Shown: positions 1-64,000 of the stretch, piece after piece
Layout: every line of letters starts with the position of its first letter
How positions within the stretch are numbered: position 1 is the stretch's first letter
IMG/VR virus record: IMGVR_UViG_3300019758_000009
Location: 1-64,000 of that record
DNA length: 64,000 nucleotides
From: a virus
Direction: 5' to 3' (one strand)
Notes under the pieces: generated by a model
Told to the model about the DNA's origin: nothing
Databases searched by the model: none
Seen by the model: the letters and a program-made list of their open reading frames with translations, nothing else
Program-made: the position numbers and the translations under genes

Positions 1-837
1 GTGTTATGTATGGTGTTGAGTGTGAGCGTGGTATGGTGTGTGTTTGGGTGTTGGTGGGGCGGTGTTTGGGGCGGTGAGCTGGTAAAGGTGGCGTGACTAC
101 ATTCATGTATTATTACTTTCAAAATATCCAGCTTACTATAAACGACACTCAAACAGGGGTTATTCTTAAGGCGCTTACATTGAAGCCATTCGTTAACACT
201 CTCCACAGGTGAGTATAAAAGCTATTCCTATAAATTTAAACTTGTTTCACTTATATACAAAGTGAAACAAACATGTGTATTGATGTATGTATCAGTGTGT
301 TACGTGCTATATTGTGCAGTTATTCAATATTTCACCCATATACAAGAACATATCTACTTATCTACATATAAAAATAAAAAGATGGGGGTACACCCCCTTT
401 GTGGTGCGGAAGCCATTCGTGTTGGGCGGCCTTTTTCTAGACATTGATTTTTGTAACTCGGTGCTAGTCAGCACCTTGCCCCACCCCAACGACACCCAAC
501 CAAGGCCCCACTAAGGCCCGAACGAAGCTTTTGACGGAGCGTTTGATAAGTATTGAATATATAGGGATCGGTTTTTGTACTCGCCCGTGAGAACACCTAA
601 CCAAACGCAGTGGTGGCGCGGTCCGGAGAAATTTGGTAGTTTTGATTGAAATTTATAGGAAGAGGGGTCGGGGCCTTTATATAGAGAAATCGAAATTTTT
701 CGGGGACCCTTTTTTGAGAAGTTGATTTTTGAAAATCGTTGAGGCGTCGATCGTAAATATGGGCCTCGTTCGATTTATGGAGGTAATTGTTACCCTCGTA
801 TATTGAAAAGGATATAATGAGGTTGATATTTCCAGGA
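1..837. other. Left-edge region without a convincing gene
   Basis: No reading frame here looks like a protein gene; the two plus-strand frames at 262-514 overlap each other, have poor starts and read like low-complexity noise. The first 85 bases are strongly G/T-biased with runs of GGG and GGGG. An inverted repeat lies at 242-270 and a GGGGG/CCCCC hairpin at about 380-403. The composition is richer in G+C than the rest of the window. It could hold a packaging site, a terminal region or a structured RNA, but nothing in the sequence decides between these. Confidence 0.5.
242..270. repeat. Perfect 11-bp inverted repeat
   Basis: TTGTTTCACTT at 242-252 is the exact reverse complement of AAGTGAAACAA at 260-270, with a 7-nt spacer. 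No T-tract follows on either strand, so an operator or protein-binding site is as likely as a terminator. Confidence 0.7.
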
Positions 838-1020
838 TTATATCTGAAGTGATATAGTTGTTATGGGAGATGCGCATGATACATCCAGCATAGATTTACC
901 ATAGGCTGATGCTGGAGATGCATGCGTGAGGTAATTTGTCCAGTTTTTTACACAATAAATTGGATGTAGCGCGTCATTATATACTAAAAGAGCCACACCG
1001 TTTTCACGATGCAGCTCCAT
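838..1020 (-). CDS. Small hypothetical protein (60 aa), doubtful
   Basis: A 60-residue leftward frame with an ATG start that would be the last gene of the leftward block. No domain, membrane segment or motif is visible. It lies 29 bp after the 68-aa coiled-coil gene, consistent with the tight packing of the block. A shorter frame at 677-877 overlaps its 3' end and is less convincing. Coding status is uncertain because length and context are the only support. Confidence 0.3.
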   Translation of the reverse strand: MELHRENGVALLVYNDALHPIYCVKNWTNYLTHASPASAYGKSMLDVSCASPITTISLQI

Positions 1021-1049
1021 TAATAACTACTTTTCACGGCAAATAACCA

Positions 1050-1256
1050 TTATTCGCCAACCAATCTCTTATTGAGTTCTTCTATTTCCGTACTCAAGGT
1101 TCTAATCTCTGGATCTGTTTCCCGGAGTTTGTCGATATCGCTTGAGCTTACAGCTCTAAACTCTTTCTCGAATTCTTCCAGCTTATCTGCAAAGGGTATT
1201 CCTAGGTCAAGTATTTCCCGGGAGATAGCCTTAAATTTCTTTATGTTTATGCTCAT
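1050..1256 (-). CDS. Small coiled-coil hypothetical protein (68 aa)
   Basis: The 68-residue product is highly charged, with heptad-like spacing of hydrophobic residues from about residue 20 to the end (for example LSTEIEELNKRL), so it is probably helical or a short coiled coil. The gene follows the 115-aa frame by 12 bp in the same direction. A 32-bp stretch of its coding DNA (1097-1128) is repeated with one mismatch at 1560-1591 inside the upstream frame. Function unknown. Confidence 0.55.
   Translation of the reverse strand: MSINIKKFKAISREILDLGIPFADKLEEFEKEFRAVSSSDIDKLRETDPEIRTLSTEIEELNKRLVGE
1097..1128. repeat. Direct repeat, copy 1 of 2 (32 bp)
   Basis: The 32 bp here match 1560-1591 with a single C/T difference. 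The two copies are in the same orientation and lie inside two neighbouring leftward frames, but are read in different frames, so protein selection does not explain the identity. It looks like a recent local duplication or recombination scar. Confidence 0.8.
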
Positions 1257-1268
1257 AAAAAGAAGTTC

Positions 1269-1616
1269 TTATTGAGACAATTTTAAAAACAAAGCCCACC
1301 ATTTAGGTTTGCTATACGTGTAAATATGTGCGTTTTCTTTACATTGTCGCCTAACCTCTTCGAGCTTCCAGCCCTTAAGTCCTAGCTCGTTAATTTCTTG
1401 TAAATTGGGCTCTGGAGACGGTCCGTGTACCTTAATAATTTTTGTCTTAAATTTTACCATCGATATTTCGTTTTTTATAAAGTTTCTATTGGGTATATTG
1501 GTTTTGTGCTTTAAAAACATTTCTCTAACCTTGGTGCTTATGTACTTGTTTACATCTTTAGGTTCTAATCTCTGGATCTGTTTCCTGGAGTATGCGCGTG
1601 GCAAAATCGAACACAT
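1269..1616 (-). CDS. Hypothetical protein (115 aa), start uncertain
   Basis: The first 52 residues are basic and include the DNA repeated at 1097-1128, whereas residues 53-115 read like a compact domain (NELGLKGWKLEEVRRQ followed by aromatic residues near the end), similar in style to small phage proteins that start with a short beta strand. The true start may be the ATG at 1460 (63 aa). It lies 25 bp downstream of the Lar-like gene. No function can be assigned. Confidence 0.5.
   Translation of the reverse strand: MCSILPRAYSRKQIQRLEPKDVNKYISTKVREMFLKHKTNIPNRNFIKNEISMVKFKTKIIKVHGPSPEPNLQEINELGLKGWKLEEVRRQCKENAHIYTYSKPKWWALFLKLSQ
1560..1591. repeat. Direct repeat, copy 2 of 2 (32 bp)
   Basis: This matches 1097-1128 with one mismatch. 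In the reading frame used by copy 1, this copy gives a nearly identical peptide that ends at a stop codon, so it appears to be a fragment of the neighbouring gene copied here. Confidence 0.8.
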
Positions 1617-1640
1617 ACAACAATCTCGTTGTGCCTAATA

Positions 1641-2297
1641 CTAAAGAAGTTTCAGTTCAACTTTATCTCCACATTCATTAAGTTTCAACTTGCGACCTTT
1701 CCAGCTACTCCATTTTTGTAAAGCGCAAGGGTAATTCATGCAATTATCACAATCATATAAAGTACTAGGTACAACACTTTGCATAGGTAATACTAGTTCG
1801 TTCTTCGTTCGAGTGTCGTAAGCTTGTTTTGCGAGGTTGTAAATCTCTATCATTGCATCATTCAGCTTATCTGCTTCATCCTCATCGTAGTTACTCATAT
1901 TCAATTCTGGGGCGTCGCCAGCAATCTGGAAGATTCCTGATAATATTTGCTCTATTTTTACCACACTATCTAGCAATTGTTCTGGTATTACTGCTCTTTT
2001 ATTGGTGCCAGGTAATAAGGCGTTGTTTTCGGCGTTTGCATCATCCCCATTCTTTTTCACCTCTTTCCAATTAAAACTAGTTTGGTTAGTTGCGCCAAGT
2101 TCAGTGCCGCCGCGCGTATTCCACTTTTCAATAACATTAGCTCTTGCATCATAGCCTTTCTCTTCCCACCGCATATCGTCAAGTATCTGTAATCCACAAC
2201 CGCCACAGCTTACCACGTAGTCGCATCCTTCTGTTTCATGTAGTTCTGCCACCCCATCGCAGCAGGGGCATGGTTTTAATATTTCCTTCGTACTCAT
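1641..2297 (-). CDS. Lar-like zinc-ribbon protein (restriction alleviation family)
   Basis: The N-terminal 65 residues match the Lar family layout: KPCPCC near residue 8, a CGGCG knuckle near residue 31, and a closing alanine-containing segment ending in WNTR. Lar of the Rac prophage eases type I restriction, and phage homologues are common, so an anti-restriction role is possible but not shown. The central part is acidic and helical, and the C-terminus carries a second cysteine cluster (CDNCMNYPC), so the 218-aa protein is much longer than minimal Lar and may bind two zinc ions. Confidence 0.8.
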   Translation of the reverse strand: MSTKEILKPCPCCDGVAELHETEGCDYVVSCGGCGLQILDDMRWEEKGYDARANVIEKWNTRGGTELGATNQTSFNWKEVKKNGDDANAENNALLPGTNKRAVIPEQLLDSVVKIEQILSGIFQIAGDAPELNMSNYDEDEADKLNDAMIEIYNLAKQAYDTRTKNELVLPMQSVVPSTLYDCDNCMNYPCALQKWSSWKGRKLKLNECGDKVELKLL

Positions 2298-2371
2298 AAT
2301 TTCATCTTTAGTTATCCGTTTGTAGTTTAATGGGCTTTTAACCGTAAAAGAAAAAGCCCGCGCACTTAGAA

Positions 2372-2746
2372 CTATTCAATATCTATATTTGGGGCAATTA
2401 CAGAAGGTTTAAATATTACTCTGTACTGCCCTGTGCTTACATGATCAGGCTGTAGTTGTTCTGAAAAATAAGTAACGTTATCGGAAAGCCCTAAATTATG
2501 CTTTAAAAAGCTTCCATCTTTCATTTTTACCAAAACAACCAATTGCCCCCCAGTATTACTAATAGAGCAGTACCCTTCAACTTGCAAAATATACTTGTCT
2601 GTTATACCGTTGTAAAATACAACTCTTCTGTAAATTTCAAACTGATCTGCTGCCTGCCTTAAATTACTCGACGCAACATCGGCATCTGTACAACTTGTAA
2701 TTGTCAAGCTAATTAAAGCCACTAATAGAATTAATACTTTTTTCAT
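2372..2746 (-). CDS. Phage beta-sandwich lipoprotein
   Basis: The 124-aa product starts with MKKVLILLVALISLTITSC, a type II signal peptide with a lipobox ending at Cys19, so the mature protein should be lipid-anchored in the envelope. The mature part contains FEIYRRVVFYNGITDKYI and a GQYRVIFKP segment, which I recognise from a widespread phage family often annotated as beta-sandwich lipoprotein. Envelope lipoproteins of phages often block superinfection; that role is inferred. It lies 8 bp downstream of the 116-aa gene. Confidence 0.85.
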   Translation of the reverse strand: MKKVLILLVALISLTITSCTDADVASSNLRQAADQFEIYRRVVFYNGITDKYILQVEGYCSISNTGGQLVVLVKMKDGSFLKHNLGLSDNVTYFSEQLQPDHVSTGQYRVIFKPSVIAPNIDIE

Positions 2747-2754
2747 CTTGTTTT

Positions 2755-3105
2755 TTATTTTAAATTGGGTTCATATTTTGCCACTATTTCAGCCTTACCC
2801 GCTTCACCTTCATCATACTTTTGCACAACTAATGCACCGTATTTTGAGCCTATCACAACCTTACTGGGTTCAATGTCGTACTGTTCGGCAATTGAGATAA
2901 TAAAACGGTGGGTAGCACGTTGTAAATGTAGCCCGCTGCTTCTTTGGGTTACATCATTCGCTAAGTCTCTAATGATATTATCAAGATCTTTTAGGTCGTC
3001 TGTAAAGTTTTCTAGGGCTACCTTGTTGCAGTTACCTTTAGCTGCACCTATGCTGCTGTCAAGCTCTTCTCTAAATTGCTCAAGTCTATATTTTAAGTCG
3101 TTCAT
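2755..3105 (-). CDS. Hypothetical protein (116 aa)
   Basis: This acidic, mostly helical protein has a short C-terminal beta-rich part (SKVVIGSKYGALVVQKY). No catalytic motif is visible. It is spaced 8 bp from the lipoprotein gene and is probably cotranscribed with it. A possible weak hairpin of 8 bp lies at 3162-3190 upstream, overlapping the stop codon of the next gene. Function unknown. Confidence 0.75.
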   Translation of the reverse strand: MNDLKYRLEQFREELDSSIGAAKGNCNKVALENFTDDLKDLDNIIRDLANDVTQRSSGLHLQRATHRFIISIAEQYDIEPSKVVIGSKYGALVVQKYDEGEAGKAEIVAKYEPNLK

Positions 3106-3187
3106 TGTTTTGTATTTTTAATTGTTTTGTTAAAGCCTTAACGCCATCAGACCACATCGCCTAATAGCCAGCCTTAGCGGTAGGCTA

Positions 3188-3742
3188 TTACAGCTTAAAG
3201 TGCGTTGCTTTAGCGAGTGGCCATGTTTGGCTAAATCCTCTTATCTCACCGTTATCGAATTTCACTAGCATAGTGCTTTGGTTGGCTGCGTTATATAATT
3301 CCTCATTTCCTTCAATTAAAAGCCAGCCACTAACACTATGCGGTAAAGTACTTTTACCAGCGCCATTCGCTTGCCTAACGCATAAGGATGCATTGCTATC
3401 TAAGTATTGTTCAGCTATCTCGTAATCTATTATGGCTGTAGGGTGGTTTATGTAACCTTTCTTAAGTAGCCATTCAGTGTATTTGAGTAGCGTTCCTCGT
3501 AATAGTTTATCGCTCATTAATTCTGGATTTAATTCTTTAGCTTCCATCCGGTACTTCTTACCATCCATCTCAAACTCCAGCGATTCTTGTTTATGCACTA
3601 AATGTTGCGCTACTGTCCAAACTGCCGCATCTGTTACACCTTGTTTATTTGCGCTCCACCTTTTGCCGTCGCTCAATAATGTTCCCTCGAATATTGCTGC
3701 AGTCAAAAGGCTGCGTTCTGTAGTCATTTTATTTTTTGCCAT
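3188..3742 (-). CDS. Hypothetical protein (184 aa)
   Basis: A mixed alpha/beta soluble protein of 184 residues beginning MAKNKMTTERSLL. It contains the string NGAGKST, which resembles a P-loop by chance: the upstream residue is Gln rather than Gly or Ala, and no Walker B or NTPase fold is evident. No family recognised. A short coding frame without a start codon (3792-4019) precedes it. Confidence 0.75.
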   Translation of the reverse strand: MAKNKMTTERSLLTAAIFEGTLLSDGKRWSANKQGVTDAAVWTVAQHLVHKQESLEFEMDGKKYRMEAKELNPELMSDKLLRGTLLKYTEWLLKKGYINHPTAIIDYEIAEQYLDSNASLCVRQANGAGKSTLPHSVSGWLLIEGNEELYNAANQSTMLVKFDNGEIRGFSQTWPLAKATHFKL

Positions 3743-3791
3743 AGTTCCATTTCATAAGTTAGTAATCTCTGTCAATCCTGTTCGGTTAGCG

Positions 3792-4019
3792 CTAATCAAA
3801 ACCATCACCCCCGTCACCACCAGCGCAATAAATGTTGGTATCGTATATTGTTCTGTAGTTACTATCACCTCCAAGCCTAACTGATAATCTTCCGCTTCCA
3901 AATAGATTTAATCTACCCGTTTTTAATTTTTCAAGTCTTTTTATGGCTCTAAGGTAAGTTTCTTCATCCTTAGTTAGCTCAAATTCCTCTCCGTTATTAT
4001 TGGTTACTATTTGCCCTAT
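3792..4019 (-). CDS. Protein-like frame of about 75 codons without an ATG start
   Basis: The frame directly follows, in phase, the TGA that ends the zinc-finger gene at 4026. It encodes a credible protein: polar N-terminus (TNNNGEEFELTKDEE), an amphipathic helix (YLRAIKRLEKLK) and a glycine/aspartate-rich C-terminus (GGDGGDGFD). No ATG, GTG or TTG occurs before the conserved-looking part. Possible explanations are an ATA start at 4017-4019, TGA readthrough from the upstream gene, a +1 shift after the ATG that overlaps the TGA (TGATG), or a base error. It fills what would otherwise be a 280-bp gap in a tightly packed block. Confidence 0.5.
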   Translation of the reverse strand: MGQIVTNNNGEEFELTKDEETYLRAIKRLEKLKTGRLNLFGSGRLSVRLGGDSNYRTIYDTNIYCAGGDGGDGFD

Positions 4020-4025
4020 ATCGCA

Positions 4026-4352
4026 TCAGAGGTCGGATTGTTTAGCTTTGCGCCTACACTTAGGGCAATCATGCTCTACTATATTATTACTCATCATCCC
4101 AGTTCCGTGACATAAATAGCAAGCTCCCGCCCCTTCGTTACTGGCCACAGCATCATTAATACTTGGCTCTTTTCCGGTAAGAGTCTCTATTTTGAATGAT
4201 CCGCTGCTAGTGATGGCATCGTGAATATTTTCTTCTATAAGGTCTCTTATTTCCTCTTTGGTTTCCGCATTAAGCTTTCTGCCTTTAAGTAGATCGCTAA
4301 AGCCCCACGTTTTGTCTTCTAGGTGGGCTGTAATTGTCATCTTTAAATCCAT
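4026..4352 (-). CDS. Hypothetical protein with DnaJ-like zinc knuckles (108 aa)
   Basis: The N-terminal 65 residues are helical and acidic. The C-terminal part has CYLCHGTG followed by CPKC, the CxxCxGxG plus CxxC spacing of DnaJ-type zinc-binding modules, so it probably binds one zinc ion. The start codon sits in the recurrent TATAGCGT-ATG context. The stop codon TGA overlaps an ATG (TGATG) and is followed in phase by the 3792-4019 coding frame. Role unknown. Confidence 0.75.
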   Translation of the reverse strand: MDLKMTITAHLEDKTWGFSDLLKGRKLNAETKEEIRDLIEENIHDAITSSGSFKIETLTGKEPSINDAVASNEGAGACYLCHGTGMMSNNIVEHDCPKCRRKAKQSDL

Positions 4353-4378
4353 ACGCTATATTTTATATATTCTTATTA

Positions 4379-5086
4379 TTAAATTTCCTTCAGCTCTTCA
4401 ATAATTTCCTCCCTTGTTAATTGGGTGTACTGGAATTCATAACTTTTGTCGCCATATACATTCATCAAGCGCCTCACCATGTCTTTTTGACCTCCAGTAA
4501 GCCTTTTTCTGTATAGATAGTGAAATCTCTTGCTAGACACCTTCATCCAGCCTCTATTCTCAAGAACGACCTCAGCATCCTTGTATTTTTCCGATTCAGT
4601 CTTGGTGAGGGTTTTAGATAGAAACAACTCCTCCGCATTATACCGGTGTGTTTCGAAGCCACACTCATAGAAATTGCCTTCAGGATCAACCCATCCGTGC
4701 TGATGGTCCTTGGTTAATCTGGTTGGCATTACTGGATTGATTTTAACTAATGGTTTAGTTAGGGTGTCGCAGTTAAATACTAGCTTCTTGTCTTTGTAGA
4801 ATGAGTAATTATATCTACCCCTTACGTCAGGGATGTCGTTTTCGCGACCAATAACTACTGTGTTGACTGTCAAATCTCTGGCATCAACCAGAAATGACAG
4901 TTGCGCATTGTAACGGGAATAGAAATACTTTATAGCCTCTACAGCAGTATCTCCAGATAGTCTTATGTATCTACCGGCATAGCGACCTACCCAATACCTC
5001 TTGTATTTTTCATATCCGTCATCCTTTCTGGCAGATATTATTTCTCTTTGTAGCTCTTGGTATAGCTTTTTAGCTTTTTGGCTCAT
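4379..5086 (-). CDS. Hypothetical protein (235 aa)
   Basis: A basic, aromatic-rich protein of 235 residues with no recognised family. The C-terminal 40 residues contain LTGGQKDMVRRLMNVYG, which has a helix-turn-helix feel but is not diagnostic. A host-type promoter lies 30-60 bp upstream at 5117-5146, so this is the first gene of a leftward unit that begins right after the terminator at 5154-5188. Confidence 0.75.
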   Translation of the reverse strand: MSQKAKKLYQELQREIISARKDDGYEKYKRYWVGRYAGRYIRLSGDTAVEAIKYFYSRYNAQLSFLVDARDLTVNTVVIGRENDIPDVRGRYNYSFYKDKKLVFNCDTLTKPLVKINPVMPTRLTKDHQHGWVDPEGNFYECGFETHRYNAEELFLSKTLTKTESEKYKDAEVVLENRGWMKVSSKRFHYLYRKRLTGGQKDMVRRLMNVYGDKSYEFQYTQLTREEIIEELKEI

Positions 5087-5116
5087 ACGATTGGTGTTTT
5101 ATTATTAATTTTCCCG

Positions 5117-5146
5117 CAAGATAGTAAACATTTTTGAAAACGCAAA
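5117..5146 (-). promoter_or_regulatory. Leftward promoter, host type
   Basis: Reading on the minus strand, TTTG (5143-5146), a 19-nt spacer and TATCTTG (5117-5123) resemble the Bacteroidetes -33/-7 consensus TTTG-N19-TAnnTTTG, with one base missing in the -7 box. It lies between a terminator and the 235-aa gene. Confidence 0.6.
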
Positions 5147-5153
5147 CTATTTT

Positions 5154-5188
5154 AACAAAAAAGCCACCTAGATTTCTCTAGATGGCTT
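5154..5188 (-). terminator. Rho-independent terminator
   Basis: A 12-bp stem (5161-5172 with 5177-5188, one G-U pair, loop of 4) is followed on the minus strand by a run of six T. It ends the transcript of the gene at 5192-5644. Confidence 0.9.
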
Positions 5189-5191
5189 GAT

Positions 5192-5644
5192 TTATAACTG
5201 TTTTTCATTTAAAATAACCACATGTACAAGATAGCGCTTATCGTCTACGTCGCACACAATATCTCCAGCGGTAACAGGAGAAGGGTTTTTTATTATGTCT
5301 TTATGCGTAGGCGTGGCCCAAAGAAAGCCCTCAAGAACACAGTCTCTGCTCGGATTATATATTCCATTAACTACATACCATATATTTCTATCACTCTCTT
5401 TCCATAAAGAAAGCGTAACGGGACCTACCTGGTGTACGGTATCAGTACTGGTTACGGCTTTAAATACTGCGCTCTCTACGTCGGAACTGCTCCATCCTGC
5501 ATATTTTTTTAAAATCCTTAATAGGTCATCTTTGTCGTGGTCTACCCCTTCCATAGCCTCGTCGATCATATCTTGGCCTGGGCAGAAATCGAACTCTGAT
5601 GCTAGCCTATGGACAATCTGAAGGTCTTTTAGTTTTTGTTTCAT
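5192..5644 (-). CDS. Hypothetical protein (150 aa)
   Basis: The N-terminal half is helical and acidic, the C-terminal half beta-rich with TLSLWKESDRNIWYVVNG. No motif points to an enzyme. It is the last gene before a strong terminator and follows the GNAT-like gene by 9 bp. Function unknown. Confidence 0.75.
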   Translation of the reverse strand: MKQKLKDLQIVHRLASEFDFCPGQDMIDEAMEGVDHDKDDLLRILKKYAGWSSSDVESAVFKAVTSTDTVHQVGPVTLSLWKESDRNIWYVVNGIYNPSRDCVLEGFLWATPTHKDIIKNPSPVTAGDIVCDVDDKRYLVHVVILNEKQL

Positions 5645-5653
5645 GTTATATAT

Positions 5654-6196
5654 TTAAGATTTTATTAGGTCAAACAATAGTTTTCGGTTTGTTCCAGTAT
5701 CAAAGAAGACGTCGTATATTTTGCAGTCATCTAATTTATTCATGTTAGATTTAGAGAAAAAATGTTTACGGCGAACAAAGGTCTCACAATCTAAAAGGGC
5801 GGCCAACTTATCGTATAGCTTCATCGCGAGTTTATTTTCAACCGATACACTAAACTCTAATTTTACAAAACCGGAACGGACCAAGCCTTCTATAGCTACT
5901 AAAATGTCATTCAAAAATACAGAACTGGATGGGCCATGGATCTTGAATATGTTAAGGTTCTCCATAACCCTCGCTGATCGATCTATTGATATTTCAATAT
6001 AGCCAAGAAGCTTGCCTTCATCATTGACAGAAACATACTGCACTTTCTCCCAGTTATTTTTGCTTATAACTAGCTCAAAATTAGAGAATTGGCTATTTTT
6101 ATAGTGATCGAATTCCGTAGACGATCCATTCTCTAAAAACCACTGTATGAGCTCAGCTTCACGTGTTATTGCTTGCTTTATCATGTCGTTACCCAT
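5654..6196 (-). CDS. Probable GNAT-fold acetyltransferase
   Basis: Residues 55-130 read like the core of the GNAT fold: VSVNDEGKLLGYIEIS (strands 3 and 4), then FVKLEFSVSVENKLAMKLYD, which matches motif B with its N-x3-A-x2-LY signature. The substrate cannot be inferred. The gene starts with two in-frame ATG codons; the first (6196) overlaps the end of the MazG-like gene by 8 bp, the second (6184) does not. Assignment is by motif only and the N-terminal acetyl-CoA loop is not clear. Confidence 0.65.
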   Translation of the reverse strand: MGNDMIKQAITREAELIQWFLENGSSTEFDHYKNSQFSNFELVISKNNWEKVQYVSVNDEGKLLGYIEISIDRSARVMENLNIFKIHGPSSSVFLNDILVAIEGLVRSGFVKLEFSVSVENKLAMKLYDKLAALLDCETFVRRKHFFSKSNMNKLDDCKIYDVFFDTGTNRKLLFDLIKS

Positions 6197-6644
6197 TGTT
6201 ATGGAGAGCTAACTCATCTATAACTTTTTGGGTTGTAAAACGTAAAGCTTTCACAAGATCATCTGGGGACACTCCAGAATTATCAAGGTTGAGATATTCA
6301 CCGCCTAATGATGATATATTTACAACCACATTAACACCTGAAGGTGCATCTCCGTGCTTTTTGTCAGTGCTTATACCTGTATAACCGGGGCTACTGATAG
6401 CTTCCAGCATCCGAACACACATAGCTGCTGTTTGTATTAGCTCATCTTTAACATCCTGAAGAGGGCGTTTTTCCTGCTTGTATTTAAGAACAGCTTTCGC
6501 CACCTCTCCAGCCTCCTCTGTCATTATAGCTAATTGCTCAAAGATATCTTCAGGGAAGTTTGGATGTTGCTCTTCTGCTCTGTCTAGCTCATTCTCAATT
6601 AGAGAGTAAGAGCCATGTCTTGTTTCTTCAAATATTAAACCCAT
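6189..6644 (-). CDS. MazG-like nucleotide pyrophosphohydrolase
   Basis: The segment IMTEEAGEVAKAVLKY followed by KDELIQTAAMCVRML carries the EExxE and later acidic residues that bind magnesium in the MazG / all-alpha NTP pyrophosphatase family. Phage MazG proteins hydrolyse NTPs, dNTPs or the alarmone ppGpp. I chose the ATG at 6644 (151 aa) because the longer frame from 6749 would run 101 bp into the neighbouring gene and its N-terminus is not protein-like. The C-terminal 55 residues form an extra segment. The HD hydrolase three genes upstream may act on related nucleotides. Confidence 0.8.
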   Translation of the reverse strand: MGLIFEETRHGSYSLIENELDRAEEQHPNFPEDIFEQLAIMTEEAGEVAKAVLKYKQEKRPLQDVKDELIQTAAMCVRMLEAISSPGYTGISTDKKHGDAPSGVNVVVNISSLGGEYLNLDNSGVSPDDLVKALRFTTQKVIDELALHNNG

Positions 6645-6648
6645 ATTC

Positions 6649-7059
6649 TTATTTATTTTTACCCCATCCACCGTATATCCACCCGAAGGCGCGTACAGCA
6701 ATGTAGTAGATTTTAGCCCAATAAAAACCTCTCTCCTTGAGCATTTCATAAAATAATTGATCAGCCTGCTTCCTGGTTACTGGTACCGTTGACTTGTATT
6801 GGTATAGTGCGTCGTGAACCATAGATGCGTGGTAAGTGGCTGGTAGGCCGTCACCTCTGTTAGTGCCGTCAGGCGTTCCTAGTATCAGATCTTTCCAAAC
6901 AAACTTAGGGGAGCACCCATCCCAACTGTAACCTTTGGGTATGGTAACCGTTCCCCATATATTTATATGGAGATATTCAGCTGAAAATTTTTGAGTGAGG
7001 CATAGAGGCGTGGCTCTAAAGAATTCACTTTGATTGGTAAACTTATAAAATTTTTCCAT
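6649..7059 (-). CDS. DUF1353 family protein
   Basis: The 136-aa protein shows the DUF1353 pattern common in phages: PKGYSWDGCSPK, then a histidine-aspartate pair in SMVHDALYQYK, and RKQADQLFYEMLKERG. The biochemical role of the family is unknown. Spacing to its neighbours is 3-4 bp, so it is translated as part of the leftward operon. Confidence 0.8.
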   Translation of the reverse strand: MEKFYKFTNQSEFFRATPLCLTQKFSAEYLHINIWGTVTIPKGYSWDGCSPKFVWKDLILGTPDGTNRGDGLPATYHASMVHDALYQYKSTVPVTRKQADQLFYEMLKERGFYWAKIYYIAVRAFGWIYGGWGKNK

Positions 7060-7062
7060 ATC

Positions 7063-7527
7063 TTATCCGCAAAATGGGTAGCCGTCGTCATCAAATCCTA
7101 CATTTGATACTGGCTCTACGTTATACCCTAGTTTCTCTATTTTTTCGATATCCTTATCATGTTTTGTTGGGTCTCCTAATGTCTGTTTTGAGTAAAGCTT
7201 CTTAGCTCTTAGAATAGGAGCTACTTTTGAGCATTTGATGCCATTTATGATATCAAATTCCTCTGTATCATTAGATAGTACATCTACTTTGCACCCATCA
7301 AAATCGAATTTAGCGCCCATACCGTCTGATGCTGTGCTGGTGATGTGTATACTATACAGGTCTGACGGCATCTTTATATTGGGGGCGTAATCATTAATTA
7401 ATATATCGATATCTCCAGGCTCCCGCCCCAGGTCAATGCCGTGCAGCTTTAAAGCTATTGTTCCAGTAACTAAAGAGTTTGGGTTGAGTTTCTGTATAGC
7501 TTTGATAATTTCCAATTGTTTTTCCAT
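7063..7527 (-). CDS. Nucleotidyltransferase-fold protein
   Basis: Residues 15-45 (SLVTGTIALKLHG, then GDIDILI) match the polymerase-beta-type nucleotidyltransferase core: GSxAL-like start, then the D-x-D metal pair. A later VDVLSND may give the third acidic residue. This resembles the small transferases of MNT and AbiEii type, but the phage protein stands alone, without an obvious antitoxin partner. A second, longer relative is encoded at 16671-17531. The DxD pair is intact, so activity is possible. Confidence 0.7.
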   Translation of the reverse strand: MEKQLEIIKAIQKLNPNSLVTGTIALKLHGIDLGREPGDIDILINDYAPNIKMPSDLYSIHITSTASDGMGAKFDFDGCKVDVLSNDTEEFDIINGIKCSKVAPILRAKKLYSKQTLGDPTKHDKDIEKIEKLGYNVEPVSNVGFDDDGYPFCG

Positions 7528-7538
7528 ACGTTATCTAT

Positions 7539-8396
7539 TTAGTTGTTGTAAGTTATTTTTTCCGTCAACAAGATAGCCATTGCTGAATCCCGTAGAGTAT
7601 CGTTTCCATCAGTCATGTATTCTAAAGATGTTATCTTCTCTTCTATGTATAGACTAGCGAATTTCGGGTCATATTTTGATATACCCTTGACATTATGTAT
7701 TATGTCTGCATACTTTATGGTCTGTGAGTCACCACTTACAGTGCCTAATCTGTGGTTTTCTGCTGTTTTTCTGATGGCTCTGTTCAGTCCTGGGCAGCTT
7801 TTACCCGTAAAAACGTTCGTAAGCTCACTGACTGAGGTCTTGATGGCGAAAACTTCATAGCTAGCATACCCCATGAGATGTAAATCATCAGCTAATTCAT
7901 CAAGCGTCATATCTGTATCCTCTACGAGGTCATGAAGCAATGCGGCTGGAATGTTATAAGGGGTTACACAGCTCACTATTTTAGCCACAGCATAAGGGTG
8001 TGTCCAGTATTTATGTTTGCTGTACTTTCTCATTTGCTCGCCGTGTTTGCTCTTTACGTAATCCAAGAGTACTTTATCGGTGGCACAAAACTCAGATGGT
8101 GGCACTCCTGCGTTAACTAAGTTGGCGATAGCAATATCTTCCTGTTGCGATATCTGTTTTGTTACGATTTTATCTATATCTTCGCTTGGTAAATCCATAA
8201 ATCTATCTACATGCAGAACTCTTGGTACAGAATGCTTGTAGTTCATAGCGTTAAAAATTATCTCGGAGCAGTGACCGTCTAAGATTTCGTTATGTATTTC
8301 GGATATTTTTACCATCAGGTGCGAAGAACGCTCTCCAGAGCTTCCCTGGGTTGTGTGGGTCGATTTTTTAATACTAGATATATCCTGCACTACCAC
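7539..8396 (-). CDS. RelA/SpoT-type HD hydrolase (MESH1-like)
   Basis: Residues 128-235 follow the hydrolase domain of RelA/SpoT proteins: YWTHPYAVAKIV (first His), ALLHDLVEDTDMTLDEL (HD and ED motifs, residues 155-160) and IKYADIIHNVKGI (matching KLADxxHN). No synthetase or regulatory domain is present, so this is a stand-alone hydrolase, as in MESH1 and small alarmone hydrolases, with a 120-residue N-terminal extension of unknown role. Likely substrates are (p)ppGpp or a related 3'-phosphorylated nucleotide. It would counter alarmone-based defence or the stringent response during infection; this role is inferred. Confidence 0.8.
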   Translation of the reverse strand: MVVQDISSIKKSTHTTQGSSGERSSHLMVKISEIHNEILDGHCSEIIFNAMNYKHSVPRVLHVDRFMDLPSEDIDKIVTKQISQQEDIAIANLVNAGVPPSEFCATDKVLLDYVKSKHGEQMRKYSKHKYWTHPYAVAKIVSCVTPYNIPAALLHDLVEDTDMTLDELADDLHLMGYASYEVFAIKTSVSELTNVFTGKSCPGLNRAIRKTAENHRLGTVSGDSQTIKYADIIHNVKGISKYDPKFASLYIEEKITSLEYMTDGNDTLRDSAMAILLTEKITYNN

Positions 8397-8719
8397 GCTT
8401 TGATCCTCCTTTTAGTTATTTTTATATACATCATACCATGAATAATGAAGGTTTCTCCGTCAACCGTCACCGTGTCTACCCCAGACGTAACCTTGTACGC
8501 TTTAAAGATAGTGTTCATCTTAATGTGCAGCAATACCGACCATCTAAACAACAGGCTGGTGTTGGTGGAGAAGGTCGTTATAGTTCTTAACAGCTCTCTC
8601 TTTTTGAGATTTGATAATGACTGCCAGTCAAACCTTGACCTGCCGCACTTATCTTCTGTGTGGTACCCAGGAAACAAGTCTTCTGAGAAGGTAAAGTAAA
8701 TTTCTTTTTTCTTTTTCAT
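8390..8719 (-). CDS. Hypothetical protein (109 aa)
   Basis: A basic protein of 109 residues with a lysine-rich start (MKKKKEIYFTF) and beta-rich C-terminus. It overlaps the next gene by 7 bp and the previous one by 4 bp (translational coupling). The start is in the AATTATAGCGT-ATG context. Function unknown. Confidence 0.7.
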   Translation of the reverse strand: MKKKKEIYFTFSEDLFPGYHTEDKCGRSRFDWQSLSNLKKRELLRTITTFSTNTSLLFRWSVLLHIKMNTIFKAYKVTSGVDTVTVDGETFIIHGMMYIKITKRRIKAW

Positions 8720-9267
8720 ACGCTATAATTTAACTGGTCATTATTGATTGCTTCATCCCTGTACTTTTTGTCGTACTCCTCAGCAAGTTTATCGCGATTA
8801 GGTTGTGATGGCTCCATCTCTATGGTTGTTAGGTGGTTTAACAATATTGAATTGTCAAATGCATAACTTAATGCATCGCCACCGTTCATATTATTGACGT
8901 AGTAACGTTGGTGGAATTTTTCAATAATCTTCTTGGCTTCGGATATCTCAATCTCTATTACTTTACCGTGATACTTAAACGCTATTGCTTGATATGGTGA
9001 CAGCTGAGATACTGAATGCTGGTTGTATGCTGTGGTTAACTTAACAAATAGGTAAGATATTTCAGGGAAGTACACGCGGTCCTTCCATATCTGTATGCGT
9101 TTATTCCAGTCATCCATATCTACCTCGTACCGCTTATCAACCCATTCGAGCTTCATAATGTCGTTACGCTTCTTTATGGCGTTGGCCCTGCCTTCATCTG
9201 ACATACCGGCTATTGCTATGAGGAAATCTATCTTCCCTTCGATCCTATCTAATTGTGGATTTACCAT
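8716..9267 (-). CDS. Hypothetical protein (183 aa)
   Basis: A soluble, helical, charged protein beginning MVNPQLDRIEGKIDFLIA, a start style typical of short coiled-coil tails. No domain recognised. Its stop overlaps the start of the following gene (ATGA-type coupling), and its own start overlaps the end of the cysteine-containing gene before it. Confidence 0.7.
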   Translation of the reverse strand: MVNPQLDRIEGKIDFLIAIAGMSDEGRANAIKKRNDIMKLEWVDKRYEVDMDDWNKRIQIWKDRVYFPEISYLFVKLTTAYNQHSVSQLSPYQAIAFKYHGKVIEIEISEAKKIIEKFHQRYYVNNMNGGDALSYAFDNSILLNHLTTIEMEPSQPNRDKLAEEYDKKYRDEAINNDQLNYSV

Positions 9268-9647
9268 GGGTTACTTTTTAGTTGTTCGTAAAATTCGGGA
9301 TCATCCTCCTTCAGCTTTCGCATCTCTTCGGCGAGCTTCTGGGATTGCTTGAGTAAATCATCTGGAAGGGTAATCGGATCTGTTTGGCTTGACCTCCAGT
9401 GTACCCACTTAGCCCTCCACCAATTCCACAATCTCCAGTACCAAACACGATCACGGTGCGCTTCAATAAGTTCATCCTTAATGTAATCTATAGCTACCGA
9501 ACAATGTTGCCCTTCACACACGTAAAGCTGTGTACAGCTACTGCCACCGATGATCAGTTCTTCGCAAAGCTCACACATGCGTTCTTGCTGTTCATCGGTG
9601 ATGTCGCCGTTATCGAGTGCTTTTAAAGATCGCCGTAGTCTTGCCAT
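9261..9647 (-). CDS. Cysteine-rich hypothetical protein (128 aa)
   Basis: Residues 24-49 contain six cysteines, beginning CELC and ending CEGQHC, which could bind zinc. A tryptophan-rich amphipathic segment follows (WYWRLWNWWRAKWVHW), unusual for a soluble protein and possibly membrane-associating. The ATG at 9647 has a leader resembling the phage start motif, although it makes a 38-bp overlap with the next gene. Function unknown. Confidence 0.65.
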   Translation of the reverse strand: MARLRRSLKALDNGDITDEQQERMCELCEELIIGGSSCTQLYVCEGQHCSVAIDYIKDELIEAHRDRVWYWRLWNWWRAKWVHWRSSQTDPITLPDDLLKQSQKLAEEMRKLKEDDPEFYEQLKSNPW

Positions 9648-9987
9648 AGCTAAAATTAATAGACATAGTATTGTTAATATTCGCTAAATGCGCTGCAAAA
9701 TTGCCAGATAAATCGCCTAGCATGCCGCTGATGCGGCCAGCAATGAATTCTGACGTTCGAGCGATACAGGGGCTCTTGCTTGACACTTCTAAATATGCTC
9801 GGTTAACAGTAGCTGTCAGGCTCCTTTTGGCGTCTGGGAAGAGTACTAATCCTCGCGGTAATTGACGCAATTCAGCGCCTAGTACTCTGTCTACAATTAA
9901 GTTAAGCATTGCTGCTCCTGCTTTGCTTTCATCCGCAGCGTCAATGATCGCTTGATCTACTACTGCTAAAATTTGTTCTTTTTTCAT
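9610..9987 (-). CDS. Hypothetical protein (125 aa)
   Basis: An alanine-rich helical protein of 125 residues starting MKKEQILAVVDQAIID. No motif is visible. Its start lies in the TAGCGT-ATG context and its end overlaps the following gene by 38 bp. Just upstream, 9988-10103 holds only broken short frames. Confidence 0.65.
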   Translation of the reverse strand: MKKEQILAVVDQAIIDAADESKAGAAMLNLIVDRVLGAELRQLPRGLVLFPDAKRSLTATVNRAYLEVSSKSPCIARTSEFIAGRISGMLGDLSGNFAAHLANINNTMSINFSYGKTTAIFKSTR

Positions 9988-10103
9988 ACGCTAACAATAA
10001 TAATTTGGTGGTTTATTTTGATCGTCATCACCTTCTCTTGTGGATATCCAGATATAGGGAGCTTAGCTCTCTATAATCAGAACTCCAATTGAATATGGCA
10101 ATA

Positions 10104-10460
10104 TCATCGTACACGGCTCCTTACTGCATCGATCAATACTGGAAAGTTACAGTTTTGTTCTGCGCCCTTCATTACGATGAAATGCTTAATCTCCATCCCC
10201 ATCACGTGCTCGGGCCTGTAGACTATACGGGCGTTGCTGTGTAGAAATAATTCAAAAGCTCTTTCTACTTCACGGGTCCCGCGCATATCTCCGGCAACTA
10301 TCACAAGATCAACTACTTCCGCTTCTGACGCTTTTCGTCGATATTGTATTTGGCTCAGGATCTGATCCTGGTTGCCGCTGATGATGGCTAACTGAGAAAG
10401 GGTTTTAGTCCTCCAGTCTCTTACCCATTTGGGTACTAATGTGAATTTATTAAATTTCAT
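10104..10460 (-). CDS. Hypothetical protein (118 aa)
   Basis: The product has a compact alpha/beta pattern (VVDLVIVAGDMRG, then NARIVYRPEHVMG) that could be a Rossmann-like fold, but no ligand-binding motif is clear. It has its own promoter (10483-10513), so it is the first gene of a unit. Confidence 0.7.
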   Translation of the reverse strand: MKFNKFTLVPKWVRDWRTKTLSQLAIISGNQDQILSQIQYRRKASEAEVVDLVIVAGDMRGTREVERAFELFLHSNARIVYRPEHVMGMEIKHFIVMKGAEQNCNFPVLIDAVRSRVR

Positions 10461-10482
10461 AGGCTATCCTTTAAGTTCTCTG

Positions 10483-10513
10483 CAAATGTAAATAAAAAAC
10501 CCGAATAAACAAG
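10483..10513 (-). promoter_or_regulatory. Leftward promoter, host type
   Basis: On the minus strand CTTG (10510-10513), a 19-nt spacer and a perfect TACATTTG -7 box (10483-10490). It overlaps the terminator of the preceding unit. Confidence 0.8.
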
Positions 10514-10528
10514 AGTCTACTCGGATTT
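10490..10528 (-). terminator. Rho-independent terminator
   Basis: A 14-bp stem (10497-10510 with 10515-10528, three G-U pairs in the leftward RNA, loop of 4) followed by a T-run on the minus strand. It ends the gene at 10532-10897. Confidence 0.85.
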
Positions 10529-10531
10529 ATT

Positions 10532-10897
10532 TTATTTTTTCTTCAATATTGTCAATTTCGCGAACATGACGCCTCCACCTTCTGGGCCATATGGATCTTC
10601 CTGGGTGGTAAATTCGATATGTTTATCTTTATAGATCCCCTCACTAAGCTTCGCGGCCAGATGACGTTTAGCGTCTTCTATGTACATTTCGCGATTATGC
10701 TCGGGCACTACCGGTATCCTGGTATCAGCTACATATCTCGCTTCATCCATGACTGTTTCATCTATATGTACTTCGCGATGGATAGATGGAGATATCGCTT
10801 TATCAAACTTATTGTTCACGCGAGCCAGTCTATCTGTTAGCTCCTTTGATTTGGGGTCTACCGATATTAGATCCATCAATTTTTCTATTAGTTTCAT
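10532..10897 (-). CDS. Hypothetical protein (121 aa)
   Basis: A charged alpha/beta protein of 121 residues (MKLIEKLMDLISVDPKSKEL start). No family recognised. It lies 50 bp after rtcB and ends at a strong terminator, so it is probably cotranscribed with rtcB. Confidence 0.7.
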   Translation of the reverse strand: MKLIEKLMDLISVDPKSKELTDRLARVNNKFDKAISPSIHREVHIDETVMDEARYVADTRIPVVPEHNREMYIEDAKRHLAAKLSEGIYKDKHIEFTTQEDPYGPEGGGVMFAKLTILKKK

Positions 10898-10947
10898 ACA
10901 CTATAATTTTGCTCAAGACAAAATGCCCTTCTTATTTCTTATTTAAG

Positions 10948-12126
10948 CTACCCTTTAATCACAGCCAATGGCTGTAACTCTACCGTCGGCATAACCAGAT
11001 CGGTTTGGTTAGCCATAACTACATCGATAGATTTATATGCGCCAGGCGCTTCATCCAGCGCTTTTGTAGATGTCATGCCGTGGACAATTCCTTGGCTGTC
11101 TAGCATTTCTTTCTGGGCGGCAAAATCCAGGTTTTTCTTAGCTTGTGTTCGGCTCATCAGCCTCCCAGCTCCATGCGAACAGGAGTTGAACGACTCAGGG
11201 TTGCCCTTTCCAAATCCAAAATACGACTTAGTACCTTGTGAGCCCGGGATGATCACTGGAGTTCCGCTCTCTGCCTTTACAGCGCCTTTACGGTGAACTA
11301 ATACGTACTCACCAAAATGTTCTTCTACAGCGACATAGTTGTGCGTTACATCGTGCGAGGCTGTTACTTCTACTTCTGGGAAGTACGCCTTAAGAGAATC
11401 CATTACAAGATCACCCATTGTCTTGCGATTCAGTTTTGCGTACACTTTACACGTTATCATATCGCTAACATAGTTCTTAGCCTCCGTCGTATTCGTTGGC
11501 AGGAATGCTAACTTTAATTCAGAGTCAACTGCAGAATGCCAGTTTTTATTTAGTTTTACAGCGATCTTATCATGAGCCTGAGCGACTGTATGGCCAAGAT
11601 TCCTTGACCCAGAATGGATCATTATCCATATAAACCCATCGCTACCTTCCTGAATCTCTAAGAAGTGGTTTCCACCCCCGAGGGTCCCTAATTGCATCTC
11701 TGCATTTTCAATATGGTTCGACATAATTTCAGAGTTGGCCATCTCAAGCATTAATTTTTCGGGAATTTCAACAACTGGTGATTTACGCTTTGAGAATCCT
11801 GTCGGGATTTTATGCTTGGTATCATTTACCAAAGCCTTCAATGTCTGTAGGTCTATGCTAGTTAAATTAGTTCTAATTCCCAGCATACCGCAACCAATAT
11901 CTACTCCGACAGCATTAGGTATCACAACATCTCTAGTAGCTAAAACACCTCCAATAGGCACCCCCATTCCACCATGGACATCTGGCATGAGCGCTACGTG
12001 TTTGTATACAAATGGCAGCTTAGATAAATTGGTGGCCTGCTCAAGGGCTAGTTTATCAATATCTGACGATACGTTCTCAACCCATGCTTTAATCGGGACA
12101 GCTCCCGTTTCTTTCCAAATTTTCAT
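10948..12126 (-). CDS. rtcB: RtcB-type RNA ligase
   Basis: The 392-aa protein carries the RtcB hallmarks: MPDVHGGMGVPIGGV (residues 47-61), VDIGCGM with the metal-binding Cys79, GGGNHFLEI, HSGSRNLG, and SCSHGAGR with the histidine that accepts GMP. RtcB joins RNA 2',3'-cyclic or 3'-phosphate ends to 5'-OH ends, using GTP and manganese. In phages it may mend tRNAs cut by host anticodon nucleases. It has a perfect host-type promoter and shares a transcript with the 121-aa gene. Length is typical for the short RtcB forms. Confidence 0.95.
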   Translation of the reverse strand: MKIWKETGAVPIKAWVENVSSDIDKLALEQATNLSKLPFVYKHVALMPDVHGGMGVPIGGVLATRDVVIPNAVGVDIGCGMLGIRTNLTSIDLQTLKALVNDTKHKIPTGFSKRKSPVVEIPEKLMLEMANSEIMSNHIENAEMQLGTLGGGNHFLEIQEGSDGFIWIMIHSGSRNLGHTVAQAHDKIAVKLNKNWHSAVDSELKLAFLPTNTTEAKNYVSDMITCKVYAKLNRKTMGDLVMDSLKAYFPEVEVTASHDVTHNYVAVEEHFGEYVLVHRKGAVKAESGTPVIIPGSQGTKSYFGFGKGNPESFNSCSHGAGRLMSRTQAKKNLDFAAQKEMLDSQGIVHGMTSTKALDEAPGAYKSIDVVMANQTDLVMPTVELQPLAVIKG

Positions 12127-12148
12127 ACGCTATAATTTTTGTTCAGAG

Positions 12149-12179
12149 CAAAGTTAATTCAATATTCCTGAAATGCAAA
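12149..12179 (-). promoter_or_regulatory. Leftward promoter of rtcB, host type
   Basis: On the minus strand TTTG (12176-12179), exactly 19 nt, then TAACTTTG (12149-12156): a perfect match to TTTG-N19-TAnnTTTG. Confidence 0.9.
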
Positions 12180-12188
12180 CTTTTAAGC

Positions 12189-12226
12189 AAAAAAAAAGAC
12201 GCCACCTTAATTGATGACGTCTTTTT
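12189..12226 (-). terminator. Rho-independent terminator
   Basis: A 14-bp stem (12193-12206 with 12213-12226, G-U pairs in the leftward RNA) followed by T8 on the minus strand. It separates the 63-aa gene from the rtcB promoter. Confidence 0.9.
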
Positions 12227-12240
12227 ACATGTTAACTAGC

Positions 12241-12432
12241 CTATGCTTTTAGTTGAGCTAGTGTATCCATCTTCTTTTTCTCTTCTGAGTGGGTGGTTTG
12301 ACTGCTTTTAAGGGTTAAGAAGTGATCGTACCACCCATCTAAGTGCCAAAGTATAGGCGTAACCCCCATCTCTTTACATAGTTCACTATATGTACTATGG
12401 TCCTCTATTGATTTCTTTAGTCCGTATGACAT
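12241..12432 (-). CDS. Small hypothetical protein (63 aa)
   Basis: A 63-residue soluble protein ending 15 bp before a strong terminator and 20 bp downstream of the 89-aa gene, in line with the operon. No motif recognised. Confidence 0.6.
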   Translation of the reverse strand: MSYGLKKSIEDHSTYSELCKEMGVTPILWHLDGWYDHFLTLKSSQTTHSEEKKKMDTLAQLKA

Positions 12433-12452
12433 GCGCTTTGTTTTAGTTTTCG

Positions 12453-12722
12453 TTACGCGTTATCCGCATATTTATTTAAAAAGTAAACCTTTGAAACAGT
12501 GTAGGCGTAACTAAGGGCGTCTACGTGAGGCTTGAGTACTTGGGCCGCAAAAAATTCCTTCGGTAAAGTACCCCAGAATGGATGATTTTGATCAGGTAAT
12601 ATTATTTTGACTTTTTTGTTTTTTACTTCAAGAATATGCTGTTCTACTACATGGCACATCTCATCTGTATGAACCCCTTGATCATCTGGGGTGTTGATTA
12701 TTTTTTTTATATGTTCGCTCAT
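12453..12722 (-). CDS. Hypothetical protein (89 aa)
   Basis: I chose the internal ATG at 12722 (MSEHIKKIINTPDDQG) because the frame extended to 12773 would overlap the neighbouring gene by 41 bp and adds an unlikely N-terminus. It has one short beta segment (KKVKIILPDQNHPFWG) and a helical C-terminus. Function unknown. Confidence 0.65.
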   Translation of the reverse strand: MSEHIKKIINTPDDQGVHTDEMCHVVEQHILEVKNKKVKIILPDQNHPFWGTLPKEFFAAQVLKPHVDALSYAYTVSKVYFLNKYADNA

Positions 12723-12732
12723 GATGTTGCTT

Positions 12733-13203
12733 TTATTTATTTCTTGAGGACATTTCCACCATTTTGTACCCATTAATATTTAAACTTATCCAGTCTTTAT
12801 CATGTATGACTTCTGAGTGGAATGGTAATACATTTAGATGTTTTGCTGACCATATATTTACATCGACAACAGTAAGGGGTCGATTAAATACGGCATCATC
12901 ATACAGATCTTTATTCCTGGACATTTCTGACCTGATCTCCGTGGCCAAAAACACCATCATCTCTTCATGGGTTTTGGCTCTCTTTTTCGCTTTTTTTACT
13001 CTTTTTTCGAGTAAGAATTTGTTGATTTTTGAAAAAATAACACTCATAGGGGTATGTTTTTTGGTTAAATAGTACTTAAATCTCCTGTAGCTGTGCAGCC
13101 ACACCATATGGTCACGTTCCACTGTAATCCTGAACCACCATTTACTTCTACTGTAAAAGTCCTGGTTTTCGATAAACCCTTCTGCTGGCGCCCAACCTAT
13201 CAT
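12733..13203 (-). CDS. Hypothetical protein (156 aa)
   Basis: A basic protein with a lysine/arginine-rich helix in the middle (EKRVKKAKKRAKTHEE) that could bind nucleic acid. Its ATG overlaps the stop codon of the HAD gene (TAATG), so the two are translationally coupled. No family recognised. Confidence 0.7.
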   Translation of the reverse strand: MIGWAPAEGFIENQDFYSRSKWWFRITVERDHMVWLHSYRRFKYYLTKKHTPMSVIFSKINKFLLEKRVKKAKKRAKTHEEMMVFLATEIRSEMSRNKDLYDDAVFNRPLTVVDVNIWSAKHLNVLPFHSEVIHDKDWISLNINGYKMVEMSSRNK

Positions 13204-13886
13204 TACCCCGGTAACTTTACAGGGTTGATGGTTCTCATAGTCAAATCAAGGATATCCTTGCTTTGTTTGACTGATTGGTTGTATATAGCTTCTATAACCT
13301 GGTGTGGCGTTGAATGGCCTGACATAAGTGCCGAATAGATATATCTGGCTAATGGGTTCTTATTCACGTCACCCATAAACTTTCCAGAAAACCCAGACAT
13401 AACGCTGTACTTATCATTTGAGTGATGAAAAGCCTCTTTGCTTGGATTACAGTCCTCGTCTAAGTGTGGTATGTTTTCGTTTAGCTTATATGCGCCTCCT
13501 ATTTGGGTTTTTACTAAATTATAAATATCCTCAAAATCACCAGGGACCCCGCCGAGGTTTCTGTCATCAATGTAAATATCAGCGGATATTTTTCTTACAT
13601 CACCATAATAATTTATTCTAGACGGATCATTCTCGTTGTATAGGGTGTAGGGGATATTAAAATAGTCCAGGTACCCTCTAGCCGCTGATTCCCAATCGGG
13701 ATTTACACGTGAAGACATACTGGAATCCCTTAAGGTATTTACTATTACTATGTACCCTTCATCGATCCATCTCTTCATTACTTGGGGTACATTTTTACGT
13801 GGTGGAGGGATGTCGTGTATTGACGATTTATCCTTAGATGTAATACAGCCGTCAAAGTCAACTGAAATTGTTTTTTGGAATATCAT
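13203..13886 (-). CDS. HAD-superfamily hydrolase with C-terminal extension
   Basis: SVDFDGCI (residues 8-15) is HAD motif I, a Thr in VIVNTLRD gives motif II, and DIYIDDRNLGG gives the DD of motif IV. The pattern resembles small phosphatases of Bacteroidetes (BT0820-like) and phage 5'-nucleotidases. The roughly 100-residue C-terminal part is not part of the HAD core and is unrecognised. Its place near rtcB allows a 3'-phosphatase or nucleotide-cleaning role, but the substrate cannot be read from the sequence. Confidence 0.8.
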   Translation of the reverse strand: MIFQKTISVDFDGCITSKDKSSIHDIPPPRKNVPQVMKRWIDEGYIVIVNTLRDSSMSSRVNPDWESAARGYLDYFNIPYTLYNENDPSRINYYGDVRKISADIYIDDRNLGGVPGDFEDIYNLVKTQIGGAYKLNENIPHLDEDCNPSKEAFHHSNDKYSVMSGFSGKFMGDVNKNPLARYIYSALMSGHSTPHQVIEAIYNQSVKQSKDILDLTMRTINPVKLPG

Positions 13887-13896
13887 ACGCTAAAAT

Positions 13897-14511
13897 TTAA
13901 AATTCAAAACTAGAATACACTCCAGCAATCTCTTCTGATGTGATTCCTAAATATTTTTTAGTCATAGCTATTGATGAGTGGTTAAGTACATCCATCAAAA
14001 GTATAAGTGACTCTGATGATTTATTATTCATCTCCCAATAGTGCCTAGCAAATGTTTTTCTGAACGAGTGGGTGCTGAAATTGTTAATCTGAAGAGAGTA
14101 TTTCGCTTTTATTCTTTTCAGTTCAGCATTTATGTACTGTTTTGAAACAGACTTTCCGGGGTTCTTTTTGCTTGGAAATATGAGCTCAGTTAGCGTTGGA
14201 GAGCCAAGTTTTATATAAAGGAAATCGATTCTATCAGCAACACTTGGCGAGAAACTTATCTCTCGCGTTTTACCGGTTTTTTGCTCCTTCTTTACGAATT
14301 TCCTTTTAACTTTCAGTCCTTCAGGGGTTACCTCAAAGATATCTCTCCATGCTGTACTGGTAACATCAACAACTCTCAGGGCCGTAACCATGGAAAACAT
14401 CAAATAAAACTCCCATTGCCAATTCTCATCCTTTTCAAGGTTTTTAAGTAACCCCTTAAAGATGTCCATTGGGATGTAATCAGCTTTCGTTAATTGTCCA
14501 GGTAATGCCAT
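13897..14511 (-). CDS. Tyrosine recombinase, catalytic domain only
   Basis: The 204-aa protein has the complete active site: Arg46 (TALRVVDV), a lysine in the beta-hairpin region near 78-80, His148 and Arg151 (THSFRKTFARHYW), His178 (LNHSS) and Tyr187 (TKKYLGI). The usual SAM-like core-binding and arm-binding N-terminal domains are missing or minimal. It could be a phage integrase, or a resolvase acting on genome multimers. It has its own perfect promoter and lies next to ligA. No att site could be identified. Confidence 0.85.
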   Translation of the reverse strand: MALPGQLTKADYIPMDIFKGLLKNLEKDENWQWEFYLMFSMVTALRVVDVTSTAWRDIFEVTPEGLKVKRKFVKKEQKTGKTREISFSPSVADRIDFLYIKLGSPTLTELIFPSKKNPGKSVSKQYINAELKRIKAKYSLQINNFSTHSFRKTFARHYWEMNNKSSESLILLMDVLNHSSIAMTKKYLGITSEEIAGVYSSFEF

Positions 14512-14533
14512 AGTTCTTTCGTTTTTGTTATAA

Positions 14534-14565
14534 CAAATGTATAATTAATAATTGATATAAACAAA
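14534..14565 (-). promoter_or_regulatory. Leftward promoter of the recombinase gene
   Basis: On the minus strand TTTG (14562-14565), 20 nt, TACATTTG (14534-14541). The spacer contains TCAATTATT (14547-14555), shared with four other promoters of the block. Confidence 0.85.
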
Positions 14566-14596
14566 AAAGGAGACACAAAATATTGCATCTCCTTTA
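14562..14596 (-). terminator. Rho-independent terminator after ligA
   Basis: AAAGGAGA/TCTCCTTT stem with a 14-nt loop, followed on the minus strand by six T. It ends the DNA ligase transcript. Confidence 0.8.
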
Positions 14597-14623
14597 TAAG
14601 TCATTGATTCACAGTAATAAAAA

Positions 14624-16567
14624 TTACAAATCTTTAAACTGCTCTATTGTCAATACATGGCAATTAGGGTCCTCTTTAGCCTTCACAACTTTACTGTTTG
14701 TGGAATTTGGGTTAGCTACTATGAGGTGGGTAATCTTCTTACTGTAAGATTTTTTAACCTCACCGCCCTCTTCTGTGATAGCTTTCTCAAGATCCTTATC
14801 CCTTACGCCACTGAAGCATGCTGTAACACCTAAATACTTACTGCCTTTAGGTTCCTGGGCCGGTGTTTTGATGTATTTGGGGTCTATGTGTGTACTAGCA
14901 TACCAGCTCGGGAAGTATTTGATACCTGCTTCAAATATAGCGATAGTCTTATCTGCCAGCCCTTTAACCTTGTTAAGGTTCGCAATATGCGAGTGGTCGA
15001 GTCCAGCGTAGTTGTCATACGTCATTATCTCTGTGATATAATCTGCAGGCAAATTATCCAGTATTAGCTGGAGTTTTGTTGAGCCGATGCCCGTGAACTC
15101 TCCAGACGCATGCATAATTTTCGCTAACGATTTTGAGCCGCTACGTAATGTTCGTACCTGATCGATTAGCTGCGATGCCGTGGCGTCTCCAAGGCCGTCT
15201 ACGGCTACCACTTCGTCGTGGGTTAAATTCAGTATCCTCGCAACTATCTGATAACCAGCGTTGAACAATTTCTCGATCGCGCTTTCTGCAAATTCTTCAA
15301 ATCCAAGGATTTCGAAGAATGAAACGATCTTCGCTAACTGCGCCCCTTTGCATCTTTCGTTTGAACACATAAGCTCTACGTAACTGCTGTTCCACTCGGT
15401 GCTGCTACCGCATGCTGGGCAAGTGTCAAATTCAGCTAGCATTTCACCCATAGCTTCTTCGTCGTAGCTTACTGTCTCTATAATTTTCGGGATTACCTCT
15501 CCAGATCTTTTTACCACAACCTTTGATCCCTTAGCTATGTTATTATCCACAATCCACTTCATGTTATAGCCAGTTGGGTTAGATACTTCTGCCCCTGATA
15601 AAATAACTCTTTCTAGAGCTACTGTAGGCTTTAAGAATCTCTGCTTGGATACCTTACAGTTTACAGAATTAACAGTTGTTTCGATACGCTCTTCAAAATC
15701 ACCTTTGTACGCCATAGCGTAATTAGGGTTACCTGTCCGTTCATCTCTTCCTAGCCTCTGCCTATCTTCTGCTGTTACAACGTTAATGACTAAACCATCG
15801 ATCTCGTAATCCTTATTCCATGAACTGTAAAGGCTATTCATTAGTTCGTCAGTTAAGTACTGAGCTCTAATGTAATACTGAGGGACATCAATAGCGTTGA
15901 TTTTGTTTAGTTCATCCATCATAGTTCTGAAATCCCCCATTTCTAACTCATCAGAGTAATACCTGAAGTAGTCCACATGTTTCAATAATAAACTTGGGGT
16001 ATCATTATTAAGCAGGCCAAGAACAGTGCCTCTAAGGGTTTTATATTCTTTGCCATCGCGAGGATTGGTCTGGCCCTTCCAGTAAGTATCCCAGTTTGCC
16101 CTGGAAATGATAAATTCTCCACCTGTAAATCTTAACGGGCCATTGTTTGGAGCGTTAATGATTTTTAAATGGTTATCGCTTCTTTGTCCTTCGTTCTCGT
16201 CACCTCCCCTTGTAAAGGCGGCTCCAGTGATTGAGTCATCCAATAATGATCCCCCGTCAAATTTAGGTCCTATCGCGATATAATCTGTTTCTGACAGGTT
16301 ATTCTTCCTTAGCCACTCGCTTACCTCTTTGAGGGTCTTTAGCTTTTTAAGGCTACGCATTGGTATTGGTAGCTTTTGTTTTCGTTCTCCTCGAAATGTA
16401 AATGGCTCAATATTTACGACGAAGGGGTGATTAGGGTGTTTTTCTGCGAATGCAACCTTATGTGCATCATACACTTCATCCGATATATCAGCTTCTCCGG
16501 TTCTGTACGACTTATTCCACGCCTTAAGCTTGTCAAGTAACTCTTTGTCTTTTAATGTTAATTCCAT
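14624..16567 (-). CDS. ligA: NAD-dependent DNA ligase
   Basis: The 647-aa protein has the full LigA layout: Ia domain, adenylation domain with the KFDG nucleophile (Lys102), an OB fold, a four-cysteine zinc finger (CPACG then CSNERC), helix-hairpin-helix repeats (VDGLGDATASQLI, FTGIGSTKL) and a C-terminal BRCT domain (FSGVRDKDLEKAI onward). It seals nicks during replication and repair. Length is close to bacterial LigA, so nothing is missing. It has a promoter of its own and a strong terminator. Confidence 0.95.
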   Translation of the reverse strand: MELTLKDKELLDKLKAWNKSYRTGEADISDEVYDAHKVAFAEKHPNHPFVVNIEPFTFRGERKQKLPIPMRSLKKLKTLKEVSEWLRKNNLSETDYIAIGPKFDGGSLLDDSITGAAFTRGGDENEGQRSDNHLKIINAPNNGPLRFTGGEFIISRANWDTYWKGQTNPRDGKEYKTLRGTVLGLLNNDTPSLLLKHVDYFRYYSDELEMGDFRTMMDELNKINAIDVPQYYIRAQYLTDELMNSLYSSWNKDYEIDGLVINVVTAEDRQRLGRDERTGNPNYAMAYKGDFEERIETTVNSVNCKVSKQRFLKPTVALERVILSGAEVSNPTGYNMKWIVDNNIAKGSKVVVKRSGEVIPKIIETVSYDEEAMGEMLAEFDTCPACGSSTEWNSSYVELMCSNERCKGAQLAKIVSFFEILGFEEFAESAIEKLFNAGYQIVARILNLTHDEVVAVDGLGDATASQLIDQVRTLRSGSKSLAKIMHASGEFTGIGSTKLQLILDNLPADYITEIMTYDNYAGLDHSHIANLNKVKGLADKTIAIFEAGIKYFPSWYASTHIDPKYIKTPAQEPKGSKYLGVTACFSGVRDKDLEKAITEEGGEVKKSYSKKITHLIVANPNSTNSKVVKAKEDPNCHVLTIEQFKDL

Positions 16568-16602
16568 ATGCTATACTTTAAATGGGTATTGGTAATTCAG
16601 TG

Positions 16603-16634
16603 CGAAAATAATACTAATAATTGATAAAACCAAA
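16603..16634 (-). promoter_or_regulatory. Leftward promoter of ligA
   Basis: On the minus strand TTTG (16631-16634), 20 nt, TATTTTCG (16603-16610; one base off TAnnTTTG). The spacer holds TCAATTATT (16616-16624). Confidence 0.7.
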
Positions 16635-16672
16635 AAATGAGGACAACTTTTTACGGCTGCCCTCATTTTTTT
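16631..16672 (-). terminator. Rho-independent terminator
   Basis: A 16-bp stem (16632-16647 with 16656-16671) with loop TTTTTACG (plus-strand reading) and a T-run on the minus strand. The loop and stem base are the same as in the terminator at 17586-17623. Confidence 0.9.
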
Positions 16673-17531
16673 AGAAATTAAGATCTATTATTGATTTTAT
16701 TTGATCAATATCTTTTTGCCTTCCCATATCTTTTTTAGCCTTAATGATATCAAAAACTGGCTGTATGCCAACCTCTTGTCCGGATAACGTGAATACAGAA
16801 ACATTATACTCAGAAGCCCTGTTAACTGTGTCTATAAGAATATCTACCTTTTTACCGCCATGCTCTAATCCTATCACGATCTTATCCAAGGTTTCGATAT
16901 ACTCGCTATCATTGAATTTATATACATTCAGATTGTGTAAAGCCTGTATAATGCTCATCTGTTCAGAGCTTGGTTGATAGATAATTATATCTACATCTTC
17001 AGGGGGATTAGGGAGTTTTAGCCCATGCATATCAAGAGCTACAGAGCCACCTATTCTAATGTTATCATGCCCGGACAAGCTATCGATTATACCTAAAACA
17101 AAATCCGGTATGTAAGTATAAATGGATGACCTTTGCTTTGCATCTACATTAATTAATGTATCGATTGAAGTTACCGGTTTCGCCGCTGTTTTAGGTGTCC
17201 CCTTACTTTCTTCTTTTTGAGATGCATATAAATCTATAAAGCTCTCCATTGATATTGAGGTAAGAACGTCTCCGTTATCGTCTTTGCCGATAAAGGATAT
17301 ACGAACATTACCTTGCGATGTTAACCAGATGTTAGCTGTAGCGGGATATGCGGCTCTTCCTCTTCCTGGGAGGCCGATTTCAACATTTGAGTCTCCGTAT
17401 AAAGATTTTAATCTAGATACTATAGTCTCCCAATCAGTCCTGCTGTAAGCTTCTACCAGCACTCCGTATTCACTTGCGTCAAAACGATTTCCACGCAATT
17501 TATCCGTTAATTTACATTTTTGTAATTCCAT
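16671..17531 (-). CDS. Nucleotidyltransferase-fold protein with N-terminal domain
   Basis: The C-terminal 150 residues carry the transferase core: NIRIGGSVALDMHGLKL then EDVDIIIYQPS, with a later KVDILID. This parallels the stand-alone protein at 7063-7527 (both read G(S/T)xALxxHG...D(V/I)DI). The N-terminal 100 residues form a separate small alpha/beta domain (LYGDSNVEIGLPGRGRAA), joined by a lysine/proline-rich linker. The order G-S, D-x-D suggests an intact active site. Substrate unknown; toxin-like, RNA-modifying and tRNA-end activities are all possible. Confidence 0.7.
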   Translation of the reverse strand: MELQKCKLTDKLRGNRFDASEYGVLVEAYSRTDWETIVSRLKSLYGDSNVEIGLPGRGRAAYPATANIWLTSQGNVRISFIGKDDNGDVLTSISMESFIDLYASQKEESKGTPKTAAKPVTSIDTLINVDAKQRSSIYTYIPDFVLGIIDSLSGHDNIRIGGSVALDMHGLKLPNPPEDVDIIIYQPSSEQMSIIQALHNLNVYKFNDSEYIETLDKIVIGLEHGGKKVDILIDTVNRASEYNVSVFTLSGQEVGIQPVFDIIKAKKDMGRQKDIDQIKSIIDLNF

Positions 17532-17555
17532 ACGCTGTAATTTTTTAATTTAGGT

Positions 17556-17587
17556 CAAATGTAATACTAATAATTAACAAAAGCAAA
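17556..17587 (-). promoter_or_regulatory. Leftward promoter, host type
   Basis: On the minus strand TTTG (17584-17587), 20 nt, perfect TACATTTG (17556-17563). The spacer has TTAATTATT, one base off the TCAATTATT seen in four other promoters. Confidence 0.85.
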
Positions 17588-17623
17588 AAAGAGAAGCAAC
17601 TTTTTACGGTTACTTCTCTTTTT
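17586..17623 (-). terminator. Rho-independent terminator after dut
   Basis: A 15-bp stem (17586-17600 with 17609-17623), loop TTTTTACG on the plus strand, T-run on the minus strand. It ends the dUTPase transcript. Confidence 0.9.
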
Positions 17624-17651
17624 ATAAGTTATATTATTGCCTTTGTATATT

Positions 17652-18110
17652 TTACGATACACCGCTGTGACCAAAGCCCCCTGCACCCCTTTCGGTGTTA
17701 TCCAGGGTATCAGTAAGGTCAAAAGACGCCTTACATACTGGAGCGAATACCATTTGACATATCCTGTCTCCAGGTTGTATCCTAAAGTCATCTAGGCCTA
17801 GATTTTTCAAAATTACCTTAACCTCTCCCCTGTAGTCGGCATCTATAGTTCCCGGTGTGTTCAGCACGGTTATACTATGCTTGGCAGCTAGGCCACTTCT
17901 AGGCCTAATTTGCCCCTCATATCCTGGCGGGATAGCCATAAATAGCCCGGTAGGTATAATAATTGACTGCATCGGCTTGCAGTATAGCTCGTCAACACTG
18001 AAAGAGCTAAGGTCAGCCCTTAAATCCATTCCTGATGAATTTTCGGTAGAATATTCCGGTAACGGGTTGTTTGATTTGTTTACTATCTTAATTTTTAGAT
18101 CCATACTCAA
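17652..18110 (-). CDS. dut: dUTP diphosphatase
   Basis: All five trimeric dUTPase motifs are present: SGMDLRA, RPRSGLAAKHSI, GTIDADYRGEV, GDRICQMV and RGAGGFGHSG. It hydrolyses dUTP to dUMP and diphosphate, keeping uracil out of phage DNA and supplying dUMP for thymidylate synthesis. Length (152 aa) is standard. The first of two in-frame ATG codons (18110 and 18104) overlaps the end of the upstream gene by 23 bp. Confidence 0.97.
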   Translation of the reverse strand: MSMDLKIKIVNKSNNPLPEYSTENSSGMDLRADLSSFSVDELYCKPMQSIIIPTGLFMAIPPGYEGQIRPRSGLAAKHSITVLNTPGTIDADYRGEVKVILKNLGLDDFRIQPGDRICQMVFAPVCKASFDLTDTLDNTERGAGGFGHSGVS

Positions 18111-18438
18111 TAACTTTTGCGTTTTTTAATGATAGCGTTCTTTTACCTTTTATTTTTCGAGATGGTAAATATTCTCGGTCAATACCGCATAGCTTGTCGT
18201 ACTCCTCAATTCTAAGTACGCCGATGTCGGATGTCTCGATTTCAACATCTGGATGCATATGCCTCCAATAAAACCCAGCAGCCGTATAAACTTTGCCGTT
18301 ACATGTATTCGATATACCTTGAGGCATTGATGCTGTAAGTTCAGCAGCGGCCCTTACCGATTTAAATACACCAACAAGTATTCGAGCTGGGTTGAAAGCT
18401 AAGACTATTTTTGACTCTGGTAGGTTTAATCCAGTCAT
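18088..18438 (-). CDS. NUMOD-like DNA-binding domain protein
   Basis: Residues 20-60 (GVFKSVRAAAELTASMPQG, then SNTCNGKVYTAAGFYWR) match the pattern of NUMOD1/IENR modules, the small helix-turn-helix repeats that accompany homing nucleases (sequence S..eAa..., Is..c.Gk....gG..W). No nuclease domain is attached in this 116-aa protein, so it may be a relic of a homing endonuclease or a stand-alone DNA-binding protein. It precedes dut with a 23-bp overlap. Confidence 0.55.
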   Translation of the reverse strand: MTGLNLPESKIVLAFNPARILVGVFKSVRAAAELTASMPQGISNTCNGKVYTAAGFYWRHMHPDVEIETSDIGVLRIEEYDKLCGIDREYLPSRKIKGKRTLSLKNAKVIEYGSKN

Positions 18439-18453
18439 ATAATTTATTTTAAA

Positions 18454-18475
18454 GCAAAAGCCCCCGAAGGGGCTT
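18454..18475 (-). terminator. Rho-independent terminator with UUCG loop
   Basis: AAGCCCC/GGGGCTT stem (18458-18464 with 18469-18475) capped by UUCG in the leftward RNA, followed by TTTTGCTTT. It ends the gene at 18478-18924. Confidence 0.9.
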
Positions 18476-18477
18476 GG

Positions 18478-18924
18478 TTATGCTTGGTTAACGTCTTCCT
18501 GTTTTGGTAAACGGGCATCAGATGCTTCTGACAAGTATCTGTCACTAACAGTGAATCCATTAATGAATACTTCATGCAATCTCTCGTAAGAGTAAAACAA
18601 CAGGCTAGGAACAGCCCAGCATGCGAAATCAAATCCAAGAATAGCGCTGATCATTGATGGCTGGCCTTCTAGTTTTAAATGGATATGCTTTTTGTCAATC
18701 TCAAGTCTTTCACATACGAAATCAATCTGTTTCTCTCTTTCCTCAAGGTAACCTTGAACAGTTAGCCCCTTTCCGGCCTCACCTAGCGACTCAATGAAGT
18801 GTTCCGCATTGAACACTCGGTTGCTACCGATATTTGAAAAAAGTAACCCTGGAAGCTCTTTATAGGTGGCTTCACCCTCTTGTTTTACTTGCCCTAAATC
18901 GCAAGCTTCTTCGTTTTCTTTCAT
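18478..18924 (-). CDS. Hypothetical protein (148 aa)
   Basis: I chose the ATG at 18924 (MKENEEACDLG); a TTG two codons earlier is ruled out because the -7 box ends only about 12 bp upstream. The protein has an acidic helical start and one hydrophobic segment (AILGFDFACWAVPSLLFY, about residue 100) that may touch a membrane. It is a single-gene transcript with its own promoter and terminator. Function unknown. Confidence 0.7.
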   Translation of the reverse strand: MKENEEACDLGQVKQEGEATYKELPGLLFSNIGSNRVFNAEHFIESLGEAGKGLTVQGYLEEREKQIDFVCERLEIDKKHIHLKLEGQPSMISAILGFDFACWAVPSLLFYSYERLHEVFINGFTVSDRYLSEASDARLPKQEDVNQA

Positions 18925-18941
18925 AAGCAAATATTATTATG

Positions 18942-18972
18942 CAAAGATATTAAAATAATTGAAATTTACAAC
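18942..18972 (-). promoter_or_regulatory. Leftward promoter, host type
   Basis: On the minus strand GTTG (18969-18972), 19 nt, perfect TATCTTTG (18942-18949). The spacer contains TCAATTATT (18954-18962). Confidence 0.85.
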
Positions 18973-18973
18973 A

Positions 18974-19540
18974 CTATGGATTAATTAATCCATTTCTCAC
19001 CAATATTTCATGGAGCTTCATCGGGTCATTAGCATAAACCCTTGTAGGGTTAGCTCCACTTCTAAGCTGGAAGTGTGGTGAATCTACAAATTTCTTCCAG
19101 TATCCTCCCACCTCTAAACCTAAGTCAGCGCCGCACTTCATCATGGTTTCCCATTCATACTTATGCTCCTTTAAAGTCCAAACTAAATCTAAATCTCCAT
19201 CATTGTCAAGGTCTAGTCTAGGAACTGCGTCGAACGCCTCCCCTAGATTATGGAACGACTCTGCTGGGCCGGCGTTGGTGACAATGTTGGGACCCGACTG
19301 TGGTCCTACGTTAATGAGGATGTCTGCAAGAAAATGATATCCTCTTTGGCGGTATTTATGGGCCTTTTCTTTCACCTGAAAGTAAGACCTTCCTTTTCTG
19401 TAAAGCTTCGCTTGCTCCTCAAGCGTTCTAGTTGTGCTGTAAATTAACACATCAAGACCTCTTGCTTTGGTTAGCTTCAGGAACTCATAAGCTTTATCCC
19501 TCATCTGAGGGACTAGTAAGTCAATCTTTTTATTCGACAT
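18974..19540 (-). CDS. Endolysin, peptidase M15 (L-alanyl-D-glutamate peptidase type)
   Basis: The 188-aa protein has the M15 zinc peptidase pattern: STTRTLEEQAKLYRKG near the N-terminus, SFHNLGEAFDAVP (H and D zinc ligands, SxHxxGxAxD) and DSPHFQL (third ligand His). Such enzymes cut the peptide stems of peptidoglycan to release virions. No signal peptide is present, so it needs a holin. It lies in the leftward block, away from the small membrane protein at 47331-47561 that may be that holin. Confidence 0.9.
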   Translation of the reverse strand: MSNKKIDLLVPQMRDKAYEFLKLTKARGLDVLIYSTTRTLEEQAKLYRKGRSYFQVKEKAHKYRQRGYHFLADILINVGPQSGPNIVTNAGPAESFHNLGEAFDAVPRLDLDNDGDLDLVWTLKEHKYEWETMMKCGADLGLEVGGYWKKFVDSPHFQLRSGANPTRVYANDPMKLHEILVRNGLINP

Positions 19541-19551
19541 ATGACCCTGTA

Positions 19552-20103
19552 TTAGTTATCGTCTTCCTCTTCCTCTAAATTAATAGGTAGATTAGCTTTG
19601 GTAGCTAATGCTACGTGCGTTATCTTTGTAATGAGAGCAGAATAAAGGTCCGTTACTTTACCGTTCACAATTTTATATGTGAAAGTAACATTTTTCAACT
19701 CATCCTCCAGCCTGATGATTGCATCTTTCTGCGATGATGCCGGCATGATGAATTTTTCCTTTACAACTTTTACCTTGTTTTTACCAGCTTCTTCCTCAAA
19801 AGCTACTGTTAACTCCCAGAACATATCCTCAAACTCGTAAGGAATATACTCCACGAATGAACCGGCCGTGTCCGGGGTATAGGCGATAACGTCGTTAAGA
19901 CTGACACCTGAAAATTGAACTCTTTCAATTTTATCGACAACTGTATTGTCTGTGTAGTTGGTTAGGGTGTTAAGGTAATCCTGAGCTACAACCTCAGCTT
20001 CCGTAAATGAAGAAACCTCCAATAATACAACGCGTTTTCTAACGCTTAACTCTCCTTCTGAGTTTTCAGCCGTGATACGGCCTGTGATTTTAAATAAATT
20101 CAT
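19552..20103 (-). CDS. DUF4494-like protein
   Basis: The 183-aa product opens with LFKITGRITAENSEGELSVRKR and then VSSFTEAEVVAQDYL, the pattern of the DUF4494 family found in Bacteroidetes genomes and phages. The family has no known function. The C-terminus is acidic (EEEEDDN). It has a perfect host-type promoter and the AATTATAGCGT-ATG start. Confidence 0.7.
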   Translation of the reverse strand: MNLFKITGRITAENSEGELSVRKRVVLLEVSSFTEAEVVAQDYLNTLTNYTDNTVVDKIERVQFSGVSLNDVIAYTPDTAGSFVEYIPYEFEDMFWELTVAFEEEAGKNKVKVVKEKFIMPASSQKDAIIRLEDELKNVTFTYKIVNGKVTDLYSALITKITHVALATKANLPINLEEEEDDN

Positions 20104-20126
20104 ACGCTATAATTTTAAATTCGATG

Positions 20127-20157
20127 CAAAGGTAACATTATTTTTTAATATACCAAA
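20127..20157 (-). promoter_or_regulatory. Leftward promoter, host type
   Basis: On the minus strand TTTG (20154-20157), 19 nt, TACCTTTG (20127-20134): perfect match. It overlaps the 3' end of the upstream gene. Confidence 0.9.
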
Positions 20158-20524
20158 AAACATCTGGGTTTTCTTTAAATTTTCTTTCGTACCCATTGTT
20201 TTTCATGAGTTTTATAATCTCATCGGATTTCCATGTGTCTGTAATTTTCGAGAAGCCATCTATGGTGACATTCTGATTGCAGAGCAATTTAACCCTTTCC
20301 TTTTCTATAAGGAACTGAGCGCAGATCTCTTCAGCTTTGTTTTGCTCCAAGGTACATTTATACCTCCAGAAATGCTGAATGAAACCTCGTGGTGATTCGA
20401 TAGTGTGCTTACCATTCCATTCCCAGTAATCGTATTTTTCGCCGTGTGCCTTAGCAAAAGCAACAAGATCCGTGACTAAGAGCTTGTTTTTGCGTGCTAT
20501 TTCAGATATTAACTTTTGTGCCAT
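20138..20524 (-). CDS. Hypothetical protein (128 aa)
   Basis: A soluble 128-aa protein with several tryptophans (KYDYWEWNGKHTIESPRGF). No family recognised. It has its own promoter at 20569-20600. Its last 20 bp hold the promoter of the next gene. Confidence 0.7.
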   Translation of the reverse strand: MAQKLISEIARKNKLLVTDLVAFAKAHGEKYDYWEWNGKHTIESPRGFIQHFWRYKCTLEQNKAEEICAQFLIEKERVKLLCNQNVTIDGFSKITDTWKSDEIIKLMKNNGYERKFKENPDVFWYIKK

Positions 20525-20568
20525 AATGCGCGTTTTAGATTCATAAGCGAGTAATTATTTATTAAGTG

Positions 20569-20600
20569 CAAATATAAAATAAATAATTGACATATGCAAG
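20569..20600 (-). promoter_or_regulatory. Leftward promoter, host type
   Basis: On the minus strand CTTG (20597-20600), 20 nt, TATATTTG (20569-20576). The spacer contains TCAATTATT (20582-20590). Confidence 0.85.
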
Positions 20601-20603
20601 TTT

Positions 20604-21467
20604 TTACTTGACAAATTTAAATTCACCATCCCAGCTAGATAGCATCGGTAATTTCTCTGACTTGTATAAGCGGTAAATTTTCTCCATACCGATTTTAGTT
20701 AACGTTAGAACAGACTCTCTTCTGTAAAACCATTTACCTTGCCGCGTTTTAGCTACAGGTTCATCAGATTCAAGAAAATTAATCTGGAACCAATCTCTGG
20801 TGTAGCCAGTTGGTAAGTACCCAACCTGCTGGAAGAGTTGATCCCCAGACTCTACCCACACCTTTGAATGCATTTTAATCTTTTTCTTAGCAATCAAATG
20901 AGACAATAACCCTTTCTGTTTAACGCCATTAAGCTGTAACACGGCTTGGGTGAGAGTTATTCCAGCTTTGAAGTTGTCTATCAAATCGTCTACGTGACTT
21001 TCTGATTTTGTCAACTTCTCTTGTAGCTGCCTATTTTCTTCGAGTTGCTTAGACATGAATAAAACTTCAGTTTCAGACAGACTGGGAAAGTATGTCTTTA
21101 TGAATTGAAGAGATGAGTTTTCCGCAACGAATCCACCAGTACGCCTGATTGTTGGTAGTACAAGATCAGTTATCCAATCTTGAAAGTCTTCTGCTGAAGG
21201 AGAATTAGACTTTATTGTTGCTCTATAAAGTTGCTTTTCTGATATGAAATCAGACTTATGTAAAGGTGGCGTTTCTGCCGCCTCGCTAACTTTCAGTGCT
21301 TTACGTAACTTATTCATATCTGGAAGCTTGTTCCCGCTCGTCGTAACTTTTGTCGGAGCCCACAATTTTAAAGCTACCTCACCAGCGTTAAACATTGGCT
21401 TTTCTGATGTTCCATACACGCTAAAATCACCAAACATACGATGTTTGAAATTCTTTAATTTTTCCAT
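20604..21467 (-). CDS. BRO-N domain antirepressor-like protein
   Basis: The N-terminal 110 residues match the BRO-N/antirepressor domain: FNAGEVALKLWAP, then FISEKQLYRATIKSNSPSA and FQDWITDLVLPTIRRTGGF. A coiled coil follows and the C-terminal 120 residues resemble a KilA-C-type DNA-binding part. Such proteins (P22 Ant, P1 Ant1) bind DNA or repressors in temperate phages. No CI-like repressor is visible in the window. A perfect 24-bp palindrome lies 37 bp upstream and may be its operator. Confidence 0.85.
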   Translation of the reverse strand: MEKLKNFKHRMFGDFSVYGTSEKPMFNAGEVALKLWAPTKVTTSGNKLPDMNKLRKALKVSEAAETPPLHKSDFISEKQLYRATIKSNSPSAEDFQDWITDLVLPTIRRTGGFVAENSSLQFIKTYFPSLSETEVLFMSKQLEENRQLQEKLTKSESHVDDLIDNFKAGITLTQAVLQLNGVKQKGLLSHLIAKKKIKMHSKVWVESGDQLFQQVGYLPTGYTRDWFQINFLESDEPVAKTRQGKWFYRRESVLTLTKIGMEKIYRLYKSEKLPMLSSWDGEFKFVK

Positions 21468-21503
21468 AAGCTTTTATTTTAATTGTACATAATATAATTT
21501 ATT

Positions 21504-21527
21504 CTCCCGCACGATATCGTGCGGGAG
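21504..21527. promoter_or_regulatory. Perfect 24-bp palindrome, probable operator
   Basis: The 12-bp arm CTCCCGCACGAT is followed immediately by its exact reverse complement. It is G+C-rich in an AT-rich intergenic spacer between the BRO gene (start 21467) and the end of the initiator-like gene (21584). There is no T-tract on either side, which favours a protein-binding site over a terminator, though a hairpin in the leftward RNA would be very stable. Confidence 0.75.
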
Positions 21528-21583
21528 CTAATGGACAGTGTGTTACGTTATTTATTTAAATTGCCCGTAAACATAACTGTTCA

Positions 21584-22342
21584 TCAAGAGGTTTTTATAA
21601 TTCGATCCCCTTCAAGCTTGAAGTCCCCAGCTTTCGGCTTTTGATATACTGGATAGTCGCCACGTTTACCTCCTAACATTTTGAATCTAGCCCAAATATC
21701 ATCCTCGTATTGCCATAAAGCATTTATAGCTGATAGATCTATGGAGATGCCATTATCATCTCGCATTTTGATGATATTAACAAACCCGCTATCTGGATTT
21801 GATAACTCGGACAGCCTCTTGTATGTTGCGCGTTTTGAGATACCTATCAACTCAAGATCCCCGGCTATTTTTGTAGAGGAATGGTATGTGCTGATTGTTT
21901 TTAGATCTCCATCGATGTAAAATATTTTCCATAACAGCGCTAGGAATAGCTTCTGGTAGACGGTAAGTACAGAGGTGGTAAGAATTACACTGGGGATTCG
22001 CTCAGCTTTTTCTTGTTTGCTTTCCAGTATATCTACTGTTATGTGTACTTTTTTACCGTCTTCGCTCATTTTTCTCATTACAGAAATAGCGTTCGCCTGC
22101 TCTAATTCAAGTAATGCTTTCTGGTAGGTGTTTGAGCTTATCGCGAACTTTTTCTTCATGAAGGTATAACTTGGGTCAAACCTCTTGTTTTCTGTTTCCA
22201 GAACCCCCTTTGTCCATCTGATGGCTAGGTACACAAATTTAGATGCTGGAGATATAGCGTCATTGCCTACGGTTCTTAATTTTCTAATTCTTTCTGGGAG
22301 TGGTGTCTCCCCTCCTTTAAACTCTATAAAGTTCTTCTTCAT
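21584..22342 (-). CDS. Probable replication initiator with two winged-helix domains
   Basis: The 252-aa protein appears to contain two winged helix-turn-helix units: residues 30-110 (FVYLAIRWTKG ... SSNTYQKALLELEQANAI) and 120-215 (FLALLWKIF ... ISKRATYKRLSELSNPDSGF). This duplicated layout is that of RepA/RepE-type initiators and DnaD-like replication proteins. It lies directly beside four tandem 21-22 bp repeats (22454-22539), the usual position for an iteron-binding initiator. No domain call is certain; a transcription regulator is the alternative. Confidence 0.6.
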   Translation of the reverse strand: MKKNFIEFKGGETPLPERIRKLRTVGNDAISPASKFVYLAIRWTKGVLETENKRFDPSYTFMKKKFAISSNTYQKALLELEQANAISVMRKMSEDGKKVHITVDILESKQEKAERIPSVILTTSVLTVYQKLFLALLWKIFYIDGDLKTISTYHSSTKIAGDLELIGISKRATYKRLSELSNPDSGFVNIIKMRDDNGISIDLSAINALWQYEDDIWARFKMLGGKRGDYPVYQKPKAGDFKLEGDRIIKTS

Positions 22343-22381
22343 AAGCTAGCTTGTTTGTTTATCGATTTTTACTTTATGGTG

Positions 22382-22412
22382 CAAATATATAAAAAAAACT
22401 TTAAATAGCAAA
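22382..22412 (-). promoter_or_regulatory. Leftward promoter of the initiator-like gene
   Basis: On the minus strand TTTG (22409-22412), 19 nt, TATATTTG (22382-22389): perfect match. The iterons lie 42 bp further upstream, so the gene product could repress its own promoter. Confidence 0.9.
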
Positions 22413-22453
22413 TAAAGCGCTCTTTATTTCTAATTTCACTGCATAAATAAACC

Positions 22454-22539
22454 ACTGCACAGAAAGAGTGGGTTTACTGCACAGAAAGAGTGGGTTTACT
22501 GCACAGAAAGAGTGATCTACTGCACAGAAAGAGTACAGT
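22454..22539. repeat. Four tandem 21-22 bp repeats (candidate origin iterons)
   Basis: Units begin at 22454, 22476, 22498 and 22519, each with the core ACTGCACAGAAAGAGTG (the last shortened to AGAGTA). The first two units are 22 bp, the last two 21 bp, so the repeats are in helical phase. They lie in a 456-bp non-coding gap at the point where gene direction switches and next to an initiator-like gene. The downstream side is AT-rich with further short repeats (AAAACCCAAG twice). Confidence 0.9.
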
Positions 22540-22798
22540 AAAAACCCAAGCGTAAAATCCAATAGTGAAAACCCAAGATAAAACCCTTTGTAAAAAAAAT
22601 GTTCGCTACGCTCACTGAATTTCGCTTCGCATTTTTAACACCTTTTTAAAAACACCCAAACAATTCCCCATACATCCAGATTAATTGCAATAACATTCTA
22701 CGCAATTGCAATTCGCGAATCAAGGATTGCAATTAAAACCAATAAAAGAACCTTCCAGCTATTCTTAATTATGTAATCGATAATCAAAAAACAAGCAT
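22540..22798. other. Intergenic remainder of the divergence region
   Basis: No gene. It contains AAAACCCAAG twice, an imperfect hairpin centred near 22617, the palindrome ATTCGCGAAT, and inverted AATTGCAAT/ATTGCAATT arms around it (about 22704-22736). A late-type motif CTATTCTTAA ends 31 bp before the portal start. These may be binding sites for replication or late-switch proteins. Confidence 0.6.
22759..22768 (+). promoter_or_regulatory. Late-promoter-like motif (portal)
   Basis: CTATTCTTAA, one base off the CTATTATTAA motif seen before other virion genes; it ends 31 nt before the portal ATG. Confidence 0.4.
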
Positions 22799-24100
22799 AT
22801 GCCAGAAATAAAATCAAAAGACTTTTCTACCGCCGACAACCCAGTAGTCGGAATGGATGAGGCCACCCTGCATTCGGTGTACAAGACTTCAAAGAAAGTC
22901 ATACAGGAGTATGTAAGGGAAATAGAACGACACAATAGATACAAAACGGCCAGAGCAGATTTTTCTACGAAGGTAATTATGGATAACCGCGCGGCCCTAA
23001 TCGATCTTTACGAGGCATGCATGCAGCAGGATGCCCATATGAAAAGCGTTATTGAGACATTAGAATCTCAGGTTCTCGGAGAGCGCTATATGATGGCCAG
23101 ACAAACTCAAAGTGGCCAATATGTCAAAAATATTGACGAAACGAAGAAAATTCAAGGCACCCAGTTCATAAAAATAATTAAAGGCATCCTAGAGTCGAAG
23201 CTTTATGGTTATACGTTGATCGAGCTAGGAAGAGGCACTCATCCTATTACAGGGAAATTGACTGATGTAAAACTTGTTGAAAGGAGAAACGTGTTAGCGG
23301 ACCAGCATTACGTTGTGAAACGCCAAGGTCAGTACTACCCAGGGTGGGATATAAATGAACCAGCTTATGTTGATGATTATGTTCTGGTAAAAAATGATGA
23401 TCTGGGTATGTTCTCAGCAACCACTCCGCTTATACTCGCGAAGAAATTCACATTCGCTAATTACGTTAGCTTTGCACAAACGTACGGCCAGCCAATAATT
23501 CAAGGAAAAACAGCCGATGAGGGCACTACGGCCAGGCAACAATTGGCAAATGAAATTGCCACGGCCTCAGCTCAGCGGATAATTGTTACCGGCCTACAAG
23601 ATGAGTTAAGTGTTCACGCTTTAGCTATGTCTAATTCAGAAAAGATATACACAAGTTTGGTGGATATGGTAAATGCTGAAGTTTCAAACTTAGTCTTAGG
23701 GTCAGAATCTATGGCTGGAGCTACACAGAGTTATGTTGGATCATCCAATGCCCATCAGGATATATTCAGAGATAGAATTGAGGTTTATCGTGAATACATT
23801 GAGAACATAATGAATGAAGAGATAATTCCAAGACTTGTTAAGAAAGGCATGCTTGAGCCTGGCAATGAATTTAAATACGCCAACAAACTTGAGATGTCTA
23901 ACGAGGACCGGATCAAACTTTACAACTTCATAACCGACAAATACAATGTTACTCCTGAAGAAATAGAAAAAGAATTTGGTATAGTCGTTGGTTCCCAGTT
24001 CAACGCGGCAATCGCTGCTGCTACTAACGAAAACCAAAAGCCAGCCACAACGAAATTGAAAAAAGTTGAGGCCAAGGTAAATTTTCTGACGAGGAAGTAG
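22799..24100 (+). CDS. Portal protein, Mu gp29-like (DUF935)
   Basis: The 433-aa protein fits the DUF935 portal family of Mu-like phages, with the long N-terminal helix, a TTPLILAKKFTFANYVSFAQTYGQPIIQGK core and the SSNAHQDIFRDRIEVYREYI region. Portals form the dodecameric ring through which DNA enters the head and to which the tail attaches. It starts the virion block. Its last codons hold a slippery AAATTTT and a hairpin that should send some ribosomes into the MuF frame. Confidence 0.85.
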   Translation: MPEIKSKDFSTADNPVVGMDEATLHSVYKTSKKVIQEYVREIERHNRYKTARADFSTKVIMDNRAALIDLYEACMQQDAHMKSVIETLESQVLGERYMMARQTQSGQYVKNIDETKKIQGTQFIKIIKGILESKLYGYTLIELGRGTHPITGKLTDVKLVERRNVLADQHYVVKRQGQYYPGWDINEPAYVDDYVLVKNDDLGMFSATTPLILAKKFTFANYVSFAQTYGQPIIQGKTADEGTTARQQLANEIATASAQRIIVTGLQDELSVHALAMSNSEKIYTSLVDMVNAEVSNLVLGSESMAGATQSYVGSSNAHQDIFRDRIEVYREYIENIMNEEIIPRLVKKGMLEPGNEFKYANKLEMSNEDRIKLYNFITDKYNVTPEEIEKEFGIVVGSQFNAAIAAATNENQKPATTKLKKVEAKVNFLTRK

Positions 24101-24119
24101 ACGGGTCTACTGCTTCCTC
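24079..24119 (+). promoter_or_regulatory. Programmed -1 frameshift signal, portal to MuF
   Basis: Heptamer A-AAT-TTT (24079-24085) sits in the correct phase of the portal frame. After a 5-nt spacer comes a 12-bp hairpin: GAGGAA (24091-24096) and GTAGAC (24097-24102) pair with GTCTAC (24105-24110) and TTCCTC (24114-24119), with a 3-nt bulge. The portal stop TAG (24098-24100) lies inside the stem. This is the standard bacterial layout for -1 frameshifting. Confidence 0.8.
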
Positions 24120-25014
24120 TATTGAATCGATCACAGCCAAGATCTCAGATTTTTACAATGTGCAGGCTGAAGCATCGAAAAATGACCTTGATGGAATAAA
24201 GGACATCACAAACGACGAGTACGTTACCTTATTAGCTATTTTAAGAGGGTTTTTAGAGGATTTCTATAACAATCCATCTCTATATATGACCCATACAGAA
24301 TTAATGGAACAGAGGGCTGTATTCGCTCTTAATCATGCATTCAATGGTTACGGGTTATCTTTTGAGAGAGCTATGAACATCGTGAAGCTTGAAAATAACG
24401 ACGGTTTAACGGATATCCAAATCGAAGAACGGGACATGCTTATAGGCCTGATAGATAACATCATAAACTTCTCGGTTGCCGCTGAGCATCAAACGTTAAT
24501 GAGTATATCTGAAGACAGAGAAAAGTCTGTAGATATGGAAGAATTTATGATTACGGCCATCAATACATTTTCCAAATACAACAAGACTTACGCAGGTATT
24601 GAGAATGAAGATATTTTCTTTGCATTAGGATTGGCAGCTGAATGGCTTAGGTTCGATGCTGAAACGATACTTCAATTCACAACTCAAGGCGATGAGAGAG
24701 TAAGGGATTCTCACAACGCCATAAATGGGCTAAGATACAGGAAGAAGGACTTCCCAGCTGCTTTGATACCCCCAATTGACCATGGGTGCAGGTGCTATTT
24801 GATTGATACAGGATCGACCGATGGTCGCAAGCTTACTAATAAGCCGAATGTATCAAAACTAATAGACGACGCTACAAACCCAGCCTTTAAATACAACGTG
24901 GCCACTTCTGGCCAAATGTTTGGTGAAGACCATCCGTATTTTGAGATTGGTAGCTCATATTTATCTATACTGGGAGCTACGGTGACCAAGATAAAAAGCA
25001 ACTTAGGTTTATGA
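24085..25014 (+). CDS. MuF-type head morphogenesis protein, likely portal fusion by -1 frameshift
   Basis: The C-terminal part carries the Mu F domain signature: TTQGDERVRDSHNAINGL and PPIDHGCRCYL, the motif of minor head proteins that enter the head with DNA. The frame has no ATG near its start. It is open from 24070, and the residues after the slippery site (SDEEVDGS, then SIESITAKISDFYN) are protein-like, so I start it at 24085 as an extension of the portal. The alternative is an isolated GTG start at 24160 with no recognisable leader. Confidence 0.8.
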   Translation, partial: SDEEVDGSTASSIESITAKISDFYNVQAEASKNDLDGIKDITNDEYVTLLAILRGFLEDFYNNPSLYMTHTELMEQRAVFALNHAFNGYGLSFERAMNIVKLENNDGLTDIQIEERDMLIGLIDNIINFSVAAEHQTLMSISEDREKSVDMEEFMITAINTFSKYNKTYAGIENEDIFFALGLAAEWLRFDAETILQFTTQGDERVRDSHNAINGLRYRKKDFPAALIPPIDHGCRCYLIDTGSTDGRKLTNKPNVSKLIDDATNPAFKYNVATSGQMFGEDHPYFEIGSSYLSILGATVTKIKSNLGL

Positions 25015-25451
25015 GAATGTTAAAGCCTGACCAATTTCTGCGTGAGCTCCGGAATATGCAAAGTAAATTCGAAACAGAGCTATTCCGGGCCAGACAAGAA
25101 ATCGGAACCTATGCCGTAAACCACTTCCAGTCATCCTTCAGTAAAGGAGGATTTGCTGGAGGAGGTAGTTCCTGGAGAGATAGAGAACATTCTTATTCTC
25201 ATAAAATGCTAGACAAAACAGGAAGTATGAAAGAGGCTATTAATTTTAGAGCTTACAATACGTCTAACAATATTGTCGTATCAGCCACTAAGTCGTATGC
25301 AAGATTCCATAACGATCCGGATGGGTCATGGGCTAGAAATCAACACACAAGCAAGACCACACTGCAAAGGCAGTTTATAGGCAACTCAAGGCCTATGGAG
25401 CTGTGGATCAAAAGCAGATTGCAGGCGATGCTAACAAATACATTTAGATAA
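25011..25451 (+). CDS. Head or tail completion protein, Mu gpG-like (phage virion morphogenesis family)
   Basis: The pattern VNHFQSSFSKGGF, a W within 10 residues, then KTGSMKEAI and SYARFHNDPDG follows the virion morphogenesis family (gpG/gpS) that completes the head or tail. Its ATG overlaps the stop of the MuF gene (ATGA). Basic throughout. Assignment is by motif and position. Confidence 0.7.
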   Translation: MRMLKPDQFLRELRNMQSKFETELFRARQEIGTYAVNHFQSSFSKGGFAGGGSSWRDREHSYSHKMLDKTGSMKEAINFRAYNTSNNIVVSATKSYARFHNDPDGSWARNQHTSKTTLQRQFIGNSRPMELWIKSRLQAMLTNTFR

Positions 25452-26062
25452 TGAAGGAATTATATTTAGCGATAAAAGAAATCATCTTAAACATACCCGA
25501 TATATCGGACCCTACTCAAAAAATGTTTAAGACAGTAAAGATAGACAAAGGACAATTCCAGAGAGTGATCAGTAACGTGGAGAACGAAGAGATGGGCATA
25601 ATTTTCCCTGCTGTATTTATACATTTTGTAAATGTATCTTATCTTGTAAGTCAGAACCATATAGGGGAAGGCAGAGGTACAATGAGAGTTAGGTTTGTAC
25701 TAGATAGATTGAATGACCAGGAGGATGAATTCGAGACAGAAATCTTTGACTACGCAGCAATAATCAACGCTGCAATTCAGGATGCTAGGAACACCAACGC
25801 CCAACTAGGAGAAAGGTGTGACCTCCAATATTTCGACATGCCAGAATCAGTTTCCAGAGGACTACAACCATGCTGGCTTGATTACGGTGTTAATTTTAGA
25901 GATATGTCCGCGTTCACGTTCAGAGATTATATCAAAAAGACTATCGCAACACCAGCCCATACAAACTTCTCAGACATGACAGAGGAAAATAGAGACGGTA
26001 GAGTAGATGTGATAGTAGATATACCGACTCAATCAAAGATGAGAGACGAAATATCTGAATAA
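25451..26062 (+). CDS. Probable tail terminator or head-tail connector protein
   Basis: The 203-aa protein lies between the gpG-like gene and the protease, where Mu-like phages encode a connector or tail-terminator protein. It has an N-terminal helix, then alternating strands (MRVRFVLDRLNDQEDEF). No diagnostic motif. It starts one base inside the previous stop codon and ends the first virion transcription unit. Confidence 0.55.
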   Translation: MKELYLAIKEIILNIPDISDPTQKMFKTVKIDKGQFQRVISNVENEEMGIIFPAVFIHFVNVSYLVSQNHIGEGRGTMRVRFVLDRLNDQEDEFETEIFDYAAIINAAIQDARNTNAQLGERCDLQYFDMPESVSRGLQPCWLDYGVNFRDMSAFTFRDYIKKTIATPAHTNFSDMTEENRDGRVDVIVDIPTQSKMRDEISE

Positions 26063-26071
26063 CCATTTAGC

Positions 26072-26107
26072 CTATGGTGGCTCTATTATAAAGAAAGGGT
26101 TTTCCAT
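26072..26107 (-). other. Orphan leftward start motif with an 11-codon frame
   Basis: On the minus strand the TATAGCGT-ATG context seen before many leftward genes is followed by only 11 codons (MENPFFIIEPP) and a stop. It lies inside the rightward virion block. It looks like a leftover of a leftward gene start, or a binding site independent of translation. Confidence 0.4.
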
Positions 26108-26126
26108 ACGCTATACAATAAATCCT

Positions 26127-26162
26127 AAAAATGCTCATCCATTGTCTTGGGTGGGCATTTTT
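26127..26162 (+). terminator. Rho-independent terminator
   Basis: A 13-14 bp stem (26127-26140 with 26150-26162) ending in TTTTT on the plus strand. It closes the portal to connector unit. Confidence 0.85.
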
Positions 26163-26191
26163 ACTTTGTAAACTATTTGCAATAAGCGTAT

Positions 26192-26201
26192 CTATTATTA
26201 A
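26192..26201 (+). promoter_or_regulatory. Late-promoter-like motif (protease)
   Basis: CTATTATTAA, 30 bp after a terminator, ending 28 nt before the protease ATG. Confidence 0.5.
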
Positions 26202-26228
26202 ATATAAAAACACTATAAATATTTGCCG

Positions 26229-27548
26229 ATGGATATAAAGAAATTCCAATTTATCGAAGGCAGTATCGCGACAGGTGAAGTAGCGACTATTAGATTTTTT
26301 GATTCTGTTGACGCATGGTCAGTAAGTTCGTTTGTTGACGAATTTCATTGGCTTGAGAATTATGTAAAACCTTCAAAAATTAAGATCCTAATCAATTCAG
26401 AGGGTGGGTCAGTTTTAAGAGGTATGGGGGCGTTCTCCGCTATCATAAACTCAGAGGTACCAACAGAAACAATTGTCGAGGGTCTTGCAGCATCTATGGG
26501 ATCTGTCCTATTGGCAGCTGGTGGCGTAGCTAAAATGCGCGACTACGGTATTATTATGCTTCATAATCCATTTGGGGGTAATGACCCAAATGATCCAATG
26601 GTCCTGGCTTTTAAAGACCAGTTGAAGGTAATCTATAAAAAACGATGGGGGTTCAGCGATGAACGTATCACTGAAATTATGGATGGCCCAGAGGATGCGG
26701 ATGGGACATATATGAATGCTGAAGCTGCTGTCGAATATGGTATAATGCATCAGGACAATGTAATACAAACTCCACTACAGGATAAAGAGTCGATACTAGC
26801 TAAACTAGACACTTCAAACTCAACTGTTAATTACGGAGAGGTATTTTCATGCTCATGCCCTGTTAACTCAAACATTAAACCATCTCTTGATAATTTATCT
26901 AATATTAAGAGTGAAGGGAATACAGTTCCCAATGATAACAATAATAACCAACAAAATTCCAACACTATGGAAAACAATTTTGAAGCGGTAGTAGCTACTC
27001 TTGAATTAGCTAAGAATTCTACTCCAGCTGATGTTATGGCTAAAATTGTTGCTTTGAATAAAGTTGAAGCAAAAGTAGCAGCCTTAACTCAGGATAATGC
27101 AACCCTAACTCAGGATAATGCAGACCTTGTAATTGCTAAAACAGGATTACAAACAAGCCTAGAAACAGTAACTGGTCAGTTAACCGACAAAGAGACTGAG
27201 CTTACTTCGGTAAAAGCAGAATTGCAGGCTTTTCAAGATGAAAAGATCGCCAAAGTAAAAGCTGAGCAAGAGGCCGTTATTGACGACGCGATCAAAGCAG
27301 GTAAAATCAAAGCTGAATCCAAAGATCAGTGGGTATCTATGGCCAACATGAATTTCGACACTGTAAAATCTACCTTAGATTCTATGCCAGGTAAAACTGT
27401 TATTTCTCAAGAGATTGTAGCAGACGCTGGATCAACATTCGTAAGCGAGGGTGGGGTACAGCTAACAGACGAAGAGGTAAAAGCTAAAGAGCATGCCGAT
27501 AAAATCAAAGCAGTGGTTGGCGATATCACATACACAAAATTAGCTTAA
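26229..27548 (+). CDS. ClpP-like prohead protease fused to scaffold
   Basis: Residues 1-190 form a ClpP/S49-type fold: ILINSEGGSVLRG, the nucleophile in GLAASMGSVL and the catalytic histidine in MLHNPFGG. Residues 230-245 are an Asn/Gln linker, then comes an alanine-rich coiled coil (LTQDNATLTQDNADLV) typical of scaffolding proteins. ATG 26229 is preferred to the TTG at 26223. An in-frame ATG at 26967 with an AT-rich leader could express the scaffold alone, as in phage lambda C/Nu3. Confidence 0.9.
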   Translation: MDIKKFQFIEGSIATGEVATIRFFDSVDAWSVSSFVDEFHWLENYVKPSKIKILINSEGGSVLRGMGAFSAIINSEVPTETIVEGLAASMGSVLLAAGGVAKMRDYGIIMLHNPFGGNDPNDPMVLAFKDQLKVIYKKRWGFSDERITEIMDGPEDADGTYMNAEAAVEYGIMHQDNVIQTPLQDKESILAKLDTSNSTVNYGEVFSCSCPVNSNIKPSLDNLSNIKSEGNTVPNDNNNNQQNSNTMENNFEAVVATLELAKNSTPADVMAKIVALNKVEAKVAALTQDNATLTQDNADLVIAKTGLQTSLETVTGQLTDKETELTSVKAELQAFQDEKIAKVKAEQEAVIDDAIKAGKIKAESKDQWVSMANMNFDTVKSTLDSMPGKTVISQEIVADAGSTFVSEGGVQLTDEEVKAKEHADKIKAVVGDITYTKLA

Positions 27549-27567
27549 TCAATAAAAGAAACACGAT

Positions 27568-28578
27568 ATGGCAGTAAATTTTTCTACTAACACATACTCT
27601 GGTGAAGTTCTTGAGGATTTAATCTCTCACGCAGTACAAGGCAACGACACCATGAATGAAGGCTTGGTCCACGTTAAAAGTGGCATCCAGCACAAATATG
27701 TCCTACCTACAATCAAATTAGGTGAAATCATCCAGGACAACGTAGCGACTCCGGTTAGTCCTACTAATTCCAAAGGTACATACACTTTAGGGGAACGTTA
27801 CCTAGAGCCTGAAGAGTTCATGGTATACCTTGAGTTTAACCCACGCGATTTCGAAGAGTACTGGAGACCTTTCCAGCCAACTGGAAACTTAGTGTTCCGC
27901 GAACTCGATCCTTTTGTACAAACTAAGATGTTACGCCTATTGATTGAGCGTAAAAACGAATACTTAGGAGAGTCAATCTGGATGTCAACAAAAGGTGGCG
28001 GCACAGCAGCTTACACTGGACCTGTTGGATTAAATGCATTAGGTACAGGAATGAACAAGTACCACCAAGGCTTCATGGCCCGTTTGTTAGATTCTATCAA
28101 ATCTGGCGTAGGTACTGAAAAAGTAATTTCAGCAGGTACTACCGCTCTTGACACTGGAGCTAAAGTTGAAGCAGCTTTATACGCTATCTGGAAGCAATTT
28201 CCTAAGCAGTTACGCAAAAGCCGTAAGCTTAAGTTCGTTATGGACATGGAAATTTGGGATCTTTACGACGAATATTTGACAGCTAAGGATGTTAAATACA
28301 AAGAGAACAAAGATGTTAATGAGCACAAATTCAAAGGTAAGCCAATTATCCCTATTAACGGAATGCCAGAACAAACTATTGTATTAGCTGAGCTAAGCAC
28401 TGGTGCTGATTCTAACTTCTGGATGGGTGTTGATTACGCTAATGATACTGAGGTTGTTAAAATCGACCAATTGCAATCAAATTCTGAGCTATACTTCTTC
28501 CAAATGAGAATGAAGATCGATGTTAACATCGTTAAGCCTGGCGAGATTGCAGTACACACCCCATGGGTACCAGTATAA
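27568..28578 (+). CDS. Major capsid protein
   Basis: The 336-aa protein follows the protease-scaffold gene by 19 bp and is followed by a strong terminator, the usual place and isolation of a major capsid gene. It has the HK97-fold style: an N-terminal arm, an E-loop-like LGERYLEPEEFMVYLEFNP region and a C-terminal beta-rich end. Codon use is unusually regular, as in highly expressed genes. Family-level identity is inferred mainly from order. Confidence 0.85.
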   Translation: MAVNFSTNTYSGEVLEDLISHAVQGNDTMNEGLVHVKSGIQHKYVLPTIKLGEIIQDNVATPVSPTNSKGTYTLGERYLEPEEFMVYLEFNPRDFEEYWRPFQPTGNLVFRELDPFVQTKMLRLLIERKNEYLGESIWMSTKGGGTAAYTGPVGLNALGTGMNKYHQGFMARLLDSIKSGVGTEKVISAGTTALDTGAKVEAALYAIWKQFPKQLRKSRKLKFVMDMEIWDLYDEYLTAKDVKYKENKDVNEHKFKGKPIIPINGMPEQTIVLAELSTGADSNFWMGVDYANDTEVVKIDQLQSNSELYFFQMRMKIDVNIVKPGEIAVHTPWVPV

Positions 28579-28603
28579 TAGACAGATAATAACTGAAACA
28601 TAT

Positions 28604-28640
28604 AAGAGGAATGGGACCGATTCCATTCCTCTTTTTTTTT
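28604..28640 (+). terminator. Rho-independent terminator after capsid gene
   Basis: An 11-bp stem (28604-28614 with 28623-28633) followed by T9 on the plus strand. Confidence 0.95.
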
Positions 28641-28654
28641 AAAACTATTGTAGT

Positions 28655-29206
28655 ATGGTAAAAATAAAAGACAACACCAATATCGACAGCGCAAAAGCTG
28701 GAGAAACACCGCAGCAAAAAGCAGCGAAAACCAGAAAAGCTAATGCTAAAAAAGTAAACGCTGAGGTAAAGCCTGAAGTTAAAGCTGAAGAGGTAAAGCC
28801 TGAAGTTAAAGCTAAAGAGGTTGAAGTTGAAGAGGTAAAGCCTGAAGTTAAAGCTAAAGAGGTTGAAGTTGAAGAGGTAAAGCCTGAAGTTAAAGCTGAA
28901 GAGGTAAAGCCTGAAGTTAAAGCTAAAGAGGTTGAAGTTGAAGAGGTAAAGCCTGAAGAAGCGATCAATATAACCGTAACACCACCCGTGCAGCCACCAG
29001 CAGACGCGGACCTCAACGAAACAAAAGAAGAGACTCCAATCTTTCCAGAAGACGGGAACGGGAGAACCCACCAGGCATTAAAGCTTCATAGTGACACCGA
29101 AGAAGTGTACATCAATAAGGCTGGTAGCCTGTTCGAGGTTTCTACTTACTCAGAAAAGTTTTTCGGTAAAGCAGTAAAGTACAAGAATCCACACTTTAAA
29201 AAATAA
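28655..29206 (+). CDS. Repeat-bearing virion protein (183 aa)
   Basis: Residues 30-105 are a tandem array built from EVKPEVKA and KEVEVEE units, Pro/Lys/Glu-rich and likely an extended, unfolded stalk. The C-terminal 55 residues form a small domain (EEVYINKAGSLFEVSTYSEK). Lying between capsid and sheath it may be a head decoration or connector protein. The repeats are also near-perfect at DNA level (28760-28960), so repeat number may vary between isolates. Confidence 0.7.
   Translation: MVKIKDNTNIDSAKAGETPQQKAAKTRKANAKKVNAEVKPEVKAEEVKPEVKAKEVEVEEVKPEVKAKEVEVEEVKPEVKAEEVKPEVKAKEVEVEEVKPEEAINITVTPPVQPPADADLNETKEETPIFPEDGNGRTHQALKLHSDTEEVYINKAGSLFEVSTYSEKFFGKAVKYKNPHFKK
28760..28960 (+). repeat. 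Coding tandem repeats
   Basis: The DNA unit GAGGTAAAGCCTGAAGTTAA recurs five times within 200 bp, separated by AAAGAGGTTGAAGTTGAA or a shorter spacer. Copies are nearly identical, which suggests recent expansion by slippage or recombination. Confidence 0.9.
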
Positions 29207-29212
29207 AAATAT

Positions 29213-30484
29213 ATGGCATTATCAAAAATATCGTTTAGTAGAAAATACGGTAATCTATCTACCCCATTAGCGGGAGAGGACCATATCTCGGCGATGGTAT
29301 TCGACGTTACGAACTTTCCAGGCACTACAAGTGATGGAGATGTTCATGAAATATTCAGCTTAAACGACGCTGAAACGCTAGGAGTAACAGCATACGATGA
29401 CTCTGGCAGCGCAGCTAATTACGAGCTAGGTATCCCTCACTTGCATATTTCTGAGTTCTTCAGATTAAACCCTGGAGGTAGTTTATTTGTAGCTTTCGCT
29501 GACTGTTCAGCTAATTGGAATATCATTTCAGATATCCAGAGTTTAGCCCAAGGAAAAGTAAGACAAGCAGGTGTATGGACACGTCAAAAGTTACTACAAC
29601 CAGGAGCTGCTGTTTCCGACCCTTATGAATTAAGATTGGTGGCCGACTTACATTCAAAAGCTGATGAGTTAGCTAAAGTTAATCAACCTATTTCTGTGCT
29701 TTTATCAGCAAATCTGGTATCTATCGATGCCGCTGGCAACACAACAGGATTAACCCAATTGCCAGATATTAGTGGCAGCTCATACGATAGAGTGACAGCG
29801 TTAATTGGCCAAGGTAACTCACCTACTGTAAAGGCTATCCAATTAGCAGATGTGTCACATAACACAGTAGGATGTGTTGGGGCAGCGTTAGGCTTAGTGG
29901 CTAGATCGTCTGTCGGAGACTCAATTGCTCACGTAGCTCAGTTCGATATGTCTGGTGGCCACATGAACACCGTAGCATTAGGATTTGGCGATGTATCTAT
30001 AACAGATCTAAAGCTAACCAATACCTACGCCCTTGACACTATGACTCAAGCACAAAAAGACGGTATTGAATCAAAAGGTTACGTATTTCCAATGAAGTAC
30101 ACAGGCTTAACAGGAACCTATATGAGCTCAAGTAAAACTGTATCTAACACAGATTACAGAACTATTGAGCGAAACAGGGTGATCGACAAATCAAGACGTA
30201 ACATGAGAACTCGATTACTACCTTTCCTTAACGGAACTGTAGATATAGCCCCTTCCACTGGAACTATTTCTGTAGCCCAGATAAAGGTATACAAAGTAGC
30301 ATGCGAAAGCGTTTTGCAAAACATGCAGGATGCCGGAGAGATCAGTGGATTTCAAGTTAGAATCGATCCAGCTCAAAATATATTATTAACGGATACATTA
30401 GCGATTAATTACATTATAGTTCCTAATGGTAAGTCTGCTAATATTACCGTTACCGAAGGATTCGCATTAACAACAACTGAATAA
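29213..30484 (+). CDS. Contractile tail sheath protein (DUF2586-like)
   Basis: The 423-aa protein matches the layout of short phage sheath proteins: HEIFSLNDAETLGVT region, a central domain with SSYDRVTALIGQGN, and the conserved C-terminal part with NYIIVPNGKSANITV. The sheath surrounds the tube and contracts at infection. Its presence before a tube gene makes the phage a myovirus. Confidence 0.85.
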   Translation: MALSKISFSRKYGNLSTPLAGEDHISAMVFDVTNFPGTTSDGDVHEIFSLNDAETLGVTAYDDSGSAANYELGIPHLHISEFFRLNPGGSLFVAFADCSANWNIISDIQSLAQGKVRQAGVWTRQKLLQPGAAVSDPYELRLVADLHSKADELAKVNQPISVLLSANLVSIDAAGNTTGLTQLPDISGSSYDRVTALIGQGNSPTVKAIQLADVSHNTVGCVGAALGLVARSSVGDSIAHVAQFDMSGGHMNTVALGFGDVSITDLKLTNTYALDTMTQAQKDGIESKGYVFPMKYTGLTGTYMSSSKTVSNTDYRTIERNRVIDKSRRNMRTRLLPFLNGTVDIAPSTGTISVAQIKVYKVACESVLQNMQDAGEISGFQVRIDPAQNILLTDTLAINYIIVPNGKSANITVTEGFALTTTE

Positions 30485-30495
30485 ATTTACAGCAC

Positions 30496-30936
30496 ATGGC
30501 ATTAATTAACGGTAGATCTTATGATTGGAGCATGATTCGCTTCAACTTTAGCAATATATCTGGAGAGGAGATTGCGGGTATTTCAGGTATCAAGTATAAC
30601 AGAGATAGAAAGATAGAAAACAAGTACGGAGTAGGCTCAAAACCTGTAAGCAGGGGCTTTGGCAACATTACCTTTACCGCTTCTATCACTATGGATATGA
30701 ACGCCTCTGAACAGATTAAATCACTGGTGCCTTCTGGAGTTTTGGAAGACTTAGGTGAATTTGATTTAATTGTCTCTTACATCCACCCAGAATCAGGGGC
30801 GACTGTTATTGACACGATTAAGTCTTGCATTTTCTCAGAACAAGGAACAGATGCATCTCAGGATGATACAAGCCTTGAAAAAGAGTACAACCTTAATCCA
30901 GGAGATATTGAATTTGGTGATTCATCACTTATTTAA
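30496..30936 (+). CDS. Tail tube protein
   Basis: The 146-aa protein follows the sheath gene by 11 bp, as tube genes do in myoviruses. It has the beta-rich tube style with GISGIKYNRDRKIENKYG and SRGFGNITFTASITMDM. It forms the inner tube that carries DNA. A strong terminator follows. Confidence 0.8.
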   Translation: MALINGRSYDWSMIRFNFSNISGEEIAGISGIKYNRDRKIENKYGVGSKPVSRGFGNITFTASITMDMNASEQIKSLVPSGVLEDLGEFDLIVSYIHPESGATVIDTIKSCIFSEQGTDASQDDTSLEKEYNLNPGDIEFGDSSLI

Positions 30937-30945
30937 TAGACATAC

Positions 30946-30978
30946 AAAAAAGGAGGTCATTATTGACCTCCTTTTTTT
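30946..30978 (+). terminator. Rho-independent terminator after tube gene
   Basis: AAAAAGGAGGTCA/TGACCTCCTTTTT stem with a 4-nt loop and T7. Confidence 0.95.
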
Positions 30979-31010
30979 GTACCTTTTAAACCATATTTGT
31001 TCCGCTGTAC

Positions 31011-31020
31011 CTATTATTAA
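31011..31020 (+). promoter_or_regulatory. Late-promoter-like motif (tail chaperone)
   Basis: CTATTATTAA, 33 bp after a terminator, ending 34 nt before the chaperone ATG. Confidence 0.5.
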
Positions 31021-31053
31021 GAAAAGGATTTATAATAACTTATACTTATTGTT

Positions 31054-31446
31054 ATGGCAGAATTTAATGAAGACCAAGAGCAGGAGCTATTGATTAGCGC
31101 CTCATTGCAAAAAGACATCAAAGCTAAAGTAGAAGAGCTACAAAAGGTAAAGAAAGTAAAAAAGGTATTCCCTATTGCCGTAGAAGGTGACGAGGATGAC
31201 GAGAAAGACCTTTACGTCGCGTACTTTAAAGAGCCTACGTTCGCAGATTTCTCGAAGTTCACAGCTATGGGAAAATCAAACGAAACTCAGGCCTTACGCC
31301 AATTAGGCCGTGACTGCTTGCTGGATGGCGACAAAGAATTACTTGATGACGACTCATTATTCCTATTTGGATTAATGCCTCAGTTATCATCTATTGTTAG
31401 ATTCAGAAGAAGTCGAATCGTAAATTTATCAAAAGCTGGGAAGTAA
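31054..31446 (+). CDS. Tail assembly chaperone, short form (gpG-like)
   Basis: The acidic-helical 130-aa protein lies between tube and tape measure, the fixed position of the tail assembly chaperone pair. It has EPTFADFSKFTAMGK followed by an RQLGRDCLLDGD helix, as in Mu- and T5-type chaperones. Near its end the codons GTA-AAT-TTA form the slippery heptamer AAATTTA; a -1 shift there gives a longer product ending at 31613. Confidence 0.85.
   Translation: MAEFNEDQEQELLISASLQKDIKAKVEELQKVKKVKKVFPIAVEGDEDDEKDLYVAYFKEPTFADFSKFTAMGKSNETQALRQLGRDCLLDGDKELLDDDSLFLFGLMPQLSSIVRFRRSRIVNLSKAGK
31422..31428 (+). promoter_or_regulatory. Programmed -1 frameshift slippery site
   Basis: A-AAT-TTA in the correct phase (X-XXY-YYZ). 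The same GTAAATTT octamer occurs at the portal-MuF slippery site. No strong adjacent stem is seen here, only a weak AAGTG/CACTT hairpin 20 nt downstream. Confidence 0.8.
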
Positions 31447-31613
31447 AAAAGTGGCAGACACTTCGACAATATGAAGCGTATGTCAGGCATTTTTTTCCCG
31501 GCGTTGACCTCTCCAATATAAGCGATGAAGAATTCGCAAAACTGGCCCAAGACGCTGTATGGTTAAAAGCTGATTTGAACCCATTTGGTAAAATGGAAGG
31601 AGCTACCCAATAA
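31428..31613 (+). CDS. Tail assembly chaperone, -1 frameshift extension (gpGT-like)
   Basis: From the slippery site the -1 frame stays open for 61 codons, giving a fused product of about 186 aa. The added part (KSWEVKKWQTLRQYEAYVR, then FFPGVDLSNISDEEFAKLA) is clearly protein-like and has no start codon near its beginning. In lambda the equivalent gpGT bridges the tube and tape measure proteins. The tape measure gene follows after one terminator. Confidence 0.85.
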   Translation: MKSWEVKKWQTLRQYEAYVRHFFPGVDLSNISDEEFAKLAQDAVWLKADLNPFGKMEGATQ

Positions 31614-31640
31614 CACCATAGCGCTTGCACTAGTAAGTAT

Positions 31641-31671
31641 AAAAGCCTCACAGTTCTGTGGGGCTTTTTTT
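31641..31671 (+). terminator. Rho-independent terminator after tail chaperone
   Basis: AAAAGCCTCACAG and CTGTGGGGCTTTT arms with a 1-3 nt loop and T7 on the plus strand. Confidence 0.9.
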
Positions 31672-31709
31672 GTATATATACGCAGACAACCAATGTCTTT
31701 TGTAATATC

Positions 31710-31719
31710 CTATTATTAA
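31710..31719 (+). promoter_or_regulatory. Late-promoter-like motif (tape measure)
   Basis: CTATTATTAA, 38 bp after a terminator, ending 37 nt before the tape measure ATG. Confidence 0.5.
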
Positions 31720-31755
31720 GTGTATACACAATATTCATTTAAATGAAATAAGCGC

Positions 31756-34686
31756 ATGAATTATGGAGTTAGCTATAAAATAGACATAAATGGCAGCGCT
31801 GCATCACGAGAGCTTACTAGCTTCTTAAAAACAGCAAACACCGTCATCCCAAAGGTGAATGGTAAGTTTGACAGTATGAATAAGAAGATTAGAAAGACAA
31901 TTGAAAATGTAGAAAAGCTGCAAAGAGAGCTAAAGGAACTTAGCAAAATAAAGATTGATCTGAACTCAAAGTCGGCAATTAGAGACATCAGGGAAATCAA
32001 AAGAGAGCTTGATAAGATTAGAAATAAAAGAGTAAGAGTAACCATTGATCAGAGAAATCAATCAGGGGGTAGATCTACTAGCTCAAGACCAAGAGGGGTA
32101 TCAGCTTCCAGGCCAACAGCTATGGGAAGAGCATTCTCTCCTACATCAATGATGTCCGCTGGAGGGATACCGTTCGCTACTACCATAGGAGCAGGTCTTA
32201 TCGGTATGGGATTACGTTCTGTAATATCAGAAGCTTCTCAGTTTCAACATACAATGGTAAGTGTTAACGCTATACTAAGAACAACAGATAAAGACGCCGC
32301 CACCTTTAACCAGAGATTTGAATCTATGTCCTCTAATATGAGGCAGTTAGGTGTAGATACAAAATTCTCAGCAGTGGAAATCGGCAACGCTTCCAGGTTC
32401 TTATCTATGGCAGGCATGGGCATCGCTCAAATCGATGGATCGATGAAGGCTATCACAAATATGGCGGCCATTGGAGACACCGACTTAGGGGCCATGGCTG
32501 ATGTTGTGACAAACATAATGACCGGCTACGGTATAGGCCATGAAAGAATAAATGACGCCAGTGACTCTATGACCTCTATTACGTCACGAGCAAATGTAAA
32601 TATCATGGAAATGGGAGAGTCCATGAAGTACGCATCTAACTATATGCGTATGGCAGGTATAGATTTCAGTGAAGGAGCTGCAGCTGTAGGTGTTTTAGGT
32701 AATGCTGGTATGAAAGGAACTTTGGCTGGTACAGCACTTAGAGCTATGATAATCAGGTTAATAGCGCCAACCAAGAAAGCTCAGAAAGTAATCGACAGAT
32801 TAGGTGTATCCTTCACCAGAATGGTACCAGACGGCAAAGGAGGCATGAAAGAGGCAGTTAAACCGCTACATACAATATTTTCAGAGTTAAAAGGTGCTGG
32901 GGCATCTATGGAAGATCTGAAGTTAATATTTGACAAAATCGGTGGTGGTGGAGCTATGGCGCTTGTCAATAATCTAGACAAACTAAAAAGTCTTACCACA
33001 TCCGCAAGCTTTGCTGGTGGAGAAGCTGATTTTCTAGCAGAAGAAAAAATGAAGACGGTAGTAGGTTTGAGTCAACAGATAAGATCTAAATTTTTGGACT
33101 TAGGTCAAACGCTATTTGATAAATTATCACCTAAGCTGTCGCAAATGATGACAGACCTTCTTGGATGGCTAAAAGGAGATGATGCCAGTAAAATGTTCGA
33201 CTCTACAACAGAGGGGATAAGTGACTTGCTTGATGGACTCAAGAAAACCGCCATATTCGTAAAAGGTAATTGGCATTGGTTAAAATATGTTCTAGGCGGC
33301 ATGGCCGTTAAAAGTATAGCTGGAAGAGTTATTGGCATGGGATCGTCTATGGTCGGAGGACTAAGGGGAACTGGCAGTATGCTGGGGTCTGTAGGCAGAT
33401 TCGCTTTAGGTAGATCAGGAGCTGCTGCAGGAGCAGGTATAGCTGGTAGAGGCTTAGGAATGCTAGGTGGATTAAGTTCAGCAGGAGGAGCAGCAGCGAC
33501 AAGTGTTGGGGCCATGGCAGCGTCTTTAACTGCCTTAGTTGCAGGAGGAGCTATTGTTGCAGGAGTAGGAGCTATAGCTTATGCTGTATGGGATGTACAT
33601 AAAGCTTCGCAGGCAGTACAAGAGTCAAGGTCTGCAGTAGCTGATTGGTCTATGAAAACAGTAGGGGCCAACACGGAGTCCTTAGACATCATCCAGCAAA
33701 AACTAAACGGTATATATTACACCCAGAATAAAATATCTGGAGAGAAAAAAACTACCACTAAATCGTTCGGACAGACCAAATGGGACCAGTCAATCAAAGG
33801 TTGGAGAAAAACCAATAAGTGGTCATGGTTACCATGGGCATCTGGGGATGAAAGGAACAAAGATTTAACTGGCACTGTTAAGGATTTAGCTATATCCGGC
33901 AAAAGGGGCGAGCAGATCCGCAATATCTGGAAAGACGCTATGACAGGTGGCCCTGGAGGTATCAACGCTAACATCCAGAGAATAATGTCACTGAGAGGAC
34001 AATATGCCTCTATGAGTCAAGGAAAAACTCCATTATCAAGTATGATGGAAACAGGTATATATGGCGGGGGAAAGGGATACAACCAAGTCCTCCAGTCTAG
34101 AGATGCCTATCAGTCATTAATTGGTTTTGCGGACACAATGATCGATCAACTACAAAGCATGAGCAATGCTCTAGGCTTTGAAGGGAAAGGTCAAAATATA
34201 CATGTCTTAAAGTCACTAGACGCCTTACTTGGAGGCAAGATGAACTTAGGTGGCTTTATAGAGGATATGAAAACCGGCAGATATACAACTGGCGAGGACA
34301 TAAAAAACAGACTTGGAGTCAACAAACTAAGTGTTTCTGGTATCAAAACGACTCTGGCCAGCATGGGTATAGGGTCAGGTATGATAGACACGATAATACA
34401 AAAATCAGGCCTGCTACCATCCGTAAATACAAACATAAAGGGTGAGTCAGATATCAAAAAACTTACCAACGAAAGGGGCGTAGATGACCTGGATGGAGGC
34501 ATAGGAGGTTTAAGTGGTACCGGAAGAACGGGTAACAAAACCGGCAAGATGCTTATAGTAAATATAGACAGCTTGATGAATGTTGAAAATGCCAACTTCG
34601 CGAACGAAGAAGACATGGACTCTATGAAGGAGAAAATGGCTCAAGCATTAATGGATGTAGTAAAAGATTTTGAAATAGGTTACTAA
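31756..34686 (+). CDS. Tape measure protein (TP901-type)
   Basis: The 976-aa protein has an N-terminal coiled coil (residues 40-100), a TP901-type core with ASQFQHTMVSVNAILR, TKFSAVEIGNASRFLSMAGM and MEMGESMKYASNYMRMAG, then hydrophobic segments near residue 130-145 and 595-615 (ALVAGGAIVAGVGAIAYAVW). Its length sets tail length and it can enter the cell envelope during injection. Position after the frameshifted chaperone confirms the call. Confidence 0.95.
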   Translation: MNYGVSYKIDINGSAASRELTSFLKTANTVIPKVNGKFDSMNKKIRKTIENVEKLQRELKELSKIKIDLNSKSAIRDIREIKRELDKIRNKRVRVTIDQRNQSGGRSTSSRPRGVSASRPTAMGRAFSPTSMMSAGGIPFATTIGAGLIGMGLRSVISEASQFQHTMVSVNAILRTTDKDAATFNQRFESMSSNMRQLGVDTKFSAVEIGNASRFLSMAGMGIAQIDGSMKAITNMAAIGDTDLGAMADVVTNIMTGYGIGHERINDASDSMTSITSRANVNIMEMGESMKYASNYMRMAGIDFSEGAAAVGVLGNAGMKGTLAGTALRAMIIRLIAPTKKAQKVIDRLGVSFTRMVPDGKGGMKEAVKPLHTIFSELKGAGASMEDLKLIFDKIGGGGAMALVNNLDKLKSLTTSASFAGGEADFLAEEKMKTVVGLSQQIRSKFLDLGQTLFDKLSPKLSQMMTDLLGWLKGDDASKMFDSTTEGISDLLDGLKKTAIFVKGNWHWLKYVLGGMAVKSIAGRVIGMGSSMVGGLRGTGSMLGSVGRFALGRSGAAAGAGIAGRGLGMLGGLSSAGGAAATSVGAMAASLTALVAGGAIVAGVGAIAYAVWDVHKASQAVQESRSAVADWSMKTVGANTESLDIIQQKLNGIYYTQNKISGEKKTTTKSFGQTKWDQSIKGWRKTNKWSWLPWASGDERNKDLTGTVKDLAISGKRGEQIRNIWKDAMTGGPGGINANIQRIMSLRGQYASMSQGKTPLSSMMETGIYGGGKGYNQVLQSRDAYQSLIGFADTMIDQLQSMSNALGFEGKGQNIHVLKSLDALLGGKMNLGGFIEDMKTGRYTTGEDIKNRLGVNKLSVSGIKTTLASMGIGSGMIDTIIQKSGLLPSVNTNIKGESDIKKLTNERGVDDLDGGIGGLSGTGRTGNKTGKMLIVNIDSLMNVENANFANEEDMDSMKEKMAQALMDVVKDFEIGY

Positions 34687-34696
34687 TAATTAACAT

Positions 34697-35569
34697 ATGG
34701 GAAGATTTAAAATTGATACCGCTAACCCTCTGTCTTTAAAGCAGGGGGTTAGACAAATAAAGCTTATAAAATCAGCTGGGCTAGGCTCTGTCAAATCGCA
34801 GGTACGGAAACTCGTATCTGGAGACATCTCCCCAGCTGATTTAATGGATCCAGGAAAGTATATATCTGACAAAAGTAAGATAGCTACCTTACTGGGTAGG
34901 TCAGACGAAAGACAGAGACCGAGGTATTTCACGCATTTTGGTGCTGGAGTCACAGATTATTTGGTTCTTAGCTTAAAATATGTAGTAGAAACAGTTACTG
35001 AGGTGCCTGTACAGAATGAACTGGTTATGGGTAGTGAAAACTTAGACCCAGACCCATTTCTTAGCGAGACAGAACAAACAGTTACAAAAACAGAAGGGAT
35101 AGATTCTTTTGTTGATTTATCGGCAACCGTAGCTATTTCTAAGAAGAAGAACGTACTCATGACAACAGTAGCGGGTAGGGATCGGTCCAGAAAAGAGTAT
35201 ATATCATCAGGTGATTTTATTGTAGATATCGAAGGAGTGATAGCCAGCAAACTTCCAGAGCAGTATCCAGAGGATGAAGTGGAGATGTTGATCAAGATGC
35301 TAGAATCCAAAGAGACCCTATCTGTAGAGAATCCCCTGTTGAATAGATTCGGGATAAACGGATTGATAATTCTAGACTACAAAATACCGCAAGGTAGAGC
35401 TACAAAAAATACCCAAGTATACCAAATCAAAGCTGTTTATGAGCCACCTATTGAATTCTTAGAGGCTGAAGCCGTTGATAATTCAACTAAATTACAAAAA
35501 AGACTCAAAGCAATCAATGAGTGGGTAGCCCTGGATAACTTAACAACCGGAGCTGCATCTAGAATATAA
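34697..35569 (+). CDS. DUF6046-like baseplate or tail protein
   Basis: The middle of the protein (EYISSGDFIVDIEGVIAS, then YPEDEVEMLIKMLESKETL, then LNRFGINGLIILDYKIPQG) matches the DUF6046 pattern from Bacteroidetes phages and prophages, where the gene also follows the tape measure. A baseplate or tail-tip role is likely. Its last base starts the hub gene. Confidence 0.7.
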   Translation: MGRFKIDTANPLSLKQGVRQIKLIKSAGLGSVKSQVRKLVSGDISPADLMDPGKYISDKSKIATLLGRSDERQRPRYFTHFGAGVTDYLVLSLKYVVETVTEVPVQNELVMGSENLDPDPFLSETEQTVTKTEGIDSFVDLSATVAISKKKNVLMTTVAGRDRSRKEYISSGDFIVDIEGVIASKLPEQYPEDEVEMLIKMLESKETLSVENPLLNRFGINGLIILDYKIPQGRATKNTQVYQIKAVYEPPIEFLEAEAVDNSTKLQKRLKAINEWVALDNLTTGAASRI

Positions 35570-36885
35570 TGGAAGAAAATCAAGTTTTTAGCTACAATGT
35601 ACTAACATGCAAAATTCAAATAGGGGATTTCGATTTGAATGCAGATAGGTACATCAACACAAAATATATCTTTACAGAACTTGTGAATGTAAAGATAAGG
35701 GACTCTTACGAGACATTGACAAATACAGCTGACATCACCCTCCCCAGAGATATACTTCTATCCCTGGGAGAGAAGTCAGACGATGGCTTCAGAGAGAATT
35801 CAGTGCTGTATGACGCTTCTTCTATAATACAGAAAGGGCAGAGGATATCTATATTCTTAGGGTACGACGACAACGACAAACTAATGTTCGATGGCTTCGT
35901 AACATCGATAGAGGCTAAGTCTCCATTTGTTCTTCATTGCGAAGACTTTGGGTACAATCTAAAGAAAACATCCATACCAAGACTTGTGACATCTAAAAGT
36001 GGCACATATATTAACGATATCCTCCCAGATATCCTGGAACCGACAGGAGTTACGCTTCACCCTTCCACAGTAGATATGAATATCAAGATAGGTCAAGTAA
36101 ATATAGAAAAAGCAAAATCGCTAAGCGAGATACTGGAGCAATGGAAAAGAAATTATGGGCTTATGTCTTTTATAAAATTCCACAATTCTAAACCATGCCT
36201 GGCTTTATCTAGAACGTATTTTTCTACGAATGAAGACAAAACACTGATAGATGGAGATTCAAGCATACCGTCACTTATAGACTTTCAAGACAATGTAGCT
36301 AATGACAAACTGAAGTTTTCATATCTTGATTATGATACATTGGCACTAGAAGCGACAACTCTATACCCAGAAAATAACAGTAGATTAAGACTTACTCTTA
36401 TCACGAATAAGTCATACGCAAAAGAAAAGGCTAAATGGGATAACCTAAGTGATTCAGAGAAGGCCGGCACTCCACCGCCTGATGAATATGAGATAGTCAA
36501 TGAAAGTACTATAAGTAAAAAAGAAGCAAAGAAGAACTTTAAGGCCGCCATGAGTATAAAGGATAACATTGCCAATGTAAAAAACATCCAAGATAGATTC
36601 AATCTTGCTGAATACAACGTGAGAACTTATCACGAGTTTAACGTTGACAGAGATACCCTTATAGCTAATGCAAAAGCTAAGTTTACAGAGATCTCGCAAA
36701 CAGGGATTGATGGCACCGTCACTATCTTTGGCGACTACGGCTTAAGGTCGTCATCTATGGTCAGACTTTACGACAGGAGATCACCAGAGAAAAATGGCGT
36801 GTATATATCAAGCGAGGTAATCACAACTTTCGGTACAAAAGGATACAGGCAAGAATTGAAAATACCGCATAAAAGAGGAGACTAA
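35569..36885 (+). CDS. Baseplate hub protein (gpD/gp27-like)
   Basis: The 438-aa protein has a hub-like order: an N-terminal strand-rich part with FTELVNVKIRDSYETLTNTA, ISIFLGYDDNDKLMFDGFV, and a middle segment SLSEILEQWKRNYGLMSFI followed by a beta-rich C-terminus. This resembles late control D / gp27 hub proteins that sit under the spike. Followed by the spike-like gene after 2 bp. Confidence 0.7.
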   Translation: MEENQVFSYNVLTCKIQIGDFDLNADRYINTKYIFTELVNVKIRDSYETLTNTADITLPRDILLSLGEKSDDGFRENSVLYDASSIIQKGQRISIFLGYDDNDKLMFDGFVTSIEAKSPFVLHCEDFGYNLKKTSIPRLVTSKSGTYINDILPDILEPTGVTLHPSTVDMNIKIGQVNIEKAKSLSEILEQWKRNYGLMSFIKFHNSKPCLALSRTYFSTNEDKTLIDGDSSIPSLIDFQDNVANDKLKFSYLDYDTLALEATTLYPENNSRLRLTLITNKSYAKEKAKWDNLSDSEKAGTPPPDEYEIVNESTISKKEAKKNFKAAMSIKDNIANVKNIQDRFNLAEYNVRTYHEFNVDRDTLIANAKAKFTEISQTGIDGTVTIFGDYGLRSSSMVRLYDRRSPEKNGVYISSEVITTFGTKGYRQELKIPHKRGD

Positions 36886-36887
36886 AA

Positions 36888-37727
36888 ATGGACAATAACG
36901 CTAAAATCAAACAGGCAATCAGAAAAATTTCAGCTGCTGGAGAGATAAAGGCCATTCAAATACTAACCGGATATGTTACCACAGTATATCCGGTTGGAGA
37001 TGAAAAATATGGCCTTGTTGACTTCGCTAGTCTGGATGGGTCTAGATATATAACAGGAGTATCATTATCATCAATTGATAATAACTCAAGAGGGGATATA
37101 ACCTTGCCAGCTGAAGATTCAGAGATCACTATTATGGTCTTGAATAATGTAGACGCTTACGTACTGTTATACACACATATAGACACTAGGCTGATAGATG
37201 TAAATAGTTCATTTAAGGTCATAGCTACAGGTGTAAAACCGATGGATGACAACACAGACTATGACGAAGTAGAAGTCACTGGAGAGTCATCATTTACAGA
37301 GCATACGCCTACAGGTATATCGTCAAGCGTAATAGATGTTTCTGGAAGTAACGATAAAATAAATGCCAGCATAAAAACATCATCATCATCCAGTAATACT
37401 GTAACCGACAACGGCACAGGCAAAAGTACAGCTATAACACAAACACCTGATGATGTAATGATAACGTCAGGCAATGTAACCTTTAAACAGACAGAGACAG
37501 GAACAGAAGTTGTAGCCCCTCAAATAAAGCTAGGGAATGGAAATGCATCAGAAAAAGCTGTTCTCGGGAATGTACTGAAAACAGTACTCGGGGATTTTAT
37601 TGATCAGGTAGCTCAAATAAAAACTACCACAGCAATAGGTCCTCAGCCAATACTTAATATTCCAACAGTTATGGCCTTGAAGAGTAGGCTAGATACAATA
37701 TTATCACAAGTAAACCTAATCGAATAA
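36888..37727 (+). CDS. Baseplate spike-like protein (gpV/gp5 OB-fold type)
   Basis: Residues 20-100 read like an OB fold (GYVTTVYPVGDEKYGLVDF, ITLPAEDSEITIMVLNN), followed by a Ser/Thr-rich repetitive region typical of a trimeric beta-helix, and a C-terminal helix. Position after the hub fits a puncturing spike. No lysozyme domain is present. Moderately certain. Confidence 0.6.
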   Translation: MDNNAKIKQAIRKISAAGEIKAIQILTGYVTTVYPVGDEKYGLVDFASLDGSRYITGVSLSSIDNNSRGDITLPAEDSEITIMVLNNVDAYVLLYTHIDTRLIDVNSSFKVIATGVKPMDDNTDYDEVEVTGESSFTEHTPTGISSSVIDVSGSNDKINASIKTSSSSSNTVTDNGTGKSTAITQTPDDVMITSGNVTFKQTETGTEVVAPQIKLGNGNASEKAVLGNVLKTVLGDFIDQVAQIKTTTAIGPQPILNIPTVMALKSRLDTILSQVNLIE

Positions 37728-37728
37728 T

Positions 37729-39234
37729 ATGGCAACACTACAAGAGAACATAGATGCTATGGATTTAGCGTTTTCTACGCACATGAAGAATAAAAACCCT
37801 GGCGTAGATACAGCTACAATTCAAAATATTGAAGACTTCTCATTAGCCTACGCTACAGCCATAGCTAATGCCATTGGAGCCGGAAGCTCTGGGGATACAG
37901 GTGTCTCTGGTGATTACGTAAAAAAGACAGGAGGGGCTGACGGCGTTATGGCCGGCAGCCTAAGCGCTAACTTTGGATTCAAAGCCGGATGGAATGCCAC
38001 TAACCAGATAGACACAACTATAAATGGGTTAATGCTAAACGGAGCGATAGATCACCAGACAGGCGTATTTAAGGGGCACGGAAAAGAATTGATTGAACAC
38101 AGCTCATTATGGGTAAATATAAACGGTAACGACGAATTCACTTCCGGAGTTACATTAGGGGGCGCTGAGACAAAAGTAAAGACTAGGTTACTCGTAGGGC
38201 AATCCCCAAGCACGGGACTAGTCGCCGATGGCTCGATCTTAAACTATAAAAATTTCGCCATTTACCATGCTGGTAATTCCAATAAATCAGACGTAAACTG
38301 GAGTATGCGCGACGCCGTTGTGTCTGCCACCTTAAGTGTCTCTGGTATATCATCTTTTACAGGGGGTGTATCTGCCAATAGCGGTTTTAGCGCCGGTGTT
38401 TCGGGAGCGAAAAGCTTAGAGGTATTAGCTGATGGTGTAAATATCTACAACGATATCATACTTTCCAGCAACAAAGGTATAAAAAGCGGCTTTAATAACG
38501 ATTACATACTCAAAGACTTTAATGATGGCAATGTAGGGGTATCGGCCGCAGGGGAAAATATTATACTCGGCTATTCAAATACAAAGAAAATAACTCTATC
38601 TACCGACATATACAATAACAACGGTTCAAGATTACTAATAGATAAGTTCGGGGTAGGTAGCTTCCTATGGGGATTTAATGCCGGATATGAGGGAAACAAA
38701 TGGTTTGAGACCACCCAGTTAGGAGCTCAAGTCAATGGTAAGTTGTTTTTCAATGACACTAACTCATACATACAAGAAGGAGCTGGTAATTCCATGAGAT
38801 TCAGTACTGCGCATGGGTATGTAGATATAGGACCCAAAAATACCGCGTATGCACACATAGAAACGGACAGAGGTAAATTCTTCTTTAACAAAAATACCGA
38901 GACTAATGGAACTGTAGGTATATACAATTCAGAAACCCATTTAGCTAACGGGAAGCTATTCTTAACTGCAAGCAATTACCTATTGAACACCACAGACGGC
39001 ATAGCTCACTACGGTAATTCATACATCAAAGGAAGTATTGGGACATCCTCTTTTTCTACAGGATTTTCCGGTAACGGGTGGCAAATAACGCAAAACGCTG
39101 AAGCCACATTCACTGACCTTACAGTAAGAAATAAATTACATGTGTATGAATTCGAAGTACAGAAAATAACAGCCGTCAATGGATCATTCTGGGTATCAGC
39201 TAATTGCTCTGGATCTACAGTAACAAAACTTTAA
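37729..39234 (+). CDS. Tail fibre-like structural protein (501 aa)
   Basis: After a 60-residue helical start the protein is a long, Gly/Ser/Asn-rich beta structure with repeated GFxAG and SGxSxFTGG-type turns, as in trimeric fibres. It lacks a chaperone or enzyme signature. It is located just upstream of the giant fibre and may form its base. Confidence 0.65.
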   Translation: MATLQENIDAMDLAFSTHMKNKNPGVDTATIQNIEDFSLAYATAIANAIGAGSSGDTGVSGDYVKKTGGADGVMAGSLSANFGFKAGWNATNQIDTTINGLMLNGAIDHQTGVFKGHGKELIEHSSLWVNINGNDEFTSGVTLGGAETKVKTRLLVGQSPSTGLVADGSILNYKNFAIYHAGNSNKSDVNWSMRDAVVSATLSVSGISSFTGGVSANSGFSAGVSGAKSLEVLADGVNIYNDIILSSNKGIKSGFNNDYILKDFNDGNVGVSAAGENIILGYSNTKKITLSTDIYNNNGSRLLIDKFGVGSFLWGFNAGYEGNKWFETTQLGAQVNGKLFFNDTNSYIQEGAGNSMRFSTAHGYVDIGPKNTAYAHIETDRGKFFFNKNTETNGTVGIYNSETHLANGKLFLTASNYLLNTTDGIAHYGNSYIKGSIGTSSFSTGFSGNGWQITQNAEATFTDLTVRNKLHVYEFEVQKITAVNGSFWVSANCSGSTVTKL

Positions 39235-39243
39235 ATAAATTGT

Positions 39244-42200
39244 ATGGCACTAATAACATCAGACAGATTTAAAATAGCGATAGGCCCTGACTCTAACAAA
39301 GTTCAGGGCCTACACGTTGGCGATGTAGTATTGCGTAAATATTACAATAACACCACGCAATTCTATTCTTTATTAATAGTAGACGAGATCGGCACCAACC
39401 CAACCGAAGGAGATTTCTTTATAGGTAAACTAATAGATGGCATGGAGCCTGGAGCTACTGGTACTGAGCTACTAGATTTTGTTAGAGTTACTAGCGTGAT
39501 GGATACAGATAGAATGGGGGCCCTGTATATGACGGGATCGGAATCTAATGCTCCATTTTTGGATGTAGTAGATAATCTTGGTAGAGACGCCTCTGTGTTC
39601 TGGCCAGAAGGAAAAGATGAAAATGTTGGCTATTTTATGCCGGATAACGCGTACGCTTCTAGCTACTACAACTCAACAGATAGGCACTTTTATATCATCA
39701 AAACATCAGCCACTCCAGATTCTAATTCGATTCAGGTAAAAATGAAACTTGAAGACAAACTATCTGTAGGTACAAAATATTTGATATCATACAAATATCT
39801 ATGTACAACCCCAGCCAGTATTACATCAAGGATATCAAACAGCGACTCCAGTCAGCCAAGCGCTATGTGGACAGACGACTACATTAACGAATGGAAGTAT
39901 AAGGCAGAAGTCTTTGAATGTACATATGTAGGGGCTGATACGCATTTTATATTATCTACGGGAACAGCAGGCGTGGGTAGCAGACTATCGATATCAGACT
40001 TTAATATCATACCAGTTGATTCATTGATTAACAGGAAGTCCGATTTAAAATCAAGAATAGGCAAGCTGTACGGCGTCAATGACAATGTGTTCGGGGAAAT
40101 ACAAGGGTACGGCGGTTATTTTAAAAGATTATACGCTACTCAAGATGTAAATATAGCCGGCACACTAACGGCTGGCGATGCAAATGGTTTTGGTAACACA
40201 TTTATGGCCGGTAGAATTAGAAAAAACTTACTAGCTAACAGCGAGACAGTGTTAGGGGCTGGAGTCAGAGCTGTTGGCGCTGTAATAAACACTAAAGCTC
40301 CCACAAAACTAACCGATAACGCAACCAGGTATACAATATCTACGGGAACGTCATCCCCACAGATAACAACCACCGCTGAAATACAGGCAGGAAAAACATA
40401 CACTTTTTCAGTATGGATAAAGCCATCCTCTTCTTTAGGTGTAAGCTGTGATAGGTTTAAAGTTATATTTCACGCCCCACCCTTAAAAGGTCTTTACGAT
40501 TCTAATTACAAGATATCTAGTGGAGATTTAAAATTTGAAGAATGGTCCCGTATCTCCGTTACAGGAACATTCTCAGGAACAGGAATCCATCCAGCTCAAT
40601 GTATAATAGATATCGATAGATTAGCCGCGGAGAATGGAACCATAGATGTATGGGGTTGGCAAGTCGAAGAAGGTGACCTTGCTACGTCATACCAAAAAAC
40701 AGACAACGTTATATCATCAAGTGATGATTACGGAATGTGGGCCAACAGAGGTGGTTTTGGAGGTACCATGCAAAACCCGTTACTGAAGCTAAATAGTGAC
40801 GGAACAATAATTGGTGGTGATAATAAATTGATACTAAGGCCTGACGGGTCAGCCGAGTTTAATGGAGAGGTAGTTATAAAGGATTCTTTAGGTAATCCTA
40901 TGGATGTTGAGGCGGTCATGGATAGCAAGATATCGACGTATGATACTAGCCTTGGAGCTTTAGCCAAAAAGGATTCAGTAACAGAAGCTTTTATCGATAA
41001 CAATGCTATATCATTATCTAAATTGGGAGTCACTGTAATTTCCGGGGGCAAGATAAAAACAGACATCCTGAACGCAGTAGAAATCCAGACAGCTACAGTA
41101 ACAGCCGCCAAAATAAATGGATTAACATGTACTTTTGGCCAAGGAACAATAGGAGGGTGGGATATATCTCCTACCAGCTTATCTAAGGGCAATATCGTTA
41201 TATCAAGTGATGGCGAAATAAGGAACACAACTGGGGCTTGGATGTTCAGGAATTTAGGCTCAGGAATTATCGCTAATGGTAATATATCATGGGACAACGC
41301 CGGCAATGTAACCTTTACGGATGCTGTAAAACTAAACTGGGCTAATTCAGCCAATGGTATAGAATTCAGATACATAAGAGATTGGCAGAATGGATCTACA
41401 GTTAATACCGGTAACTACTGGTACAATGTAAGTGTATTTTCTGGCTCAGAAGACATAGCAATAGGGGCAACCATTATCGCTAGTGCCACGAGCGGTAATC
41501 TGGAAAGAATAGTTGACGGAGTAACAGATGGGAGCACGGGGTACGGGGGTATGCCAGGAATAACTAAGCCGGAATACATCCAAATAGATTTAGGCTCTAT
41601 CCGCAAAGATATCGACTACATCCAGCTATATCCATACTTTAATGACGGCAGGACATTTCACGATACCAAAACTGAAGTATCTAAAGATGGCGTTACATGG
41701 GTGACTGTTTTAGATAGTAAAGTTAGCGGCACATGGGCTACATCACCTCTTGGCAAGCGCATATCTATAAATGATAATAGCAGATTAACTAAAATAACAA
41801 ACGCAGGAATATATACTGGGTCAATCACAGCTGACCAAGTAAATGCAGCCAGAGTCACTGTGCTAGGTGATGTTACTGCAGGATCTTTTAATATTGGGAC
41901 AGGGAAGTTTTCTGTGACAAGCGAAGGAGCCTTAACGGCATCTGGCGCTGATATATCTGGAAAGATAACAGCATCAAGCGGTAAAATAGCTAATTGGAAT
42001 ATCTTAGATAACGAACTAAGGTATGAGGATAACTCAGACGGTCTAGGGGTAAGGAGGATATCATTAAAAGCCGTACCTCCAGGCCAGCCAGTGTCCGGCA
42101 CGGGGGGCGCTGGGTTGTCGTTTTACAGTGGCGCACCAGCACCGGGTATGAGAGCTATGCAGGTAGGCCAGGTATGTAATAAGGGCACTTTTGGCAATTA

Positions 42201-44235
42201 TAGCAATAATGATTTTGGAATAAACATAACCGCTGTAACCGGATCTACTTTATTTAGAGCGGCTACAGACAGCGCTCTTATAGCTGGATGGGAATTTAAC
42301 ACCGAAAAGATGTGGGGTGGGGCCGAATTTAGGTCTGGAGCAGGCGTGGAGATAAGTAACATCGATAAGCGTTTCATGACGTATAAAGATGCTAACAATT
42401 ACTCAAAGATGTACTACCAAGACCAGGATAACTGGGGTGTGCAGGGCGTGAATAATAACAGTGAGATATTCCATCTTGGAAGTAAAAATATAATAGGTGG
42501 ATGGCTCTTTTCAGACACAAAACTATCTAAAACTCTTCCAGACGGCAACTCTATGGCGCTTGGTGAATCAATAAGTTCACCGCTATATCAGGGGCTAGAG
42601 CTAAAAACACCAACTGGTGACGGCATTATTTTAGCCATGATGAGTACAGGCGGTGACTTTATATTTTCCGTTAAGAAAAACGGGGAAAGTATAATGAATA
42701 TAAGTCCGTTTGGAGCTAAAATAGCCGGATGGGATCTTAGTAGTTCAGGATTGTCATCCGGAGCCATAGAATTATCCAGCTCTGGCATGATAAGGCATGC
42801 GTTTGATGCATGGAGATTCAATTCAGATGGTTCAGGTGTGCTGGCCAGAGGTAATATATCATGGGATGCTAGCGGCAATGTATCTTTTTCTCCAAACGTA
42901 AAACTTGGATGGGGGCAAGTAGAAGATATGGGGATTAATAAGCCTATGATATTCAAAGATGACACCGTCAGAACGGTCCCAAAAGCTACAGATTTCGCCG
43001 GAGGTGTCAAATACACTATTACTACAAATACATCAGGTAAGGGGTTAATTAAGGTTCAATCGTCTGGAGATGGAGGTGAGATATTTGTAGGTCTTAATGG
43101 TTCTGAAGTAGGTATTATGAACGAAAATCTTGCCGATGAGACGAAATGGTACGGTTTTGAAGTAGACCTAGTGAAGGGCAGTAATTTAGTGTCTGTATGG
43201 ACAAAGGATGTCTATAGTGGGGGTCAAGTTATATCTGTAAAAATTTATGGTGATGGCGATTCTAAATTCTTAACACAGATAGATAGTAACGGTATATATA
43301 CAGGGACATTAACAGCTGACCAAGTAAACGCCGTTAGCATTAATGCTGACAGCATAAAAGCTGGAACTATATCAGCTAGCAGGATCGATACAGGAAGCAT
43401 AACCTCGTTGGGCAACATCACATCTGGATCTTTCAGCTTGGGAAGCGGTAAGTTTTCCGTCTCTGATGCTGGATTTTTAACAGCTAAAGAAGGAACAATA
43501 GGGGGGTTCAGGATTACAAGCTGGGAAATTGCAACATCCAACTTTTACACAGGTGGAGCGGACAACAGAATGGGTCTCAACGCATCAAACGGAACTTTAT
43601 ACATGCTAGATAGCGACAACAGGATGTCATCTGTCTCATCAGACGGTATACTAGCTAACAACGCAAAGATCCAGAACATATCAGGCACAAGCGGCATAAA
43701 ACTTAGATCATCACTGTCAGGCAGGGGGTATTCTACAGCAACTGAAGTATGGGAAGGCAACTCTCATAAAGAGTACATAGCTGGTGTGTATTGCTCTACA
43801 AATACACCGACTACTAACTCAGCTCCAGCTTACTCTATGTGGTCAGAAGGCACTTCAAGGCTTAATGGCGCTATAGTTAGTAGAGCTAGATTTTTGTCTG
43901 TCGCTAGCAATTCAAGTATCGATAAAGAGGATATAATGCGAAGTAATGTTATGGTAGTAAAATGTACCGGCACTACTGATCCATATCTGTACCTACCTTC
44001 ATCTTCGCAGATGAACAGATGGTTCGGGACCAGCTTAGGAGATATAACGTACAGGTTAACTATTATCAGCGAGCATGACTCAACTAGAAACTTCAGGCCA
44101 GCTAGATATTACCACTGGAATGGGGCGTACAGCGCTAATGGTGAGTTTTGGTTAGCCCAAGGAGATAGTGCGGAGTTTATCTACATATCACAAGGCACTG
44201 GCGGCTATTGGCAATACATAAATCACAGATCATAA
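39244..44235 (+). CDS. Giant tail tip/fibre protein with carbohydrate-binding modules (1663 aa)
   Basis: The N-terminal 300 residues look like a tail-tip attachment domain. At about 320-480 there is a beta-sandwich (TYTFSVWIKPSSSLG). Two copies of a module (GGWDIS ... NISWDNAGNVTF at about residues 640-700, and AGWDLS ... NISWDASGNVSF at about 1160-1220) are each followed by a different beta-sandwich: first a discoidin-like F5/8 domain (KPEYIQIDLGSIRKDIDYI), then another CBM-like one, and both end with YTG(S/T)(I/L)TADQVNA. It probably binds surface polysaccharide. A terminator follows. Confidence 0.75.
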   Translation: MALITSDRFKIAIGPDSNKVQGLHVGDVVLRKYYNNTTQFYSLLIVDEIGTNPTEGDFFIGKLIDGMEPGATGTELLDFVRVTSVMDTDRMGALYMTGSESNAPFLDVVDNLGRDASVFWPEGKDENVGYFMPDNAYASSYYNSTDRHFYIIKTSATPDSNSIQVKMKLEDKLSVGTKYLISYKYLCTTPASITSRISNSDSSQPSAMWTDDYINEWKYKAEVFECTYVGADTHFILSTGTAGVGSRLSISDFNIIPVDSLINRKSDLKSRIGKLYGVNDNVFGEIQGYGGYFKRLYATQDVNIAGTLTAGDANGFGNTFMAGRIRKNLLANSETVLGAGVRAVGAVINTKAPTKLTDNATRYTISTGTSSPQITTTAEIQAGKTYTFSVWIKPSSSLGVSCDRFKVIFHAPPLKGLYDSNYKISSGDLKFEEWSRISVTGTFSGTGIHPAQCIIDIDRLAAENGTIDVWGWQVEEGDLATSYQKTDNVISSSDDYGMWANRGGFGGTMQNPLLKLNSDGTIIGGDNKLILRPDGSAEFNGEVVIKDSLGNPMDVEAVMDSKISTYDTSLGALAKKDSVTEAFIDNNAISLSKLGVTVISGGKIKTDILNAVEIQTATVTAAKINGLTCTFGQGTIGGWDISPTSLSKGNIVISSDGEIRNTTGAWMFRNLGSGIIANGNISWDNAGNVTFTDAVKLNWANSANGIEFRYIRDWQNGSTVNTGNYWYNVSVFSGSEDIAIGATIIASATSGNLERIVDGVTDGSTGYGGMPGITKPEYIQIDLGSIRKDIDYIQLYPYFNDGRTFHDTKTEVSKDGVTWVTVLDSKVSGTWATSPLGKRISINDNSRLTKITNAGIYTGSITADQVNAARVTVLGDVTAGSFNIGTGKFSVTSEGALTASGADISGKITASSGKIANWNILDNELRYEDNSDGLGVRRISLKAVPPGQPVSGTGGAGLSFYSGAPAPGMRAMQVGQVCNKGTFGNYSNNDFGINITAVTGSTLFRAATDSALIAGWEFNTEKMWGGAEFRSGAGVEISNIDKRFMTYKDANNYSKMYYQDQDNWGVQGVNNNSEIFHLGSKNIIGGWLFSDTKLSKTLPDGNSMALGESISSPLYQGLELKTPTGDGIILAMMSTGGDFIFSVKKNGESIMNISPFGAKIAGWDLSSSGLSSGAIELSSSGMIRHAFDAWRFNSDGSGVLARGNISWDASGNVSFSPNVKLGWGQVEDMGINKPMIFKDDTVRTVPKATDFAGGVKYTITTNTSGKGLIKVQSSGDGGEIFVGLNGSEVGIMNENLADETKWYGFEVDLVKGSNLVSVWTKDVYSGGQVISVKIYGDGDSKFLTQIDSNGIYTGTLTADQVNAVSINADSIKAGTISASRIDTGSITSLGNITSGSFSLGSGKFSVSDAGFLTAKEGTIGGFRITSWEIATSNFYTGGADNRMGLNASNGTLYMLDSDNRMSSVSSDGILANNAKIQNISGTSGIKLRSSLSGRGYSTATEVWEGNSHKEYIAGVYCSTNTPTTNSAPAYSMWSEGTSRLNGAIVSRARFLSVASNSSIDKEDIMRSNVMVVKCTGTTDPYLYLPSSSQMNRWFGTSLGDITYRLTIISEHDSTRNFRPARYYHWNGAYSANGEFWLAQGDSAEFIYISQGTGGYWQYINHRS

Positions 44236-44247
44236 CAAAGCAAACAC

Positions 44248-44272
44248 AGGGGCGGGTAACTGCCCCTTTTTG
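44248..44272 (+). terminator. Rho-independent terminator after giant fibre gene
   Basis: AGGGGC/GCCCCT stem with an 8-nt loop, then TTTT on the plus strand. Confidence 0.8.
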
Positions 44273-44284
44273 CGCTTTTTACCA

Positions 44285-44297
44285 CTACTTATTATTA
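44285..44297 (+). promoter_or_regulatory. Late-promoter-like motif
   Basis: CTACTTATTATTA ends 22 nt before the ATG at 44319 and follows a terminator; its continuation TAACAAAAACA matches the motif before 47602. Confidence 0.4.
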
Positions 44298-44318
44298 TAA
44301 CAAAAACATACTTACAGC

Positions 44319-44954
44319 ATGAGAAAAGATATAGTAATGGACATCGATAACGGCGACATAGCCCTAAGAGACAAGCCTCCGGCTTACTCCACATCTTTAA
44401 AGTGGGTAAATGAGGATGATTTCTTTATATACGGCGACTGCACGCTTGAGGCGCCAGCAACACTCCAAAATCTAACAGGAGGGATCGGTGTTTATGTGCC
44501 ACAAAAAGACTCACTGAAACCCATAAAAATAAAATTCACAACAGTATCAGGCAGAGGGGACGTGGAAAGCACAGGATATTTAAGTGTAAATAATTTAAAA
44601 AAAGAGACCATTACCGGAGCATCTATGGTAATAGTTTCCAATGATTTATTCTTCAGGGTCTACCTAACTCCTGGCAGCGAAGTGTTTACACTTACATCAG
44701 GATACCTGCATGATCTAACCGTAGACGAATCAATGATACAGAACGAGTATTTTTTACTAGTATCTGACCCATCTGCTCTTTATCAGTACCCCTTAACAGG
44801 AGTAGGGATAAGGAAATTTTTAAATGGTAACATCCGGCGATCTAGCTTACCACAGAAGATACAGTCTGAATTCACTCTAGATGGTATGAATGTAGAAAAA
44901 ATACAATACAACGAAGAAACAGACGAGATAATAACCCAATCAACTGAGAACTAA
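44319..44954 (+). CDS. Baseplate-region protein (211 aa)
   Basis: A beta-rich 211-aa protein whose C-terminus (LPQKIQSEFTLDGMNVEKI) recalls the end of Mu gp46-like baseplate proteins, though the match is weak. It overlaps the start of the LysM-containing gene by one base (TAATG). No firm family. Confidence 0.5.
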   Translation: MRKDIVMDIDNGDIALRDKPPAYSTSLKWVNEDDFFIYGDCTLEAPATLQNLTGGIGVYVPQKDSLKPIKIKFTTVSGRGDVESTGYLSVNNLKKETITGASMVIVSNDLFFRVYLTPGSEVFTLTSGYLHDLTVDESMIQNEYFLLVSDPSALYQYPLTGVGIRKFLNGNIRRSSLPQKIQSEFTLDGMNVEKIQYNEETDEIITQSTEN

Positions 44955-47326
44955 TGGAAACATATGAAGTAAAATACGGACAAACAATATTTGACGTAGC
45001 ACTCCAGGTTTATGGAGATATATCAGGGATTGGGGATTTGCTGAAAAATAACAAAACACTAAATTTCGGTTCAGTGTTAAGCGAAGGAGATAAGATCCTG
45101 TATGACGCCAACAACGCTATAAACTCTACAGTGGTTAAGTATTTCGATAAAAATAACCTTACTGTATCAAACGGTGAGGGCTATATTTATTTTAAAGAAA
45201 CAGAAGAAACTATTAGGGCGCTTGTATTTATCGATCAAGAACTAATGAGTATCAACTGGCAGCTATCAGGCACTGGAACTATACTATTTGACTGGGGAGA
45301 TGACACCGACATAGAGGCCATTCCTTTATCCAGCGCCCCAAAATACATCACTCACAGCATGAACTCTCTTGTGTCCGCGAATTACGATTTTAGAAAAATT
45401 AGAATATACGGGAATTTTACACTGACTACATTCAACGCTGAAGGCAGCGGCATAGAAAAGTTATTCGCAATAAACGAATTCAGTACCGAACATATTGACC
45501 TATCAAACAACAGCAAATGCACAAACATAGGGTTCGCCAGCATCGCTAAAGACGCGACAACTATTAAGCTATCAAGAATAAAAGTTGGCGACTTACTGCC
45601 TTTGGTATCTCAAGAAAAAATGTCTAATTTATGGATTGATAACGCAACAATAACGCAGGACACTTTAGATAATTACTTTATTGGATTGGTCAAAAATTAC
45701 CAATCTAGGCCAGCGTGCAATGTGAGGATGTGGGGCAATGCATCGCCATCCGGAATATATCAAAAGCCGGATGTGTTATATGACCCACAGACCGGACTTG
45801 AAGCCATGTGGGTCTTAGAAAACGAAAGGGGTTGGTCCATACAGGAAATAATTTCACCACCTAAAGAAGAAAGTATAAATAGAAGGCTAGATAGTAGAGT
45901 GGGTGCTAACATAATAGATAGTGCTGGAGGCCAAAACGCGCTATTATGCTTACCTGTCAGCAAATTCACCAGCTCACAACTAAGCGATGTGATTACAAAC
46001 ATAAACGCAGCCACTATAAATCACATAAAGCTAAAAGTGATGATAGAGGCCTTGCCTGTGTCCAGAGGGACTATAATTGGAGCTTTAGATGACACGAACG
46101 GCAGTTTCTTTTCTGTGGACATCTTACCTGATGGAAGAATAGAGTTCTCTCATGGCCCAGCTGTGTTCACCACTACAGCTTCAATACATGATGGCAGTGA
46201 TCATTTGATAGAAATAGACGCCTCAAGTGGAGAAGGCATGGTATGTTCTATAGACGAAGAGGTATTATCGCAGCTACCCCCTCAAGGGGATAACACGAAC
46301 TCATTCGTATCTATAGGATGCCTATATAGTTCATCAGGCACCAAAACTAAACATATTGACGCTTTGGTCTGGGATGTTGAATTATCATTTGGTAACTACA
46401 AACTGCCATTACCTCACCTTATGTATGATGTGATGACAAAAACTAAGTACACCGCAAATGCAGTAACAGAAAGGATTATATCTCCAATTATAAGTGGAGT
46501 ACCTAACAACGGTGGGAGCGAATACATGTTGCTTCACGGAGCTATAGCTAGGCGGCCTAACAGCTTACTTACTGGGTATTCGGAAAAAATTGGTGACGGT
46601 ACACTTAATCCGTTCTGGAGTGAAGCTAATATTTCTGTAGTTAAACATGCTTCAAAAAAGATGTTATTAACAGGACTGATGAAGGTCACTCAAGCTGCCA
46701 AAGATATGGGCGCGTCAGCCGTAATTAGGTGCGAGTACTTCAACGCGGCCAACGTAAGTTTAGGTAGCAGTGAATTATTATCAACATCAACAAGTTACAG
46801 CAGGCATTCTACAGAGATACTGCTACCAGCCACTACTGATTATGTGACTCTAACGTCACATCATAATCCTGACATCATAACAGATGGGACAGCTTATGTA
46901 AAAGAAGTATCGCTGACGCCTGTAATTCCAGAGTTCATACCTAACTCCGTAGACGGAGAAATACTTATACCTCTACTTACAGGAGATACACCGATACCCG
47001 GCGGTGAATTTTTAAACTTGACACCATTAGATATAATTTTCGGGGAAGGAGCTAGTATACAGAACTACATATGGGATAAGTCCAGAACCGATATATGGTC
47101 AAACAACGTCAGAAGCTCAGAATGCTATGACCCCGCAGATAAAACGCGGTGGTGCATGCCTGAGTTAAGCCAGAAGTTCATATATAACAATATTGAAACG
47201 TCATTCTTGTACATACCATGGATCAAGGTGTCGGGAGGGAAAATAGAAGATATATTCCAATACCCAGAGCCATTGACTGGAGACGATAAGAACCGATGCA
47301 ACAGATACGTTCACTTAACAACATAA
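44954..47326 (+). CDS. Large tail protein with N-terminal LysM and C-terminal adhesin domains (790 aa)
   Basis: Residues 1-50 (YEVKYGQTIFDVALQVYGD, then LSEGDKI) form a LysM domain as in baseplate proteins of the gpX/gp53 kind. Residues 90-270 contain leucine-spaced repeats (LSNNSKCTNIGF). Residues 315-480 read like a LamG/concanavalin sandwich, and 510-650 like another carbohydrate-binding sandwich. It may link the tail tube to a receptor-binding element. Fusion of a tube-binding LysM to adhesin modules is uncommon. Confidence 0.6.
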   Translation: METYEVKYGQTIFDVALQVYGDISGIGDLLKNNKTLNFGSVLSEGDKILYDANNAINSTVVKYFDKNNLTVSNGEGYIYFKETEETIRALVFIDQELMSINWQLSGTGTILFDWGDDTDIEAIPLSSAPKYITHSMNSLVSANYDFRKIRIYGNFTLTTFNAEGSGIEKLFAINEFSTEHIDLSNNSKCTNIGFASIAKDATTIKLSRIKVGDLLPLVSQEKMSNLWIDNATITQDTLDNYFIGLVKNYQSRPACNVRMWGNASPSGIYQKPDVLYDPQTGLEAMWVLENERGWSIQEIISPPKEESINRRLDSRVGANIIDSAGGQNALLCLPVSKFTSSQLSDVITNINAATINHIKLKVMIEALPVSRGTIIGALDDTNGSFFSVDILPDGRIEFSHGPAVFTTTASIHDGSDHLIEIDASSGEGMVCSIDEEVLSQLPPQGDNTNSFVSIGCLYSSSGTKTKHIDALVWDVELSFGNYKLPLPHLMYDVMTKTKYTANAVTERIISPIISGVPNNGGSEYMLLHGAIARRPNSLLTGYSEKIGDGTLNPFWSEANISVVKHASKKMLLTGLMKVTQAAKDMGASAVIRCEYFNAANVSLGSSELLSTSTSYSRHSTEILLPATTDYVTLTSHHNPDIITDGTAYVKEVSLTPVIPEFIPNSVDGEILIPLLTGDTPIPGGEFLNLTPLDIIFGEGASIQNYIWDKSRTDIWSNNVRSSECYDPADKTRWCMPELSQKFIYNNIETSFLYIPWIKVSGGKIEDIFQYPEPLTGDDKNRCNRYVHLTT

Positions 47327-47330
47327 AAAC

Positions 47331-47561
47331 ATGAAACAAACTTTAAAATCTTTACTTAGCAATAACCCCAACGTATCCAGCAAAAGAGTTGCTGGATTTG
47401 GTGGGTGGGTTATTTTTTGTGGTATTATCCTCGGGTCATTTATATTCAGTTTAAATATAAACGACAAACAGGAATCATTAATGGAAACATTAGCATATTC
47501 ATCTGTAGTACTTATAGCTGGAGGGACTCTGGAAACTGTTTTTAGAAGAAAACAAAAGTAA
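47331..47561 (+). CDS. Small membrane protein, candidate holin
   Basis: The 76-aa protein has two predicted membrane segments (about residues 22-43, VAGFGGWVIFCGIILGSFIF, and 53-68, LAYSSVVLIAGGTLE), a basic C-terminus (RRKQK) and NPNVSSKR at the start, as in common small phage holins. It would let the M15 endolysin reach the cell wall, but lies far from it and inside the baseplate genes, so the call is tentative. Confidence 0.55.
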   Translation: MKQTLKSLLSNNPNVSSKRVAGFGGWVIFCGIILGSFIFSLNINDKQESLMETLAYSSVVLIAGGTLETVFRRKQK

Positions 47562-47571
47562 CAATTAAATA

Positions 47572-47581
47572 CTACTTTTAA
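47572..47581 (+). promoter_or_regulatory. Late-promoter-like motif
   Basis: CTACTTTTAA ends 21 nt before the ATG at 47602; the next bases ATATAACAAAAACAC resemble the sites at 26192 and 44285. Confidence 0.4.
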
Positions 47582-47601
47582 ATATAACAAAAACACTTTT
47601 T

Positions 47602-48486
47602 ATGGCAACACCAATCAAGACTATTCAAGATACAATAATCGCAGCAAAAAACTCCAAGCTTGAATTATCAGAAATAGAGAGCGATTCTAAGGTCTCTATA
47701 TTCAACGCGTGGGCATATGCTGTGGCTGTAGCTATACACTCACTTGAGGTTATACTAGATCTATTTAAAAATGAGATAAATTCTATTCTTGATTCAAAAG
47801 AAATGGGCGTGCCTCAATATTACGTGAACAAAGCGTACTCTTTTCAGGATGGGGACACAATTGAAGTGTCTGCAGACGGGCTAACAGTAGCTTATCCCGT
47901 CGAAGACGTATCAAAGCAGATAATTACAAGAGCTTCGTACGAGGAAACAAACATATCTGCCCAGAACAACGATAAATTATTATTGCTTAAAGTAGCAAAG
48001 GGCGATGTAGGAGCTCTTGAGCCTCTTTCTTCAGAACAAATGGTAAGGTTCACAGCTTATATTAATGCTATGAAATTTGCAGGAACGAACATTCAGCCTG
48101 TAAGTAAAATAGGAGATATATTACTGCCGAGGTTCACAGTATATCATGACGGGACACTTCCAGACTCAGTTATTTTAGCAGGAGTGGAAGAAGCGATACA
48201 TAACTTCTTGATAAATCTATCGTTTGATTCAGCAATGTACGTGTCTAAATTATTCGATGCAGTACAAGGAGTTAGTAATGTTACAGACGTGTATGTAGAC
48301 CAATCTGCAGTTCCGGCCCAAGGGGTGTTCTTAAGGGATTTCGATGATAATGGAGTAATGCAAGCAGAGAAAAAAATAGAAAGGTACACGCACCTCACTT
48401 CCGGATATATGAGGGAATCGACTAAAAAGGGCCAAGAGCTAACGGTCGGGAACTTCAGTGATTCATTAATCATAAAATCGGAATAA
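47602..48486 (+). CDS. Probable baseplate J-like protein
   Basis: The 294-aa protein has the baseplate J style: an early AWAYAVAVAIHSLEVILDLFK helix, a central beta segment, then VEEAIHNFLINLSFDSAMYVSKLFDAV and a conserved-looking VSNVTDVYVD. Position before another wedge-like gene supports the call. Moderately certain. Confidence 0.6.
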   Translation: MATPIKTIQDTIIAAKNSKLELSEIESDSKVSIFNAWAYAVAVAIHSLEVILDLFKNEINSILDSKEMGVPQYYVNKAYSFQDGDTIEVSADGLTVAYPVEDVSKQIITRASYEETNISAQNNDKLLLLKVAKGDVGALEPLSSEQMVRFTAYINAMKFAGTNIQPVSKIGDILLPRFTVYHDGTLPDSVILAGVEEAIHNFLINLSFDSAMYVSKLFDAVQGVSNVTDVYVDQSAVPAQGVFLRDFDDNGVMQAEKKIERYTHLTSGYMRESTKKGQELTVGNFSDSLIIKSE

Positions 48487-49022
48487 TGAGCAGATTTAAA
48501 TTATATGTTGACAGGATTATCAATATGGTAACCCCGCCACCTATGAGAGGTAGGGACAATATACTCTGGATTCAGAGTATGGTGTCCCCCTTAAAGACTA
48601 TTAATGACGCCTTTCAAGTATTTGCCAGAGAAAAGAAGATAGAGGCCAGTGTAACTTCCGTGGTTATCCATTTCGAGTGGTATCTTAACTACAAATTTAG
48701 TAAGTACTTCACAAATCAGAATGACAAAATCACGCTTGCTCACTACGGGGATTTGGGGGTACCTGTTTTTGATGACGGAGAAACCGGAGAGATACCTGAT
48801 TTGGTATGGGGAGAGAACGAAGACTGGTCATTAGCTCCAGAGGATGAAAAACCGAACCCGTATTACGATGAATTTGAATCACTAGCAGCTATCGGGGCCT
48901 CCTTTAAGGTGCTAGTTCCTGAAGTATCTATACTGCATCACCAGTTTGACATTATGCTGAGAGCAGAAATAGACAAATACAGATTAAGCGGCAAGACTTA
49001 TAACATAGAACATAATTTATAA
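48486..49022 (+). CDS. Baseplate wedge-like protein (178 aa)
   Basis: It follows the J-like gene with a one-base overlap, where Mu-like phages encode a second wedge protein. Content is alpha/beta with DAFQVFAREKKIEASV and a Trp-rich acidic middle. No motif is diagnostic; call by position. Confidence 0.5.
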   Translation: MSRFKLYVDRIINMVTPPPMRGRDNILWIQSMVSPLKTINDAFQVFAREKKIEASVTSVVIHFEWYLNYKFSKYFTNQNDKITLAHYGDLGVPVFDDGETGEIPDLVWGENEDWSLAPEDEKPNPYYDEFESLAAIGASFKVLVPEVSILHHQFDIMLRAEIDKYRLSGKTYNIEHNL

Positions 49023-49031
49023 AATAAACAT

Positions 49032-50912
49032 ATGAAGGAATACGAAGCGCTGGTAGGCGGTAGGTTTACCTACAAACAAGACTGGAGGCATATCCAAGAC
49101 CTTGCTTTATCCATCTCACAGATATTTACAGATTGCGACAGCTTTATCGTATCAGGATGCGAGATAACTGGAGCCATTGGAAATAGATCCATAGCCCCAG
49201 GTTATATTTGGATGAATAAAAAAATAAGGTACTTCGAAGGTAAGGCCAATATAAATTTAGCTGACCCTAATTACCTCGTTGAAGACACAGTGGCTATACC
49301 TATAAAATATAGCGGAGGAGGAACAAAGGTAGGTGGGTACGATCATAGAGTAATATGGTCTGACATTACCCCTGGAGCCGGCACCGAATTCATTCCAGTT
49401 CCAGTGGACGGGGCATTGCCTACGTTAAATGATAAGTTTTTTGGAAAGTACGCCATACTATCTAATACCTCATCTTCTCAGCAGACAATAGCTAAACTCT
49501 TAGTGTTACAGGATAGCTTAAGCGTAAAAGGGGCTGTAAACATAGGTAATGGGGCGATAGGTAAAGACTTAAGTGTTCACAGAACAGATTCAAGCGGGAA
49601 AGTATCTAAGATCGTAAACTCAATCAGTACCGATGGCGTTGGGGCTATCCAGGCTCACTATGATAATAAAAAAATAGGAGAGATGGCATTTAACCCAACA
49701 GCCAAAGAGTATACGCTTAAGATAAATGACGTAAGCCAAATATCTGTAACAGAGTCAGCTATAGTGCTAAAATCCTTAACAAGTGAAGGAGTTATTAAAA
49801 ACGCCGATATTTCCATAAGTGGGAATTCAATAAATAAAACTAGCGGCGACAATGACACCAGCGATCTAAGGTTAAATTACTCAGGATATAATGGCGGGGT
49901 AACTAGATTCAGAGATACATCGCTTTATGATGGTAAAAATGGCTTAATAGCCAAATTTTCTGGCTCTACAAAAACATTTACTCACTATGGCACTGTAGTT
50001 CAAGCCAGCAGTGATCAAATAGGGGTAAAGATACAGGAAAAAACAAAAATAAAAACTGACGCCAGCCTACTGAAGTCCATTGATTGGTACGATAAAGATG
50101 ATGCGGTAATGTTTAGGTTTGGGTATATCTCAAATTCAGATCAGAATATTACATTAGATAATTCTGGCGTTGGAGATATAGTTATCGCTCCTAAGCAATA
50201 TCTAAAATCAACCACTCCAATTATGGAGCAGGGTGAGTTATTGTCCAATAGGTACGCGTCAAAAACTGACTTACCTACCAGTTTAGATACAAAGGTAGAT
50301 AAGGTGGCTGGGTACTCATTGACAAAAAACGATTTCACTGATACCCTTAAAGCCAAGCTCGATGACTTCAATTATGGAGCCGTAGGAATAGGTAATCCGG
50401 GATTAGTGACAGGAGGGCAGGTATCTAATGAAATTAGAAAAAGACTTGTTATAGCTGAAAATCTTAATGATATACCTGATAAGACCACAGCAAGAAACAA
50501 CTTGGATGTACCAAGAAAGGGGGACTCATACCTTAAAAGCCAGACATACTCAAAAGGGGAGACGTACTCACGCTCAGAAGCTGACACGAAATTCCAAACA
50601 GCCTTAGTTGATACTGGATGGATAGATGCCGGAAACCCTGGAACCACCTCTGAGATGCATGTCAAAGTGAGGCAAATAGGGAACATTGTAAATATCACTG
50701 GAGTGAGTGGTTCAAATACTTTCGGGACAACATTATTCTCCATACCAGATGCAATTGCCCCTCCTCCATTTACGACAGGATTAAAATTAGGAAGCCCTAT
50801 ATCTGGCTCAGAACTAACACTTGTATGCATAGCTAACGGTAGAAACTTCCAGGTCATGCAAGCAGGGTCATCTTTAGCAATACAATATATAAACATAACT
50901 TACTTCGTATGA
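49032..50912 (+). CDS. Tail fibre protein (626 aa)
   Basis: The N-terminal 200 residues look like a baseplate-binding domain (SCEITGAIGNRSIAPGYIWM-type pattern from phage fibres), followed by a long beta-rich repetitive shaft, a coiled segment (SKTDLPTSLDTKVDKVAGYS), SKGETYSRSEADTKFQ and a final globular tip with ITGVSGSNTFGTTLF. It is the last virion gene before the nucleotide genes. Likely a receptor-binding fibre. Confidence 0.75.
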   Translation: MKEYEALVGGRFTYKQDWRHIQDLALSISQIFTDCDSFIVSGCEITGAIGNRSIAPGYIWMNKKIRYFEGKANINLADPNYLVEDTVAIPIKYSGGGTKVGGYDHRVIWSDITPGAGTEFIPVPVDGALPTLNDKFFGKYAILSNTSSSQQTIAKLLVLQDSLSVKGAVNIGNGAIGKDLSVHRTDSSGKVSKIVNSISTDGVGAIQAHYDNKKIGEMAFNPTAKEYTLKINDVSQISVTESAIVLKSLTSEGVIKNADISISGNSINKTSGDNDTSDLRLNYSGYNGGVTRFRDTSLYDGKNGLIAKFSGSTKTFTHYGTVVQASSDQIGVKIQEKTKIKTDASLLKSIDWYDKDDAVMFRFGYISNSDQNITLDNSGVGDIVIAPKQYLKSTTPIMEQGELLSNRYASKTDLPTSLDTKVDKVAGYSLTKNDFTDTLKAKLDDFNYGAVGIGNPGLVTGGQVSNEIRKRLVIAENLNDIPDKTTARNNLDVPRKGDSYLKSQTYSKGETYSRSEADTKFQTALVDTGWIDAGNPGTTSEMHVKVRQIGNIVNITGVSGSNTFGTTLFSIPDAIAPPPFTTGLKLGSPISGSELTLVCIANGRNFQVMQAGSSLAIQYINITYFV

Positions 50913-51052
50913 GACATTTAGGAAATATCAGAAAACAAAACAAAAGCATAGAAAATGCCGACAAAGCCAAGCAAGCTGCAAGGAACGCGGACAACAAGCC
51001 CCGGGCTAAGAAAAAGCCAACTGAAGGGAAGGCCTCCGGGAACAAGGCTTAA
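50909..51052 (+). CDS. Small basic protein (47 aa), overlapping next frame
   Basis: The ATG overlaps the stop of the fibre gene (ATGA). The product is Lys/Ala/Asn-rich (NADKAKQAARNADNKPRAKK) and likely unfolded. It overlaps the 141-aa frame at 50955-51380 by 98 bp in another phase. One of the two N-termini may be wrong. Confidence 0.5.
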   Translation: MRHLGNIRKQNKSIENADKAKQAARNADNKPRAKKKPTEGKASGNKA

Positions 51053-51380
51053 GAGGCAGTTCGAAGAAACAAGACTGGGGTTCATGCTAAAGTATGAGAC
51101 CCCACTTGAGTTCGAGCTAATCATGCAGGCAACAAAAAAGGCGGTTTTCAAAAAGCCAGATATTAACCTTATTGAGGCGGTATGCTCCGCATCTGACGAC
51201 ATTTCATTTAATAAGGCTAAATTCAAAAAGTACCTACAAGAATACCGTGATCATGGTATCCATTGCGACAGACCAAAAGTCATAACTCCAGAACGAGAAA
51301 GGTATTACGAATTACTTCGTAGAAACAAAACGAAGGCGTATATGGTAGGAAAAAAGAAAATGTTAAAAAAATTACAATAA
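50955..51380 (+). CDS. Hypothetical basic protein (141 aa), start uncertain
   Basis: From about residue 30 on (LKRQFEETRLGFMLKYETP) it reads as a real helical protein; the first 30 residues are basic and overlap the 47-aa frame. It may start at 50955, at the ATG at 51084, or by a shift out of the 47-aa frame. It contains the basic tail KAYMVGKKKMLKKLQ. A terminator follows. Function unknown. Confidence 0.65.
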   Translation: MPTKPSKLQGTRTTSPGLRKSQLKGRPPGTRLKRQFEETRLGFMLKYETPLEFELIMQATKKAVFKKPDINLIEAVCSASDDISFNKAKFKKYLQEYRDHGIHCDRPKVITPERERYYELLRRNKTKAYMVGKKKMLKKLQ

Positions 51381-51383
51381 AAT

Positions 51384-51418
51384 AAGGAGCTCCCTATCAA
51401 TGGGTTGCTCCTTTTTTT
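51384..51418 (+). terminator. Rho-independent terminator
   Basis: AAGGAGC/GCTCCTT stem with partial inner pairing and T7; it closes the virion block. Confidence 0.85.
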
Positions 51419-51440
51419 GTCAAAAACATTAAATTAGCTA

Positions 51441-51470
51441 TTGTATATATGGATTTTTTATCTACTTTTG
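51441..51470 (+). promoter_or_regulatory. Rightward promoter of the nrd block, host type
   Basis: TTG (51441-51443), 19 nt, TACTTTTG (51463-51470): perfect match to the Bacteroidetes consensus, 24 bp before the ThyX-like start. Confidence 0.9.
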
Positions 51471-51493
51471 CACTACACAAAAACAAATAATAT

Positions 51494-52195
51494 ATGGAAA
51501 ATTTTAGTATTGATATCACCAAGCATACAGACAGGTCACTAATGTTAGAGGCGGCAGAAGCCACCTTTGCTGGCAACAGCAATCAGACCCTTGCTTCGAT
51601 GTACAGGTCCGAGCACTCACCCGCAAGAACCCAGATGTTTATGATAAAGCTCGAAGATATCCCTCTGTATGTATCGACGCACCTACTTCGTCATCATGTA
51701 GGCTCCCAACCATTCGCCTTAACTCACCGTACAGACAGGAATGGTGGAGGCTTTGATTTACCTACACAGGTAAAGAGCCTTAAGTCTATGTTTAACGAAT
51801 ACACTGAGCTATTGACGGCTGGAGAAGTGGGAACTGAGGTGCAGACGAGGATATTTGATGAATTAACGAGGATTTCCGATAAAGGGGGCCGTATGACGCC
51901 AACTAATCTGTCGTTATTTATCAACGCTCAATCGCTAATAGATATGGCGAGGCTTAGGATCTGTAACAAAGCATCGCTACATACTAGGGTTACGTTTAAC
52001 GCTATCAGGGAAGAACTTAAGAAGCATGATGCTGAACTGGTGCCGTTTTTAGTTAGAACGTGCGTGTACAGAAATGGCATCTGCAACGAGACCCCATGTG
52101 GCTTTACAAGAACAAAAGAATGGGATACGGAGATGTCTGAATACCTGAAGAATTTCACGAAGAAACAGCAACCCCCTAGCTCTGTACCTCTTTAA
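51494..52195 (+). CDS. ThyX-like protein (flavin-dependent thymidylate synthase superfamily)
   Basis: The 233-aa protein follows the ThyX outline: RSEHSPARTQMFMIKLEDIP, then THLLRHHVGSQPFALTHR (residues 63-79), in place of the ThyX signature RHRxxSxNxxSxR, then a helical C-terminus (LSLFINAQSLIDMARLRIC). The signature is degenerate (RHH, S71, R79), so catalysis of dUMP methylation is uncertain. It leads an operon with nrdG and nrdD, and dut in the leftward block would supply dUMP. Confidence 0.65.
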   Translation: MENFSIDITKHTDRSLMLEAAEATFAGNSNQTLASMYRSEHSPARTQMFMIKLEDIPLYVSTHLLRHHVGSQPFALTHRTDRNGGGFDLPTQVKSLKSMFNEYTELLTAGEVGTEVQTRIFDELTRISDKGGRMTPTNLSLFINAQSLIDMARLRICNKASLHTRVTFNAIREELKKHDAELVPFLVRTCVYRNGICNETPCGFTRTKEWDTEMSEYLKNFTKKQQPPSSVPL

Positions 52196-52653
52196 TGAAT
52201 TACTCTTACATTGGCGTGATGCTCGATGAAACGCCAAATGAAATAGCGCTAACATTTAAGATAACCGGGTGCCAATTGGCGTGTCCCGGCTGCCAGGCTG
52301 CGGAGTTCTGGGGAGAAGGAACAGGAGAGGTCTTAACTCAAGATATTTTCTTTCAAAATCTGAAAAAGTACAAAGGGTCAGCTTCTGCTGTTTTATTTAT
52401 GGGGGGAGAGTGGCACGAGGGTGAGCTCATAGGCAAGCTCAGAATTGCTAAATTGATGGGGTACAAAACAATACTTTACACAGGCCTAGAAAAAAAGAAC
52501 TTAAGCAGCGAGTTACTTGACGTATTAGATTACCTAAAGTACGGGCCATACAATGAAGAGGCGGGGCCAATAACTAGCAAGACAACAAATCAGGTGTACG
52601 AGAACCTGCACACAGGAGAGAGCATGAATCATTATTTTATAAAATCTATTTAG
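52195..52653 (+). CDS. nrdG: Anaerobic ribonucleotide reductase activase (radical SAM)
   Basis: CQLACPGCQ (residues 27-35) is the CxxxCxxC iron-sulfur motif of NrdG, preceded by FKITGC. The 152-aa length is normal for NrdG. It uses S-adenosylmethionine and a 4Fe-4S cluster to put the glycyl radical on NrdD. The start codon overlaps the ThyX-like stop (TAATG) and nrdD follows by 8 bp. Confidence 0.92.
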   Translation: MNYSYIGVMLDETPNEIALTFKITGCQLACPGCQAAEFWGEGTGEVLTQDIFFQNLKKYKGSASAVLFMGGEWHEGELIGKLRIAKLMGYKTILYTGLEKKNLSSELLDVLDYLKYGPYNEEAGPITSKTTNQVYENLHTGESMNHYFIKSI

Positions 52654-52661
52654 AGGGGCTT

Positions 52662-54440
52662 ATGATTGAATTAAGTGAAAAACAAATTGAACAAAAGACA
52701 GATTTCATCAAGCAGTATATGGAAGCATTTAATCCTGCTGATGGGTCAAAATTAGATGCTAACGCTAATGTAACTCAAAAGAATCTAGTAACACTAGCCG
52801 GCGAACTACATAAAGGCGATAACATCCAGCTCAACAGAGCTATGATGATGCAAAGAATAAGCGAAATGTTCGGCCCATCGCTGGCTGACGAATACAAAAG
52901 ACAGATTGAAGACCATGAGATATATATCCATGACGAAACAAGCCTGTTACCGTATTGCGTATCTATAAATATGTTCCCATTTCTATTGAACGGAATGAAG
53001 GATCTAGGAGGAGAGTCTATTGCCCCTAAACACTTATACACGTACGTAGGCCAATTCCAGAACTTGATGTTCGCCGTAGCCTCTCAATTCGCTGGAGCTG
53101 TAGCATCTGTTGAATGGTTAATGTATTTCGATTACTTCGCACGCAAGGATTTTGGCGACAATTACCTAGCTACTCATATGGACAGGGTTACCGAGCACTT
53201 TGAAAGTACGGTATATACACTCAATCAACCAGCAGCGGCCAGAAGCTACCAGTCAATTTTTTGGAACATAAGTTTATTTGACAGGGGTTATTTTGAGGGG
53301 ATGTTCGGAGATTTTGTATTTCCAGACTTCTCAAAACCTAATTATGACTCAATATCAAAATTGCAAAACACCTTCATGGATTTCTTGCATAAGGAACGAA
53401 GGAGGGCGGTGCTTACATTTCCAATTGTTACAGCAAGCTACATCAACGATGGAGAAAGCCCGGTAGATAAAGATTTTGGTAACGATGTTGCTAAATGGAT
53501 GAATCGAGGAGACAGATTCTTTCAATACACGTCAGACACAGCTGATTCATTATCTAGTTGTTGCCGACTCAAGAATGATGTATCCGACAAACCAGACTTT
53601 TCCTTTACACTAGGAGCTGGAGGTGTGGCCACTGGTAGTATTAATGTGATCACTATCAATGCTAATAGATGGGAGCAGCTGGGGTTGTCATATGAAGATA
53701 ACATATCGAAGATACATAAGTATTTAGTGGCGTACAAGTCTATAATTTCAGACTTCATTGAAGCTAAAATGCTCCCTGTTTACGACGCCGGATATATCGA
53801 TATCGACAAGCAATTTTGCACCATCGGTATTAATGGCATGGTCGAGGCAGCAGAATGGCATCATATACACCCAGACAACAATCCAGAGTATATCGGCTTT
53901 TTATCCAACAGACTAAAAACCATATATGATCTCAATAGGCAGGCCAGCTTAGAGTACGAATGTAAATTCAATACAGAATTTGTCCCTGCTGAAAATTTAG
54001 CTATAAAAAACGCTAAATGGGACAAAGATGACAACTTATTTTCACCAAGAGATGCGTATAATTCATATTTCTACGCGGTGGAAGACGAGGTCATTAGCGT
54101 GATTGACAAACTTGAATTACATGGTGCGGAAACCACTAGGTTTTTAGATGGAGGGGCAGCTGTTCACCTAAATCTAACATCACACCCAACTCAGGATCAG
54201 GCAAAATATATTATGCATATAGCTATCAAGAAAGGGGTGCCGTTTTTCACCACGAACGTCTTAGAGACCAGCTGTAATAAGTGTGGATATATATCACCCG
54301 GTACTCATTTAAAATGCATAAATTGCGGATCAGAAGATATAGATCATTTGACCCGGATAATCGGGTACACCAAAAAGCTATCTAACTTCTCAGAAAAGAG
54401 AAGAATAGAAGCTAGCAGGAGATTTTACCACGAAAAATAA
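52662..54440 (+). CDS. nrdD: Anaerobic ribonucleoside-triphosphate reductase
   Basis: The 592-aa protein has the class III reductase pattern: YIHDETSLLPYCVSINMF near residue 90, the SSCCRLKND cysteine region, TNVLETSCNKCGYISPGTH with a second CINCG pair (zinc site), and RIIGYTKKLSNF near the C-terminus with the glycine that bears the radical. No N-terminal ATP cone is evident, so allosteric activity control may be missing. It makes dNTPs without oxygen, so the host should live or replicate phage under low oxygen. A tRNA-like hairpin follows 5 bp after the stop. Confidence 0.95.
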   Translation: MIELSEKQIEQKTDFIKQYMEAFNPADGSKLDANANVTQKNLVTLAGELHKGDNIQLNRAMMMQRISEMFGPSLADEYKRQIEDHEIYIHDETSLLPYCVSINMFPFLLNGMKDLGGESIAPKHLYTYVGQFQNLMFAVASQFAGAVASVEWLMYFDYFARKDFGDNYLATHMDRVTEHFESTVYTLNQPAAARSYQSIFWNISLFDRGYFEGMFGDFVFPDFSKPNYDSISKLQNTFMDFLHKERRRAVLTFPIVTASYINDGESPVDKDFGNDVAKWMNRGDRFFQYTSDTADSLSSCCRLKNDVSDKPDFSFTLGAGGVATGSINVITINANRWEQLGLSYEDNISKIHKYLVAYKSIISDFIEAKMLPVYDAGYIDIDKQFCTIGINGMVEAAEWHHIHPDNNPEYIGFLSNRLKTIYDLNRQASLEYECKFNTEFVPAENLAIKNAKWDKDDNLFSPRDAYNSYFYAVEDEVISVIDKLELHGAETTRFLDGGAAVHLNLTSHPTQDQAKYIMHIAIKKGVPFFTTNVLETSCNKCGYISPGTHLKCINCGSEDIDHLTRIIGYTKKLSNFSEKRRIEASRRFYHEK

Positions 54441-54445
54441 ATCAC

Positions 54446-54494
54446 TCCCATAACCAATTAGGGTGGCCTAGCCGGTTCGATTCCGGCTATGGGG
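54446..54494 (+). other. tRNA-like minihelix (acceptor stem plus T arm only)
   Basis: TCCCATA (54446-54452) pairs with TATGGGG (54488-54494) as a 7-bp acceptor stem, and GCCGG-TTCGATT-CCGGC (54471-54487) is a perfect T arm directly joined to the 3' acceptor strand as in real tRNAs. Only 18 nt separate the 5' acceptor strand from the T arm, so the D and anticodon arms are absent. No CCA is encoded. It lies between nrdD and the NinB-like gene on the same strand. Confidence 0.75.
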
Positions 54495-54521
54495 CAATTA
54501 TTATTAACTAATACAAATAGT

Positions 54522-54986
54522 ATGGCGATAAAAATTAAGGAAAAGATTTTTGTAGACGACACAGGAAGGCTATCTTCCAGCCAATTTAAAATGTTTACAG
54601 ATCAAACAGCTCAGCTTTTGCCTGGAGAGTACAGTTTTTATGTTTTAGATTCTAAAAAGAATCGATCATTACAGCAAGGAAAATATCTATTTGGTGTCGT
54701 TTTAAAAATGATTAGCACAGAAACCGGTTATGACGCCAAAGATCTGTATGAGATATTTGAAAAAATGTTCTGCCCAGTTAAAGTTGTCAATTTCAAAGGA
54801 GAGGAGCACATCATACAAGACATGAAGCGCTTAGATACCAAGGAAATGGGCATAGTTATTGAAAAAATAATTAGATGGGCAGATGTTGAGTTAGGTGTTA
54901 TTGTGCCTTCACAAGAGCAAACAAAGGACCCTTTGGCCGCCGACTTCTATGTTGATGCGTACAACGATTCATGGATAAAAAAGTAA
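54522..54986 (+). CDS. NinB-like recombination protein (tentative)
   Basis: The segment RSLQQGKYLFGVVLKMISTETGYDA (split here: NRSLQQGKYLFG, MISTETGYDAKDLYEIFEKM) resembles the NinB/Orf group of phage recombination mediators, in which a helix-rich core follows a short beta start. I use the ATG at 54522; the longer frame from 54489 begins inside the tRNA-like element. Length 154 aa. The position just before the ssDNA-binding-like gene fits a recombination role. Confidence 0.5.
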   Translation: MAIKIKEKIFVDDTGRLSSSQFKMFTDQTAQLLPGEYSFYVLDSKKNRSLQQGKYLFGVVLKMISTETGYDAKDLYEIFEKMFCPVKVVNFKGEEHIIQDMKRLDTKEMGIVIEKIIRWADVELGVIVPSQEQTKDPLAADFYVDAYNDSWIKK

Positions 54987-54991
54987 TAAAA

Positions 54992-55022
54992 TTTGGAAAT
55001 TAAAAAACTTTTATTACCTTTG
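54992..55022 (+). promoter_or_regulatory. Rightward promoter 1 of the ssDNA-binding-like gene
   Basis: TTTG (54992-54995), 19 nt, TACCTTTG (55015-55022): perfect host-type promoter. It is part of a 33-bp direct repeat with the promoter at 55068-55098. Confidence 0.95.
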
Positions 55023-55031
55023 TATTAGCAA

Positions 55032-55050
55032 TTGAGATAGCAAATCTCAA
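55032..55050 (+). promoter_or_regulatory. Inverted repeat between the tandem promoters
   Basis: TTGAGAT (55032-55038) and ATCTCAA (55044-55050) are exact inverse complements with a 5-nt spacer. It lies just after the start point expected for promoter 1 and may be an operator or leader hairpin. Confidence 0.5.
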
Positions 55051-55067
55051 AAATATATGCGACACTA

Positions 55068-55098
55068 TTTGGAAATTAAAAAACTTTTATTACCTTTG
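55068..55098 (+). promoter_or_regulatory. Rightward promoter 2 (duplicate)
   Basis: TTTG (55068-55071), 19 nt, TACCTTTG (55091-55098). The surrounding 33 bp are identical to promoter 1, spaced 76 bp apart. Confidence 0.95.
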
Positions 55099-55143
55099 TG
55101 TCGAAGAAAACAGAATAACAATTTAATAATTAAAATCAAGCGT

Positions 55144-56541
55144 ATGAGTACAGACACTAATTATTTGGATCAATTTGGAGGTGCTATTGAAACTTATGAA
55201 GAAGCATCAGAGAGAATGGCCGCAGAAGCAGCTTCGAAAGGTGGTTCAAAACTTAAAATGTTTAAAATACCTGAAGGCGAAAGCAAGCTGCGTTTAATCG
55301 TGCTCCACCCAGAGTCTCCGGTAAAAGGGTTTACTTATCCAGCGGCTCAATTTTTCATGCCTATTAATGTCCCTGGGCAAACAAAGCCTCGATACGTCAA
55401 GGTGTTAAGAGCTACAGACAATGGATTCGACAAAGACTTGATTCTTGAATTCAAGAAGTTAGCCAACGCAGCAGTAGAAGCTCAGATCGCAACAGCTAAG
55501 GGTGCGCGTAAAAAAGAGCTTGAAGCATTGAAGGATAATCTAAATAAAGGATCATACAATAACGACGATTCTTTACTGTATGACTTCAAGCAAGTGGCTT
55601 ACGCTCTTGATCTTGAGAGCTCAAAAACAAGAAAAGAAGGCTGGCAGGTTGTTGAGTTCTCCAACAAGCAAGCGACAGACCTTAAGCTTGTTATTAAAAA
55701 GCTATGGGACAAACGAGCTAAGAAAGAATTAGCTTGGGCTGATGATAATGACAAGGACCCACGACAAGCTAACATGGTATGCCCAGCAACTCACCCTGGA
55801 GGTGCTTTTGTTACGGAGATAGACAAAGGAAAGGTAAACAACAAAACCGAATACAGATTCAGCATTGACAACGATGTAGATAACATCATTGAGTTAACAG
55901 AGGCTGAAATCAAATCTTTCTTTGACGGTGAGCCTTTGCATAAAGCTTATAAAGGATATAATCGCTATCACTACGGGGCCACTATTGCCTTCTTGGATCA
56001 ATTCGATGCTCGCCTTAACTTGGGTGTATTTTCATCAGATGAATTCCAGGATATCGTTAAGGCATTCGAAGCACAGCTCGACCCTGCAGACACTCAAGAA
56101 TTTTCGCTTGAATCAAAGTCTAGCGATGACAGCTCAACAGAAGGAGAAGAAGCTGTAGATGGCTTGCTTCTTGATGATTTACTTGATGAATTCGATGAAT
56201 TGAGTGAATTCGATGAAGACTCAGAGGAGATTGAGGACTTCCGTAAAAAGCTACGCCTGTACATCGCTCAAGAAGGTCTTAAGGTTAAGATTGGTAGAAG
56301 AAAGTCTACAGAAGATGCAGTGCAAGAGATTGAGGAAGCTATCGACGAGAAAGGTGGAGAGAGAGGCGTTACTGACCGAGACGGTGGAGAGTCAACAGAA
56401 GCTGACACCAGCGGCGGCGCTCCAGAGCCAGAAGCTGAAACAGAAGCTGAAACAGAAGAAGAGGACAAACCAAGGGCTTCAAGATCCAGAAGAACAGGTA
56501 GTTCCAGAGCCGGCAGAACGAGTCGCGCTTCTAGATCGTAA
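55144..56541 (+). CDS. Probable single-stranded DNA-binding protein (gp32-like)
   Basis: The 465-aa protein has an N-terminal domain with KLKMFKIPEGESKLRLIVLH, a beta-rich core, and an acidic C-terminal stretch (EDSEEIEDF, ETEAETEEED), an arrangement shared with phage ssDNA-binding proteins, here with a basic Arg/Ser tail at the very end. I chose the ATG at 55144 (AAGCGT-ATG context); the upstream frame runs through promoter 2. Two tandem promoters suggest high expression. It precedes the SbcCD, helicase and primase genes. A structural role is the alternative. Confidence 0.55.
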   Translation: MSTDTNYLDQFGGAIETYEEASERMAAEAASKGGSKLKMFKIPEGESKLRLIVLHPESPVKGFTYPAAQFFMPINVPGQTKPRYVKVLRATDNGFDKDLILEFKKLANAAVEAQIATAKGARKKELEALKDNLNKGSYNNDDSLLYDFKQVAYALDLESSKTRKEGWQVVEFSNKQATDLKLVIKKLWDKRAKKELAWADDNDKDPRQANMVCPATHPGGAFVTEIDKGKVNNKTEYRFSIDNDVDNIIELTEAEIKSFFDGEPLHKAYKGYNRYHYGATIAFLDQFDARLNLGVFSSDEFQDIVKAFEAQLDPADTQEFSLESKSSDDSSTEGEEAVDGLLLDDLLDEFDELSEFDEDSEEIEDFRKKLRLYIAQEGLKVKIGRRKSTEDAVQEIEEAIDEKGGERGVTDRDGGESTEADTSGGAPEPEAETEAETEEEDKPRASRSRRTGSSRAGRTSRASRS

Positions 56542-56557
56542 TACGCAAATATAAATT

Positions 56558-56580
56558 AAGGGGGTTAAGGCCCCCTTTTT
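56558..56580 (+). terminator. Rho-independent terminator
   Basis: GGGGG/CCCCC stem with TTAAGG loop region and TTTTT directly before the next ATG. Some readthrough must feed the downstream genes unless a promoter was missed. Confidence 0.85.
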
Positions 56581-56805
56581 ATGAGCTATACGGTTAAATT
56601 TCATTACGCAAGAGGGCAGAAGCCACTAGTGTTTGAGAATGTATCCAACGTCATCCCTCAAAAAGGAGATAATTCCGTGATGATGACACTTGAAAGATTC
56701 ACTCAAGCCCAGGTTACTGTACCGTTAAATGGATGCTTGTATTATACAAAATTTAGAACAGGAGAACATGAAAAAGCCATATCCGATAGGACTTTGCCTG
56801 AATGA
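56581..56805 (+). CDS. Small hypothetical protein (74 aa)
   Basis: The 74-aa product is beta-rich (YTVKFHYARGQKPLVF) and may be a small OB-like protein. It starts right at the end of a terminator and overlaps the SbcD-like gene by 38 bp. Function unknown. Confidence 0.6.
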   Translation: MSYTVKFHYARGQKPLVFENVSNVIPQKGDNSVMMTLERFTQAQVTVPLNGCLYYTKFRTGEHEKAISDRTLPE

Positions 56806-57811
56806 TGCTCATGTAGGTAAAGAAACTATCACAGATTTTGAACAAAACTGGTACGAGGCAGTCGATTACGCTGTTGAGTATGACGTAAAAACACTATTTG
56901 TTGGAGGAGATACGTTTTTAAGCAGAGTCGCTCAAACGCTTCCTATTTTGCTTACTGTTCAAAAATGCATAAAGTACGCCACAGAAAAAGGCATTGACGT
57001 TGTAACCGCAAACGGTAATCACGACAAAGTAAGCCTTGAAGATATCAGGGGGTATTGCCATGTATTTTCGGACATACCTGGATACAAAGTAGTGGATGAG
57101 TACGAGAATTTTGTATATGGCGATGTCGCTATACATATGATGCCGTACTTCCCAGAAACAGGGTCCTTTAAAAAGAGATTAAAGGAAGTAAATACTATTC
57201 CTGGCAAGAAAAATATCCTATACATCCATCAGGGGATAAACGGCGGGTTAGGTCGCTCTGATGATACCAATAACAAGGAATTACCAACGCATATATTCGA
57301 GGAGTTTGACACCGTTTTAGTGGCCCATTATCACAATAGGTTACATTTGAAAGGTACAAACATCCACTATGTTGGATCTTCCAGGCAACATAACTTCGGC
57401 GAAGATATGGCCAAGGGGTATACCTTAATACACAGCGATGGGTCTTTTTCCTTTTTAGAGAACAAAGTCAATACTAAATACAAAACGCTCACTGAGGATT
57501 ATGCTGAAATAGACAAAGACTTCTTCTCAGATATTCGAGATTATGCGGATGGTGGGTATAAGGTACGAGTGATCATTCATTGTAAATCTACCGAAAGAAA
57601 ATCTATAAACAAGAGAGATTTCGTAGAGGCTGGAGCTTCTAAGGTTGAGATTATCGAAGAGAAAATTACAAAAGAAGGAGTGACTGTATCGTGCGGCACA
57701 TCAAGGTATAACAAAGAAGGACTGAAGGATGCATATGTTGAATTTTTAACGAAAAAAGACGATGTAGATGCAGAGTTCGGGCTTAAGTATTTAGATTTAA
57801 TAAGAATGTAA
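56768..57811 (+). CDS. SbcD/gp47-type nuclease subunit
   Basis: Metallophosphoesterase motifs are in order: LNDAHVGK (D-x-H), FVGGDTFL, NGNHD, a later YIHQG and AHYHNRLHLK. This is the Mre11/SbcD/T4 gp47 pattern. With the SbcC-like ATPase next to it, it processes DNA ends in recombination and replication. I start at 56768 (MKKPYPIG); the frame is open further up but adds nothing conserved. Confidence 0.85.
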   Translation: MKKPYPIGLCLNDAHVGKETITDFEQNWYEAVDYAVEYDVKTLFVGGDTFLSRVAQTLPILLTVQKCIKYATEKGIDVVTANGNHDKVSLEDIRGYCHVFSDIPGYKVVDEYENFVYGDVAIHMMPYFPETGSFKKRLKEVNTIPGKKNILYIHQGINGGLGRSDDTNNKELPTHIFEEFDTVLVAHYHNRLHLKGTNIHYVGSSRQHNFGEDMAKGYTLIHSDGSFSFLENKVNTKYKTLTEDYAEIDKDFFSDIRDYADGGYKVRVIIHCKSTERKSINKRDFVEAGASKVEIIEEKITKEGVTVSCGTSRYNKEGLKDAYVEFLTKKDDVDAEFGLKYLDLIRM

Positions 57812-57822
57812 AACTATAGCGT

Positions 57823-60147
57823 ATGTATAGACCAGTGTCAATGGAATGCGATTACTTATTTTCATTCCAGAATTTAAAATATACATTCAATAATGGAGTA
57901 GCGGAGCTGGTGAATGGAGAAAACAGAGACAATAGCTCTCAAAAGTCCAACGGTTCAGGGAAATCTTCATTACTGGAGGTAATATCAATAGGCTTGACTG
58001 GCGCTCCTCTTCGGAAAGTAAAGCTGGAAGAGATCATCAACGACGATGCAGATGAAGGTGGTATGGTATTTGTGTTCGCTAACGATGTACTAAAAGAGCA
58101 GCTTGTCATCACCAGGAGATTTTTTAGAAAATCTGCTTCTACCGTATCAATGCAAATTTTCAGAGATAACGTAGCTGTAAAAGACCCATTACTGGAACAG
58201 TTATCTTCTGTAGACGAGTACAACAAAGCTATACTGGATCGAGTGGGTTTATCTAAGGTTGAAGTTTACAATAACTTCATATTATCTAGAACTAGGTTTA
58301 AAAACTTCCTAGATATGTCTGACAAGCTCAAGAAAGAAGCTATCAATAGATTTTCCAGAGGTAGCGCTGTTGACCAGGCTATAGCTGAATTATTGAAAGA
58401 TAAAAAATCCCCGCAGGCACAATTCGAAGTCGCGGAAAAGGTACTCGCTAAGCGTGTAGGACAACTTGAAATTATGGAAGCCCAGTTAGTTAAAGCCAAT
58501 GAAGAAAGTCGGGACAGAGCTTTAGCTATTGACGCTCAAATAGATGATGTAAAAACAAAAATAAAAAGCTCAAGAAAGTCTATTAGAGAGAACCTAAGCA
58601 CCATCAGTTCACTTGATGAGAGAGCTAATGAATTGGATTCGATTCTGGATGATATTGATGCCGTCATGGAAATAGAAGCCACGCCAGAAGATCACCTGAA
58701 CAAGCTTATTAAGCTTATTGAAGAGAAAAGCGTTGAATACACTCACTCTTTCAAAAAAGGTTTCGAAGACATAGCGGGAAGTGCAGATATTTACAACACC
58801 AGTATCGCAAAACATACCACCTCCATTGCCGAGTTAACAAAAAACTTGAACGATGCCACCAAATCTTTAAAAGATATCGAGTCAGACCCGGAAGCAAATG
58901 AGGATGAGCATATTAAAAAAACAGAAGGTATCGATAGTAAGGTTGAAAAGTTAAAGCTAACGGTCAAGAAGTTAAAATCTGATTTAAAAACAGCCAATGA
59001 AGATAGAGATACATTAGATCGTCAAATATCTACATTGTCCACAAAATTGGCAGGAACTATCGAGTGCCCTAAGTGTGGCCATAAATTTTTAGCTGCAGAA
59101 GAAGGTTTTGATGTACCTACAGCCAAGCTCGATATTGAAGCTTTGCGCAAAAAGTCCTCTAAATTTGATGAGTTGTCGATTAACGTTAACGAACAAATCA
59201 AGAAGTCAGAGAAAAACATCGGTTTAGCCGAGGATGAATTAGACGAGATAGAAGATAAGTTTGATAGCATTATTAAAAAAGCAGACGGTCTCGTTCTTGA
59301 AATGAAGAAGATAGATCTAGCTATTAAAGCTGAGAATGCAGCTATAACGGATAATTCACTTAAAATAAAGCAGATAGATTCGAAGATAGATGCCTATATC
59401 GACTCATGCTTCGCCTCTTATTCAGATACTGTCACCTCTATGCTGGATGGTATAGAAGATAATATATCTGAATTAGAGCATGGCAACAAAAGAATAGAAG
59501 GTACCATCGAAGCTTTAAATTTAAGGCTTGAAGATATCGAAAAGAACAAAAACCTGGATAACACGACCTCTATATCTGAAGAGATCACCAAATTAAAGGC
59601 AGCTAAACGAAAAGCTGAAAAGGATCTAGTGAAGCGGAAGATAGAGCTTGACAAGTACACTGCCCAGGAAAAAGTATTTATCGATTTTAAGACTGAACTG
59701 GCTAACTCTAAGATAGAAGCTCTTGGCGATATTACCAATGATTTCCTTGAAAGTATCGGAAGCGATTTACGTATCGAGCTTTCCGGATATTCAAAAACAG
59801 CCAAGGGGGATATTAAAGAAAAGATATCTGTAAAACTTCTTCGAGATGGCATTGACGCCGGTTCATTCGGAAAGTTTTCGGCAGGAGAACAGGCTAGGAT
59901 CAATCTAGCTACTATTTTAGCTATGTCAAAACTGATAAATATCAACTGTGATGAAGGCAAAGGCCTTGATCTGTTGGTATTGGATGAAATTCTTGATTCA
60001 GTCGATGAGAGTGGGTTAGCTAATATGCTGTCCACATTAAATTATCTTAAGACTACATCACTTGTTGTTTCGCATGGCTTAATAGCCGAAGGGTATGAGC
60101 ATAGACGTGTCGTGATTAAAGAAAATGGTTATTCAACTATAAATTAA
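57823..60147 (+). CDS. SbcC/gp46-type ATPase subunit
   Basis: The 774-aa protein has a P-loop SNGSGKSSLLE (residues 42-52), long coiled coils on either side of a zinc hook (CPKCGHKF at about residue 415), and near the end the ABC signature region FGKFSAGEQARINL with Walker B LDLLVLDEILDSVDE. This is the Rad50/SbcC/gp46 layout. The P-loop is preceded by an Asp/Ser/Gln-rich insertion (NRDNSSQK) and the usual first Gly is Lys. It starts in the TATAGCGT-ATG context, 11 bp after the SbcD-like gene. Confidence 0.9.
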   Translation: MYRPVSMECDYLFSFQNLKYTFNNGVAELVNGENRDNSSQKSNGSGKSSLLEVISIGLTGAPLRKVKLEEIINDDADEGGMVFVFANDVLKEQLVITRRFFRKSASTVSMQIFRDNVAVKDPLLEQLSSVDEYNKAILDRVGLSKVEVYNNFILSRTRFKNFLDMSDKLKKEAINRFSRGSAVDQAIAELLKDKKSPQAQFEVAEKVLAKRVGQLEIMEAQLVKANEESRDRALAIDAQIDDVKTKIKSSRKSIRENLSTISSLDERANELDSILDDIDAVMEIEATPEDHLNKLIKLIEEKSVEYTHSFKKGFEDIAGSADIYNTSIAKHTTSIAELTKNLNDATKSLKDIESDPEANEDEHIKKTEGIDSKVEKLKLTVKKLKSDLKTANEDRDTLDRQISTLSTKLAGTIECPKCGHKFLAAEEGFDVPTAKLDIEALRKKSSKFDELSINVNEQIKKSEKNIGLAEDELDEIEDKFDSIIKKADGLVLEMKKIDLAIKAENAAITDNSLKIKQIDSKIDAYIDSCFASYSDTVTSMLDGIEDNISELEHGNKRIEGTIEALNLRLEDIEKNKNLDNTTSISEEITKLKAAKRKAEKDLVKRKIELDKYTAQEKVFIDFKTELANSKIEALGDITNDFLESIGSDLRIELSGYSKTAKGDIKEKISVKLLRDGIDAGSFGKFSAGEQARINLATILAMSKLININCDEGKGLDLLVLDEILDSVDESGLANMLSTLNYLKTTSLVVSHGLIAEGYEHRRVVIKENGYSTIN

Positions 60148-60151
60148 GCGT

Positions 60152-60643
60152 ATGGCAAAAAGAGTGAAAAAAATCCCAAAGGACCTCAAAAGAGAAGAGG
60201 TTCTTGGGCTGGATATCGCTGAACATTGCGGGTTCCATAGCATGTTAGATACCGGTACATGGGTATTAACTGAAAGTAAAAGTAGAAACGGGTTCAAGAA
60301 ACATAAGCACTTCAGGGACACATTAGTTAATTTCATAAAAGAAAATAACATAAGAATGATCGCTGCCGAGGATGTTAATGTCAAAACTCACTTCAGAGCA
60401 GTGGTAAGCTTATCAGAGCTAAGAGGCGTACTTCTTGAGGTATGTGATGAGATGGATCTCCCAGAACCTGAATTTATGAACGTAAGCTCCTTAAAGTTAT
60501 TCGCCACCGGAAACGGTCGAGCATCTAAGGAAGAGATGGTCCAGACATGCACTACGCGGTATAACTTCACCCCCGTAGATGACAACAATGCCGACGCATT
60601 TCATGTATTTAATTTCTTTTGTAGAAAATTTAATATCAAGTAA
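60152..60643 (+). CDS. RuvC-like Holliday junction resolvase
   Basis: The 163-aa protein shows the RuvC-fold acidic residues: VLGLDIAEHCGF (Asp), MIAAEDVNVKT (Glu) and DNNADAFHVFNF (Asp pair). It would resolve branched DNA before packaging or during recombination. It lies directly after SbcC with a 4-bp gap. Confidence 0.8.
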   Translation: MAKRVKKIPKDLKREEVLGLDIAEHCGFHSMLDTGTWVLTESKSRNGFKKHKHFRDTLVNFIKENNIRMIAAEDVNVKTHFRAVVSLSELRGVLLEVCDEMDLPEPEFMNVSSLKLFATGNGRASKEEMVQTCTTRYNFTPVDDNNADAFHVFNFFCRKFNIK

Positions 60644-60645
60644 GT

Positions 60646-60987
60646 ATGCCAGAAATAGAAGAACAAAAAGCAATAGAGACCACGAAACAGAGCCGTCAAA
60701 AGCTTTCAAGAAAAGACCGCAGAAAAACAGACGCTGTACAGGATAAATTCTTATCCATACTGGGAAGTTTTTATGGTACCATATCAAAAAAGGGGAAACA
60801 GCTTACAGATGACGAGTTAAGGTCTGAGTTTTCAAAGCATAACACAGCCTGGGTAAAGGTTTGCGTTAACAATAAGTTAGATAAAAAAGCGAAAGCATTA
60901 TTTGCATTGGAAATTCAACAGACATGGGAAAAGAAAAAAGCGAAGTCAGAAGCTGCTCAGAAGGAAACTGCAGAAGCACCTCAATAA
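60646..60987 (+). CDS. Hypothetical protein (113 aa)
   Basis: A Lys/Glu-rich helical protein between the RuvC-like and sigma-like genes. Its end overlaps the sigma-like frame by 64 bp if that gene starts at 60924. No motif. It might be a small sigma partner, but nothing shows this. Confidence 0.65.
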   Translation: MPEIEEQKAIETTKQSRQKLSRKDRRKTDAVQDKFLSILGSFYGTISKKGKQLTDDELRSEFSKHNTAWVKVCVNNKLDKKAKALFALEIQQTWEKKKAKSEAAQKETAEAPQ

Positions 60988-61541
60988 CAGAAAAAGAAAG
61001 AAACGATTTATTCCTAAAGTACGTAATGCCTAATGAAGGGCTAATAAAGAAGATATGTCTAGAACTAACTAATAACCCAAGCAATGTTGACGATCACTTT
61101 CAAGAGTGCTTGGTTAATCTTTTTAGATATATCCACACTTATGATCCCGATAGAAAGCTGTTAACCTGGATATACATATGCACAAAGCGTCACGTTATCG
61201 AGCTCGAAAAGAAAGTAGCTCGGTACAAAGAGGACTTAATAGAACCCGCAAAGGTTCACAATAAGTTCACAATAATTGACGATGTCAGTAATGAGTTAAC
61301 TATGGAGAATTACACCAACGAGTTATCTGACGAGTGCATAGTGGCCCTTGACAGCATGCAGCCCATTTACAAGAATACATTCTTGATGAAATTGATGGGG
61401 TACAAACTGAAGGAAATAATGGATCATGAATACAAAAACGGCAATCTGAAGCACAGGAATATAGAAACTGTAAAAAGCAGATTATTCCTGGCCAGGAAAC
61501 ACCTTCAGAGGCATTTATCTGAATTCTATGACAAAGGATGA
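60924..61541 (+). CDS. ECF-like RNA polymerase sigma factor
   Basis: Residues 45-95 (NNPSNVDDHFQECLVNLFRY, then DRKLLTWIYICTKRHVIELE) match the sigma-2 region, with the DxxQ-like acid helix and the RNA polymerase-binding tail. Residues 140-200 (LDSMQPIYKNTFLMKLMGY, then NIETVKSRLFLARKHLQRHL) match sigma-4 with its helix-turn-helix. At 205 aa it is the size of ECF sigma factors. It likely redirects host RNA polymerase, perhaps to the CTATTATTAA motif before virion genes. Confidence 0.75.
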   Translation: MGKEKSEVRSCSEGNCRSTSITEKERNDLFLKYVMPNEGLIKKICLELTNNPSNVDDHFQECLVNLFRYIHTYDPDRKLLTWIYICTKRHVIELEKKVARYKEDLIEPAKVHNKFTIIDDVSNELTMENYTNELSDECIVALDSMQPIYKNTFLMKLMGYKLKEIMDHEYKNGNLKHRNIETVKSRLFLARKHLQRHLSEFYDKG

Positions 61542-62121
61542 GATTAAAAAGAAAACAGAGGAGGTTTTTACTTTCCTATACCGGAAGGGGGTTTCCCCTT
61601 CCTTTAGGTTCCCCAAGGGTTACGGTGCAAGCATAATAGATTCATTCGCTGATACTATACTTGAGAGAGAAAGAGGTATGGTTGGAGTTGGCATTATCGT
61701 CGATTACTGCATCCACCAGACCCACTTATGGAGGGATGCTGAAAGGTGGGATAGGTTTAATATTACATGGGCTTTTGGGCCGAAGGGTATTGATAGGTTT
61801 TACAACTCAAAAACAGGCACTAGATACTATCAGAACAGATGGTTAGATTACAACGATTGGGATCGAGACACTCTAAAATCTATGTTTACAGACATAAAGG
61901 ATCACCCATTAAAGAAGTTTGTATACATAGAGGCTGAGGATACGACTAAGGCTAGGTTTGTAAGCACAGAAGCTGGGTTAGGCCTATGCATTATACTGAC
62001 AACACTGTACACCCCCCACTCTCCGGTATGTGGAAAATGTAAAAACAAAGATCAGTGCGAAGCGATTTTAAAAAAGAGAGACCCTGAACTGCTTAGGGTA
62101 CGTAACACTACAGAAATATAG
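61528..62121 (+). CDS. Hypothetical protein (197 aa) with C-terminal cysteine cluster
   Basis: The 197-aa protein has no known domain. The C-terminus CGKCKNKDQCEAIL could bind zinc or an iron-sulfur cluster, and resembles the CxxC-x4-C end of some phage late-transcription proteins only in spacing. It overlaps the sigma-like gene by 14 bp and ends 3 bp before the helicase gene, so it is coupled to both. Confidence 0.7.
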   Translation: MTKDEIKKKTEEVFTFLYRKGVSPSFRFPKGYGASIIDSFADTILERERGMVGVGIIVDYCIHQTHLWRDAERWDRFNITWAFGPKGIDRFYNSKTGTRYYQNRWLDYNDWDRDTLKSMFTDIKDHPLKKFVYIEAEDTTKARFVSTEAGLGLCIILTTLYTPHSPVCGKCKNKDQCEAILKKRDPELLRVRNTTEI

Positions 62122-62124
62122 CGT

Positions 62125-63510
62125 ATGGCAAGAAAAGAAGAATATAGCCCCTTAACGGCGGCGTTTTTATATGAATTATTCAATATGGCATTTAAAAACA
62201 CATTAGTCGCCGGGATTGTGGCTACACACGTTAAAGAGCCATACTTACCATCAAAAGAATTTCAAGATATCCATAAAGCTATCGTGTCACACTTCAAAGC
62301 ATACAAAGAAAACCCTTCTTATGGCAAGATGATGCAGAAGTTTAAAGATGACGAGGATATTGTTGATTTAGTAGCTGAAATTAGAGACACCGATTACGAA
62401 GGGACTGTAGACAGCTTGATAGATGATCTTGAAAAGTATGTAATAGACGTCTCATCTTCCCAGCTTTATGAAAAGTTCGGTTCCCTGTATGACAAAGGAG
62501 CTAAAGATTTAGCTCAGCAAGAAATGATCGAGCATGCAGAGTTCCTTAAATCATTCACACTTAAAGCTGAGTCATTTACTGAGGTTCTTTCAACATTCGA
62601 AGAAAGGCATACTGAGAACAAAATAAAAGCCCAAGCAGAAAGGGTCGCCGGAATAAGGCCTGTTACTCGATTTTATATTGATGACCTGGATGTCCTTAAT
62701 AATGGGAAGAACCTAAGAACGCAAGTAGCCTGTATACTCGCTAGCTCAGGAGTAGGTAAGTCACACGCTGCTAGGCACATAGGTAAAGCAGCTGCTGTTG
62801 ATGGTCTTGATGTCCTACATCTACAGCTCGAAGGATCAAAAGACGAAGTTCTTGACGCGTACTCAGGCTCCTTGATCGAGGAAAATGCCAGCAGCTTTGA
62901 AAAGGCCCACATCACCAGCGGCCAAATGAAAGCCATCAAAGAACAACTTAAGGGGTATTCTGGAACAATCAGGGTCCGAGCTTTCCCAAGGTTTAACAAC
63001 CAGGTCAGCACAGTAGATGTTAGCAATGCTATTTCTGAGTACAGAAAATCAACTGGGAAGGTTCCAGATATACTTATTATTGACTCCATGGACCTATTGA
63101 CAGATGCATCTGGTAAGAACTGGAATGCTAGTGATGAACGCCATAAGCGCGTAGCAGTAGTTAACGACTTAAAAGATATCGCTGGCGATGAGAATTGCTT
63201 TATTGTAACAACCACACAGGCCAATATCAATGACAGGGAGTGGTTGAATGACCCTAAAAACGTTTTAACAGAATTTAACGCCGCCGAAGCTAAGGGTATT
63301 GTAAGACCTTTAACGTGGCTTATTTCATTAAATCAAACAGCGGATGAGAGCAGTGGAGATAGCATGAGACTTCATGTAGCTAAGTCAAGATTTACAAAAA
63401 AAGGAGGTACATTCAAGATAGCTACAGATTTTGATCGAGAAATATTCTATGACAAAGTCAGAACGATAGACATTCAGCGCAGAAACGAACTAGCTGATCG
63501 AGAAAGGTAA
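62125..63510 (+). CDS. DnaB-like replicative helicase
   Basis: The 461-aa protein has an N-terminal helical domain, then a RecA-type core with Walker A ASSGVGKSH (about residue 208), Walker B DILIIDSMD and a following TTTQANIN segment (the sensor/Q region), and LHVAKSRFTKKGGTF near the end (arginine finger area). It unwinds the fork and should work with the primase encoded next. It starts in the TATAGCGT-ATG context. Confidence 0.9.
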   Translation: MARKEEYSPLTAAFLYELFNMAFKNTLVAGIVATHVKEPYLPSKEFQDIHKAIVSHFKAYKENPSYGKMMQKFKDDEDIVDLVAEIRDTDYEGTVDSLIDDLEKYVIDVSSSQLYEKFGSLYDKGAKDLAQQEMIEHAEFLKSFTLKAESFTEVLSTFEERHTENKIKAQAERVAGIRPVTRFYIDDLDVLNNGKNLRTQVACILASSGVGKSHAARHIGKAAAVDGLDVLHLQLEGSKDEVLDAYSGSLIEENASSFEKAHITSGQMKAIKEQLKGYSGTIRVRAFPRFNNQVSTVDVSNAISEYRKSTGKVPDILIIDSMDLLTDASGKNWNASDERHKRVAVVNDLKDIAGDENCFIVTTTQANINDREWLNDPKNVLTEFNAAEAKGIVRPLTWLISLNQTADESSGDSMRLHVAKSRFTKKGGTFKIATDFDREIFYDKVRTIDIQRRNELADRER

Positions 63511-63514
63511 AATT

Positions 63515-63550
63515 AATCCGGGGATCTACTTTGATTTCCGGATTTTTTGA
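63515..63550 (+). terminator. Rho-independent terminator after helicase gene
   Basis: AATCCGG/CCGGATT stem with a 16-nt loop and T6 on the plus strand; it overlaps the next promoter. Confidence 0.8.
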
Positions 63551-63560
63551 TTTATATTTG
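63530..63560 (+). promoter_or_regulatory. Rightward promoter of the primase gene, host type
   Basis: TTTG (63530-63533), 19 nt, TATATTTG (63553-63560): perfect match. The TSS expected about 7 bp later favours the ATG at 63582 over that at 63573. Confidence 0.95.
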
Positions 63561-63581
63561 CATAAAATAAAAATGCAGCTT

Positions 63582-64000
63582 ATGAAGACATTAACAAAAG
63601 ACGAGGAAGCAGTATTAATTCAAGAGCTAATTGTTGAGTTAAAGGGCAAAATAGATGGAGGGCACAAGAACATTGTATCGGCATGCCCTTATTGCGGTAA
63701 ACCTGATAAGTTTGGCGTATTCATAGGTAAGGAGTATGCAAACAAAAAGAAATTTGCAGCCAACTGTTTTTCATGCGGTATGGGTGGTAGAGATTTAGCT
63801 AAATGGCTAAAAGATATAGACAGAGTAGACCTAATACCGGCAGCTACAACAGACATAGAAGCTCCTGTAACTCGCAAAAGTCTATTAACCAAAGAAGATG
63901 ATACCCTTGAAGTTGATGATGAGCTTTTTATAGCAGAACTTCCAGAGGGTTATAATCGGGTTTACAATTCTGATTACCTTGAAGAGAGAGGTTTTGAGGA
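63582..64000 (+). CDS. DNA primase with CHC2-type zinc finger (5' part, runs off window)
   Basis: The visible 139 codons start MKTLTKDEEAVLIQEL and contain ACPYCGKPDKFGVFIG, then CFSCGMGGRDLAKWL, the zinc ribbon of DnaG-type and T7 gp4-type primases (CxxC ... CxxC). The ATG nine bases upstream (63573) is in frame but too close to the transcription start. The catalytic toprim part should lie beyond the window. Confidence 0.85.
   Translation, partial: MKTLTKDEEAVLIQELIVELKGKIDGGHKNIVSACPYCGKPDKFGVFIGKEYANKKKFAANCFSCGMGGRDLAKWLKDIDRVDLIPAATTDIEAPVTRKSLLTKEDDTLEVDDELFIAELPEGYNRVYNSDYLEERGFE

What the first reader, a model, noticed from the sequence alone, without database searches (positions are those of the whole stretch)
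24079..25014. Textbook -1 frameshift signal fusing portal and MuF proteins
Seen directly: slippery heptamer A-AAT-TTT in the portal phase (24079-24085), a 5-nt spacer, then a 12-bp hairpin with one 3-nt bulge (24091-24119) that contains the portal stop codon. The MuF frame has no ATG at its beginning but is open and protein-like from the slip point. Known: -1 frameshifting needs exactly this order. Inferred: a minor fraction of portals carry a MuF domain, placing a set ratio of MuF in the head by stoichiometry and not by separate translation. I do not know of this as a described portal-MuF mechanism.
Basis: partly seen in the sequence, partly recalled or inferred. Interest (0 to 1): 0.85.

Follow-up and report, generated by a model that had tools for sequence, protein, structure and literature searches.

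The report
Ribosomal frameshift fusing portal to MuF
In this phage, and in a large and diverse set of viruses of Bacteroidota bacteria, the ribosome appears to be made to slip back one base near the end of the portal gene, so that some portal subunits carry the internal head protein MuF as a tail; this would be a simple way to fix how many MuF copies enter each virus head.

Summary
The signal is real and the frameshift reading is strongly supported by comparative evidence; nothing here is a wet test. A_AAT_TTT (24079-24085), a 5-nt spacer and a hairpin holding the portal stop lie where described. Of 138 related portal loci, 109 have MuF in the -1 frame overlapping the portal end together with an in-frame A_AAT_TTT 18-27 nt before the stop. 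In 44 non-redundant junctions the stem is kept by compensatory changes (permutation z = 13). The -1 frame evolves as coding sequence before any start codon. Among 92 distinct relatives the slip site and a nearby ATG are almost mutually exclusive: 77 have the site only, 11 ATG only, 3 both, 1 neither. A relative without MuF next to the portal also lacks the signal. Very distant Bacteroidota portals use other heptamers (T_TTT_TTC, A_AAA_AAG) at the same junction, and in two of them the whole Pfam MuF domain precedes any ATG/GTG/TTG. One relative is a natural in-frame portal-MuF fusion. No paper describing a portal-MuF frameshift was found in the open-access library. Ring stoichiometry (1-2 MuF per 12-mer) is inference. 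New variant of a known kind.

The parts
22799..24100 (+). portal gene (Portal_Mu, PF06074), frame 0; last residues ...KVNFLTRK*
24067..24069 (+). TGA that closes the -1 (MuF) frame upstream; leaves 28 nt of overlap
24079..24085 (+). slippery heptamer A_AAT_TTT in portal phase
   Evidence: shared by 109 related loci with -1 overlapping MuF
24086..24090 (+). 5-nt spacer CTGAC
   Evidence: the pairing signal across relatives peaks 5-6 nt after the heptamer
24091..24119 (+). stimulatory hairpin: 5' arm 24091-24100, loop 24101-24109, 3' arm 24110-24119
   Evidence: covariation
24098..24100 (+). portal stop codon TAG, inside the 5' arm of the hairpin
24085..25014 (+). MuF part translated after the slip (309 aa, SDEEVDGSTASS...), no ATG at its beginning
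24667..24804 (+). Phage_Mu_F (PF04233) conserved core with ...RVRDSHNAINGLRY...PPIDHGCRC
   Evidence: E 4.5e-7
24160..24162 (+). GTG, first possible conventional start in the MuF frame after the slip (rival start)
   Evidence: start positions not conserved among relatives

Best explanation
Near the end of the portal gene, ribosomes reading ...GTA AAT TTT... pause at the hairpin that starts 5 nt downstream. A fraction re-pair the two tRNAs one base back (AAT TTT to AAA TTT) and continue in the -1 frame as MuF, giving a 738-aa portal-MuF fusion; the rest open the hairpin, reach the TAG inside it and give the 433-aa portal. Shown here: the signal, its conservation, its covariation, coding in the -1 frame before any start codon, and its near-exclusion with ATG starts. 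Inferred: the slip itself; that fusions co-assemble with plain portals in the 12-subunit ring with their C-termini pointing into the head; and that slip efficiency thus sets the number of MuF copies (about 10% would give 1-2 per ring). The portal C-terminus is modelled as a low-confidence tail (residues 392-433) that could act as a tether.
For: Anatomy. 109 loci with -1 overlapping MuF and in-frame A_AAT_TTT 18-27 nt before the portal stop; 72 distinct junctions with the stop inside the predicted hairpin region. Codon use elsewhere does not predict it: in L014 (59% GC) TTT is 0% and AAT 8% of the respective codons outside the site. Covariation: own arms score 17.9 against 12.2 when swapped between relatives, z 13, 0 of 5000 permutations; G-C, C-G, A-U and U-A all seen at stem position 6. 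-1 frame before any start: differences by codon position 122/58/389 and whole-codon indels. 77 site-only, 11 ATG-only, 3 both, 1 neither among 92 portals; 6 changes on the tree. First start in the MuF frame lies at 30 different positions in 72 junctions. Distant portals use T_TTT_TTC or A_AAA_AAG at the same junction; in L181 and L182 the Pfam MuF domain (residues 109-219, 102-210) precedes any ATG/GTG/TTG (+677, +653). DNA-motif scans of 2.9 million viral contigs return portal ends with a -1 MuF ORF. In-frame fusion L178, 817 aa. L045 without the signal is followed by a gpG-like gene, not MuF.
Against: No expression data. In the window itself a GTG at 24160 (residue 26 of the MuF part) lies just before the confidently folded part, so internal initiation alone could give a near-complete MuF here. 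One relative (L011) has G_AAT_TTT and no nearby ATG; three slip loci also have a nearby ATG. The permutation test does not correct for relatedness, and arm placement was chosen per sequence. The Asn-Phe of the site is partly kept as protein sequence. Several A_AAA_AAG relatives show no clear hairpin.
Confidence: 0.9

Rival explanations
1. MuF is translated on its own, by re-initiation or internal initiation at GTG 24160 or a non-ATG codon after the portal stop; the heptamer is a chance feature.
For: GTG 24160 is in frame and precedes the well-folded part of the MuF model; Bacteroidota need no Shine-Dalgarno (established knowledge); relatives without the signal do start MuF at an ATG by the portal stop.
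Against: Start positions are not conserved; first starts lie at 30 positions, 30 of 72 at least 100 nt past the stop. The -1 frame is under coding constraint before any start. In L181 and L182 no conventional start precedes the MuF domain. The heptamer and covarying stem would have no reason to be kept.
Confidence: 0.06
2. The frame change is a sequencing or assembly error or a decayed gene; the true gene is one in-frame fusion.
For: In-frame portal-MuF fusions exist (L178; Microbacterium phages, PMC7302621).
Against: The same -1 overlap recurs in about 110 loci from independent assemblies, isolate genomes included, with the heptamer and stem kept.
Confidence: 0.01
3. The hairpin is a transcription terminator or a translational coupling device, and any fusion is made by transcriptional slippage.
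For: A GC-rich hairpin sits at a gene end; some distant relatives have A runs (A_AAA_AAA) on which RNA polymerase can slip.
Against: No T run follows the stem. A3T4 is too short and mixed for polymerase slippage (established knowledge). The stem position is fixed to the heptamer, not to the stop: pairing peaks 5-6 nt after the heptamer, while the heptamer lies 18-27 nt before the stop.
Confidence: 0.02

Closest known systems
Tail assembly chaperone -1 frameshift of tailed phages (lambda gpG/gpGT; Xu, Hendrix and Duda 2004, cited in PMC7302621, PMC3556154, PMC2628397)
   Same: Slippery heptamer near the end of the first gene; a minority product is a C-terminal extension in the -1 frame; conserved across divergent phages. 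The window seems to have such a site of its own at 31422-31428 (A_AAT_TTA).
   Different: Different genes (portal and MuF, not tail chaperones) and product: a stable virion ring component with an internal head domain rather than an assembly chaperone.
In-frame portal-MuF fusion genes (Microbacterium phage clusters EA3, EA5, EA8, EB: PMC7302621; L178 here)
   Same: Same domain order, portal and MuF in one polypeptide (order shown here for L178 only).
   Different: There every portal subunit carries MuF; here only the shifted fraction would.
Separately translated MuF beside the portal (Mu gp29/gp30; SPP1 gp6/gp7)
   Same: Same adjacent genes and domain families; [quoted passage not shown]
   Different: In Mu gp30 is annotated as its own CDS starting in the +1 frame 17 nt before the portal stop codon; no slip-dependent fusion is known.
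Frameshifted capsid and tail proteins (phage A2 major head protein -1; Listeria phage PSA +1; titles seen in the reference lists of PMC10885494 and PMC10299305)
   Same: Recoding extends a virion structural protein and sets a minor fraction.
   Different: Major structural proteins, shown in single phages; not the portal and not a pattern spread over many phages of a phylum.

Membership tests
Programmed -1 ribosomal frameshift signal | X_XXY_YYZ heptamer in the zero frame inside the overlap of the two frames | tested here: met
   A_AAT_TTT 24079-24085, overlap 24070-24100; conserved
Programmed -1 ribosomal frameshift signal | Stable structure about 5-8 nt downstream | tested here: met
   5-nt spacer, 10-bp stem, z -3.2, covariation
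Programmed -1 ribosomal frameshift signal | Evolutionary conservation of signal and frame relation | tested here: met
   109 loci, 72 distinct junctions
Programmed -1 ribosomal frameshift signal | Fusion product made in vivo at measurable efficiency | not testable with these tools
   needs a reporter assay or mass spectrometry
Portal_Mu (PF06074) | Profile match over the curated cut-off | tested here: met
   E 2.9e-41, 142.4 bits against cut-off 23.9
Phage_Mu_F (PF04233) | Profile match over the curated cut-off | tested here: met
   E 4.5e-7, 31.0 bits against cut-off 29.6; fold match to phage head morphogenesis domain models in BFVD, E 4e-8
Tail assembly chaperone (G/GT) frameshift | Gene pair between major tail protein and tape measure | tested here: not met
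   The genes here are portal and MuF, next to gpG-like and protease genes
MuF polymorphic toxin (PMC5576092) | C-terminal toxin domain after MuF | tested here: not met
   Window MuF has only PF04233; some distant -1 frame MuFs do have toxin-like C-termini, e.g. L139 and L146 Gln_amidase

The most novel reading that the evidence does not exclude
A recoding module spread through phages of a whole bacterial phylum, kept or re-evolved with at least three heptamer classes, that doses one or two MuF-tailed subunits into each portal ring; in some lineages the tether carries a toxin-like C-terminal domain, so frameshift efficiency would set the dose of a cargo delivered with the genome.
Probability: 0.4. 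Interest if true: 0.85.

Novelty: new variant of a known kind. Interest (0 to 1): 0.72.

Why it matters
How a phage places one or two copies of a minor protein at the single portal vertex is an old question. A co-translational fusion of a fraction of portal subunits is a direct answer, testable in cultured phages such as Bacteroides phage BS-TP1, which carries the signal. It would also be a conserved frameshift in the head module besides the well-known tail chaperone one. In the records read here (BS-TP1, Peternella_1, TCUEAP3, a Segatella plasmid) MuF is annotated as a separate gene starting well past the portal stop, so the fusion is missed and the MuF N-terminus is cut.

Tried and rejected
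The search for related loci with the MuF protein alone found no relatives because its patterns are too variable; the portal was used instead. MAFFT on the junction DNA put no gaps in the loop, so arms were matched by script with a swap control rather than with the count of structure pairs. Sequence search of PDB found no relatives of MuF or portal, and structure comparison with PDB gave only weak hits. The portal model is low confidence (pLDDT 58.5), so no claim is made on crown geometry. Rejected: assembly error (recurrence), terminator (no T run), chance heptamer (5 in 20,003 codons elsewhere). L173 (G_GGA_AAG) and L146 (ATG at +2) were not counted as clear frameshift cases. SPP1 was not in the collection under the accession tried. 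Papers: ten searches found no portal-MuF frameshift; subscription papers and preprints are not covered.

Full report
1. The observation. The window is part of a 79.8-kb virus record. The portal ORF (Portal_Mu, E 2.9e-41) runs 22799-24100. Its last codons are GCC AAG GTA AAT TTT CTG ACG AGG AAG TAG, so A_AAT_TTT (24079-24085) is a proper X_XXY_YYZ heptamer in portal phase. The MuF frame (Phage_Mu_F, E 4.5e-7) is -1 to the portal, closed upstream by TGA at 24067 and open to 25014; it has no ATG near its beginning. Five bases after the heptamer a hairpin starts at 24091 and ends at 24119 with the portal TAG in its 5' arm. The lowest-energy form has 10 pairs, one of them G.U, no bulge and a 9-nt loop: -14.9 kcal/mol, z -3.2.

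2. Conservation. Relatives of the portal were collected from viral contigs, bacterial and archaeal genomes and GenBank phages: 138 loci with a portal ORF. In 109 a MuF ORF overlaps the portal end in the -1 frame with an in-frame A_AAT_TTT 18-27 nt before the stop. Seventy-two distinct junctions place the stop inside the hairpin region. In-frame AAATTTT occurs only 5 times in 20,003 other portal codons of the 44 non-redundant relatives. In GC-rich members the site goes against codon use: in L014 TTT is 0% and AAT 8% of the respective codons elsewhere.

3. The stem is under selection as a structure. In 44 junctions less than 85% alike, the 8 outer stem positions pair in 7.5 of 8 cases on average. 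The own-arm score is 17.9 against 12.2 when 3' regions are swapped between relatives (z 13, 0 of 5000 permutations), and the signal is strongest when the arm starts 5-6 nt after the heptamer. All four Watson-Crick pairs occur at position 6. The test does not model relatedness, but the variety of pair types makes shared ancestry alone an unlikely cause.

4. The -1 frame is translated before any start codon. In a set of relatives whose first ATG/GTG/TTG is 182 nt past the stop, differences between +20 and +182 fall 122/58/389 on codon positions 1/2/3 of the MuF frame, and indels are whole codons. Across 72 junctions the first start is at 30 different positions, median +80, and the first ATG has a median of +149.

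5. Two nearly exclusive ways of making MuF. On a tree of 92 distinct portals the slip label changes 6 times. Seventy-seven have the site without a nearby ATG, 11 have an ATG without the site, 3 have both and 1 (L011, G_AAT_TTT) neither. A relative that places a gpG-like gene straight after the portal (L045) lacks the site. Only three independent contrasts lie on well-supported branches, so this association is descriptive rather than a formal phylogenetic test.

6. Beyond the close family. Portals only 20-25% identical, in Bacteroidota phages, plasmids and prophages, show the same -1 overlap with other signals. T_TTT_TTC followed by GAY TRA and a GCCC...GGGC hairpin occurs in L144, L145, L147, L166 and L170; T_TTT_TTC earlier with a similar hairpin in L139, L149, L164 and L175; A_AAT_TTT CAG TAA plus GCCCC...GGGGC in L176; A_AAA_AAG or A_AAA_AAA in L142, L177, L181, L182 and L189-L191. 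All of the -1 ORFs scanned match Phage_Mu_F, three of them (L139, L149, L164) below the curated cut-off. In L181 and L182 the whole Pfam MuF domain lies before the first conventional start, so only a frameshift, or an unknown start, can make it. L178 is a single 817-aa ORF with Portal_Mu and MuF. As a further test, DNA motifs were scanned over viral contigs: AAATTTT-N5-GGGAGCG...CGCTCCC gave 20 stretches, and TTTTTTCGAYTRAGCCC...GGGC at least 120. Of the 80 held for the second motif, 78 lie at the end of a recognised portal ORF; the two others have a very short upstream ORF but the same -1 MuF. These motifs were derived from portal examples, so the scan shows specificity, not independent origin. 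The second stem also covaries (16.1 against 12.1 swapped).

7. How it most likely works. The ribosome pauses at the hairpin with AAT and TTT in its P and A sites; both tRNAs re-pair one base back, and the -1 frame continues into MuF. The product is 738 aa, 83 kDa, junction KVNF|SDEEVDG. MuF is modelled as a well-folded helical protein from about residue 35 (mean pLDDT 85) whose best fold matches are phage head morphogenesis domains. The portal tail before the junction is modelled with low confidence. [quoted passage not shown] A shift of roughly 10% in a 12-subunit ring would give that number. This last step is inference.

8. Known or new. Frameshifting in tail chaperones and in some capsid proteins is known, and in-frame portal-MuF fusions have been reported (PMC7302621). 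PRFect (PMC10885494) mentions MuF-like genes together with VIP2 as known single fusion genes, not a portal-MuF frameshift. No paper found describes a portal-MuF frameshift. It is therefore a new variant of a known kind, with a wide distribution.

9. Limits. No protein or reporter data exist here. In the window alone, GTG 24160 could start a nearly complete MuF; it is the relatives that speak against it. Phages outside Bacteroidota were not surveyed apart from Mu, where gp30 is annotated as a separate +1-frame gene.

Noticed in passing
31422-31428 (+), frames 31054-31446 and -1 extension to 31613: A second likely -1 site, A_AAT_TTA, near the end of a 130-aa ORF upstream of the putative tape measure gene (31756-34686); the -1 frame continues for 63 codons from the slip (KFIKSWEVKKWQTLRQYEAYV...). 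It looks like the usual tail assembly chaperone frameshift.
   Followed up: partly
28763-28958 (+): Tandem repeat with a 69/42/27-base period in the gene after the major capsid candidate, coding KPEVKAE-like repeats.
   Followed up: no
L139 4098-5729, L146 4212-5738, L149 2544-3953, L164 2487-3899, L176 2544-3890: -1 frame MuF proteins of distant relatives carry toxin-like or polyvalent C-terminal domains (Gln_amidase, CdiA_C, LPD3; some below the curated cut-off); if frameshifted, these would be tethered to the portal.
   Followed up: partly
L178 214-2664 (-): Natural in-frame portal-MuF fusion of 817 aa in a Bacteroidota genome, with a weak PBECR2 nuclease-like match at its C-terminus.
   Followed up: partly
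L011 near 3473: The only close relative with G_AAT_TTT instead of A_AAT_TTT and no nearby ATG; the hairpin seems kept. Could be a weakened site or a sequence error.
   Followed up: no
L003 3904-4680, L142 4173-5336, L143 4404-5417, L144 4248-5579: Deposited annotations start MuF at internal codons roughly 100-280 nt past the portal stop, probably truncating it.
   Followed up: partly
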